A stretch of 38,603 nucleotides of DNA from a bacterium (GTDB taxonomy: Bacteria; UBA9089; JASEGY01). Every line of letters starts with the position of its first letter. The stretch's first letter is position 1. The stretch lies in NCBI GenBank assembly GCA_040753085.1, contig JBFMHI010000013.1, positions 1-38,603 on the forward strand, read 5' to 3'. The notes beneath the pieces are model-generated. The model made no database searches. It was not told the origin of the DNA and was given only the letters and a program-made list of their open reading frames with translations. The position numbers and the translations under genes were made by a program. Shown here piece after piece: positions 1 to 38,603 of the stretch.

Positions 1-107
1 CGGGCGAAGCCCGCCGCGCCGTTCAGCCGACCGCGAAGCGGTCGGCTGAACGATAGAGCTAAGCTGCGGCGGGCTTGCCCGCCGTCAGCTTCAGCGATTT
101 GTTAGGC
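1..107 (-). mobile_element. Partial attC site of an integron cassette
   Basis: Read on the minus strand, the site opens with GCCTAAC (107 to 101), which fits the attC core RYYYAAC, and runs into a long self-complementary region. Positions 1-16 pair imperfectly with about 67-82. Positions 21-51 form a perfect 14-bp hairpin with a GAA loop. This is the folded single-stranded design known for attC recombination sites. The closing GTTRRRY core would lie beyond position 1, so the site is cut by the window edge. It follows the cassette gene at 123-833 directly, as expected of a gene-attC cassette. More cassettes may lie outside the window. Confidence 0.75.
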
Positions 108-122
108 GAAGCAGTTTAAACC

Positions 123-833
123 TCATAGTCCTAAAAACTTAATTGTGCTTCCACAAAGAAAAATTACCAAACCAGCCAACGCATGAGAATATCTTTTAAC
201 TCTGCGAAGTGGTAGTTTTGATAATCCGAAAGATAAAGCTAAAACTATACCCAGCATAGTTGCGATAGTTGTCAATCCAAAGATAAATGCAACTATCGCT
301 ACCGTTATCATATTGCCCTTAGCTGCTGGATACATCACAAGAGGAATTAATGGTTCGCATGGACCAAATACAAATATTGTAAAAAGAATCCATGGAGTTA
401 AATTGTTTGATTTTGATGAATGAACATGAGAATGATCTGCAATGTGCTTATGAGTGTGTATATGAACATCTCCACTTTCATGTTGATGAAGATGTTCATG
501 GGGTCGGCTACGAATCGCTTTATGTACTCCCCAGACAAAATATGTAAATCCGAATACAAGAAGAAGCCAAGCGGCTAATTCACCGCGAAATGATTCGACC
601 ATTTCCAATTTAAGAACAGCGATTCCTAGAGCAATACCTATAAATCCTAAGACAATAGAACTCAACACATGACCAACTCCACATAGAAATGTAATCATAC
701 CCGTCTTAACACTACTCCATTGCCTCGCTTTGGATAGTACAATGAAGGGTAAATAATGGTCTGGTCCAAAGACAGTATGAATAAATCCTATAGTTGCAGC
801 TGTTCCTGCTAAAATAACAGTTTCATTTAACAT
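123..833 (-). CDS. NicO/UreH-like nickel-cobalt permease, integron cassette gene
   Basis: A 236-residue polytopic membrane protein with about six hydrophobic segments. A motif HTVFGPDH near residues 19-26 resembles the metal-contacting HxxxxDH-type motif of NiCoT/NicO transporters. A very His-rich stretch at about residues 112-138 (HEHLHQHE, HIHTHKH, HSHVHS) sits in a loop between two membrane halves, as in RcnA-like permeases. It probably moves Ni2+ or Co2+ across the inner membrane; direction and metal cannot be read from sequence. The start at 833 follows an AAGGAA ribosome site and lies about 33 bp inside the cassette boundary, typical of cassette genes. It is the only gene of the cassette and is flanked by GTTAGGC and GCCTAAC cores. 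It was probably acquired horizontally. Confidence 0.72.
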   Translation of the reverse strand: MLNETVILAGTAATIGFIHTVFGPDHYLPFIVLSKARQWSSVKTGMITFLCGVGHVLSSIVLGFIGIALGIAVLKLEMVESFRGELAAWLLLVFGFTYFVWGVHKAIRSRPHEHLHQHESGDVHIHTHKHIADHSHVHSSKSNNLTPWILFTIFVFGPCEPLIPLVMYPAAKGNMITVAIVAFIFGLTTIATMLGIVLALSFGLSKLPLRRVKRYSHALAGLVIFLCGSTIKFLGL

Positions 834-865
834 AGCAATTCCTTAATCTAAGTTTGAAGTATTTC

Positions 866-1008
866 GCCTAACGATGATTATACAGTCTGTATAAACGGGA
901 AACTCAGACTGTCTCATTCTGTATAAGAAGTCTCCATCTGTTCTTGTCTTTTCGCGTAATATCATTCATATCTACCATTCCAGGGTTATACAGACTGTAT
1001 AAACCAGA
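866..1008 (-). promoter_or_regulatory. attI-like cassette junction with two 17-bp palindromes
   Basis: On the minus strand the first cassette joins at GTTAGGC (872 to 866). Between this junction and the end of the integrase fragment lie two near-identical palindromes, TTATACAG-N-CTGTATAA, at 878-894 and 986-1002, plus a half site (CTGTATAA) near 918-925. They may be integrase binding sites of an attI region, or an operator. The palindrome nearest the junction contains TATAAT in the cassette direction and could be part of a cassette promoter, but I see no good -35 box. Function is inferred from position. Confidence 0.5.
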
Positions 1009-1375
1009 CTACAGCCCGTCAACCGGGCTCCGCACTTCGTGTCCGCCTTTGTTCAACACATGGGTATAAATCATGGTCGTGCTCACGTCTTTGTGCCCGA
1101 GAAGTTCCTGGATGGTTCGCATGTCATAACCCGCTTCAAGCAAGGGCGTGGCGAAGGAATGCCGGAACGTATGACAGCCCACACGCTTGACTACTCCGGC
1201 CTTGAGGACAGCTTATTTAACGGCTCGCTGAAGAATGGTCTCGTGAACGTGATGCCGTCCTTCTTCGCCAGTTTTTGTGTTCTTCCAACGGTTTTCTTGC
1301 GGGAAGACCCATTGCCAACGCCATTCGGCCGAGGCGTTAGGGTATTTGCGGTCGAGAAGGTATGAAGAAATCATA
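1009..1375 (-). pseudogene. intI: Integron integrase IntI, C-terminal fragment with in-frame stop
   Basis: The minus strand encodes the C-terminal part of an integron tyrosine recombinase. It starts at the IntI-specific region around RKYPNASAEWRWQWVFP, continues through HHVHETILQRAV and [18 protein letters not shown], then [20 protein letters not shown], and ends VRSPVDGL. The conserved HTFRHS box, LLGH and the catalytic Tyr are present. A TAA stop (1213-1215) interrupts the frame after QRAVK, where relatives carry a charged residue. The N-terminal two thirds are missing; similarity ends near 1365-1375. The gene is therefore dead. It points the same way as the cassette, and its 3' end faces the attI-like junction, which is the inverted layout known from Treponema denticola-type integrons rather than the class 1 layout. 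Confidence 0.85.
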
Positions 1376-1504
1376 GGCGGCTAATAATAAAGAAGTTGAG
1401 GAACTTTCGCTGAACTGGACTCGTATCCTCTAAGAGCTGAAAGCGGCAAGGTCTCTTCTCTCCACTCTCACTACTACCCCCGAAATATTGAGAAGATACC
1501 AGAT
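1376..1504. other. Non-coding gap between intI fragment and glmS
   Basis: No gene, hairpin with a T-run or promoter stands out. The upstream boundary is where integrase similarity is lost, so this is the probable breakpoint of the deletion that removed the N-terminus of IntI. Confidence 0.4.
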
Positions 1505-3334
1505 TTATTCTACCGTTACGCTTTTGGCCAGATTTCGCGGTTGATCGACATCACAGCCACGAAGGACAGCGATATGATAGGCCAAAAGTTGGAAAGGAAT
1601 AACATTCAGGATAGGCGAAAGATCCTCCTGAGTCTTAGGCAGGAAAAAGATATGATTTGCCCGTTTCCTGATCTGATCATCTCCTTCGGTAGCACAGGCA
1701 AGAACCGTTCCATTTCTGGCTTTTACTTCCTCAATATTGCCCAGGACCTTATCGTAAACACGACTGGAAGTAGCCACCACCACTACCGGCATTTTTTCAT
1801 CAATAAGGGCAATAGGTCCATGTTTCATCTCACCGGCCGGATACCCTTCCGCATGGATATAAGAGATCTCCTTCAATTTCAACGCCCCTTCCAGGGCAAT
1901 AGGATAGTTGATTCCACGTCCTAGATAGAGAAAATTCTGCCGCTGGTAGTACTCCGAAGCGCATTTACGTATCTCTTCATCATCAGTTAAAATCTCCTTA
2001 GCTTGTTTGGGAAGCCTATGTAGATCAGCAATTATCTCTCTCATTTGCTCGGAAGAGATAGTCCCTCTTTTACTTCCCAGGTAGAGAGTAAAAAGAGCCA
2101 GGGCCGTTAATTGGGCAGTAAAGGCCTTGGTTGAAGCTACGCCTATTTCTGGCCCGGCCTGGGTATAGATAACCCCATCCGATTCCCTGGAGATAGTACT
2201 GCCCAGGACATTACAGATGGATACCACCTTAGCCCCTTTTTCTTTTGACTCAGTTATAGCCGCAATGGTATCTGCGGTCTCTCCTGACTGAGAAATAGCC
2301 ATAACCAGGTGAGTAGGTTTAATTATTGGATCCCGATATCTGAACTCAGATCCGATATCAACTTCCACTGAAATTCGGGCATACTTCTCCAACAAGAATT
2401 TTCCTACCAGTCCCGCATGCCAGCTCGTCCCACAGGCAACGATAAATATTCGATCAAACCCTAAAAGCTCTTCATCGCTTAATCGAACATCCGGCAGATC
2501 AACCGAGTCTTCCTTCAATCTTGCCCGGTGGAGGGTTTCCTCTATAACCCGGGGTTGTTCATATATCTCTTTGAGCATAAAGTGCTTATATCCACCCTTT
2601 TCCGCCATAAGGGCATCCCATTCGATGATCATGGTCGCCTTCTCCACCGGATCTCCATCCAGGGTAGTAAAAGATACACCATCTCTTTTAAGAACCACCA
2701 TTTGGTGGTCGTCCATGAAGGCTACCCTTCTGGTTCGATTCAAGATAGCCGGGATGTCAGAGGCAATGTAGAACTCGTTATTACTAAAGCCCACTACCAG
2801 CGGACTGCGCAGCCTCGCCCCAACTATTTTAGACGGCTCATCCGCCCTTATCACCCCTATGGCGTATGAGCCATCTACCCTTTTCAAGGCAAGCCGGACG
2901 GCTGTCTCTAAGTCATTTCCATCCATATATTCTTCAATAAGGTGAGCCAGAACCTCAGTATCGGTTTCTGATTTGAACTTATGACCTTTGGCCATAAGTT
3001 CCTCCTTTAACTCCATATAATTCTCAATGATCCCATTATGAACCACGGCTATTTTATGCCGACAATCAAGATGAGGATGAGCATTGGCTTCTGACGGCCG
3101 GCCGTGAGTTGCCCAGCGGGTATGCCCTATCCCAATATCTCCCTCAAGGGGCTGTTCAGCCAGTAAGCGATCCAGTTGGGTAAGTTTTCCCTCAACGCGT
3201 CTCAATTCTATTCCTTCGGTTTTGGGCACAGCAATCCCCGCTGAATCATAACCTCGATACTCTAATCTCTTAAGGCCATCAAGCAAGATTGGCGGAGCCG
3301 AGTCTTTTCCAATATAACCTACTATGCCACACAT
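1505..3334 (-). CDS. glmS: Glutamine--fructose-6-phosphate aminotransferase
   Basis: 609 residues, normal length. It converts fructose 6-phosphate and glutamine to glucosamine 6-phosphate and glutamate, the first step to UDP-GlcNAc for peptidoglycan and lipopolysaccharide. It is cytosolic. The protein opens MCGIVGYIG, so Cys2 is the N-terminal nucleophile of the class II glutaminase domain (about 1-220). Two SIS sugar-isomerase domains follow (about 285-430 and 455-600), and the end LAKSVTVE is the family signature. The start at 3334 has an AGGAGG site just upstream. It is the last gene of a same-strand run hisF, LysM glucosaminidase, pdxJ, glmS, with 26 bp after pdxJ. No glmS ribozyme is seen in the short upstream gap. 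Confidence 0.97.
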   Translation of the reverse strand: MCGIVGYIGKDSAPPILLDGLKRLEYRGYDSAGIAVPKTEGIELRRVEGKLTQLDRLLAEQPLEGDIGIGHTRWATHGRPSEANAHPHLDCRHKIAVVHNGIIENYMELKEELMAKGHKFKSETDTEVLAHLIEEYMDGNDLETAVRLALKRVDGSYAIGVIRADEPSKIVGARLRSPLVVGFSNNEFYIASDIPAILNRTRRVAFMDDHQMVVLKRDGVSFTTLDGDPVEKATMIIEWDALMAEKGGYKHFMLKEIYEQPRVIEETLHRARLKEDSVDLPDVRLSDEELLGFDRIFIVACGTSWHAGLVGKFLLEKYARISVEVDIGSEFRYRDPIIKPTHLVMAISQSGETADTIAAITESKEKGAKVVSICNVLGSTISRESDGVIYTQAGPEIGVASTKAFTAQLTALALFTLYLGSKRGTISSEQMREIIADLHRLPKQAKEILTDDEEIRKCASEYYQRQNFLYLGRGINYPIALEGALKLKEISYIHAEGYPAGEMKHGPIALIDEKMPVVVVATSSRVYDKVLGNIEEVKARNGTVLACATEGDDQIRKRANHIFFLPKTQEDLSPILNVIPFQLLAYHIAVLRGCDVDQPRNLAKSVTVE

Positions 3335-3360
3335 AGAAACCTCCTATTAGTAATTAATAA

Positions 3361-4071
3361 TTACATCAAGGCCAGCATCTCCCTAACCGCCCTCTCCATC
3401 CCCACCAGGACAGCCCGGGAGATAATGCTATGTCCAATGTTTAACTCTTCTACCTGTGGAATGGAAGCCACGGGAGTCACATTTTGGTAATTAAGTCCAT
3501 GTCCGGCGTTTACCCTGAGTCCAAGGGCGACGGCTTTAGAAGCGGCCTTCTTTAATCTCTCCAGTTCGCGTTCTATATCTTCCTCTGACTTTGCCCGGGC
3601 ATATTCTCCCGTATGAAGCTCAATAAAATGGGTTCCTGTTTTTGAGGCAGCTTCAATTTGACCGAGGGCCGGATCGATAAAGAGACTAACCTTGATCCCG
3701 AGCTCAGATAGGGACTCAACCACTTTGATTAGACTTTCTTGTTGGGCCATAACATCCAGCCCGCCTTCAGTCGTTAGTTCTTCCCGTTTTTCAGGAACAA
3801 GGGTCGCCTGGTCCGGAGGCAGTTCTCGAGCGAAGGCAATCATTTCAGCCGTAGCCGCCATCTCTAAATTGAGTTTTGTTTGAACCACCTTTCGGAGGAT
3901 AATGACATCCCTCTCCTGGATGTGACGCCTATCTTCCCTCAGGTGGACCGTGATTCCATGACAACCGGCCAATTCAGCTAAAACTGCCGCGGCAATAGGA
4001 TCAGGCTCAGACACTCCTCGGGCCTGACGAACGGTAGCCACATGATCGATATTTACTCCCAAGGTAGCCAT
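3361..4071 (-). CDS. pdxJ: Pyridoxine 5'-phosphate synthase
   Basis: 236 residues, full length. PdxJ condenses 1-deoxyxylulose 5-phosphate with 3-amino-1-hydroxyacetone 1-phosphate to pyridoxine 5'-phosphate, the last ring-forming step of DXP-dependent vitamin B6 synthesis. Family signatures are visible in order: [16 protein letters not shown] at the N-terminus, [13 protein letters not shown] near residue 45, NLEMAAT near 69 and [12 protein letters not shown] near the C-terminus. It is a TIM barrel, probably octameric and cytosolic. A GGAGGG site precedes the start. It is co-directional with glmS. The substrate DXP is also made into isoprenoids through dxr, which lies about 8 kb away on the other strand. 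Confidence 0.96.
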
Positions 4072-4097
4072 ATTTCGCTTTTCCCTCCTGTATCGGC

Positions 4098-4127
4098 GTT
4101 CCTCTTTTTGTCCGGCTGAGTAGTTAC
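4098..4127 (-). repeat. 30-bp sequence shared with 37815-37844, GTAACTACTCA end
   Basis: Reading from 4127 on the minus strand this begins GTAACTACTCAGCC and runs through AAAAAGAGG. It matches 37844-37815 at 26 of 30 positions. The stop codon of the LysM gene lies inside it. The GTAACTACTCA start also marks the end of the DUF559 element at 19711, so this may be a solo terminal repeat left by a lost insertion. No partner end is found close by. Confidence 0.5.
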
Positions 4128-5170
4128 AATCTCTCTTCTTTAGCCACGAGAGGCGCCATATTGTATTGATATAGGTTATACCGCTCCATTATCCCGATGA
4201 TTATATCGGCGTAACGGGGATTAGTGGCATATCCGGCCTTTCTCAATTCCCGGACAAACCTTTTCGGATCATCCACCCATCGCATAGCTTCTCTGTATCT
4301 GGAAGATTCAGAAATAACTCGGGCGTGATCCTGAAAGGATTCAATCAAATTGTTATACCTTCTAAAGAGGCTATTTATTTTGACCCTTCTACCGTTAATA
4401 TACTCGTAAACATTAAGCGTAATCGAACCAGCCGTTCCTCTCCCTTTAATGCCAAAGAAATTATTGGCCTTACCCAGGACACCTCTTCCCCACCTTGATT
4501 CAATAATAGCCTGGGCAATAGTTACTGAAGCCGGTATGCCGGTGGTTTTCTCTGTTTCCTGGGCATATCCGGCTATAGATTGAATAAAGGCCTGGCGATC
4601 CGAAATCCTTTTCCCGCCAAGGACTATTTTCTCTTTCAAGCCCTTTTGGTAAGCCTTAACCGCCGTGGGAACTTTAACCAACTCTCCGATCTGGAGAAAC
4701 TCTGGGGTTTTTATCTCCGGATTGGCATTAAGTATCTCAGAAAGAGAAACGCCATAGTGCCTGGCAATACCAAACAGGGTGTCCCCCTTCTTTACGGTGT
4801 GAATAGTGGTATCATCACCCTTTTCAGAGGGTATATTGATTTTTTCCCCCTCCCTGATCAGGGCTGGATTCTCTATCTGAGGATTAGCCCTCAAGAGCGC
4901 CGGGAGAGGAAGCCCATATTTTTGGGCTGTCCCCCATAAGGTATCGCCTTCTTTGACCTTATGAATATCAAATGGAATGTCTTCTTCCATCGGGAGGTGT
5001 ATTCGTTGACCGACATTAATTCGATCAGGGTCATCTATCTGTGGATTGGCCTTTAAAATCTCAGCAAAGGGGATGTGGTGTTCTCTGGCGATCCTGGTTA
5101 AGGTGTCTCCCTGCTTGACGGTATACGGTTTAAGTTCTCTACTCCAATCTTCAGTTATCGGTGTTTTCAT
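4124..5170 (-). CDS. Triple-LysM, FlgJ-type N-acetylglucosaminidase
   Basis: 348 residues from the ATG at 5170, which has a GGAGGG site 6 bases upstream; an in-frame start at 5239 lacks one. Three LysM peptidoglycan-binding modules lie at about residues 14-60, 67-113 and 121-168, each opening with a (V)KxGDTL motif. A glucosaminidase domain (about 190-335) follows, with the expected acidic residue in [10 protein letters not shown] and the FFGIKG motif of the FlgJ/Auto family. It should cut the GlcNAc-MurNAc backbone of peptidoglycan. Oddly, no signal peptide is visible, so export may use an unusual route. It lies between hisF and pdxJ. The gene ends inside a repeat-like sequence (4098-4127), so the last residues may be altered. 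Confidence 0.85.
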
Positions 5171-5260
5171 CGCCCTCCCTCCCAATTTATCAGGCAGTAA
5201 ATGCCTCTTCCCAAACCACCGGCACCAGACACGCCGCACTTACTGACTACTGCCTACCAC

Positions 5261-6034
5261 CTACCTTATTTTAGGTCTGACCGCTATACCCCGGTCGGCA
5301 AGATATTTTTTCACCTCCCCAATAGAGAAAGTCCGAAAGTGGAAGATAGAAGCGGCTAAGGCAGCTTCAGCTTCTGTTTGAGTAAAAACATCATAAAAAT
5401 GAGACAGCTCTCCTGCTCCTCCTGAGGCAATGATAGGGATGTTGACTGCCTCTGCCATGGCCTTAGTTAATTCTAAATCGTAGCCATCCTTTGTTCCATC
5501 TCTATCCATGCTGGTCAAAAGAATCTCTCCTGCGCCCAGCTCTTCCACCTTTTTGGCCCAATATAGGGCATCTATCCCCGTAGGGGTTCGTCCGCCGTGG
5601 ATAAAGACCTCCCACCCTGGAGAAGAATCTCTTTTCGCCCTGGCATCTATAGCCACAATAATGCACTGACTGCCAAACCGTCTGGCAGCTTCATCTACCA
5701 GCGCCGGGTTTTGGACAGCCGCCGTATTAATGGAAACACGATCAGCCCCGCGGCGAAGGAGCCTCTCTATATCCAGGAGATTTCTTATCCCTCCGCCAAC
5801 GGTAACCGGCATAAAGGCTACCTCGGCTGTTTTGGCCACCACATCGAGCATAATATCCCGTTCCTGGGCTGAGGCGGTTATATCCAAAAAGACTAATTCA
5901 TCCGCTCCTTCCCGGTCATAAATAGCGGCCTGTTCTACCGGATCCCCTGCATCTCTGAGCTGGACAAAATTTATCCCCTTCACTACTCGACCGGCATCAA
6001 CATCAAGACAGGGAATAATTCTTTTCGCTAACAT
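5261..6034 (-). CDS. hisF: Imidazole glycerol phosphate synthase, cyclase subunit
   Basis: 257 residues, full length. HisF uses ammonia delivered by HisH to turn PRFAR into imidazole glycerol phosphate and AICAR, joining histidine and purine synthesis. The two catalytic aspartates of the half-barrel are in place: [15 protein letters not shown] at the N-terminus and IIVAIDAR near residue 130. The phosphate-binding motifs VGGGIR and ASGGAG are also present. It is cytosolic. It is the first gene of the minus-strand run that ends with glmS, and a promoter-like TTGACA/TATAAT pair lies about 60-90 bases upstream. No hisH or other his gene is in the window, so histidine genes are scattered here. Confidence 0.97.
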
Positions 6035-6094
6035 TTTGCCTTCTTATCCTTCTTCAGATACTTACTTATTATGGCGTAGAAATTTTAACTACAG

Positions 6095-6125
6095 CTATAT
6101 TATACTATTTATAGAGTTTTGTCAA
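6095..6125 (-). promoter_or_regulatory. Predicted promoter of the hisF-glmS run
   Basis: On the minus strand TTGACA (6125-6120) is followed after 15 bases by TATAAT (6104-6099), or after 17 by TAATAT. Both boxes match sigma-70 consensus, but the spacing is short for the perfect pair. It lies divergent to the plus-strand promoter at 6158. Confidence 0.5.
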
Positions 6126-6157
6126 GGAAAAATCGTCTTGTCACAGATTTATAATGC

Positions 6158-6187
6158 TTGACAAATCAGGCAATAGTCAGTTATAAT
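6158..6187 (+). promoter_or_regulatory. Strong sigma-70 promoter upstream of a possible small RNA
   Basis: TTGACA (6158-6163) and TATAAT (6182-6187) are both perfect consensus boxes with an 18-base spacer. The next start codon is almost 400 bases away at 6569, so the transcript begins with a long non-coding stretch. Confidence 0.65.
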
Positions 6188-6193
6188 AATGGC

Positions 6194-6356
6194 CAGCTAT
6201 TCAAACACTAACGGCCATCGCCTCCCCTTGGGTAGCCCAGAAATAAAAACGGTCGGATAAATCTTATCTTCGCTGGAGACTAGGCCACTGAGACCTTAGG
6301 TCTTAAGGCGGGAGCTGACTTATGGGAAAACAGATTTTCAGTGGCTTACAACTTTT
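6194..6356 (+). ncRNA. Candidate structured RNA, family not recognised
   Basis: The 160-base stretch behind a consensus promoter has no open frame but holds stems. TTGGG-TAG-CCCAG lies near 6228-6240. A hairpin of GAGACCT with AGGTCTT sits inside a 10-bp stem made by AGGCCACTGA and TCAGTGGCTT. The outer stem is followed within a few bases by a T-rich run, the arrangement of an intrinsic terminator, but a miniature element was inserted in the T-run at 6356/6357. I looked for 6S RNA, SRP RNA, cobalamin and SAM riboswitch signatures and did not find a convincing match. It could be a small RNA or a leader of the DUF2905-tldD genes. Confidence 0.35.
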
Positions 6357-6531
6357 GTAACCGTTCAGCCACCAAGGCACTAAGACACGAAGGGGAAAAA
6401 AGTATGTGTCTTAGAGAGCAGTAGAGCCATAGAGCAGCCGTTCTGGAACTTTCAGAAAAGTCTTTAACTACTGCTCTGCTGCTCTACTGCTCTATCTTTG
6501 TGTCTTAGTGTCTTGGTGGCTGAACACTTAC
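6357..6531. mobile_element. 175-bp MITE with 8-bp target duplication
   Basis: The ends are 36-bp terminal inverted repeats differing at four positions. The left end reads GTAACCGTTCAGCCACCAAG, the right end, on the other strand, GTAAGTGTTCAGCCACCAAG. The inside is a further long hairpin (AGAGCAGTAGAG against CTCTACTGCTCT). Perfect 8-bp direct repeats CAACTTTT flank it (6349-6356 and 6532-6539). GTAA ends with an 8-bp duplication are typical of IS66-type transposition. The ends resemble those of the elements at 20825 and 22926. No coding capacity. Confidence 0.85.
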
Positions 6532-6568
6532 CAACTTTTTTGATTTACCTACCGGGATATAAATTGAG

Positions 6569-6790
6569 ATGTCTAACCAACAGATTGGATTACTGATAGT
6601 CGTAGCTGGTTTGATTATCGGACTGGTAGGGCTTCTCATCTGGTCCGGCGGTCTCGGATGGTTTGGCCGCCTCCCAGGCGATATTCGGATCGAACGGGAT
6701 TCTATAAGGGTCTACATTCCGATAACTTCAATGCTGCTTCTCTCGGTAGCGCTTAGCCTAGTGTTTTATATGGTGCGGCGATTTTTCTAA
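6569..6790 (+). CDS. DUF2905 small membrane protein
   Basis: 73 residues with two hydrophobic segments (about 6-27 and 48-70). Between them is the signature GWFGRLPGDIRIER followed by YIPITSMLLLS, which defines the DUF2905 family of small inner-membrane proteins of unknown function. The gene lies 14 bases before tldD on the same strand, so the two are probably co-transcribed. The ribosome site is weak (GGGATATAAATTGAG). No function can be assigned from the sequence. Confidence 0.85.
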   Translation: MSNQQIGLLIVVAGLIIGLVGLLIWSGGLGWFGRLPGDIRIERDSIRVYIPITSMLLLSVALSLVFYMVRRFF

Positions 6791-6804
6791 AAGAGAAATT
6801 TATT

Positions 6805-8169
6805 ATGACTAAGGACCTGTTTAAAAAAGCGATCGTTTCGCATAAAGCTGACTATCTTGAAATCAGAGCCGAAGACCGGGAAACGGTCAGGATAGATTAT
6901 ATGGGGCCGGAACTGGAGGGTATTGGCCGGAATACTGACTCCGGTGGATGTGTCCGGGCTTTGATCAAGGGTGGTTGGGGATTTTCGTCCTTTAATCGCC
7001 TGGATAAGCTGGGGGATCATATCCGGGCCGCCACTCAGGCAGCCGCCTTGGTAGGCAGAGGGAAAAGCCGTCTGGCCACTGCTCCGGTAGTCACGGCTGA
7101 AGTGGCTGCTCAGGTAGAGAAGGATCCGGGAAATATCTCTCTGGAAGAAAAACACGCCTTATGCCGGACCTACAATGAGATTATCCTGTCTGCGCCTAAG
7201 ATTCAAACCAGCCGTGTCAGCTACCGAGAGAAAACCATAACCAAACATTTCTGTAATTCTGAGGGGACGTATCTAGTTTCAAAGCACATCTTTTGTGGGA
7301 TCAGCCTTATGGCTATGACCAGGGAAGGCAGCAATGTTCAGCAGGCCTACCACTCAGTAGGCGACCAGCGAGGGTATCAGATCGTAGAAGGCTTAGAAGA
7401 ATCGGCTGAAGGGGTGGCTAAGAGAGCCGTTGATTTACTTTCGGCCCCTTCGGTTAAAGGCGGAACTTACACCGTTATCTGCGATCCAAAGCTATGCGGG
7501 GTATTCGTGCACGAGGCCTTTGGTCACCTTTCTGAAGCGGATCATATTTATGAAAACAAGCGGCTAATGGCAATGATGCGGTTGGGAAGGAGGTTTGGAG
7601 CAGAACAGCTAAGTATTATTGACGATCCTACCCTTCCTGGAGAGGCTGGGTCTTTCGAATATGATGATGAAGGGGTAAAGGGTAGCCCCACCTACCTCCT
7701 CAAAGAAGGTGTTCTTACCCACCGACTCCATTCTCGGGAGACAGCCCTCAAGATGGAAGAAGCCCCCACTGGAAATGCCAGGGCCATAAGTTACAGATAT
7801 GAACCTATTGTCAGGATGTCAAACACCTACCTGGCCCCTGGCGAGGCGAATCTGGAAAGCATGCTGAACGGCGTATCCGAAGGGATTTATGCCAAAGGCG
7901 CTCTGGGTGGCCAGACAGAGATGGAAATGTTCACCTTCTCCGCCGAGGAGGCTTACCTTATTCAAAATGGCCAATTAGGCCCCCTGATTCGTGATGTGGT
8001 GTTGACCGGAAACGTCTTTGAAACCCTGGCTAATATTGATATGATCGGCCACGATCTGGTTCATTTTGGCGGGCTGGGTGGTTGCGGCAAAAGCGGTCAG
8101 GGCCCCTTACCTGTAGCCACCGGAGGCCCCCATATCCGGATACAAAAGGTGACTATTGGGGGGAGATAA
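6805..8169 (+). CDS. tldD: TldD-family zinc metalloprotease
   Basis: 454 residues, normal length for TldD. The zinc site HEAFGHLSEAD (HExxxH type) is at about residues 236-246, and the C-terminal half holds the conserved MSNTYLAPG and GGQTEMEMF regions. Known TldD/TldE heterodimers degrade unfolded peptides and mature peptide products in the cytosol; CcdA and microcin B17 are the classical substrates. No tldE (pmbA) partner is present next to it, so the partner must be elsewhere or the protein acts alone. It follows DUF2905 and is followed after 4 bases by the pyrD-pyrE fusion, so it sits in a translationally tight operon. Confidence 0.93.
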   Translation: MTKDLFKKAIVSHKADYLEIRAEDRETVRIDYMGPELEGIGRNTDSGGCVRALIKGGWGFSSFNRLDKLGDHIRAATQAAALVGRGKSRLATAPVVTAEVAAQVEKDPGNISLEEKHALCRTYNEIILSAPKIQTSRVSYREKTITKHFCNSEGTYLVSKHIFCGISLMAMTREGSNVQQAYHSVGDQRGYQIVEGLEESAEGVAKRAVDLLSAPSVKGGTYTVICDPKLCGVFVHEAFGHLSEADHIYENKRLMAMMRLGRRFGAEQLSIIDDPTLPGEAGSFEYDDEGVKGSPTYLLKEGVLTHRLHSRETALKMEEAPTGNARAISYRYEPIVRMSNTYLAPGEANLESMLNGVSEGIYAKGALGGQTEMEMFTFSAEEAYLIQNGQLGPLIRDVVLTGNVFETLANIDMIGHDLVHFGGLGGCGKSGQGPLPVATGGPHIRIQKVTIGGR

Positions 8170-8173
8170 GCCA

Positions 8174-9640
8174 ATGATTCCGAATCTAACGGTCAAGATA
8201 GGCCAGCTCAAGCTAAAGAACCCGGTCATGGTTGCCTCGGGGACCTTTGGATTTGGCGAGGAGTTTACCTCATTTTTCGACCTCAACCGATTAGGGGCAA
8301 TGGTGGTTAAGGGCCTAACCCTTAGACCTAAAGCCGGTAACCCTCCACCCAGAATAGTGGAGACCCCGGCCGGGATGCTTAATGCTGTTGGCCTGGAAAA
8401 CTGTGGTCTGGAGAAATTTGTCACCGAGAAGATGCCCTTTTTGAGACAATTTAAGACCCCCCTCATAGTCAATGTAAATGGGAAAACCATCGATGAGTAT
8501 GTAAAGCTATCCGAAGAATTATCAAAGGTGGCCGGCGTCTCAGCCCTCGAGCTAAATCTCTCCTGTCCTAATGTTAAAGGGGGGGGGATGGCCTTCGGGG
8601 TTGACCCCCATATGGTCTATTTAGTTACCTCTATGGTTCGAAGGACCACCCCCCTTCCTTTAATTGTTAAACTCTCCCCCAATGTCACGGACATAAAGAC
8701 TATTGCCCAAAGGGCTGAAGAAGCAGGGGCTGATGGTCTCTCACTGATAAACACCCTGCTTGGTCTGGCCATTGATCATAAAACAGGCCAGCCCCAACTG
8801 GCCCATATTACGGGCGGGCTTTCTGGGCCAGCGGTAAAGCCAATCGCCCTCAGGATGGTCTGGGAGGTTTCAGAACAGGTGAATATTCCTATTATTGGCA
8901 TGGGAGGGATAACCGGACCAGCGGATGCCCTCGAATTTTTGGCGGCTGGGGCCGTGGCTGTCGCCGTGGGGACAGGGAGCTTCATTAACCCCCAATTGCC
9001 CCTAGAGGTAATTAAAGGCCTAGAGGATTATCTGGCGAAAGAAAAGATGGGGGATATTCACGAAATCATTGGACGGTTCTCCCGAGAGATTATCTACCGA
9101 ACCTTGGTAGAGCGAGAGGCCCTTTTAGAAGGACACTTCTGGCTCTCTTCAGGACGCCATTCCGGACGATACTTTCAGGCGGCCTTGATTCTTCAAGACC
9201 CTTCTCTTGCCTCTATCTGGTGTACCAAACTGGCCAGAAAATTTAAGGGGGAAAAGATAGATCTGGTCATCGGTCCTGCCCTGGGCGGGGTAATTGTGGC
9301 CCAGGAGGTGGCTAAAAGTCTGGGAGTAAGGGCTATCTTTACTGAGAGGGTTTCAGGTAAAATGCAGCTTCGCCGAGGCTTTAGGATTAATCCTCAAGAG
9401 AGAGTTCTGGTCGTAGAGGATGTCATTACCACAGGCGGTTCAGTCAAAGAGGTTATCGAGCTGGTTAAGCAAACTAAGGCTGAAGTAGTGGGCGTAGGGG
9501 CTTTAGTCGATAGAAGTGGCGGGATAGAACTGGGTTTCCACCCTGAGTCGCTTCTCCAGGTCGAAATAGAGACCTACGCCCCTGATTCTTGTCCCCTGTG
9601 TCAAAAAGACCTGCCGCTGGTTAAGCCGGGCAGCAAATAG
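8174..9640 (+). CDS. pyrDE: Fused dihydroorotate dehydrogenase (class 1B) and orotate phosphoribosyltransferase
   Basis: A single frame of 488 residues joins two successive pyrimidine enzymes. Residues 1 to about 298 are PyrD: VMVASGTFGFGEEF at the N-terminus, an LNLSCPNVKGGG active site whose Cys (about 131) marks class 1B, and GMGGITGPADALEFLAAGA for FMN phosphate. From about residue 305 PyrE begins (LLEGHFWLSSGRHSGRYFQ) and carries the PRPP loop VLVVEDVITTGGS at about 411-423. The product oxidises dihydroorotate and converts orotate to OMP. The ATG at 8174 has a GGGGGAGA site; an in-frame TTG at 8156 overlaps tldD and is less likely. The class 1B electron partner PyrK is not visible nearby. 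I see no frameshift at the joint. Confidence 0.92.
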   Translation: MIPNLTVKIGQLKLKNPVMVASGTFGFGEEFTSFFDLNRLGAMVVKGLTLRPKAGNPPPRIVETPAGMLNAVGLENCGLEKFVTEKMPFLRQFKTPLIVNVNGKTIDEYVKLSEELSKVAGVSALELNLSCPNVKGGGMAFGVDPHMVYLVTSMVRRTTPLPLIVKLSPNVTDIKTIAQRAEEAGADGLSLINTLLGLAIDHKTGQPQLAHITGGLSGPAVKPIALRMVWEVSEQVNIPIIGMGGITGPADALEFLAAGAVAVAVGTGSFINPQLPLEVIKGLEDYLAKEKMGDIHEIIGRFSREIIYRTLVEREALLEGHFWLSSGRHSGRYFQAALILQDPSLASIWCTKLARKFKGEKIDLVIGPALGGVIVAQEVAKSLGVRAIFTERVSGKMQLRRGFRINPQERVLVVEDVITTGGSVKEVIELVKQTKAEVVGVGALVDRSGGIELGFHPESLLQVEIETYAPDSCPLCQKDLPLVKPGSK

Positions 9641-9686
9641 AAATCAGCGGTCAGAAGATAGAAACTAGGAAGAAAAAGGCCTCCCG

Positions 9687-11264
9687 ATGAACTCCTCCGC
9701 CATCGGCCATCGGCCATCGGCCATCAACCCGTCTTTAGATGAATTTCTCAGCCTGATAGAGGCCGGTTACAACCTTATTCCCCTTTCAACCCGTGTCAAG
9801 CTTAAAGGAGAAATAACCCCGGCCTTAGTTTTTGAAGGGATGGCTGACAAACCTTATTCTTTCTGGTTGGATAGCGGCAAGGGAAATCCCTCTCTGGCTC
9901 GATATTCTTTCCTCGGCACCCATCCCTGGCTCGTATTTAAAAGCAAAGGCGATCGAATAGAAACAATCACGCCTGGAGAGGCGTTACCTTCCACAATAAG
10001 AGGGAATCCTCTCCGGAAATTAGCCCAAATTCTCGACCAGTGTAAGGCCCCCCGATTGCGGCGGGGATATCCCCCTTTTGGCGGCGGAGCGGTTGGCTAC
10101 TTAAGTTACGATTTAGCCCACTTCTTTGAAGATCTGCCCCGAAGAAGTCTCGACGATCTGGACCTCCCGGAAAGTTATTTCATCTTCGTTAATGACGTCA
10201 TCGGCTTTGATCATTTGAGTGAAGAATTCATTATTATTTCTAACACCCGGATAGGTGGAAATCCTATCGAGGACTACCACCAGACTAAAGAGAAGATAGA
10301 GGATATTAGAGACAAATTAGAAAAAGTAGCCCAGCCATCGCCCCTCTATAAAGATAATTCCAGGTTCTCCCAGTTAGACAGGTCTTCTTTATCCGCCTCT
10401 CTCTCCCTTGAGTCCAATTTTACCCGGCCAGGTTTTGAAGAGATAGTAAGGCAGGCCAAGGCCTACATCAAGGCCGGAGACATCTTTCAGGTCAATCTTT
10501 CCCAGCGGCTTTCCACCGCTATTAATGATCCCCCCTTGGCCATCTATAAAGCCCTTCGGGCCATTAACCCCTCCCCCTTTGCTTTTTATCTCTCTTTTGG
10601 AGACTTAAAGTTGGTTAGTTCATCTCCTGAAAGGCTGCTCCGGATAGCGGGACGGAGGATTGAGACCAGGCCTATTGCCGGGACAAGACCAAGAGGCAAG
10701 ACCACCCAGCAAGACAGTAGATTGAGAAAAGAACTGATCTTAGATGCTAAAGAACGGGCCGAGCATATTATGTTAGTTGATCTGGAGCGAAATGATTTAG
10801 GCCGAATATGTGAATATGGTTCAGTCCAGGTGGATGAATTGATGGTCACTGAAGAATATTCCCACGTCATTCATATTGTTTCCAATGTGGTGGGCCAATT
10901 AAGGAAAGAAATTGGCCTTTATGACATCCTGCGGGCTACCTTTCCGGGTGGGACAATAACCGGCACCCCCAAGATAAGGGCGATGGAAATAATTGATGAA
11001 CTGGAACCGGTGCAGAGAGGGCCTTATACCGGCTCGGCCGGGTATATCAGCTATAGCGGCGACCTCGACCTGAACATCATTATCCGAACCATTGTCGTTA
11101 AAGGAGATCAGGCTTATGCCCAGGCCGGAGCAGGTATTGTGGCTGATTCAGACCCAACCAGAGAATATTATGAAACCCTCCATAAAGCCGAGGCCTTAAT
11201 CAAGGCCTTAAAAGGTAAGGGGTTAATCAAACCCTTACCTTTATCCCTCCGGGCTTCCAGATAG
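9687..11264 (+). CDS. trpE: Anthranilate synthase component I
   Basis: 525 residues. TrpE uses chorismate and ammonia (from TrpG) to make anthranilate, the first step to tryptophan. The N-terminal domain carries the feedback region LIPLSTRV. The catalytic part has GDIFQVNLSQR, ETRPIAGTRPRG, LILDAKERAEHIMLVDLERND, FPGGTITGTPKIRAMEIIDELEP and GAGIVADSDP, all intact. The first dozen residues are unusual because they are encoded by a heptamer tandem repeat (9699-9725); normal family similarity starts at NPSLDEFLSLIEAGYNLIP. It lies 46 bases after pyrDE on the same strand. No trpG follows; instead its end overlaps by 24 bases the convergent TlpA-like gene. Confidence 0.95.
   Translation: MNSSAIGHRPSAINPSLDEFLSLIEAGYNLIPLSTRVKLKGEITPALVFEGMADKPYSFWLDSGKGNPSLARYSFLGTHPWLVFKSKGDRIETITPGEALPSTIRGNPLRKLAQILDQCKAPRLRRGYPPFGGGAVGYLSYDLAHFFEDLPRRSLDDLDLPESYFIFVNDVIGFDHLSEEFIIISNTRIGGNPIEDYHQTKEKIEDIRDKLEKVAQPSPLYKDNSRFSQLDRSSLSASLSLESNFTRPGFEEIVRQAKAYIKAGDIFQVNLSQRLSTAINDPPLAIYKALRAINPSPFAFYLSFGDLKLVSSSPERLLRIAGRRIETRPIAGTRPRGKTTQQDSRLRKELILDAKERAEHIMLVDLERNDLGRICEYGSVQVDELMVTEEYSHVIHIVSNVVGQLRKEIGLYDILRATFPGGTITGTPKIRAMEIIDELEPVQRGPYTGSAGYISYSGDLDLNIIIRTIVVKGDQAYAQAGAGIVADSDPTREYYETLHKAEALIKALKGKGLIKPLPLSLRASR
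9699..9725 (+). repeat. Heptamer tandem repeat inside the start of trpE
   Basis: About four copies of GCCATCG follow the trpE start codon within 12 bases. Seven is not a multiple of three, so gain or loss of one unit would shift the frame between the ATG and the body of TrpE. The unit is similar to the heptamer of the array between yidC and yidD. Confidence 0.8.
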
Positions 11265-11900
11265 AAGGGTCTTTATCTCACTTTCAAAGACTTCCTTAGA
11301 AGCAAATCCAACGTGGTACTTAATCACATTTCCTTGCTGATCAATCAAAAAAGTGGTAGGAATACTTCGAATACCCCCATAGGCCATAACTACCTCTGGG
11401 GTGGCCATCATAAGAGGGTAGTTTATCTTGTGCTTCTGAGCAAAGCTATCTACGACTTCTTTCCCTTGCCGATCCAATGAGAGACCAATGATTTCCACGC
11501 CTTTATCTTTATATTCGGAATAAAGCTCCACAAAGGCCGGGATCTCAGCCCGGCAAGGGGGGCACCAGGTCGCCCAAAAGTCTAAAACAATAACCTTACC
11601 CACCAAAGCAGATAGAGTCAGCGTTCCTCCCCCCAGCTTCTCCAAAGTAAAATCAGGGGCATTACCCCACTTGGGCTTGGCTGGAGTTACTTCTTTAGGC
11701 GGCTCCGCTGGCAGAGAAGCCACTTCAAGTGTCTCAGCCGGAGGGGCTGCCTCGACAGTATCCGTATCAGAAGAAGGGGGAATTACCTCCTCTGCCTGAG
11801 GTGGCGCCAGTTTAAGCCCTTTATCTACCGGAGGGGACTCAGCCTGACAGCCCATCATAATAATTATGCCTATTATTAAGTAAGCCTTCCATTTTTGCAT
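11241..11900 (-). CDS. TlpA/ResA-like thioredoxin lipoprotein
   Basis: 219 residues. The N-terminus is a lipoprotein signal: MQKWK, a hydrophobic core, then the lipobox IMMGC with Cys at about 18. A Pro/Glu-rich linker (about 20-75) leads to a thioredoxin-fold domain beginning APDFTLEKLGGG, with the active site WATWCPPCRAE and the cis-Pro region SIPTTFLID. It should sit on the periplasmic side as a membrane-anchored thiol-disulfide reductase, of the kind used in cytochrome c maturation or protein repair. The electron donor (CcdA/DsbD type) is not in the window. It is transcribed alone from a promoter-like site at 11949-11978 and overlaps the 3' end of trpE by 24 bases. Confidence 0.9.
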   Translation of the reverse strand: MQKWKAYLIIGIIIMMGCQAESPPVDKGLKLAPPQAEEVIPPSSDTDTVEAAPPAETLEVASLPAEPPKEVTPAKPKWGNAPDFTLEKLGGGTLTLSALVGKVIVLDFWATWCPPCRAEIPAFVELYSEYKDKGVEIIGLSLDRQGKEVVDSFAQKHKINYPLMMATPEVVMAYGGIRSIPTTFLIDQQGNVIKYHVGFASKEVFESEIKTLLSGSPEG

Positions 11901-11948
11901 TCTTTGACCTCCTTCAGGTATAATGGTAACCTACCGCCACATGGGCTT

Positions 11949-11978
11949 TATTTTCGCACAATTCTCCCCTTTTGTCAA
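11949..11978 (-). promoter_or_regulatory. Possible promoter of the TlpA-like gene
   Basis: On the minus strand a perfect TTGACA (11978-11973) is followed after 17-18 bases by GAAAAT/AAAATA, a weak -10. It lies about 50-80 bases before the start codon. Confidence 0.4.
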
Positions 11979-12017
11979 TAAAAATCAACCTGGTCGGCTT
12001 AAATATCCCCTTTTGAC

Positions 12018-12049
12018 TTGACTTTTCTCTGACCTTAAGGTATTATAAT
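12018..12049 (+). promoter_or_regulatory. Promoter of dxr
   Basis: TTGACT at 12018-12023 with TATTAT at 12041-12046 gives a 17-base spacer. An overlapping perfect TATAAT (12044-12049) has a 20-base spacer. A second TTGACT begins at 12013. Confidence 0.5.
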
Positions 12050-12115
12050 GGAGTTAGCTTATGGCTGTGGATGAAGATTGGAAATGAAAAGAAAGGATGG
12101 TTCAGGTGGAAAACA

Positions 12116-13339
12116 ATGAATAAACAATCTGGAATCGGCGGTCCGCCATCTCGGGTACCCACGAAGTGGGTGCGCCATCCGCCAGGGGAACCATTCCTAA
12201 TACCAAAGAATATCGCCCTCCTGGGTTCCACCGGTTCGATAGGTATAAATACACTTGAAGTAATTGATAAACTCCCTTCTCTCTCTGTCTCCGGCTTGGC
12301 CGCTGGAAAAAATATAAAAGTGCTGGAAAGTCAAATTCACCGCTTCAATCCTTCCAGAATAGCCCTTATGGATGAAGAAAAGGCCTCTGAACTAAGAAGG
12401 CGATTGACTAATCACCCTTGCCAGATTTACTCCGGGCTATCAGGGATCGTCGAAGTGGCCACCGCCCCTGAGGTTGACCTGGTCGTTTCGGCTATTGTGG
12501 GGGCAGCGGGCCTCATCCCTACCCTGGAAGCGATCAAGGCCGGTAAAGATATTGCCTTAGCCAATAAAGAGACGATGGTAATGGCTGGGGAAATCGTGAC
12601 GGCGTTAGTTAAGGAAAAAGGGGTTAATATCTTACCGGTAGACAGTGAGCACAATGCCATCTTTCAAATCTTGGTGGGTCGCCAGAGAGAAGAGATAGAA
12701 AGGATTATCCTTACTGCCTCGGGCGGTCCTTTTAGAGATCGGGAGGGGGATTTTGAAGGCATTACCTTAGCTCAGGCCCTGGCCCATCCCAGATGGAATA
12801 TGGGGCCAAAGATCTCCATTGATTCAGCGACCTTGATGAACAAAGGCCTTGAGGTGATTGAGGCCCATTATCTGTTTGCCCTTACGACCAGACAAATATC
12901 AGTCGTCATCCATCCGGAGTCCATTGTGCATTCTCTGGTTGAATTTATTGATGGTTCTATGCTAGCCCAGTTAGGTATTACGGATATGCGTGTGCCCATT
13001 AGCTATTGTCTTACTTATCCTGAAAGGAGACTGACTTCTCTGCCCAAGCTAAATTTAACGGAAACAGGGCCGCTTCATTTCTATCCACCGGATCCGCATC
13101 GATTTCCGGCCTTAAGGTTGGCCATGGAAGTAGCTGAAAAAGGTGGAAGTTGGACGACGGTCTTGAATGCAGCTAACGAGGCGGCGGTAACCCTCTTCTT
13201 GAAAGAGAAGATTGCTTTCACTGATATTCCCCTCTTGATTGAGCGAGTTCTGGAAAGGCATACGCCCATTCCTCACCCTAACCTGGAGGAAATACTGTCC
13301 ATAGACCACTGGGCCAGAGAGGAAGCGGAGAGGAGGTAA
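12116..13339 (+). CDS. dxr: 1-deoxy-D-xylulose 5-phosphate reductoisomerase
   Basis: 407 residues from the ATG at 12116, which follows AGGTGGA by six bases; the ATG at 12071 lacks a site. Dxr converts DXP to MEP with NADPH, the committed step of the non-mevalonate isoprenoid pathway. NADPH loop IALLGSTGSIGINTLEVID, the metal-site motif PVDSEHNAIFQ, ILTASGGPFR, HPRWNMGPKISIDSATLMNKGLE and the C-terminal NAANEAAV are all intact. Family members normally start just before the IALLGSTGSIG strand. Here some 30 extra residues precede it, encoded by a GC-rich repeat-like segment (about 12130-12195) with no closer start codon. It is followed six bases on by a 52-codon gene. Confidence 0.95.
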   Translation: MNKQSGIGGPPSRVPTKWVRHPPGEPFLIPKNIALLGSTGSIGINTLEVIDKLPSLSVSGLAAGKNIKVLESQIHRFNPSRIALMDEEKASELRRRLTNHPCQIYSGLSGIVEVATAPEVDLVVSAIVGAAGLIPTLEAIKAGKDIALANKETMVMAGEIVTALVKEKGVNILPVDSEHNAIFQILVGRQREEIERIILTASGGPFRDREGDFEGITLAQALAHPRWNMGPKISIDSATLMNKGLEVIEAHYLFALTTRQISVVIHPESIVHSLVEFIDGSMLAQLGITDMRVPISYCLTYPERRLTSLPKLNLTETGPLHFYPPDPHRFPALRLAMEVAEKGGSWTTVLNAANEAAVTLFLKEKIAFTDIPLLIERVLERHTPIPHPNLEEILSIDHWAREEAERR

Positions 13340-13345
13340 AAGATA

Positions 13346-13504
13346 ATGGAGACCAAAGAAAGAGAAGTTACCTTATTAGTTAATGGGAAGCCTATCCCCT
13401 TGAATCCCTTTGTCAGTCGAATAATAATTAACATAGTAATGGGTATTGTCTCTTCTCTGAGGGGCACAGAGGAGGCCAAAGAGGTAAAGCTAATCATCAA
13501 GTAA
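13346..13504 (+). CDS. Small conserved hypothetical protein, 52 residues
   Basis: The frame starts METKEREVTLLVNGK and has the central motif IPLNPFVSRIIINIVMGIVS, ending in a short beta-type tail (KEVKLIIK). It begins six bases after dxr with a strong GAGGAGG site, so it is translated from the dxr message. The pattern is a beta hairpin, an amphipathic helix and a strand. I recall similar short proteins with 'VNGK.IPLNPFV' as conserved hypotheticals in anaerobes, but know of no function. It is cytosolic or membrane-peripheral by composition. Confidence 0.7.
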   Translation: METKEREVTLLVNGKPIPLNPFVSRIIINIVMGIVSSLRGTEEAKEVKLIIK

Positions 13505-13567
13505 CTCGATGGATATGATGGGCGGATATGGCAGGGGCCACCAAGTAATCGGTCAGCGGTTATCAGG

Positions 13568-13969
13568 TTAATAGTAAATATAGATTTCCATATCCGGTCT
13601 GGTCTTCTTGTGAAGATGCCTAAAACCACGCTCAATGTCTATCTCGGCCGGATAAGTCAAGGTTAGCTTATGCTTATCCCCTTCCTTTTTCTTAATGATT
13701 TTAGAGGGTGGATATCGAAGAAAGGGCTGCTCTTCCAGGTTTGCCTTGGGATTGACTAGCCGCACCCCAAATAATATCCTTGGCCCGGCTTCTACCGTAG
13801 TTTCTACTACCTTTGAGACCTTGTATTTTCGCACATTCCGATCGAAATAGACATTAGATTTCATGATTACCTCTCTATCAGTCAGCTCTTCCTGGAGCAG
13901 TTTCAAATTTTCCTCTCTCCATTTCTGAGCGGGGCTTAGTTCTTTAGCTGAATCAGATGGAAAAGCCAT
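13568..13969 (-). CDS. Hypothetical protein, 133 residues
   Basis: The start at 13969 has an excellent AAAGGAGGG site five bases upstream, so the gene is real. The protein has a charged helical N-terminus (about 10-35: KWREENLKLLQEELTDRE) and a basic, beta-rich remainder with VRKYKVSKVVETTVEAG and KHKLTLTYPAEIDIERG, ending in a Tyr-rich tail. No signal peptide or membrane segment is seen. It lies 36 bases after guaB3 on the same strand and is probably co-transcribed. I do not recognise the family. Confidence 0.6.
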   Translation of the reverse strand: MAFPSDSAKELSPAQKWREENLKLLQEELTDREVIMKSNVYFDRNVRKYKVSKVVETTVEAGPRILFGVRLVNPKANLEEQPFLRYPPSKIIKKKEGDKHKLTLTYPAEIDIERGFRHLHKKTRPDMEIYIYY

Positions 13970-14005
13970 CTCAACCCTCCTTTAAAATAAGCCGCTATCC
14001 GTCCT

Positions 14006-15169
14006 CTATTGTTTCCCCATCCCTATCCGCTGGGTGCGCTGGAAGATTTTTCCTTCGGTCTTAATCGCTGGGGCAATAATAAGCTCAGTAAGCTGCATTT
14101 CACGGATGTCCCGGGCCCCACATATCCCCATCGCCGACCTCAAGGCCCCAACAAGGTTTTGCGAACCATCATCCAGGTGGGCTGGACCGTAAAGGATTTC
14201 TTCTAACCTGCCCGTCGTTCCCAAATGGATTCGGGTCCCCCGGGGGAGATTTTGATGGGGGGTAGCCATCCCCCAATGATACCCTTTACCCGGCGCCTCT
14301 TTAGCCTTGGCAAAGGCCGAACCAACCATCACGGCATCAGCCCCGGCGGCAAAGGCCTTACAGATGTCTCCGCCCACACTCATACCCCCATCAGTAATAA
14401 TGGGCACATATTTCCCCCTCTTTTTGTAATGAAAATCCCGGGCGGCCGCACAATCGGCCGTGGCGGTTACCTGGGGGACTCCAACCCCTAAAACCCCCCG
14501 GGTGGTGCAAGCCGTTCCCGGCCCTACACCTACCAGAAGTCCATCTATTCCCGTGTCCATAAGTTCCAGGGCACTTTCATAAGTGACACAGTTACCCACT
14601 ATCACCGGGATAGTCATTTTCTGGATGAAGCTTTCTAAGTTTAATACCTTATGAGTAGAGGAGATATGTCTGGCCGTAATTACTGTCGCTTGAACCACAA
14701 AGATGTCTGCCCCAGCCTCAGCCGCTATGGGTCCAAAACTCTCAGCCCGCTGCGGAATAGCTGAAACACAGGCCCTTACCCCCGCTCGCTTGATTTCTTC
14801 TATCCGGTGACCAATCAATTCTTCCTTGATCGGCTCCTGATAGATTTGCTGGAGGATGTTGGTGGCTTCCTCTGGCGTAGCCGTAACAATTTGGCCGATA
14901 ATTTCTTCGGGATTTTGATACCTGGTTTGAACCCCTTCCAGATTAAGCACCGCTATCCCGCCTAATCGCCCCATCTCGATAGCAAATCGGCAGTCTACCA
15001 CTCCATCCATGGCCGCCGCCAGGATGGGAATTTCGATCTGGTCATCTCCAATCTGCCAGGTTATATCTACCTCATCCGGATCGAGCGTAACTAATCCCGG
15101 CACCAGGGCGATCTCATCAAACCCATAACATCGCCTGGCCTTCCGACCTCTTCCTACCCACATACCCAT
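14006..15169 (-). CDS. guaB3: GuaB3-family IMP dehydrogenase
   Basis: 387 residues, a TIM barrel without the CBS pair that normal GuaB carries. The catalytic loop [20 protein letters not shown] contains the Cys that attacks IMP at C2. The phosphate site [31 protein letters not shown] and a flap-like C-terminal region are present. The length and the opening [14 protein letters not shown] are those of the GuaB3 subfamily found in actinobacteria and cyanobacteria, for which IMP dehydrogenase activity has been shown in a cyanobacterium. It probably makes XMP for guanine nucleotide synthesis, using NAD+. GMP reductase is the alternative reading. The start at 15169 follows an AAGGAGG site by ten bases. 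Confidence 0.9.
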
Positions 15170-15192
15170 GTGTCTTATGCCTCCTTGTTTAG

Positions 15193-15377
15193 GTAATTAT
15201 GGGATGGTTCACCTTACTGTGAAAGCTTGCGGCTAAATTAGAAACCCGTTTTTTCCGAAAAAACGGGTTTCTGATCTCGTGTAACCCGAGTAGGTTGCCC
15301 CGAATTATTGAGGAAGATACGAAGGACCCGCAAGGTTTCACAAGAAAAATGGACGATTTGAACCGTCCCGTAATTAT
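15193..15377. repeat. Nested inverted-repeat element (three arms)
   Basis: Three concentric inverted repeats are present. The outer pair is 19-bp arms at 15193-15211 and 15359-15377 (16 of 19 matching, left arm starting GTAATTAT). The middle pair is 14-bp arms at 15219-15232 and 15328-15341. Inside lies a perfect 15-bp hairpin with a CCG loop at 15240-15272 (AGAAACCCGTTTTTT). The design is that of a folded MITE. The left end begins GTAA, but I find no target duplication. The inner hairpin has T and A runs on both arms and could stop transcription in both directions. Confidence 0.7.
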
Positions 15378-15391
15378 CAATTGTAACTACT

Positions 15392-15514
15392 CAGGTAGAT
15401 AGGCTGAAGGCTTTTAGGGATAGCCTTTACAGCCTATCCGCCTGAATAGGTCTTAAATTGCTTGATTCGAACATTGCGGGATAATTGAACTTCAGCCTTC
15501 AGCCTATCTACCTG
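15392..15514. repeat. 123-bp element with perfect 21-bp inverted ends
   Basis: CAGGTAGATAGGCTGAAGGCT at the left is exactly repeated in reverse complement at 15494-15514. GTAACTACT (15383-15391) touches the left end, the same terminal motif seen at 4127, 19711 and 37844, but the right end lacks it. CAATT occurs on both flanks. No gene inside. Confidence 0.7.
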
Positions 15515-15595
15515 CAATTAACCATTACTAATGATTAAATGGCCCTACCGCCAAAGTCACCCCGACCACTTATCTTTGGTGATGGGTTGTTTGGT

Positions 15596-15657
15596 GCCTG
15601 GTAGTCTGGTAACTATCAGACCATAGACACCCAGCCCCCGACACCAGACTACCAGAC
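15596..15657. repeat. Short inverted repeat built on CTGGTAGTCTGGT
   Basis: Arms at 15596-15610 and 15643-15657 match at 14 of 15 positions. A related GGTGTCTGGTAGT copy occurs upstream of parB near 19266. No gene is seen in the rest of 15515-15691. Confidence 0.6.
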
Positions 15658-15691
15658 AAACTGGTTTCTGAGTGAGTTGGGCGGTATAGCG

Positions 15692-17479
15692 TTAAATCTT
15701 TTTCACCACCTGTCCCAGAACTCCACCCAGACTATGACTGGCCTTAGCCACCGCCTGATAAAGGTAATGAAGCTTCTCCTTATCCCTGGTTACATCCAAT
15801 CCTTTATCCGGCCTTAGCCGTTGGAGGACACCTTGGATACTTCCCGAGATAAGCCTGGTACTCATCGCTTGATTTATCTGATTATTGATCTCGTTCAATC
15901 GCCTATAGTCAGAATTGTCCCGGAGAATACCTAAGGCCTCTTCACATATATCTTTGACCTGAAAGGCCTCTTGGATAATCGTCCTTATATCTCTTCTTAG
16001 TCGCTCAAGCTGTGGTTTAGGCCGATAAATTTCGGCCTCTTCCAAAATTCCTTTTATATCCAGGGGTGCCTGACAATATTGATCTATGGCCTCAGCCAGG
16101 TCCATAATAAGCACCCCTTCCTTCAGTATTCCTCCCTGAGTGGCATTAATACATGTGGCCTTTGTCCGGGCAATCTCCCAATGAAACCATTCCTGATAGA
16201 CCGCCAATTTTTTGTGCGTAGGCACAGACTGGCCGTAGATGTCTTTCCTCCAGATAAACTCATCCCCGATATACTCCCGATGTTTCATCTCGAGGGGCGC
16301 CCGGCCGGCCAATTCTTTAGCCCACTGTTCTTCATAAGACCCACCCGAAACAAAGGCACGGTTATCCGGGAAAGAAAGATCTTGCCCGACAAAGATAATG
16401 GGATCCGCCCCAATTTTTCGGGCCAGATCAAAGGCATAAGTAGCCACCGAGCCTCCCCCTTTTAGAGAAATATAAGGCTCTTCTCTCAGGTATTCCATAA
16501 TCCAATCCATTAATATATGGCCATGCGAGGCAATGAGCTTAAGGCCTGAGAAATGTTTAAAAATTCGAGGATAGCAAACCGAGTCCGCTACTAAGGCCAC
16601 ATCATTCAGGTCAAGCCCTCTAAAATGGTGATAATTCTTCACCTGGGCATCAACCGTAATCACTATATCCGGCTTAATTCCCCGCTTCAGGACCGCCTTG
16701 AGGGCCGTATCAACGGATATAAGAAGGGCCTTTCCCCTGGCCATAGCTAAATCTTGAATATTCTTATCTAAGGAGGGGCCAGCCGAGATAATGATGGCCG
16801 GTTGATCAGGGAATTTACCGAAAAGGGAATCAAGGGGAGGGTTGCTGATGATCTCAGGGATATTGTCCAGGATATTTTCCTGCCACAACATACCAAAAGA
16901 GCTCAGGCTGGCCAGATTCATCAGCCCTGCCTCCAGGACACCCTTTATCAACCCCATCACTTTTCTGTAGTAAGCCGGTTCCAAAGAGAGACTCGGCCTA
17001 TGCTCGATTACCTGAACTAATTCCAAACGATCCAGGGTAATAATTTCTCCCAGATAGTCAATTATCCGCCCATTCTCTTCTCCAATAAGTAGCCTCAGAT
17101 GAGGAGATTTTAATAAGCCGGTCATATCCCTGGTTTCTAAAGCCACCTTAAATAGATCCAGATTAGGGTCTATCACTACCAGCTCGGTGTCCTCTTTGAT
17201 CACCGAACAGATCTCTTCCGCCAGGTAACCCAGGCCAAACCCCAGCACAATAATGGCTTTTTTGTTTTCGAGTTCATATTGAGACAATATCTTTTTGGCC
17301 TCTGATCGAGGGTCATAAGGGCTGTGTATTGAGACAGCCTTCTCTTTTCGATCAATTACCTTAAGGGTCGGCTCGCCTTTTTTAGATGGTTCTACTATGG
17401 CCCTGGCGATGGTAATAACCCCTAATCGGCCTTTTAATCTTTCATCTAAGTAGCTCAAATTGTCTTGATAATAGTTCAT
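15692..17479 (-). CDS. Maf-type motility accessory factor / DUF115 glycosyltransferase-like protein
   Basis: 595 residues. The central part (about 215-400) is the MptE-like DUF115 fold: AIIISAGPSLDKNI, LLISVDTALKAVLKRGI followed by KPDIVITVD, and GGGSVATYAFDLARKIGADP followed by IIFVGQDLSF. The N-terminal part has a Rossmann-like IIVLGFGLGYLAEEI. The C-terminal 120 residues are helical. Proteins of this plan (Maf) are thought to transfer pseudaminic or legionaminic acid to flagellins in many bacteria. No flagellin or nonulosonate genes lie in the window, so the target is unknown. It is the third gene of a tight parB-nadX-Maf unit, with 9 bases after nadX. The pairing with parB is unusual. Confidence 0.85.
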   Translation of the reverse strand: MNYYQDNLSYLDERLKGRLGVITIARAIVEPSKKGEPTLKVIDRKEKAVSIHSPYDPRSEAKKILSQYELENKKAIIVLGFGLGYLAEEICSVIKEDTELVVIDPNLDLFKVALETRDMTGLLKSPHLRLLIGEENGRIIDYLGEIITLDRLELVQVIEHRPSLSLEPAYYRKVMGLIKGVLEAGLMNLASLSSFGMLWQENILDNIPEIISNPPLDSLFGKFPDQPAIIISAGPSLDKNIQDLAMARGKALLISVDTALKAVLKRGIKPDIVITVDAQVKNYHHFRGLDLNDVALVADSVCYPRIFKHFSGLKLIASHGHILMDWIMEYLREEPYISLKGGGSVATYAFDLARKIGADPIIFVGQDLSFPDNRAFVSGGSYEEQWAKELAGRAPLEMKHREYIGDEFIWRKDIYGQSVPTHKKLAVYQEWFHWEIARTKATCINATQGGILKEGVLIMDLAEAIDQYCQAPLDIKGILEEAEIYRPKPQLERLRRDIRTIIQEAFQVKDICEEALGILRDNSDYRRLNEINNQINQAMSTRLISGSIQGVLQRLRPDKGLDVTRDKEKLHYLYQAVAKASHSLGGVLGQVVKKI

Positions 17480-17488
17480 TTATTGATT

Positions 17489-18298
17489 TTATGTGCCCAC
17501 CCTAACCGAATCGGTAATTCCCCTAAGAACAGCAATAGCCGAGAGAACAGCCAGGTAAGATGTCTTAGGATTAGAAGGGGCAGGGAGATTTTCACATCTA
17601 CTAATTATCCGTCCAAAATCTCCCTCAACCTGGATTTCATGCACATTTCGCCTTAGATTCGGATCAGCCACGATCTCGACTTTAGTCTGATCTGCGCCTA
17701 TCCCAGCCAGGCTAAGGGTAGCCGCCACATTGATATTAGCCGGAAAGTGCCGGGCGGCCTCCAGGGCATTTCCTTGAAAGATTACTTTAGGCTGGCCAAT
17801 ATTATCCAGATCTATGCCCTTCTCCACCACCCAGGGTGCACCCTTCAAACCGGCTGGCGGCTTACTGGTTTTTAAACAGACCGAGCTAATTCGACCTCTC
17901 CCAGCCGCTTTTACGGCATCTAGACCGGCCATGGCGCCAGAAGGGATAAAGATTGGTACCCCTTGATCTCTGGCTGATTCCACTAAATCCAGCCTCTCCA
18001 ATAATCCACCGGTGCTCATTATCAAGGCCGCCTTCTTTCTTGATATAGCCGCACTAACTACCTCCGGCACAACCTGGGCTGAAGCGGCCTCGACCACTAA
18101 ATCAACTTCGTCGGCTATCTCCTCTAAGGACTTAATCTTTATTTGAGATGAAAGCCGGCCGGCCAAATCTCTGGCCCTCGTCTCGATTATATCGTTCACC
18201 GCCGCCAGCTCCATCCCCTCAACCTCATAAGTTATCGCCTCAGCTAATCTGGCGCCAATAGTGCCACAACCGATCAGTCCCACCTTAATTCCCTTCAT
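17489..18298 (-). CDS. nadX: Aspartate dehydrogenase
   Basis: 269 residues, full length. NadX oxidises L-aspartate to iminoaspartate with NAD(P)+, an oxygen-independent substitute for NadB in NAD synthesis, which fits an anaerobe. The N-terminus has the Rossmann motif VGLIGCGTIGARLAEAI. The family motifs STGGLLE, IPSGAMAGLDAVKAA and the catalytic-His region HFPANINVAATLSLAGIG, ending KTSYLAVLSAIAVLRG, are present. Its ATG overlaps the parB stop by one base (TAATG), so translation is coupled. The nadA and nadC genes are not in the window. Confidence 0.93.
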   Translation of the reverse strand: MKGIKVGLIGCGTIGARLAEAITYEVEGMELAAVNDIIETRARDLAGRLSSQIKIKSLEEIADEVDLVVEAASAQVVPEVVSAAISRKKAALIMSTGGLLERLDLVESARDQGVPIFIPSGAMAGLDAVKAAGRGRISSVCLKTSKPPAGLKGAPWVVEKGIDLDNIGQPKVIFQGNALEAARHFPANINVAATLSLAGIGADQTKVEIVADPNLRRNVHEIQVEGDFGRIISRCENLPAPSNPKTSYLAVLSAIAVLRGITDSVRVGT

Positions 18299-19227
18299 TA
18301 TTCCCTTAGCCTTTCGATCAATCGCTCCAGATCTCCCGCTGAGTAATACTCTATTTCGATCCGGCCCTTATCTCGGCCGGGCTTAATCCTTACTTTAGTG
18401 CCCAGAATTTCTGTCATCTCCTCTTCAATAGCCACTATATGGGGATCCCTCTCGACAGAGACGGTTTCACGTGAAACCTCAGGGCTGGTCAACTTTCTGA
18501 CCAATTCTTCTGTTTTTCGAACCGAGAGCTCCTGTTTGATGATCTTGTGAGATAGTTCCACCTGCATGGCCTCGTTAGCCAGACCCAGGATTGTTCTGGC
18601 ATGCCCCATCGAGAGCACCCCACCCGCCACCTGAGCCTGAATAACGACAGGTAGATTAAGAAGCCTCAGTGAATTGGTAATAGTAGAGCGGTTCTTGCCC
18701 ACCTTTTGGGCCAACTCCTCCTGGGTAAGGGTAAATTCATTGATCAGTTGTTGGTAGGCCTTCGCCTCATCAATAGGGTTCAATTCCTCTCGCTGGATGT
18801 TTTCAATCAGGGCGATCTCTAAGGCCTCTCCGTCCGAGACATCTTTGATCACCGCCGGAAGTTTTTCTAATCCAATCTCCTGGGCAGCCCGCAACCGTCT
18901 TTCACCAGCAATTAACTCATATCCCTCCCCCTTAGGACGAACCACCACCGGCTGGATAACCCCCTTCTCCCTCATTGAGGCAGCTAATTCCCTCAACTTG
19001 TCCAAATCAAACTCATGTCTGGGTTGATACGGATTGGGAGTTATCGCCGCTACCAGGATATCTCTGATCAGCCCACTTTCTCTTGGAGGCGCCGCCTCTC
19101 CTTCACTTTTCTCAGGAAGGGACTCCGTCGCCATCGGACTTTCTTTGGGATAAACACCCGTCTCCGCCTCCCTTTCCTCTAAAGGAGACTCAGCCTTCAC
19201 CTCACCTCTCCAAACGAAATCTTCCAT
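18298..19227 (-). CDS. parB: Chromosome partitioning protein ParB
   Basis: 309 residues. After an acidic, Pro-rich N-terminal extension (about 1-50), the ParB N-domain runs from about 55 to 145 and has the CTP-binding box GERRLRAAQEIG and ENIQREELNPIDEA. The HTH follows (LTQEELAQKVGKNRSTITNSLRLL). The C-terminal dimer domain ends LERLIERLRE. ParB loads on parS as a CTP-dependent clamp and recruits SMC. One parS-like palindrome lies in its own coding sequence (18463-18478). The usual parA neighbour is missing; rsmG lies upstream instead, separated by a miniature element (19327-19711) that may carry the promoter. It is co-transcribed with nadX and the Maf gene. Confidence 0.94.
   Translation of the reverse strand: MEDFVWRGEVKAESPLEEREAETGVYPKESPMATESLPEKSEGEAAPPRESGLIRDILVAAITPNPYQPRHEFDLDKLRELAASMREKGVIQPVVVRPKGEGYELIAGERRLRAAQEIGLEKLPAVIKDVSDGEALEIALIENIQREELNPIDEAKAYQQLINEFTLTQEELAQKVGKNRSTITNSLRLLNLPVVIQAQVAGGVLSMGHARTILGLANEAMQVELSHKIIKQELSVRKTEELVRKLTSPEVSRETVSVERDPHIVAIEEEMTEILGTKVRIKPGRDKGRIEIEYYSAGDLERLIERLRE
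18463..18478. promoter_or_regulatory. parS site within parB
   Basis: GGTTTCACGTGAAACC is a perfect palindrome that matches 14 of 16 positions of the parS consensus TGTTTCACGTGAAACA. A parS inside or beside parB is common. Confidence 0.85.
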
Positions 19228-19326
19228 TACCTTTTCGCCCCCCTTTCATAAGTTTATGGGTAACCGGTGTCTGGTAGTTTGGCCAACATCAGACTACCCA
19301 ACACCCGACTACCCCTTACCAGTTAT
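19228..19326. other. parB upstream region
   Basis: Non-coding. It holds a small inverted repeat (GGTGTCTGGTAGT with CAGACTACCCAACACC, about 19276-19309) and the left copy of the 8-bp duplication CCAGTTAT at 19319-19326. Confidence 0.5.
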
Positions 19327-19711
19327 GTATCTACTCAAAATCAAGTTAAAAAAGTAAGCTCATTACAGATTATAGTGCTATGGGTTAAGTTTCATCTCCT
19401 TTTGTCCTGACAGCGTCGGCATAAGAGCTTCCCCCCCTTGATGGGAGGGGTTAGGGGAGGGTGAAATAACAAAATCTGCTATATAATTACCTATAGGTTC
19501 TTGTCTCCTGAACTTAAACCCTTCCAACTGTTTTGATCTCAATTGTCTCCATAGTAACATCTCTGCACTGGTAGCTCTTTTTCTAAGGTTTTTAGCAAGA
19601 GTAATAATATTGCCCACCCATTTCACCCTCACCCTATCCCTCTCCCATCAAGGGTGAGGGAATTTTGCTTTGTCTCCCAACTAACTGCTTAACTTAGTTT
19701 TGAGTAGTTAC
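19327..19711. mobile_element. 385-bp element with a DUF559 remnant and 8-bp target duplication
   Basis: The ends are GTATCTACTCAAAATCAAG on the left and, on the other strand, GTAACTACTCAAAACTAAG on the right: 23-bp terminal repeats with three or so differences. Perfect direct repeats CCAGTTAT flank it (19319-19326 and 19712-19719). An inner inverted repeat (about 19438-19466 against 19619-19649, GATGGGAGGGG-type arms) brackets a truncated DUF559 frame. The first 79 bases are identical to 38352-38430. The right end supplies the stop codon of rsmG. The left end carries a TATAAT (19374-19369, minus strand) pointing at parB. Confidence 0.85.
19468..19632 (-). pseudogene. DUF559 (Vsr-like endonuclease) N-terminal remnant
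   Basis: The minus strand encodes LAKNLRKRATSAEMLLWRQL, then RSKQLEGFKFRRQEPIGNYIADFV, the standard beginning of DUF559 proteins (PD-(D/E)XK fold, related to very-short-patch repair endonucleases). It then breaks into repeat-encoded residues (ISPSPNPSHQGG). The metal-binding half of the domain is lost, so no nuclease activity is expected. It forms the inner part of the element at 19327-19711. Confidence 0.75.
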
Positions 19712-20436
19712 CCAGTTATTGGCCTCTTGTGAGAGATACCCGGTCGGCGGGGGTACCTGGTGGGGGTCTCCCCTACCTTTTCGATAAGCACCAGGTGCCT
19801 TTTTTGGTGAATAACCGGCAGAGTGATCTCCCTTATCTCTTCCAGTTTCCCGCCTAAAAGGCCTATGGCCCCTCTGGCCGCTTCGACTTCTGGTGTCACT
19901 TCTCTTCCCTTCATGGCCAGAAACCTCCCCCCTATTTGCAAAAAGGGGAAGGCCAGTTCCACCAGAACATTTAAGTGGCTAACCGCTCTGGAGAGAACAA
20001 GTTCATACCTGGCCCGCTGGGTTTTATCCCGGCCGTATTCTTCCGCCCGTCCCCATAATATCTTCACCTCAGGAAGTTCCAGCACACCCTGGAGATGTTC
20101 CAGAAACTCAATCCGCTTTCGCTTGGAATCCAAAAGAGTCAAATCTATCCGAGGTTGGTAAATAGCTAAGGGGATCCCTGGAAATCCTGCCCCCGTCCCC
20201 AGATCAAGGACTTTAAGCCCGGGGTGCAAAGAGACTGCCTTCAAGCAGGTCAGTGAGTCAATAAAGTGCTTAAGGACGACCTCCTCCGGTCTCTCGATGC
20301 GAGTTAGATTAATCCGCTTATTCCAACTATTTATCTCTTCCAGATAGAGGATAAACTGACCCACCTGATAATCGCTTAAGGCGCAATCCAATAAGGCGGC
20401 CGCTTCTTTTAACAGTCGAGTTGTCTTACTTATCAA
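19708..20436 (-). CDS. rsmG: 16S rRNA (guanine-N7) methyltransferase
   Basis: 242 residues. RsmG methylates G527 of 16S rRNA with S-adenosylmethionine. The family sequence WNKRINLTRI followed by HFIDSLTCL is present, as are the SAM motif VLDLGTGAGFPGIPLAI and LLDSKRKRIEFLEHL, VLSRAVSHL and FLAMKG. The last codons are shaped by the neighbouring element: CCAATAACTGG is followed by the element's GTAAC, so the final Gly codon and the TAA stop come from the inserted DNA. The natural C-terminus was therefore probably different, and the Arg/Pro-rich tail (about 225-242) may be read-through. It lies downstream of mnmG in the usual order. Confidence 0.94.
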   Translation of the reverse strand: MISKTTRLLKEAAALLDCALSDYQVGQFILYLEEINSWNKRINLTRIERPEEVVLKHFIDSLTCLKAVSLHPGLKVLDLGTGAGFPGIPLAIYQPRIDLTLLDSKRKRIEFLEHLQGVLELPEVKILWGRAEEYGRDKTQRARYELVLSRAVSHLNVLVELAFPFLQIGGRFLAMKGREVTPEVEAARGAIGLLGGKLEEIREITLPVIHQKRHLVLIEKVGETPTRYPRRPGISHKRPITG

Positions 20437-20508
20437 CGGAGAATACTCCCTTTATACCACAGGCGGCCGGTGAAGTCAAGCATAAAAACGGGTTAAGTAG
20501 TTAAAAAC

Positions 20509-20742
20509 TTAGGGAAGATGCGCTTCTATCAGCCTCTCCAGTCTATTCCGGTAAATGAGATCGAAGAGATAACCCTTCTCCGGAAAGAGGGTCACGGTCC
20601 ATTTACGGCATCCTTCGATTAGTCTCTCTGCTTCAGGGCGGCTTAGGCTGCCTGACTTGATAGTCGCCCCGGCCAGATCGACCATTATCCGTAATCTTCG
20701 AACCCGCTTATCCTCTTCCAGGATTTCTTCGGCCAGGTTCAT
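20509..20742 (-). CDS. Conserved hypothetical protein, 77 residues
   Basis: The start at 20742 has a strong AAAGGAGG site; the in-frame start at 20814 does not. The protein is helical: NLAEEILEEDKRVRRLRIMV, DLAGATIKSGSLSRPEAERL, IEGCRKWTVTLFPEKGYLFD and LIYRNRLERLIEAHLP. Similar short proteins with 'RPEAE.L....R..AL.LFP.K...FDLIY..R..R' are, as far as I recall, widespread hypotheticals in anaerobic bacteria; no function is known to me. It lies between mnmG and rsmG on the same strand and is probably in the same transcript. Confidence 0.7.
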   Translation of the reverse strand: MNLAEEILEEDKRVRRLRIMVDLAGATIKSGSLSRPEAERLIEGCRKWTVTLFPEKGYLFDLIYRNRLERLIEAHLP

Positions 20743-20824
20743 TTCTTCCTCCTTTCCCCTCACGCCGCCTATCGCCGGCTGACCTCGGTGAATCTTTGGC
20801 ATCGGCTCGCTCATAATAGCCCAT

Positions 20825-20916
20825 GTAATCGTTCACCACAGAGACACTGAGACACGGAGAATGATTTTAGATTTTTCTCAATGTCTCTGTGTCTCCGTGG
20901 TGAGGTGAACGGTTAC
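20825..20916. mobile_element. 92-bp MITE, GTAAYCGTTCA family
   Basis: Almost the whole element is a hairpin. Left end GTAATCGTTCACCACAGAGA, right end on the other strand GTAACCGTTCACCTCACCAC. Arms built of ACAGAGACACTGAGACACGG follow. Flanks AGCCCAT and AGCTCAT match at 6 of 7 positions, a possible decayed target duplication. It looks like an internally deleted copy of the element at 22926-23184, with which it shares both ends. It lies just after the mnmG stop codon. Confidence 0.75.
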
Positions 20917-20924
20917 AGCTCATC

Positions 20925-22811
20925 TTATCTTATCCTACCAGAGATCCCTGCCTCGACTTTTCCCCGGCGAAGGCGTTCCAGATAGACCAGCAGGACCGAG
21001 ATATCGGCTGAACGCAGACCCGGGATGCGGACGGCCTGCCCCAGGGAGATAGGTCTTATTCGGCTCATCTTTTCTCTGCCTTCATAAGAAAGCCCCCCTA
21101 TCTGATCATAGTCAAGATCAGGCGGAATCAGCCTACCTTCCAATTTTTTAAATCTCTCCACCTGAACCATCTGGCGGTTGATGTAACCTTCATACTTGAT
21201 CCTGGTCTCCACCTCGGTCCAAACCCGAGCTGAAAGATGCCGACCATTTTGACCGATCTTATCCAGATCCTGATAGGCTACCTCCGGTCGCCGAAGGAGT
21301 TGAAGGAGGTTAATAGGCTCCTTCAACTCTACCCCCAGAGGCCTTACTTCTCCAGGGTTAACCCGCGTACCGTTAAGCCTGATTATTTCCTCTTTCACCT
21401 GAGCCTCTTTTTCCTGAAGGCCGTGATAGCTTTCCTCTGAAATCAGCCCAAATCTGTAGCCGTAGGGCATCAATCGGGTATCGGCATTGTCCTGGCGAAG
21501 CAGAAGTCGGTATTCGGCCCGGGAGGTGAACATGCGGTAGGGTTCGCTCACCCCTCGGGTAACCAGGTCGTCGATAAGGACACCGATATAGGCCTCGGAT
21601 CTATCCAGAATAAAAGGCACCTGGCCCCTCAGTTTTAAAACGGCATTGATGCCGGCCATAATTCCCTGGGCGCCTGCCTCCTCATAGCCGGAGGTCCCAT
21701 TTATCTGCCCGGCAAAATAAAGGTTCTCGATTAATTTTGTCTCCAGGGTGGGCTTGATCTGGGTAGGTGGGGCAAAGTCATATTCGATGGCATAACCCGG
21801 CCTAATCATTCTGGCCTCCTCTAAGCCAGGGATGGTCTTAAGAAACCTGATCTGCACATCTTCCGGCAGGCTGGTGGCCAGGCCATTGGCATAGACCTCG
21901 GTGGTCTCCCTCCCTTCCGGTTCCAGATAGATCTGATGTCTCTCCTTTTCCGCGAACCGCACTACCTTATCTTCTATGGAAGGACAGTATCGTGGTCCCA
22001 CTCCCTTGATTCGGCCGGCATAAAGAGGCGAACGATCCAGGTTTTCTCGAATAAGCTGATGGGTCTTGGGGTTGGTATAGGTAATAAAACAGGACACCTG
22101 CACCTGGGTGATCCGCCCGGTCTTATGGGAAAAGGGCACCGGCGGATCATCCCCTGGTTGGGCCTGGAGCTTAGAGTAATCGATGGTGGTACCATCAATT
22201 CTGGGGGGGGTGCCTGTCTTGAGTCGCCCGATTTCAAATCCCAGCTCCTTCAAATTATCAGAGAGACCCACCGCTGGCAACTCCCCCCCTCGTCCGCCAG
22301 GGAAAGATATCTCTCCGATATGGATCAAACCGTTGAGGAAGGTCCCGGTAGTCAGGATAACGGCCTTAGCCTTATACCGCAGGCCGGTCTGAGAGACTGC
22401 CCCCACTACCTGCCCCTTATCCGTTAAGATCCTGGTAGTCATAGCCTGGACCACATCCAGCCCCGCCTGCCCCTCCAGAACCTGCCTCATAGCGAACTGA
22501 TACCTTTTTTTGTCTGCCTGGGCCCGGGGCGAGTGGACCGCCGGTCCCTTTTTGGTATTAAGCATCCGGAACTGTATCCCGGTCCGATCGATATTCCGCC
22601 CCATCTCACCACCCAGGGCATCGATCTCCTTGACTAATTGCCCCTTGGCCAGGCCACCAATGGCTGGATTACAGGACATCTGGGCAATGGTATCCAAATT
22701 CAGGGTGAGAAGCAGGGTGGCTGCCCCCATGCGGGCCGAGGCCAGGGCCGCCTCACAACCGGCATGCCCAGCCCCAACTACGATTAAGTCATATTCCTTA
22801 AAGTAATACAT
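20925..22811 (-). CDS. mnmG: tRNA uridine-5-carboxymethylaminomethyl modification enzyme MnmG
   Basis: 628 residues from the ATG at 22811, preceded by GGAGAG. MnmG with MnmE installs the (carboxymethyl)aminomethyl group at U34 of some tRNAs, using FAD, NADH and methylene-THF. The FAD motif [21 protein letters not shown] opens the protein, [22 protein letters not shown] carries the conserved Cys, and GLYFAG-type and [10 protein letters not shown] regions plus a helical C-terminal domain follow. The open frame extends to 22898 but that stretch runs through a parS site and is unlikely to be coding. It lies between mnmE and the 77-residue gene, in the standard gid/rsmG/par cluster. Confidence 0.95.
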
Positions 22812-22897
22812 TAAGTCTCTCCAAATAGCGGCCATTGACCGCTGGTGGCCATTGGCCCGCGTCGTAAGTGTTTGCCAGACAAGGCCCTCCCTCTTCA

Positions 22898-22913
22898 TGT
22901 TTCACGTGAAACA
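22898..22913. promoter_or_regulatory. Consensus parS site upstream of mnmG
   Basis: TGTTTCACGTGAAACA is an exact match to the bacterial parS consensus and is part of a longer perfect 26-bp palindrome (22893-22918). This should be the strongest ParB loading site of the window. Confidence 0.95.
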
Positions 22914-22925
22914 TGAAGTCCCCCT

Positions 22926-23184
22926 GTAATCGTTCACCACAGAGACACTGAGACACGGAGAATGATTTTAGAAAAAAGCACTTACAGGGCAAACAATTGG
23001 GTCAGCAATATGAAGTTTATAGGCATTTAGGCTCTGGCTTATTAGAGTCAGCCTACGAAGAATGCCTTTGTCATGAACTCTATTTGCGTGGTCTAAATTT
23101 TGAACGACAAAGACCTCATTAAGAGACTTGTCCTTTAGATTTTTCTCAGTGTCTCTGTGTCTCCGTGGTGAGGTGAACGGTTAC
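22926..23184. mobile_element. 259-bp element with a GxxExxY remnant and 8-bp target duplication
   Basis: The left end is GTAATCGTTCACCACAGAGA, the right end in reverse complement GTAACCGTTCACCTCACCAC; the arms continue with GACACTGAGACACGGAG-type sequence. Perfect direct repeats GTCCCCCT flank the element (22918-22925 and 23185-23192). The inside carries part of a GxxExxY gene. The duplication touches the parS site, so the insertion landed directly between two parS-like sequences. It belongs to the same family as 20825-20916 and, by its ends, 6357-6531. Confidence 0.85.
22980..23122 (+). pseudogene. GxxExxY protein remnant
   Basis: The plus strand encodes EVYRHLGSGLLESAYEECLC followed by HELYLRGLNFERQRPH and a stop. 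GLLESAY is the G..E..Y motif that names the family, a group of small proteins related to PD-(D/E)XK nucleases. Both the N-terminal helix and everything after the ERQ strand are missing, and no start codon is in place. It is a degraded cargo of the surrounding element. Confidence 0.75.
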
Positions 23185-23195
23185 GTCCCCCTTAA

Positions 23196-23211
23196 TGTTC
23201 CCCGTGAAACC
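23196..23211. promoter_or_regulatory. Degenerate parS-like site
   Basis: TGTTCCCCGTGAAACC matches the parS consensus at 13 of 16 positions, with a good right half. It lies 285 bases from the consensus site and next to mnmE. Binding would be weak. Confidence 0.5.
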
Positions 23212-23240
23212 CTAAGGGAGGCAGGCTTAGCCTAGACGAG

Positions 23241-24617
23241 TTATTTACCGATACAGAAGTTGGCGAAGATACGATCCAGGATATCTTCGGTAACCGTTTC
23301 TCCTGAGATAAGCGCGACCTGGTCGGCAGCCTCCCTGAGGTCAAGGGCAATAAGTTCTGGCGATCCCCTGTCGGCCACTGTCCTGGAGGCTTCCTTCAAG
23401 CTCCTGGCCGCCGAGGCCAGGGCCTGTTGGTGGCGAAGATTACTGACCATCAGCCCCTCGCCGACCACTATTTCACCGCCCAGGACGGTCCGGGCCACAG
23501 CCTCCCTTAGATCATCCAGGCCGGTCCGGTGGATAGCCGAGATATGGGTTGATCTATGGTTAGGCAGTAATTTCTCTAACTCCTCAACCTCGATCAGGCG
23601 GGGGCAGTCACTTTTATTTAAAACGACGATTCCCTTTCGCCCTTTAACCTGGGAGATGATCTCTTTATCCTCGAGGGTAAGTCGAGTGGAGGCGTCCAGG
23701 ACAAGGAGGATTAGATCGGCCTGCTGGAGGGATCTTTTGGTTCTCCGCAGTCCCTCTTCTTCCACCATATCTCCGACGGGGCGCAATCCAGCGGTGTCAA
23801 TGATCCTTAAGGGGATACCCTTAAGATTTATTATCTCTTCAATGGTATCCCGGGTGGTACCAGGGATGGGGGTAACTATGGCCCGGTCTTCCCCCAGGAG
23901 GGCGTTTAGGAGGCTTGATTTTCCGACATTAGGCCGGCCGACAATAACCGTGGCCAATCCTTCTCGAATAATCCGGCCGCCTTTGGCTGTTTCCACCAGC
24001 TTAATCAACCGTTTTTGGGCCGTCATTATCCTTTCGGAAAGTTCTGATTCCTTCAGAAAGTCGAGGTCTTCCTCAGGAAAGTCTATGGAGGCCTCCACCT
24101 CAGCCAGGAGGCTGATTAATTCCTCCCTAATAGATGAGACTTCCCGGAAAAGATCGCCTTCCAGGTGGTGAAGGGCGATCTTGGCGCCGGCCTCGGTCTG
24201 GGCCCGAATAAGATCAATGACGGCCTCCGCCTGGCTCAGGTCTATGCGGCCATTTAAAAAGGCACGCCGGGTGAACTCCCCTGGTTCAGCCAAGCGTGCC
24301 CCCAATCTTAAGGTTAATTCCAGGATCGATCTTAAGGGAATAATCCCTCCATGTCCGTTGATTTCCACCACGTCTTCTCGGGTATAGGTTTGTGGCGCCC
24401 GCATCACCGTGAGAAGAACCTCATCCAGGCTTTTTTTGTTTAAGGGATCTATGATTCGGCCGTAGTGAATGGTGTGAGAGGGGAAACGAGAAACCCTTTC
24501 TGGGCCGTGGAATATCTCTTCGGCGATAGCAATGGCCTGGGGACCGCTTAAACGAACGATGCCGATGCCTCCCTCCCCTAAGGCCGTAGAGATAGCTACA
24601 ATGGTATCATCAAACAT
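23241..24617 (-). CDS. mnmE: tRNA modification GTPase MnmE
   Basis: 458 residues. MnmE is the GTPase and tetrahydrofolate-binding partner of MnmG in wobble uridine modification. The N-terminal domain begins DDTIVAISTALGEGGIGIVR. The G domain (about 220-370) has G1 GRPNVGKSSLLNALLG, G2/G3 TPIPGTTRDT and DTAGLR, and G4 NKSD. The C-terminus is the invariant FCIGK whose Cys is essential in the family. It starts in the last base of jag (TAATG), so translation is coupled. The order jag-mnmE-mnmG is the standard one, here split from mnmG by 430 bases of parS and mobile element. Confidence 0.96.
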   Translation of the reverse strand: MFDDTIVAISTALGEGGIGIVRLSGPQAIAIAEEIFHGPERVSRFPSHTIHYGRIIDPLNKKSLDEVLLTVMRAPQTYTREDVVEINGHGGIIPLRSILELTLRLGARLAEPGEFTRRAFLNGRIDLSQAEAVIDLIRAQTEAGAKIALHHLEGDLFREVSSIREELISLLAEVEASIDFPEEDLDFLKESELSERIMTAQKRLIKLVETAKGGRIIREGLATVIVGRPNVGKSSLLNALLGEDRAIVTPIPGTTRDTIEEIINLKGIPLRIIDTAGLRPVGDMVEEEGLRRTKRSLQQADLILLVLDASTRLTLEDKEIISQVKGRKGIVVLNKSDCPRLIEVEELEKLLPNHRSTHISAIHRTGLDDLREAVARTVLGGEIVVGEGLMVSNLRHQQALASAARSLKEASRTVADRGSPELIALDLREAADQVALISGETVTEDILDRIFANFCIGK

Positions 24618-25261
24618 TAGGCCGCTGATCCCTCTCTTTGGGGAGTGATGACAATCTTGCGGTATTTTCCTTCGCCCATACTCCGGGTGGTTACCTGGCC
24701 ATAATCCTGGATGGCCAGGTGGATAATGTGTCTTTCATGAGGATTCATTGGTTCCAGGGTAACTCCCCGCCCACTTTTGATCACCCGATCGGCTAAACGG
24801 TGAGCCAGATCAGTGAGGGTCCTTTCTCGGCGTTCCCGGTAACCCTCTACATCCAACATAATCCTGGCTCGAGGTCCTTCTTTCTTTTCTTTATTGATAA
24901 TAAGATTAACCAGATACTGAAGAGAGTTAAGGGTTTGGCCTCTTTTCCCAATTAAGACTCCACTTTTGTCTCCCTTGATATTCAGGACGATTTTTTCTCC
25001 CACTTCTTTTGTCTCCACCTTGGCTTCTATGCCCATCAGATCGAGGATGCGCTGAGTAACCTCTTGAGATAATTCTTCGCCATAGTCTTCTACACTCACC
25101 TTTACCTTGGCTTTTTTGGAGCCGACCAGCCCAAAGAGTCCTTTGCTTCCCTCGTCCAGGATTTCAATTCTGGCCTTATCCCTGGATATCTCCAATCTGG
25201 CCAGGGCCTTTTCCACGGCCTCCTCCGGTGTATTTCCTTCTTGTTCTAAAACCCGTTTCAT
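24617..25261 (-). CDS. jag: RNA-binding protein KhpB (Jag)
   Basis: 214 residues in three parts: a Jag_N domain (about 1-50, RVLEQEGNTPEEAVEKALA and GLFGLVGSKKAKVKV), a KH domain with the GxxG loop in LIGKRGQTLNSLQYLVN (about residues 102-118), and a C-terminal R3H domain ending YRKIVITPQREG. It binds RNA with KhpA and affects cell-wall growth in firmicutes; the exact role in diderms is unclear. A GGGAGGTGA site precedes the start. It lies between yidC and mnmE as in most bacteria. Confidence 0.93.
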   Translation of the reverse strand: MKRVLEQEGNTPEEAVEKALARLEISRDKARIEILDEGSKGLFGLVGSKKAKVKVSVEDYGEELSQEVTQRILDLMGIEAKVETKEVGEKIVLNIKGDKSGVLIGKRGQTLNSLQYLVNLIINKEKKEGPRARIMLDVEGYRERRERTLTDLAHRLADRVIKSGRGVTLEPMNPHERHIIHLAIQDYGQVTTRSMGEGKYRKIVITPQREGSAA

Positions 25262-25329
25262 AGCTATTTCACCTCCCTTTTCAATCTTGGATGGCGGATT
25301 TTCTACCAGCCGAAATCCGCCCTTGTGTC

Positions 25330-26952
25330 TTAGTTCTTACCCACACTTCGGTTGATCAAATACTGTTGCCCAATAGTAAGGATGTTTTGAACCAGCCAAT
25401 AGAGAACCAGTCCCGAGGGAAAAGAGAGAAACATAAAGGTGAAGATAATCGGCATAAACATCATCATCCGGGCCTGAGTCGGATCGCCGGCCGGGGTCAT
25501 TCGCTGCTGAATGAGCATAGAGATGCCCATCAGGATAGGGAGGACATAGTAAGGATCCTTGGCCGATAGATCCCTTACCCAGAGAATAAATTCTGCCCCC
25601 CGAAGTTCTATGGCCTTGGAGAGGGTGGAATATAGGGCAATAAAGATGGGCATCTGAAGCAAGAGGGGTAGACAACCTCCGATGGGGTTGACCTTGTGCC
25701 TCTTGTAAAGGGCCATCATCTCTATATTTAACGCCTCTCTATTCTTTTTGTGCTTCTCTTTTAATTGGTTTAATTGGGGCTGGAGTTCCTGCATGGCCTT
25801 CATCGACTTAAAGCTTCGCTGGTTTAAGGGATACAGGATAATTTTTATGGCTACGGTGAGAAGAATAATCGCTATGCCATAATTGCCACTGATCTGATGG
25901 AAGAAATTTAATATCTTCAACATTAAAAGGGCCAACGACCACAGATCAAGCAGCTCTCCGGTGCCTTCGGCCAGCGAGATCAGGCGGTCATGTTCCCTTG
26001 GTCCCCCATAGATCCTGAATTTAAAAGATTGCTTCCCCTGGGGGGGGATGAGTATGGGGGGGATAGTGGTCATCATGCTGAAATTCCCCTCCCGGTCAAG
26101 CTTGAAGGTGGCTTCAGCCCCTGGCCCCGGAGACTCGGGTATAATAACCGTCAAAAAATATCGGCTTCCCTGGGTAATCCAACTCACCGGAACCTTGATA
26201 TCCTTTACCTCATCTTGGTGGGGCATGGGTTCCAATAGGCCGATCGCCGTTAAAATCCCTTCTAAGAAACCTCCTCCGCCATAATCAACCTTGACCATTT
26301 TCCCCCCAGAATAATAGGCCTGGTTGAGTCCTCCCCAACTATGTCCTTCTTTCTCCCGGGTCGGAATATAGACTCTGCCTCCCTCTAAACTGAGTCCAGC
26401 TATCTTTACTTCTTTAAGAGAACGGTTAGTGGCTTCCAATTCTAAATCAACTACGTAAGTGCCGGGTTTAAAGGAAAGCCTCTTGGAAAATCTCACGCCT
26501 GGAAACTCATCCAGTTGATAGATGAACTCCCTCACTTGGTGGTCATGGAGATAGAATTCATTTGGAATGAGTTCTCTGCCACCCAGTCTTACCCCTAAAG
26601 GGAAATCCTCCTCCGGATAAGGAGGGACAAGATCAACTAATTTATCGCCCTCTTCTTGGTATTGATTAGGTTGCCAACTCTTCACTTCGCCTCTGGGGGT
26701 TAGTTCGATAGAGAGCAGGTCAGTCTGGATAAATCTAGCCTTTTCCGGTATCTCAATCTCCTTTTCTAAGACCTTCGAAGTGGGTGGAGCCGGTGGAGTC
26801 GGGGAAGCAGCCGGTGTGGGGGCCATCTCTTCAGAGGTGGCTTCCACGCCTGTTTTTCCTGTTTCTTGTTGGGGTGGTGGAGAAAAATAGTAGTTGAAAA
26901 AAAAGAGAATCACGGCTGAAATAAATATAGCTAAAATTAGTCTCTTTTCCAT
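25330..26952 (-). CDS. yidC: Membrane protein insertase YidC
   Basis: 540 residues from the ATG at 26952 (MEKRLILAIFISAVILFFFN), with AAGGA ten bases upstream. YidC inserts proteins into the inner membrane, with or without SecYEG. After the first transmembrane helix come a Pro-rich linker and a periplasmic P1 domain (about 70-320), which is the Gram-negative form. The conserved five-helix core (about 340-535) contains YGIAIILLTVAIKIILYPLN, NPIGGCLPLLLQMPIFIALY and FPSGLVLYWLVQNILTIGQQ. An upstream open frame to 27258 adds about 100 residues, but these are encoded by a heptamer repeat and are not homologous to YidC. Confidence 0.96.
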   Translation of the reverse strand: MEKRLILAIFISAVILFFFNYYFSPPPQQETGKTGVEATSEEMAPTPAASPTPPAPPTSKVLEKEIEIPEKARFIQTDLLSIELTPRGEVKSWQPNQYQEEGDKLVDLVPPYPEEDFPLGVRLGGRELIPNEFYLHDHQVREFIYQLDEFPGVRFSKRLSFKPGTYVVDLELEATNRSLKEVKIAGLSLEGGRVYIPTREKEGHSWGGLNQAYYSGGKMVKVDYGGGGFLEGILTAIGLLEPMPHQDEVKDIKVPVSWITQGSRYFLTVIIPESPGPGAEATFKLDREGNFSMMTTIPPILIPPQGKQSFKFRIYGGPREHDRLISLAEGTGELLDLWSLALLMLKILNFFHQISGNYGIAIILLTVAIKIILYPLNQRSFKSMKAMQELQPQLNQLKEKHKKNREALNIEMMALYKRHKVNPIGGCLPLLLQMPIFIALYSTLSKAIELRGAEFILWVRDLSAKDPYYVLPILMGISMLIQQRMTPAGDPTQARMMMFMPIIFTFMFLSFPSGLVLYWLVQNILTIGQQYLINRSVGKN

Positions 26953-27023
26953 AGTTTTGTTCCTTCTTGTCCTGGGCGTGGCGACCTGGGCCAACCCATA
27001 AGGCGGCATGACCGTAACCAAAC

Positions 27024-27280
27024 CATCCTCGATGCTCGATGCTCGATCCTCGATGCTCGATACTCGAGGCTGGATACGGGATCCTTTACCAGCATCCAGT
27101 ATCCAGCATATCCAGCCTCGGGCATCGAACCTCCAGCATCGGGCATCGAGGATCGAACCTCCAGCATCGGGCATCGAGGATCGAGCATCGGGCATCGAAC
27201 CTCCAGCATCGAGCATCGAGGATCGAGCATCGGGCATCGAACCTCCAGCCTCGGGCATCCAGCATCGAGCATCGAGCCTC
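27024..27280. repeat. Heptamer tandem-repeat array between yidC and yidD
   Basis: The right part (about 27108-27280) is built of seven-base units close to GRGCATC (GGGCATC, GAGCATC, GAGGATC, CAGCATC, GAACCTC). The higher-order motif GAACCTCCAGCATC recurs at 27127, 27155, 27197 and 27239, spaced 28, 42 and 42 bases, all multiples of 14. The left part (27024-27076) has the same heptamers in inverted orientation (CTCGATG). The two arms could fold into a large cruciform. The array ends right at the yidD stop codon. It is open in several frames because units of seven carry no stop. Confidence 0.85.
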
Positions 27281-27281
27281 T

Positions 27282-27491
27282 TTAAGCTGGATCATACCCG
27301 CTGGACCCAAGAGGATGGCATCTGGCCAACCGTTTTAATGTTTGCCAGGCTCCCTTGATTAAACCGTATTTTTGGATAGACTGGTAGGCGTAGGTAGAAC
27401 ACGTGGGGATAAACCTACAGTTAGCTAAAAAGAGAGGTGAGATACATACCTGATATATCATGATCAACTTAAGGATTATAACCTTGATCAT
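27282..27491 (-). CDS. yidD: Membrane protein insertion efficiency factor YidD
   Basis: 69 residues, normal length. The family signature CRFIPTCSTYAYQSIQKYG, with its Cys and Tyr residues, and HPLGSSGYDPA at the end are present. An N-terminal amphipathic helix (MIKVIILKLIMIYQVCISPL) should hold it on the inner face of the membrane, where YidD assists YidC-dependent insertion. Its start overlaps the end of rnpA by 23 bases in another frame, as in most bacteria. Confidence 0.93.
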   Translation of the reverse strand: MIKVIILKLIMIYQVCISPLFLANCRFIPTCSTYAYQSIQKYGLIKGAWQTLKRLARCHPLGSSGYDPA

Positions 27492-27840
27492 TTCCCATCA
27501 TTACCTTGGCTCGTTGGCATAAGGCCAAAAAATATCTTTGGGTACCTTCAAAATCCAGTTCAATAATCCCTGGTCTGGCGATAACTACCAGTTCGAGGCC
27601 AGATTTAAATTTATATTTATTGGTTCGGTATATCTCACGCAGCCTACGCCTTACCTTGTTTCTGACTACGGCCTTGCCTATTTTTTTACTCACCACAAAA
27701 CCTATCCTTCTTCCCTCTCCCTTCCTCAAGACATAGATAATCAGGAATTGATTGGCAAAGGATCTCCCTTTAGTAAAAACACATTTAAAGTCAGCCGAAG
27801 TCTGGAACCTTTCTTCTTTTCTGAACCTAAAGGATCTCAT
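27469..27840 (-). CDS. rnpA: Ribonuclease P protein component
   Basis: 123 residues. RnpA is the basic protein subunit that helps the RNase P RNA cleave tRNA 5' leaders. The substrate-binding region FKCVFTKGRSFANQFLIIYV and the signature RNKVRRRLREIYR are present, with GFVVSKKIGKAVVRNK before it. The start codon ATG touches the rpmH stop codon (TGAATG), so translation of the two is coupled. The RNase P RNA gene is not in the window. Confidence 0.95.
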   Translation of the reverse strand: MRSFRFRKEERFQTSADFKCVFTKGRSFANQFLIIYVLRKGEGRRIGFVVSKKIGKAVVRNKVRRRLREIYRTNKYKFKSGLELVVIARPGIIELDFEGTQRYFLALCQRAKVMMGNDQGYNP

Positions 27841-27975
27841 TCAGACAGCCAGCCTTTTTCTACCTTTGGCCCGACGCCGGGCAATAACCTTCCTTCCGGC
27901 TTTGGTACTCATTCTATACCTGAAACCATGGGTTTTAGCCCGCTTTCTATTGTTAGGTTGGAATGTCCGTTTCAA
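27841..27975 (-). CDS. rpmH: 50S ribosomal protein L34
   Basis: 44 residues on the minus strand: (M)[20 protein letters not shown], then [20 protein letters not shown] and LAV, a canonical L34. The start codon is TTG (27975-27973) with a GGAGG ten bases upstream. An internal ATG at MSTKAG would remove the conserved first half, so TTG is the true start. It heads the rpmH-rnpA-yidD-yidC-jag-mnmE operon, behind a strong promoter. In many genomes dnaA lies just upstream; here qmoC does. Confidence 0.97.
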
Positions 27976-28063
27976 GTTATCTTAACCTCCTTAATCAAGA
28001 AAGCCGCCTCTCAGCTTAAAGGCGGATTAGCCAAATTCAATGAAAGACTAAATACCAGTAGAT

Positions 28064-28092
28064 AGTATACCCTAATCTGATTTTAATGTCAA
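28064..28092 (-). promoter_or_regulatory. Promoter of the rpmH operon
   Basis: On the minus strand TTGACA (28092-28087), a 17-base spacer and TATACT (28069-28064) lie about 90 bases before the rpmH start. This is a near-consensus sigma-70 promoter. Confidence 0.75.
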
Positions 28093-28137
28093 GTGTTATT
28101 TACTCAGGTCACCGATAAAGAAGGCGAGGAACATATA

Positions 28138-28160
28138 CCAGGCCGAATTCTCTGGCCTGG
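28138..28160. terminator. Hairpin after qmoC
   Basis: CCAGGCC and GGCCTGG form a 7-bp stem with a 9-base loop between the qmoC stop and the rpmH promoter. There is no T-run on the minus strand, so it would be a weak intrinsic terminator. Confidence 0.4.
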
Positions 28161-28197
28161 CGCCCTAATGGTTAATTGTCTATGATCGTATCCCCCA

Positions 28198-29304
28198 TTA
28201 CTCTTCTCGTTGTGTAGCTTTCGAATAGACCATAGCCGTGGTTCGGTAAAGCATGTGGGCCAGCTTGGAATAAGGGGCGTAAAAGAAGAGGAAGAATACG
28301 GAGACTAAGTGGATGAAATAGATGGGGTAGGCTAAGATGGCCAGGCCGGCCAGCCGCGTTAGTTCAGCTAAGATTCCTGAAACGGCCACCACACTCACCA
28401 CGCCGATGAATAACCAGTCAAAATAAGTCCCAGGCCCGGCCTTATCCTTGTTATTAAGCCTGTTGACCATGACCAGAACAATGCCCATAATAAGTGTGAG
28501 GGCGCTTATATTGCCGATTATTTTCAAGGGACTTATTAGGGAATAAGGTGAGGGTTTCCCTAATATGTACAAATAGAAGAGAGCTAAGGCGGTGGTAATG
28601 GCCAGACCTATGAAAGAGTAGAATACTAAGAGGTGGGCCGTGGACCTGGATTGGTTCACCTCACATTTCTTAAATCTGCGGTGGGTTAGTATTTCAGTTA
28701 CGGCTGAAATAAGACTGGCGAAAAGACTTGTCGGGGGATTTGGTTGTTTAGAATTAGCTATCATATCTCTCCAGAACCTTGAAATTCCGATCAGGAAGGC
28801 CAGGGCAGCAAAGGCCGCGGTAGGCATAAAAATAGCATCAATGTACTTAACCTGGACAAGGTTGGAGAAGACTATCTCCCCTTCAACTAAATTCATATTC
28901 CCAGGCAGGGAGAGGACAGCCAGAAAGAGGATGACCGGCCCGACGATAAGAAGCGGCAGATATTTTATTTGGCCTACGGCCTTTCCCAGAAATCCAGGAA
29001 AGGCGTAGTGGGCGATAGCTGATTTTCTTATGGCCCCGATGATCTCGCCTGGCTTGGCCCCTCGGGGACAGTAGGCCGTGCAATCGCTGCACTGATGGCA
29101 AAGCCATATATCCGGATCGCTTACCAGCTTATCTTTCATTCCCCACTGGGCCCGGATCATTTCTTTCCGGGGAAAAGGGCTGTCATCAGGAGCTAAATTA
29201 CATACTACCGAACACGTGGCGCATTGGTAGCATTTTTTTAAGGACTCCCCTCCAGAATTAATTACCTCTTTAATGAAACCTAAATCCGGTTTTACATCTA
29301 TCAT
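28198..29304 (-). CDS. qmoC: Quinone-interacting membrane-bound oxidoreductase subunit C
   Basis: 368 residues. The N-terminal part (about 1-90) is HdrC-like with two [4Fe-4S] motifs, CYQCATCSVVCNLAP and CHQCSDCTAYCPRGAKPGE. The rest holds about six membrane helices and is similar to the cytochrome b (NarI/HdrE) domain. QmoC takes electrons from menaquinol and hands them to QmoA/B, which are believed to feed APS reductase. A GGAGG site precedes the start. It is split from qmoB by a 620-base, two-gene module (29353-29950), whereas qmoA-qmoB-qmoC are normally contiguous. Confidence 0.94.
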   Translation of the reverse strand: MIDVKPDLGFIKEVINSGGESLKKCYQCATCSVVCNLAPDDSPFPRKEMIRAQWGMKDKLVSDPDIWLCHQCSDCTAYCPRGAKPGEIIGAIRKSAIAHYAFPGFLGKAVGQIKYLPLLIVGPVILFLAVLSLPGNMNLVEGEIVFSNLVQVKYIDAIFMPTAAFAALAFLIGISRFWRDMIANSKQPNPPTSLFASLISAVTEILTHRRFKKCEVNQSRSTAHLLVFYSFIGLAITTALALFYLYILGKPSPYSLISPLKIIGNISALTLIMGIVLVMVNRLNNKDKAGPGTYFDWLFIGVVSVVAVSGILAELTRLAGLAILAYPIYFIHLVSVFFLFFYAPYSKLAHMLYRTTAMVYSKATQREE

Positions 29305-29352
29305 CTCTTTATACCTCCTGAGTATTTATTTCCTGCTTCTGCCTTCCAACAT

Positions 29353-29802
29353 CTATGGAAGATACTCCAGGTCGTTTAAGTCCTTATGTCTGCCACAGGC
29401 TTTCTTGTTCACCTTGAGATATGGTAAGCTAATGAAATTAACTTCCACCCCATCCACTACGTCAACTGTCCGTTCCGCATAGCATGTCTCAAATGTCACC
29501 CCTGAAATGGTGGTCAGGAGTTCTATTCTCACGGGAGGCACACCCATTCGGATGATTTTTTCGTCTTGCAAAAACAAGTCGGTGGTTAACTCCGGGACAT
29601 CAAATCCAAATTTCTTTAATACGGCCGTTATCTTTTCCGCATTTTGCGGATGGATGGCCACCCAGATATCTATGTCAGCCGTAGCCCGGGGGTAACCATA
29701 ATAACCGACCGCATACCCTCCAATAACTAAGTACTTAACTTGATGTAAATTGAGCAACTTCAAAAACTCTTTGAAATCGGGTGGAAGATGGGTCGTAGCC
29801 AT
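29353..29802 (-). CDS. MNT-type nucleotidyltransferase-fold protein
   Basis: 149 residues. The N-terminal half has the polymerase-beta-type minimal nucleotidyltransferase pattern: YLVIGGYAVGYYGYPRATAD then DIDIWVAI, where the GG, and D-x-D of ATADIDIW, are the nucleotide and metal sites. The remainder (RIELLTTISGVTFETCYAERT and VEVNFISLPYLKVNKKACGR) is typical of AbiEii/DUF6036-like relatives, and an end KDLNDLEYLP closes it. Its ATG lies within the 3' end of the small gene at 29735-29950, overlapping by 68 bases. Related proteins act as toxin or antitoxin components; which role applies here cannot be told. Confidence 0.8.
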   Translation of the reverse strand: MATTHLPPDFKEFLKLLNLHQVKYLVIGGYAVGYYGYPRATADIDIWVAIHPQNAEKITAVLKKFGFDVPELTTDLFLQDEKIIRMGVPPVRIELLTTISGVTFETCYAERTVDVVDGVEVNFISLPYLKVNKKACGRHKDLNDLEYLP

Positions 29803-29950
29803 AGATAATTTGTCGCATCAGTTCCAAGGCCTGCAAACGCTTCTGAGGGGTTTTAGAAAGCCAATAGGCCTTTTCGTCTGATTCATCCCAAAGTGAAGCC
29901 ACGGAAAAGGCTGTTTTATCCATTCTGTCGAGGGAATTTATGGTCTTCAT
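29735..29950 (-). CDS. Small partner protein of the nucleotidyltransferase
   Basis: 71 residues: MDKTAFSVASLWDESDEKAY followed by WLSKTPQKRLQALELMRQII and YGYDPSSTRFQRVFEVAQF. I recall this as a recurring short family ('DExxYWLxKTPxERLxALExMRxxxYGYDP') that regularly precedes a nucleotidyltransferase-like gene. The two together look like a mobile two-gene module of toxin-antitoxin type; this is inference from arrangement. The first ATG (29950) has a weak AAGGGG site; a second ATG nine codons later is possible. It lies 22 bases after qmoB and so is transcribed with the qmo genes. Confidence 0.75.
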   Translation of the reverse strand: MKTINSLDRMDKTAFSVASLWDESDEKAYWLSKTPQKRLQALELMRQIIYGYDPSSTRFQRVFEVAQFTSS

Positions 29951-29972
29951 AAGGCAAAAACCCCTTCTGTGC

Positions 29973-32204
29973 CTAAAACTCCTTATAAGGATTAGGCCCT
30001 ATCTCGTCTATTTTCGCCGCAAAGTCATCGATTATCCCCGGCAACCGGTCAAACTCATTTATGGAAAGCTCCAGGCTCCGAATCCTTTCAGCTTCCAGGA
30101 CAAGTCTATTCAGTGTCTCCTGGACTTTGGGGATGCGGTAGTTGGCCAATTCACTCCCCTTGACAAAATGGCACTGGTAATCATCGCCGTGTTTGCATCC
30201 TAAGAGAAGTATTCCATCAAAGCCTGCTGACAGGGCATCGGCAATCCAAACCAGATTGATTGAACCCAGGCATCTCAAGGGGATGACTCTCAGGTAGGGG
30301 CTGTAACTAAGCCGGTTGATCCCGGCCATATCCAGGGCAGGATAGGCATCATTCTCACAGGCCAGGCAGAGTATACGGGGCTTTTCCTCGTCTTCTTCAG
30401 GCACTTCAATGGCCTTGATCATGGAAGCGATTATATCAATGGAGTAATTCTTGAAGTTGATTATTCTCTCTGGACAGGCGCCCAGACAAGTGGCGCACCT
30501 TCGACAGCGGGTCAGGCTGGGGATGGGGTTGAACTTTTCGTCTTCATTAATGGCCCCAAAAGGACACTCGACCGTGCATCGCTTACACTGGGTGCATCGC
30601 TGCATAAAGAAATCCGGATAAGAGGTGTCGCCTACCCTCGGATGCACGGCTTTGCCTTGAGCGGTAAGTTCCACGCATTGAATGGCCTTCAGGGCTGCGC
30701 CCGCGGCATCTTCCAGGCTGGCGGCCGTATCCATAGGGGCCCTGACACAGCCGGCGGCATAAATACCGGTCCGCCTGGTTTCGTAAGGGAAGCAAATAAA
30801 GTGAGAGTCAGGAAAGCCGTACTTCAAGGCCGGAAGCTCGGGTCCCTGCCGGTAATCAAGGTTCAGGGTGTTTGACCAGATGATAGTATCCGGCGGCGCG
30901 CCCTCCTCTTCTTCTTCTTTCTTAGCAGGCTCCGCCGGCTTTTCAATCTCTTCGGATTCCAGAGAGGTAGACGGAACTATGCCTGTGGCCAGGACAACCA
31001 TATCCACCTCAATCCTGACATCTTCACCCAAAAGGGTATTAGTTACCTCCACGGCTAAATTCCCTCCTCCGGCTTCCTTTATGTCCGCGATTTCTCCTTT
31101 GGTAAGGAATATCCCCTCGTCCTCCTGCACCTTCGCATAGAAATTCTCATAGTGCCCGGGTGTGCGCATATCCTTATAAAATATATAGACCAATGCCTCT
31201 GGATTTTGCTCCCGGATATAGGTGGCCTGCTTGAGCGAGGTAAGACAGCAGACCGATGAACAATAAGGCAGGTGGTTCTTATCCCGTGAACCGGCGCACT
31301 GGATAAAGGCAATGCTTTGGGGCTGTTGGCCATCAGAAGGCCGTTTTATCCCCCCATTTGAGGCCATCTCTTCCAGCATCACATTGGTGATGACATTGGG
31401 ATATTTGCCAAAGCCAAGGTGGTCCAGCTTAGAGGCATCGTAGGGCTGCCAACCGGTAGCCAACACAATGCTGCCTACTCTGAAGTCGGTCGTATTGCCC
31501 TTCTGTTCCAGGGTGACATCAAACACCCCCGGCCCCCCTGCGATCTTCTTCACTTCAGCCGAGGTGTAGATCGTGATATTCGAGGTGGTCTTAACTTCTT
31601 CAATTCTGTCTTTAATATCGGATTGTTCCAAATCCTGATATGGGGCGCCTTGGGGGAGTTCCCGGTGTAGTTTATTAGCGAATCCACCCAACTCCGGCCT
31701 TTTTTCTACCAGGATGACTTCAGACCCGGCCCTGGCCGCCTCAATGGCCGCCGTTACACCGGTTATCCCGCCGCCAACCACCAGAATGGTTTTAGATATC
31801 CCCTCAGCTAAGTAAGGTTCCGGTATCTCTGACTTCCTGGCTTTAACCAGCCCCATCCTCAGATAGTCTTCGGCCAGCATTTGAGTGTCTTCATCCTTGG
31901 GCGGGTGACTCCAGATAACCTGCTCCCGCAGGTTAACCCTTTCCATAATCGAATAAGAGGGATCAAAAACAAAGGTCTCGCTATGTACCCGAGGGGAACA
32001 GGCCGCAATGACGATTGTATTTACACCTGCCGCCTCCATATCATTTTTGATAAGCCCCACCCCTTCTTCACTGCACAAAAAGGGATGCGTCTTACAAACC
32101 GGCGCCTTGTATTCCGAGGTAGCTACCTTGGACAACTTCTCCATGTCCAGGGCTTCACCGAGTCCACAGCCTGTGCAAATATAAGCACCTATTTTTTTAT
32201 CCAT
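29973..32204 (-). CDS. qmoB: Quinone-interacting membrane-bound oxidoreductase subunit B
   Basis: 743 residues, full length. It is a soluble HdrA-like flavoprotein with an MvhD-like C-terminus. The N-terminus has CTGCGLGEALDMEKL and a FAD motif TILVVGGGITGVTAAIEAARAG (about 140-160). Two ferredoxin clusters lie near residues 545-590 (CTQCKRCTVECPFGAI, CRRCATCLGACPERII). The MvhD part (about 610-720) has CLACENDAYP and LLLGCKHGDDYQCHFVKG. It belongs to the complex linking the menaquinone pool to APS reductase and may take part in electron confurcation. The ATG lies 3 bases after the qmoA stop, with its ribosome site inside qmoA. Confidence 0.95.
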   Translation of the reverse strand: MDKKIGAYICTGCGLGEALDMEKLSKVATSEYKAPVCKTHPFLCSEEGVGLIKNDMEAAGVNTIVIAACSPRVHSETFVFDPSYSIMERVNLREQVIWSHPPKDEDTQMLAEDYLRMGLVKARKSEIPEPYLAEGISKTILVVGGGITGVTAAIEAARAGSEVILVEKRPELGGFANKLHRELPQGAPYQDLEQSDIKDRIEEVKTTSNITIYTSAEVKKIAGGPGVFDVTLEQKGNTTDFRVGSIVLATGWQPYDASKLDHLGFGKYPNVITNVMLEEMASNGGIKRPSDGQQPQSIAFIQCAGSRDKNHLPYCSSVCCLTSLKQATYIREQNPEALVYIFYKDMRTPGHYENFYAKVQEDEGIFLTKGEIADIKEAGGGNLAVEVTNTLLGEDVRIEVDMVVLATGIVPSTSLESEEIEKPAEPAKKEEEEEGAPPDTIIWSNTLNLDYRQGPELPALKYGFPDSHFICFPYETRRTGIYAAGCVRAPMDTAASLEDAAGAALKAIQCVELTAQGKAVHPRVGDTSYPDFFMQRCTQCKRCTVECPFGAINEDEKFNPIPSLTRCRRCATCLGACPERIINFKNYSIDIIASMIKAIEVPEEDEEKPRILCLACENDAYPALDMAGINRLSYSPYLRVIPLRCLGSINLVWIADALSAGFDGILLLGCKHGDDYQCHFVKGSELANYRIPKVQETLNRLVLEAERIRSLELSINEFDRLPGIIDDFAAKIDEIGPNPYKEF

Positions 32205-32207
32205 TTA

Positions 32208-33455
32208 CTAACTCCTTTCGAGGCATTTGACACCCTGGATAGCCCTAAGCGCCGCTCCGGTGGCGTCACGGTTGGCGGCGGCCACATCCGACGGCCGTTT
32301 AGCCACCCCAGCCGCATAAATTCCTTTACCGGAAACGACAAAGCCATTTTCGTCACAAGTAACAGGGAGGTTCGGTCCCACTGGGGTGGGAACCATACCG
32401 GTGGCCAGAACAACCAGATCAGCCGTTACCCGGCTTTTCGTTCCCGGCAGTATATCTTCCGCCTCAACCGTAACGTGTCCTGTGGCCGGATCTTCAGTAA
32501 CCTTAGCCACCTTTCCTTTTACCAGCGAGACATTTTCGTCTGCTTGAACCTTGGCATAGAAGTCTTCATACTTGCCCTGGGCGCGAATATCTATGTAAAA
32601 TATATGAACCTTCGCCGCAGGATTTTGCTCTCTAACATAGGTGGCCTGTTTCAAGGAAGCTAAGCAGCATACAGCCGAACAGTAGGGCAAATGGTTTTCG
32701 TCACGGGAGCCGGCACACTGCACAAAGACCACGCTTTGAGGTTCTTGGCCATCAGACGGACGGACGATCTTGCCCTTAGTCGGTCCGTTAGGTGCGGCCA
32801 GCCGTTCCATCATCACATTGGTGATCACATTTTTACAGATCCCAAATCCAAGATTGTCAATCTTAGCTGCATCATAAGGCTGCCAGCCGATGGCCATGAC
32901 AATCGAGCCAACTTTTAGATGGACACTTCCGGCCGGCATATCTAAATCAATCGCCCCGTATTTACAAGTATCCACACACGCTCCACACTTGATACAGGCC
33001 TGCTCATCAATGACATACCTCATCGGATAGGACATTTCATGGGGAAGATAAATAGCCTTAGTGTTATCTAGACCATAATTAAATTCATTCGATCTTTCCG
33101 CCGGACAGGTTCTTACACATTCCCCGCAGGCGGTGCATTTTTGGTTAACATAGCGAGGATTCAGCTTGACCGTAACCTCAAAATCACCTTCCTGGCCAGA
33201 GATATTTTCTATTTCTGCCATGGTGAAATGCTTGACCTTTGGGTTTGGTCTGAGGCGTTTCAAGTTTATCTCCAGCCCGCAATAGGGGGGACAGAGCTTG
33301 GGAAAGTATTTATTCATCTGGGCTATCCTCCCACCCAGATAAGGATTCTTCTCGACCAGGTAGACATCATAGCCCACCTCAGCCGCCTCAATAGCCGTGG
33401 TTATTCCGCTGATGCCTCCTCCCACCACTAAAATGCTTTTATCCTTTTCTGGCAT
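32208..33455 (-). CDS. qmoA: Quinone-interacting membrane-bound oxidoreductase subunit A
   Basis: 415 residues, HdrA-like flavoprotein. FAD motif SILVVGGGISGITTAIEAAE is at the N-terminus, followed by YLGGRIAQMNKYFPKLCPPY. Two Cys clusters, CTACGECVRTCPAE and CIKCGACVDTCKYGAI, bind [4Fe-4S] centres, and FVQCAGSRDENHLPYCSAVC followed by the C-terminal GIYAAGVAKRPSDV are the HdrA signatures. It is cytoplasmic and works with QmoB and QmoC. An AGGAGG site precedes the start. It follows a 68-residue gene and the aprA terminator hairpin. Confidence 0.95.
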   Translation of the reverse strand: MPEKDKSILVVGGGISGITTAIEAAEVGYDVYLVEKNPYLGGRIAQMNKYFPKLCPPYCGLEINLKRLRPNPKVKHFTMAEIENISGQEGDFEVTVKLNPRYVNQKCTACGECVRTCPAERSNEFNYGLDNTKAIYLPHEMSYPMRYVIDEQACIKCGACVDTCKYGAIDLDMPAGSVHLKVGSIVMAIGWQPYDAAKIDNLGFGICKNVITNVMMERLAAPNGPTKGKIVRPSDGQEPQSVVFVQCAGSRDENHLPYCSAVCCLASLKQATYVREQNPAAKVHIFYIDIRAQGKYEDFYAKVQADENVSLVKGKVAKVTEDPATGHVTVEAEDILPGTKSRVTADLVVLATGMVPTPVGPNLPVTCDENGFVVSGKGIYAAGVAKRPSDVAAANRDATGAALRAIQGVKCLERS

Positions 33456-33479
33456 AATATTCCTCCTAAAAAATAACTT

Positions 33480-33686
33480 TTATCCTCCCCTGACCTGCAC
33501 CGCAGGATATTGAGGCACAGCAAGGTATGGCTCTGGCCAATGTTGGCTATGTTCCTCTAAAAAGTGGTCGTCTTGCTCAGAAACATCGGCAGAGATATAA
33601 GCCTCGTTAGTGACGTGTTTGGTAAGGCGATAACGCTTTACCCAGATATGACTACGGATAAAACGGATACTGGTCGGTTTAGACAT
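33480..33686 (-). CDS. Small protein between aprA and qmoA, 68 residues
   Basis: The ATG at 33686 has an excellent AAGGAG site six bases upstream, so I prefer it to the longer open frame reaching 33794, which would run through the terminator hairpin. The protein begins MSKPTSIRFIRSHIWVKRYR and continues LTKHVTNEAYISADVSEQDD, then HFLEEHSQHWPEPYLAVPQY. It is basic at the front and acidic and Trp/His-rich later. No signal peptide, metal motif or known domain is seen. Its place between aprBA and qmoABC suggests a link with the APS reductase-Qmo interaction or its expression; that is inference. I do not recognise the family. Confidence 0.6.
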   Translation of the reverse strand: MSKPTSIRFIRSHIWVKRYRLTKHVTNEAYISADVSEQDDHFLEEHSQHWPEPYLAVPQYPAVQVRGG

Positions 33687-33740
33687 ATCTATCTCCTTAG
33701 CCATATCTGGGCACCCAAACGGCCAACTCCCTCGTAAAAG

Positions 33741-33773
33741 AACTCCAGACGCCCCTTTGAGGCGTCTGGAGTT
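33741..33773 (-). terminator. Intrinsic terminator or attenuator after aprA
   Basis: A perfect 13-bp stem (AACTCCAGACGCC with GGCGTCTGGAGTT) with a 7-base loop lies 23 bases after the aprA stop and is followed on the minus strand by CTTTTA. It should terminate most aprBA transcripts and lower expression of the genes after it, relative to the very abundant APS reductase. Confidence 0.7.
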
Positions 33774-33795
33774 ATCGAGATCAAGCCAGCTCAAA

Positions 33796-35736
33796 TCAGT
33801 CTGAAATCAACTGCTTGTATTCCTTCTTAAGCACGCTCCACTTTTTGGTCTCCGGGTCGTATTTGGAGTTGACAAAGCACTTCCAGTTCTCCTCATCGAC
33901 CAGGTCAAAATCGGCCCGGTAATAGAATCCGGGATATCTGGACTCTTCTCTGAAGAGGATATGTCTGAGGTGAGACTCAACGGTCCAGATACGGTGATAG
34001 TTCTCCCAGGCCCTCATCAGCTCGTGGAGGTCACCGGCCGCCATCTTTTCCGAGTCTTCTCTGGCCATCTCGAGAAGATTCATGGCCGTTTCCAGCATAG
34101 TTTTATTGGTGACATATTGAGTAGCGCATCCGCCGCCATATTCGTCGGTGATCTTTACCAGCCTTAACAATAAGGCCTTCGGCTTGATATAATTAGGATT
34201 GACGTCTGCCGCGGTGCTGTAGTCTTTAAATTCATGGTAACGCTTAACCGGGGCATAGATTTCATCTGCCAGCTTCTGGGCACTATCCTTCAGGGTAGGC
34301 GTAAAACCGGCATTGTCCCGGACGTATCTGGCCATAGCCTTGGCGGCAATTCTTCCTTCCGCATGTGAACCGGAGGAGAACTTGTGACCTGAGGCGCCCA
34401 CTCCATCACCGGCGGTGAAGAGTCCGTTGACCGTAGTCATTCGGTTATATCCCCAATCCCATTCTTTGGGGGCGATATCCGACGGACCGCTTACCCAGAT
34501 GCCGCAGCAGCCTGAGTGTGAACCTAAGAGATAAGGTTCGGTGGGGACAAGCTCGGATTTCGTGTCCTCGGGGGCGATATTCATACCTGCCCACAGCCCG
34601 GCCTGACCAATAGTCATATCAAGGAAGTCTTCCCATGCCTCGGCCTCAAGATGCTTTATCTCCTTCTTGTCCTTACCCTTGGAGAGTTCGGCCAGAGCCG
34701 TAGGGGTATCCATGTAAATAGGGCCGCGGCCTTCTTTTATCTCGTGAAGCATCAGATGGTTCCTCAAGCAAGAGGGAACCACTTTTGAGGCGCCGTAAGG
34801 CAAATATTGCTGGAGCATTTCTTTGTTTTTGACCATGTAATCTTCGCCCAGGGCATTGATGGCCTTGGATTTGAACAGCAGGAACCAGGCGCCGACCGGT
34901 CCGTATCCATCCTTAAACCTGCTCGGGACGAAGCGGTTTTCCATCATAGTCATTTCAGCGCCTACCTGCATGCACATAGTGTAGGTGGAACCGGCATTCC
35001 AGACCGGATACCAGGCCCGGCCCATCCCCTCGCCTGTGGAACGGGGCCGGTAGACATTCACCGCGCCGCCGCAAGCCACCAGCATGGTCTTGCACTTGAT
35101 GACATAAACCTTATTTTCCCGGGTGCTGAATCCAACCGCGCCAGCGATGGTATTGGGCTTGTTGGCATCCAGGAGGAGCTTGACAATAAAGACCCTCTCT
35201 AAGATATTGTCCATACCCAGGGCGGCTTTGGCGGCTTCAGCCACGATCGTCTTGTAGGATTCTCCATTAATCATTATCTGCCACTTGCCGCTTCTGACCG
35301 GCTTGCCGCCTTCAGCTAAAGGTGTGACACCTTTGGCCCCATCCACGGCATGACCGTCTTCAGTCTTCCAAATAGGAAGTCCCCACTTTTCAAAGAGATG
35401 GACTGAATCGTCCACGTGCCTGCCCACATCATAGATCAGGTCTTCCCGGACGATCCCCATCAGATCGTTTCTTACCATTCTGACATAATCATCTGGGGTA
35501 TTTTCACCCAGATAGGTATTGATGGCCGAAAGACCCTGGGCTACAGCGCCGCTTCTCTCCATGGCGGCCTTGTCCACCAGGAGAACTTTGGCGTCAGGGG
35601 CCCACTTCTTTATTTCGTAAGCTGCTCCACAGCAAGCCATCCCCCCACCGACAATTAAAATATCGGTTTCCAGCTCTACTATTTCCGGGTTCAGAGTAGC
35701 GGGAAGCTCACCTAACGGTTGATTTGGTAATGCCAT
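33796..35736 (-). CDS. aprA: Adenylylsulfate reductase subunit alpha
   Basis: 646 residues, full length. AprA is the FAD subunit that reduces APS to sulfite and AMP in the second step of dissimilatory sulfate reduction. It belongs to the fumarate reductase flavoprotein family. The FAD motif ETDILIVGGGMACCGAAYEI opens the protein; GSHSGCCGIWVSGPSDIAP and GDGVGASGHKFSSGSHAEGR are the family's conserved stretches; the helical end carries LRHILFREESRYPGFYYRAD. It is cytoplasmic with AprB. A GAGGAGG site precedes the ATG. It lies 136 bases after aprB, in a gap with two perfect palindromes. Confidence 0.97.
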   Translation of the reverse strand: MALPNQPLGELPATLNPEIVELETDILIVGGGMACCGAAYEIKKWAPDAKVLLVDKAAMERSGAVAQGLSAINTYLGENTPDDYVRMVRNDLMGIVREDLIYDVGRHVDDSVHLFEKWGLPIWKTEDGHAVDGAKGVTPLAEGGKPVRSGKWQIMINGESYKTIVAEAAKAALGMDNILERVFIVKLLLDANKPNTIAGAVGFSTRENKVYVIKCKTMLVACGGAVNVYRPRSTGEGMGRAWYPVWNAGSTYTMCMQVGAEMTMMENRFVPSRFKDGYGPVGAWFLLFKSKAINALGEDYMVKNKEMLQQYLPYGASKVVPSCLRNHLMLHEIKEGRGPIYMDTPTALAELSKGKDKKEIKHLEAEAWEDFLDMTIGQAGLWAGMNIAPEDTKSELVPTEPYLLGSHSGCCGIWVSGPSDIAPKEWDWGYNRMTTVNGLFTAGDGVGASGHKFSSGSHAEGRIAAKAMARYVRDNAGFTPTLKDSAQKLADEIYAPVKRYHEFKDYSTAADVNPNYIKPKALLLRLVKITDEYGGGCATQYVTNKTMLETAMNLLEMAREDSEKMAAGDLHELMRAWENYHRIWTVESHLRHILFREESRYPGFYYRADFDLVDEENWKCFVNSKYDPETKKWSVLKKEYKQLISD

Positions 35737-35772
35737 ATTATTTCCTCCTCGTTAAAAAAAGATTTTTGGCTG

Positions 35773-35798
35773 AAGCGATCAAACCGGTTTGATCGCTT
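35773..35798. promoter_or_regulatory. 26-bp perfect palindrome upstream of aprA
   Basis: AAGCGATCAAACC is followed immediately by its reverse complement. On the minus strand it is followed, after about 10 bases, by a run of seven T. It could be an attenuator, an RNA-stability hairpin, or an operator between aprB and aprA. Confidence 0.55.
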
Positions 35799-35845
35799 TA
35801 ATTCAGAAGACAAAACCCCGCCAAGTCAGGCCTTGCCCTGCCAAT

Positions 35846-35869
35846 AGGGATTTGATTAATCAAATCCCT
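35846..35869. promoter_or_regulatory. 24-bp perfect palindrome just after aprB
   Basis: AGGGATTTGATT is followed directly by its reverse complement, 3 bases after the aprB stop on the minus strand. It has no spacer, so as RNA the loop would use some of the stem. As DNA it has the shape of a dimeric repressor site. Confidence 0.55.
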
Positions 35870-35872
35870 CCA

Positions 35873-36298
35873 TTAGAAAGTGGAGAGGGTCTTACCCGCC
35901 TCTTCCTCAGTAAAGAGGGCCTGGCTTTCCAGGTCTTTTCCCCTGGCCGCCTGTCTTCCATCAATGGAACCTTCAGGGGTGGTTCTGATCGGGAATTTGA
36001 ATCGTTTCAGGGTCCCGTTTCTGAATTTAATCGTCCACATAACTGAATCGGTGCTTCTCAGCGGGATAACACTGCCGCCTAAAGGCACGAAGTCGGAATA
36101 GGCCCTTACCTCTATAGCCTGCTGAGGGCATATCTTAACGCAGCTATAGCACTCCCAGCATGCATCCGGTTCCTGGTTGTATGCCTTCATCGCCTCTTTA
36201 TTCAGCGTCATCAGATCATTAGGACAGATGTACTGACAGGCTGTTTTGTCCTGCCCTTTACAGCCGTCACATTTTTCGTTGATTACAAAACTTGGCAT
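35873..36298 (-). CDS. aprB: Adenylylsulfate reductase subunit beta
   Basis: 141 residues, close to the usual length. AprB carries two [4Fe-4S] clusters that pass electrons to the FAD of AprA. Cluster ligands are visible in CDGCKGQDKTACQYICP (about residues 10-26) and CWECYSCVKICPQQAIEV (about 47-64). The beta-rich MWTIKFRNGTLKRFKFPIRT and a C-terminal tail that wraps AprA follow. A GGGAGG site lies just before the start. It is the first gene of aprBA-(small gene)-qmoABC. No sat gene lies upstream; panE does. Confidence 0.96.
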   Translation of the reverse strand: MPSFVINEKCDGCKGQDKTACQYICPNDLMTLNKEAMKAYNQEPDACWECYSCVKICPQQAIEVRAYSDFVPLGGSVIPLRSTDSVMWTIKFRNGTLKRFKFPIRTTPEGSIDGRQAARGKDLESQALFTEEEAGKTLSTF

Positions 36299-36475
36299 TT
36301 AATACCTCCCTTTCTCATTTTTTGGATGGCGGATTTCGGTCCCGCCACCGTTAAACTGTCATTTCGGAATCGGTTCTAATATTCCTGATTCCGCCTTCTA
36401 CTTGCCCCGGCCCCTCACCTCCTCTCATTTCGGATAGTCGCCGGCGAACTGCCTTCTGTGGACTGTGGACTATAG

Positions 36476-37390
36476 TTACTCCTTCCTTTCCAAAAACTTT
36501 ATAATATTGGTCAGGGCATTATTGACAGGGGTTTGAATACCTACTTTTTTACCCCTGGCGGCAATAGCCCCGTTAAGGGCCTCGATTTCCGTTTTTCTGT
36601 GATTCATAATATCCTGTAACATGGGGGAGAGATGTTCCGAAGTTCTTTTGCAGATAGAGAAAAGATCCTCATAGGGGTCATCATAGATGAGTTTCTTGCC
36701 GTAGGCCTTGGCTACCTCCATACCTTCTTCTATAATAGTGGTTAAAAGGGAAACAGAGGCCATCCGATCCAGGAGTTGACCATTTTTTACCTGAAAGATG
36801 GCGGTTAATGAATTTATCCCTGAATAAACAATGGCCTTACTCCAGATATGTCCGATAATATTATCAGAGATTTCAGTCTCAAGCTCTGCTTCTCGAAAAG
36901 CTTGAAGTATCTGATGCACCCTTGAGGTCTTTTTTCCGTCAATCTCACCGATAATGGTAGTTCCCCGGGCAGTATACCTTATCCGGGCTGGGCTTAAAAG
37001 TGTAGAGCCATTATAGGTGATGCCGCCCAGAATATTTTGAATCGGCACAATGGCACCGGCTTTTTCTAAATTCTCTAATCCGGTCTGCAAGGTCAAAAGA
37101 GGCACATCTCCCTTTATCAGGTGAGATATTCCCCGAACCGCCTCCTCTGTATCAAAAGATTTTACACATAAGAGGACAAGATCACAGGCTTGGATCTCCT
37201 GGGGGTCTAAAGTGGAATTAACCGGGGTACAGGTTGTTTCTTCTCCCTCGGTGATAGAGATTCCGTGCTTTTTTATGGCTTCAACCAGGTCCTTATCCTT
37301 ATCCAACATCCACACCTCATGCCCGGCCTTAGCCAGTCTCTCTCCAAAAAGACCACCTATCGCCCCTGAACCTACCACGACAATCTTCAT
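36476..37390 (-). CDS. panE: 2-dehydropantoate 2-reductase
   Basis: 304 residues. PanE reduces ketopantoate to pantoate with NADPH for pantothenate and coenzyme A. The NADPH motif IVVVGSGAIGGLFGERLAKAGHEV opens the protein. LLCVKSFDTEEAVRGI follows the nucleotide domain. The catalytic-Lys region IIGHIWSKAIVYSGINSLTAI is near residue 185 and the family end HRKTEIEALNGAIAARGKK is present. It is cytosolic. It has a 177-base gap to aprB and is probably transcribed on its own or with uspA; no promoter is clear. Confidence 0.92.
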   Translation of the reverse strand: MKIVVVGSGAIGGLFGERLAKAGHEVWMLDKDKDLVEAIKKHGISITEGEETTCTPVNSTLDPQEIQACDLVLLCVKSFDTEEAVRGISHLIKGDVPLLTLQTGLENLEKAGAIVPIQNILGGITYNGSTLLSPARIRYTARGTTIIGEIDGKKTSRVHQILQAFREAELETEISDNIIGHIWSKAIVYSGINSLTAIFQVKNGQLLDRMASVSLLTTIIEEGMEVAKAYGKKLIYDDPYEDLFSICKRTSEHLSPMLQDIMNHRKTEIEALNGAIAARGKKVGIQTPVNNALTNIIKFLERKE

Positions 37391-37592
37391 TTTCTGCCCT
37401 CCCTTTTTGATTTCGGATGGCGGATTTTTCAGCCTTGTTCATCGCCAATTGGTATCAACTCCGCCCTCATTTGGAACACAGATTACCCCCCTCTTTTTCT
37501 GATTGGACAGATGAAAATAATTCCCGAGGATTTATGTAATCGGTGAAATCTATTGCCTTGTCAAGTTAGTATTTGTGGGTAGAGCCTCTTTT

Positions 37593-37640
37593 CCCCCTCA
37601 CCCTACCTCTCCCCTCAGGGGAGAGGGTAGGGTGAGGGGG
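37593..37640. repeat. 48-bp near-perfect hairpin
   Basis: CCCCCTCACCCTACC and GGGTAGGGTGAGGGGG pair, with TCTCCCC and GGGGAGA continuing the stem around a tiny loop. The same CCCTCACCCTA word occurs in the inner arms of the DUF559 elements at 19620 and 38580. It looks like a solo copy of that inner repeat. No T-run follows. Confidence 0.65.
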
Positions 37641-37689
37641 ATTGCTTCTACAAGAGACCAACCTATCAAATCAAATCTGACAGGATACT

Positions 37690-37812
37690 AGCAGCCTGTT
37701 GGAGTGGTTAATTCTCCGACAAGATTTGCCCTAAATATAGGGGGTATTCTCCTGCATACTACAACATATAGTGGTCTGGCCGCTTGTGAGATATCCTCTC
37801 CGACAGGCTGCT
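37690..37812. repeat. 123-bp inverted-repeat element
   Basis: AGCAGCCTGTTGGAG (37690-37704) is repeated in reverse complement at 37798-37812 with one change. A second pair, CTCC/GGAG-type, lies inside. The 30-bp GTAACTACTCA-type end (37815-37844) starts just after it, so the two may be one larger decayed element. No coding frame of note. Confidence 0.6.
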
Positions 37813-37814
37813 GG

Positions 37815-37844
37815 GTGCCTCTTTTTATTTGGCTGAGTAGTTAC
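37815..37844 (-). repeat. Copy of the 30-bp sequence at 4098-4127
   Basis: Begins on the minus strand GTAACTACTCAGCC and ends with AAAAAGAGG-type sequence, 26 of 30 bases identical to the copy after the LysM gene. It lies 28 bases past the uspA stop codon. Confidence 0.5.
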
Positions 37845-37871
37845 GCCGATTTTTCATTCCGCCATCCGCCA

Positions 37872-38342
37872 TCACTTGGCCGGTTCGACTACCCAGACAG
37901 TACAATTCTTTGCCTCCCTGACCACTTTTTGAGAAACACTGCCATAAAGAAACTCTTCGGCTTTAGAAATCCCTCTTCGGCCAATAACCACGGTCCCAAA
38001 GTGTTCCCTTTCGAGGTAGTCAAGGATACTTTCAGCCGCTGTATCGTGTCTGCCTTTATCTATTTCAATCCTGATCCTTTCCGGGTTAAAACCGGCCTCA
38101 ATAAAATCATTCTTTACCTCTATTAATATATCCTTCATCTTTTTTAACTTATCTTCATCAGAAATTCCTCTGAGCTTCTTTTCTTCGTTAGATTTAGCCT
38201 TTGGAACCACGTGGAGTAAAAGCAACTCAAACCCTCTGTCTTGGCTCCCCAAGATGTAACGCACATAATTTGAGGCTGCTTTGTAATCTATGGAATCATC
38301 TATCGGGATAAGTATCTTGTTCTTTTTCTCTGTAGATTTCAT
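37872..38342 (-). CDS. Universal stress protein
   Basis: 156 residues, a single Usp domain. ILIPIDDSIDYKAASNYV is the first strand and helix. The ATP-binding pattern G-2x-G-9x-G-(S/T) appears as VVIGRRGISKAEEFLYGSVS (about 119-138), followed by CTVWVVEP. ATP binding is therefore likely. The role in the cell cannot be told from sequence; such proteins respond to stress and energy state. The ATG at 38342 has a GGAG nine bases upstream, and the end of a mobile element lies only 10 bases before the start, so its promoter is probably inside that element. Confidence 0.9.
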   Translation of the reverse strand: MKSTEKKNKILIPIDDSIDYKAASNYVRYILGSQDRGFELLLLHVVPKAKSNEEKKLRGISDEDKLKKMKDILIEVKNDFIEAGFNPERIRIEIDKGRHDTAAESILDYLEREHFGTVVIGRRGISKAEEFLYGSVSQKVVREAKNCTVWVVEPAK

Positions 38343-38351
38343 CTATTCTCC

Positions 38352-38603
38352 GTATCTACTCAAAATCAAGTTAAAAAAGTAAGCTCATTACAGATTATAG
38401 TGCTATGGGTTAAGTTTCATCTCCTTTTGTACCGACGACAGCGTTGGCATAAGAGCTTCCCCTCCCTTGATGGGAGGGGTTAGGGGAGGGTGAAATAAAC
38501 AACCCTCTCTTATTGTTGCTAATACCCCATCTATATTTCTTAATATAAGGTTTTTAGCAAGAGTAATAATATTGCCCGCCAATTTCACCCTCACCCTATC
38601 CCT
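38352..38603. mobile_element. Second copy of the DUF559-type element, cut by the window end
   Basis: The first 79 bases (38352-38430) are identical to 19327-19405. The GATGGGAGGGG inner arm follows. The DUF559 part is reduced to MRVKLAGNIITLAKNL before a different stretch, so this copy has lost most of the gene. The minus-strand TATAAT at 38399-38394 points toward uspA. The right end and target duplication lie outside the window. Confidence 0.8.

Follow-up and report, generated by a model that had tools for sequence, protein, structure and literature searches.

Two nuclease gene remnants nested in IS66-type MITEs point to a proposed one-gene mobile unit bounded by family-specific inverted repeats

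What moves a small nuclease-like gene when it is the only gene between two transposon ends and no transposase accompanies it? The question is raised by a stretch of bacterial DNA of 38,603 nucleotides (contig JBFMHI010000013.1; hereafter the window, meaning the whole stretch analyzed), in which a preliminary description had read remnants of a DUF559 gene and a GxxExxY gene as the sole cargo of two elements that have GTAA-type ends, 8-bp duplications, and no transposase, a reading that our analysis bears out for this genome. It had further suggested that solo nuclease genes travel as cargo of simple transposons, and that nuclease and transposition might be functionally linked. Both families are abundant and, to our knowledge, have no known role. 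The features of the first element are as follows.

19327-19711, no strand assigned: element 1, an IS66-type MITE with a DUF559 unit, 385 bp, with inverted arms and an exact 8-bp duplication
19319-19326, + strand: left copy of its 8-bp target duplication, CCAGTTAT
19712-19719, + strand: right copy of the same duplication, CCAGTTAT
19465-19602, - strand: DUF559 fragment (PF04480, E=4e-16, model positions 5-50 of 109)
19626-19660, - strand: BoxC/triplex-motif repeat adjoining the 5' end of the fragment, CCCTCACCC-TTGAT-GGGAGAGGG-ATA-GGGTGAGGG (consensus in PMC4666352)
19431-19461, + strand: inverted, diverged triplex-motif-like repeat adjoining the 3' end of the fragment, CCCCCCCTTGATGGGAGGGGTTAGGGGAGGG

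Element 1 ends in GTATCTACTCAAAA and GTAACTACTCAAAA (listed as the end pair GTATCTACTCAAAA...TTTTGAGTAGTTAC), its arms of 23 nt are 87% complementary, and its DUF559 fragment lacks the C-terminal half. The second element, with ends GTAATCGTTCACC and GTAACCGTTCACC (end pair GTAATCGTTCACC...GGTGAACGGTTAC), and its relatives in the window comprise the following.

22926-23184, no strand assigned: element 2, an IS66-type MITE with a GxxExxY unit, 259 bp
22918-22925, + strand: left copy of its 8-bp target duplication, GTCCCCCT, exact
23185-23192, + strand: right copy of the same duplication, GTCCCCCT, exact
22938-22960, + strand: left triple array, CACAGAGA-CACTGAGA-CACGGAG
23145-23167, - strand: right triple array, inverted, CACGGAGA-CACAGAGA-CACTGAG
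22994-23116, + strand: GxxExxY fragment (PF13366 positions 7-47 of 117)
20825-20916, no strand assigned: gene-free copy of element 2, 92 bp, an array doublet within GTAAY ends, with an imperfect duplication
6357-6531, no strand assigned: further GTAAC-ended element, 175 bp, with an inner inverted CAC-nAAG array pair and the 8-bp duplication CAACTTTT

The GxxExxY fragment has lost its C-terminal half, including the D...ExK site; related GxxExxY copies match TIGR04256. In the sister species, the orthologous gidA-mnmE spacer is free of element 2. The elements at 20825-20916 and 6357-6531 were missing from the preliminary description. An RNA-family reading of 18800-23800 was dropped, since an Rfam search of that interval gave no match.

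The GTA-type inverted ends and exact 8-bp duplications of both elements are real and far beyond chance. Allowing one mismatch, GTAAYCGTTCACC occurs at 456 sites in this genome, against 9 for the reversed control. Among end pairs from loci of the phylum, 15/112 have an exact 8-bp direct repeat, and each of the other lengths between 5 and 12 is seen 0-1 times. The ends are GTAA-type inverted repeats, with GTAT in some copies. IS66 transposase lies between GTAACCGTTCAGGTA ends in genome G006 and between GTAACTATTCAGCA ends in G015; the transposase ORFs bounded in this way in G006, G015, and G001 are all decayed and without an 8-bp duplication, and the assembly that contains the window yielded no IS66 transposase. 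Because the same ends enclose IS66-family transposase genes in related genomes, both nuclease genes appear to be nested cargo of IS66-type MITEs in this genome. The outer layer would thus consist of short, non-autonomous MITEs with IS66-type ends (GTAACYRYTCAG-like) and an 8-bp duplication, presumably moved in trans by an IS66-family transposase. GTAA-type ends, the 8-bp duplication, the lack of an internal transposase, and the IS66 transposase that relatives have between such ends all liken it to an IS66-family MITE or mobile insertion cassette, but this likeness covers the outer layer only and was seen, within our sample, only in this phylum. The same facts would suit pure hitch-hiking, in which the nuclease genes are passengers of such cassettes with no mobility role of their own, as would the observation that no GxxExxY copy of this genome is more than a fragment although the end sites of the MITEs number in the hundreds.

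Outside the phylum the picture differs. We assembled 80 cross-phylum GxxExxY loci, chosen by two conserved peptides and similarity and dominated by one subfamily. GTAA-type ends on both sides, the proposed check on transposon cargo, occurred at 0/77 loci from other phyla, which rules out these ends as the general vehicle of such genes; the cargo reading stands for this genome and fails as a general rule. What adjoins the genes instead are arrays, each with two to four CAC-nRAG units spaced 8-10 bp apart. Inward-facing arrays of at least two units (about 9 bp) lie on both sides of the gene at 57/77 of these loci (controls 1/683), and arrays of at least three units at 38/77 (controls 0/683); an inverted-repeat score of at least 28 is reached at 76% of GxxExxY genes versus 1% elsewhere in the same loci. 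Left and right arrays of one element have their unit spacing in common in 37/40 cases, against 24% expected, array similarity tracks that of the proteins (Mantel r 0.27, p 0.0005), and genomes positive for GxxExxY have more arrays (p=0.004), a co-occurrence that could reflect long co-inheritance instead of recognition. Array pairs enclose almost no gene other than GxxExxY: in G001, 27 of the 28 inward pairs are gene-free (84-187 bp), and the sole gene-sized pair encloses GxxExxY.

By its D...ExK site and predicted fold, GxxExxY is a PD-(D/E)XK nuclease. Residues D67, E77, and K79 are invariant across 40 diverse members, and the predicted model (pLDDT 95) has Cas4 and lambda exonuclease as its nearest folds, the Cas4 match having a probability of 0.87-0.99 but an E-value above 0.001. 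A sequence search gave no solved structure for GxxExxY, and relatives of the query were not found in viral contigs. A defence-system reading was dropped, with no PADLOC match for GxxExxY and weak, partial ones for DUF559.

A different repeat accompanies DUF559. A strong inverted repeat adjoins 72% of 29 solo DUF559 genes (controls 0/206); triplex-like repeats flank 11/28 on both sides and 10 more on one side (controls 0/182). In each of the two families, about a quarter of the genes have no clear repeat pair. The DUF559 repeat is an inverted hairpin-plus-G-tail whose form differs between genomes; its GC-rich form is the BoxC/PIT/triplex motif (TM) consensus, published as CCCTCNCCC-N3-6-GGGNGAGGG-N3-GGGNGAGGG (Holder et al. 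2015; PMC4666352), which the window copy at 19626-19660 fits. With loop and spacer slightly widened, consensus matches occur in 14/50 genomes; in G039 and G051 some of them flank DUF559. All five genomes with at least 10 exact TMs are DUF559-positive, versus 16/50 overall (p=0.002); an exact match is absent from 8/16 DUF559-positive genomes. Escherichia coli K-12 has both the DUF559 gene ycjD and BoxC, with BoxC copy no. 9 about 170 bp from ycjD; the locus is not a clean two-sided unit, as its triplex-motif repeats lie on the 3' side of ycjD only. The main survey of BoxC/PIT repeats found no mobility functions nearby (PMC4666352), whereas here the repeat is partnered with a nuclease family; among open-access papers, we found none linking repeat to gene.

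Because family-specific inverted repeats adjoin these genes regularly and GTAA ends do not, the apparent link between nuclease and mobility belongs to the inner repeats and not, as first suggested, to the GTAA transposon. Movement of the inner unit is supported by empty sites in relatives. In one Methylotenera genome, a GxxExxY unit lies between trpE-like and trpG-like genes; it is absent from congeners, and no repeat was found at the vacant site in the close relatives examined. Likewise, a congener lacks one DUF559 unit (about 425 bp) and has no repeat at that empty site. Both gene-repeat units were thus inserted into repeat-free DNA, without an 8-bp duplication. Copies of the unit have about 440-490 bp in common and diverge outside the repeats, which sets its boundaries, and gene-free repeat doublets are abundant and dispersed at unrelated sites. 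These observations support a gene-plus-repeat unit and its movement; the nuclease's own role in driving that movement we infer. As a general account, hitch-hiking is already contradicted: the inner repeats persist where GTAA ends are missing, each nuclease family has its own repeats, array pairs almost never hold another gene, and the inner units insert independently. We therefore consider it unlikely.

Two further explanations bear on the same sites. The nuclease might behave as a homing-like selfish gene, cutting gene-less alleles at pre-existing repeat doublets, with repair copying the gene in. DUF559 has been assigned to the EDxHD family of homing endonucleases (PMC9403480), its solved relative 3HRL is named an endonuclease-like protein, and gene-free doublets resemble vacant sites. 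However, neither of the two empty sites examined holds a doublet, so there was no insertion into a pre-existing repeat at either; this rules out a strict homing model, and homing in any form seems to us improbable. Alternatively, the repeats could serve the gene as regulatory or structural parts (operator sites, terminators, or RNA hairpins), as might be expected of repeats that are at most tens of bases away from the reading frame and, for the E. coli motif, form a hairpin and an intrastrand triplex in vitro (PMC4666352); the genes would then have spread by homologous recombination and ordinary horizontal transfer. Many gene-free doublets at unrelated sites, the lack at the inspected empty sites of a repeat for recombination, and the finding that PIT elements have neither promoter nor terminator activity (PMC4666352) make this a very doubtful account.

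The arrangement is probably two-layered, with an IS66-type MITE outside and, inside, a one-gene, REPtron-like unit in which the nuclease targets its own repeat. In this inner layer, a small PD-(D/E)XK nuclease gene would be flanked on either side by the repeat particular to its family, the two copies being inverted. The nuclease most likely recognizes that repeat (for DUF559, perhaps as a folded single strand) and cuts or nicks there; host replication or repair may then copy or insert the repeat-bounded stretch. DNA joining is beyond a nuclease acting alone, so insertion would require host functions. The unit would enter sites without a repeat copy and leave no evident target duplication, and gene-free doublets would be its non-autonomous derivatives. 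The recombination-promoting Rpn nucleases are likewise small, multi-copy PD-(D/E)XK proteins, tied to DNA transfer, but belong to another family, and we know of no cognate inverted repeats for them. Closer is the REPtron (TnpA_REP/RAYT with REP/REPIN), in which a gene is also bordered by inverted, short, family-specific repeats, with dispersed repeats and gene-less inverted doublets and no evident target duplication. Its enzyme is an HUH (Y1) tyrosine transposase, whereas Pfam gives PDDEXK_3 and DUF559 here and the fold search gives Cas4 and lambda exonuclease. Further, tnpA_REP usually occurs once in a genome and shows no sign of moving (PMC8266576), whereas GxxExxY genes occur in several copies and have visibly moved.

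More tentatively, GxxExxY and DUF559 nucleases may be the mobility enzymes of two very widespread orphan repeat classes of prokaryotes, CAC-nRAG arrays and BoxC-type triplex repeats; together they would form a class of one-gene, transposase-free elements whose insertion leaves no target duplication. The BoxC/PIT repeats, on record since the 1990s, had no origin assigned to them. Across many kinds of bacteria, genes of both families are bracketed by inverted copies of the repeat particular to them, and such units of gene and repeat are a candidate source of very common repeats, E. coli BoxC among them. The pairing gives repeat and nuclease alike a testable function, would give the REP/RAYT system a PD-(D/E)XK counterpart, and could account for much of the short dispersed repeat content of environmental genomes.

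The preliminary description had placed fragments of two small PD-(D/E)XK nuclease genes inside MITEs with GTAA-type ends, and had proposed that solo nuclease-like genes of this kind are carried as cargo by simple transposons lacking a transposase. Both elements proved to have inverted GTA-type arms and 8-bp duplications around the nuclease fragments:

19327-19711, element 1: 23-nt inverted arms beginning GTATC/GTAAC, 8-bp duplication CCAGTTAT; contains a DUF559 fragment
22926-23184, element 2: ends GTAATCGTTCACC/GTAACCGTTCACC, flanked on both sides by GTCCCCCT; contains a GxxExxY fragment

In the window's own genome, the end motif occurs in 456 copies versus nine control matches. Direct repeats at 112 end pairs from loci of the same phylum are exact at 8 bp in 15 and almost never at other lengths, and the gidA-mnmE spacer of a sister species lacks element 2. 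All 21 matches to PF13366 (GxxExxY) in the own genome are partial, nearly all of them GxxExxY remnants, as are the four matches to DUF559. A second DUF559-type element apparently begins at 38352 (GTATCTACTCA), with a repeat at 38459-38485, and is truncated by the contig end (38352-38603). The window includes an origin-type gene cluster (parB, gidB, gidA, mnmE, jag), and a parS-like site (TGTTTCACGTGAAACAT, 22890-22925) adjoins element 2 in the gidA-mnmE spacer.

GTAA ends and 8-bp duplications suggest IS66, which we take to be the family of this outer layer. A search of the window's own assembly for an IS66 transposase found none. Among the compared genomes, most of which are metagenome assemblies, IS66-type transposases occur interrupted by stops within a 1563-bp element with ends GTAACCGTTCAGGTA (G006), truncated within a 1214-bp element with GTAACTATTCAGCA (G015), and as a fragment flanked by GTAACCGTTCAC and GTAATCGTTCAC (G001). 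An autonomous IS66-type element behind the outer ends is thus supported but not proven, because these three transposase-bearing copies lack an exact 8-bp duplication. The inner contents of the outer layer vary and include array doublets (inverted pairs of short-unit arrays). An array doublet of 171 bp is present about 11 times in G001 (for example, at loci L312 and L316), and the three inspected copies sit within a larger repeat with flanks CAATT..ATTATGACATTTTTACCGC. At locus L006, a small element (ends CGACCTGTG..CACAGGTCG, 8-bp duplication AATGATTT) is nested within a GxxExxY-type MITE; the sequence CGACCTGTGCGGTTAG recurs in several loci, so the small element may represent another MITE family.

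End families with GxxExxY fragments in the own genome share an inner triple repeat, and in related genomes inverted repeats of short units bound nearly all intact GxxExxY genes. Across 77 usable loci from many phyla, including archaea, and dominated by one subfamily, GTAA ends were found on both sides in none, whereas inward-facing CAC-nRAG arrays of at least two units per side flank 57 (1/683 matched control windows), and arrays of at least three units flank 38 (0/683). Units are mostly spaced by 8-10 bp, and the arrays on the two sides of an element have the same spacing in 37/40 cases (24% expected). Array similarity correlates with GxxExxY protein similarity, and genomes of the phylum with intact GxxExxY have higher array counts. 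Gene-sized array pairs contain GxxExxY in 35/37 cases, from loci fetched largely for GxxExxY; in G001, free of that selection, the sole gene-sized pair of 28 listed contains it. At L130 (686-1217), arrays beside a GxxExxY gene also flank an ORF that, from its PDIE..VEAKGE stretch, looks like another PD-(D/E)XK protein; a Pfam search with it gave no match. The left array is often in frame with the gene, giving HRDTETQR-like peptides (L087, L092, L105, L135, and others), so annotated N-termini are probably often too long.

Solo DUF559 genes are surrounded by a different repeat: a hairpin that runs into a G-rich tail, in inverted orientation on the two sides of the gene. An inverted-repeat score of at least 28 was reached by 72% of 29 solo genes and 0/206 controls; under a stricter definition, the repeat lies on both sides of 11/28 and one side of 10/28 (controls, 0/182). 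Its GC-rich form matches the published BoxC/PIT/TM consensus; the authors of that study state that they never found mobility functions near the motif (PMC4666352). A copy persists beside the window's DUF559 remnant (19626-19660), and the five of 50 genomes with at least 10 exact motif copies are all DUF559-positive. In Escherichia coli K-12, a TM copy (1351204-1351239; PMC4666352) is reported near the DUF559 gene ycjD (1351407-1351760); we found a decayed repeat copy at its 3′ end and none on its 5′ side. DUF559 also occurs within long open frames of 632-1383 aa (L204, L205, L207, L210), which suggests fusions to larger proteins; two of three such loci with usable flanks are still close to strong inverted repeats.

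Empty sites were found for both units. In Methylotenera, a GxxExxY unit lies between genes labeled, by eye from their encoded ends, as trpE-like and trpG-like. The query region matched in 51/52 genomes, with flanks tens of bases apart in many, and all 17 aligned empty alleles lack the element. In the three closest, with ~95-97% identity in one flank or both, the site is free of the repeat; the joints show no visible 8-bp duplication. A DUF559 unit of ~425 bp in G046 is absent from G121, whose matches to the two flanks abut, with the exact joint uncertain because the flanks have diverged (~79% identity). Homology among unit copies is limited to ~440-490 bp, and the copies at L063 and L085 are 93% identical and come from different families of the phylum. 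DUF559-repeat doublets are numerous in G046 and G121 and, in their two orientations, resemble REPINs.

In GxxExxY, D67, E77, and K79 are conserved in 40/40 aligned members, and its model (pLDDT 95) comes closest, at moderate scores, to Cas4 SSO0001 and lambda exonuclease. For DUF559, 3HRL is a solved relative; the family is also related to Vsr (PMC1189080) and has been labeled an EDxHD homing endonuclease (PMC9403480). The nested structure first described is real, but the GTAA transposon is not the general partner of these nucleases; that partner is, for each, its own inner repeat. The best explanation we see, judging from sequence, is that each nuclease would act on its own repeat and thereby move it.
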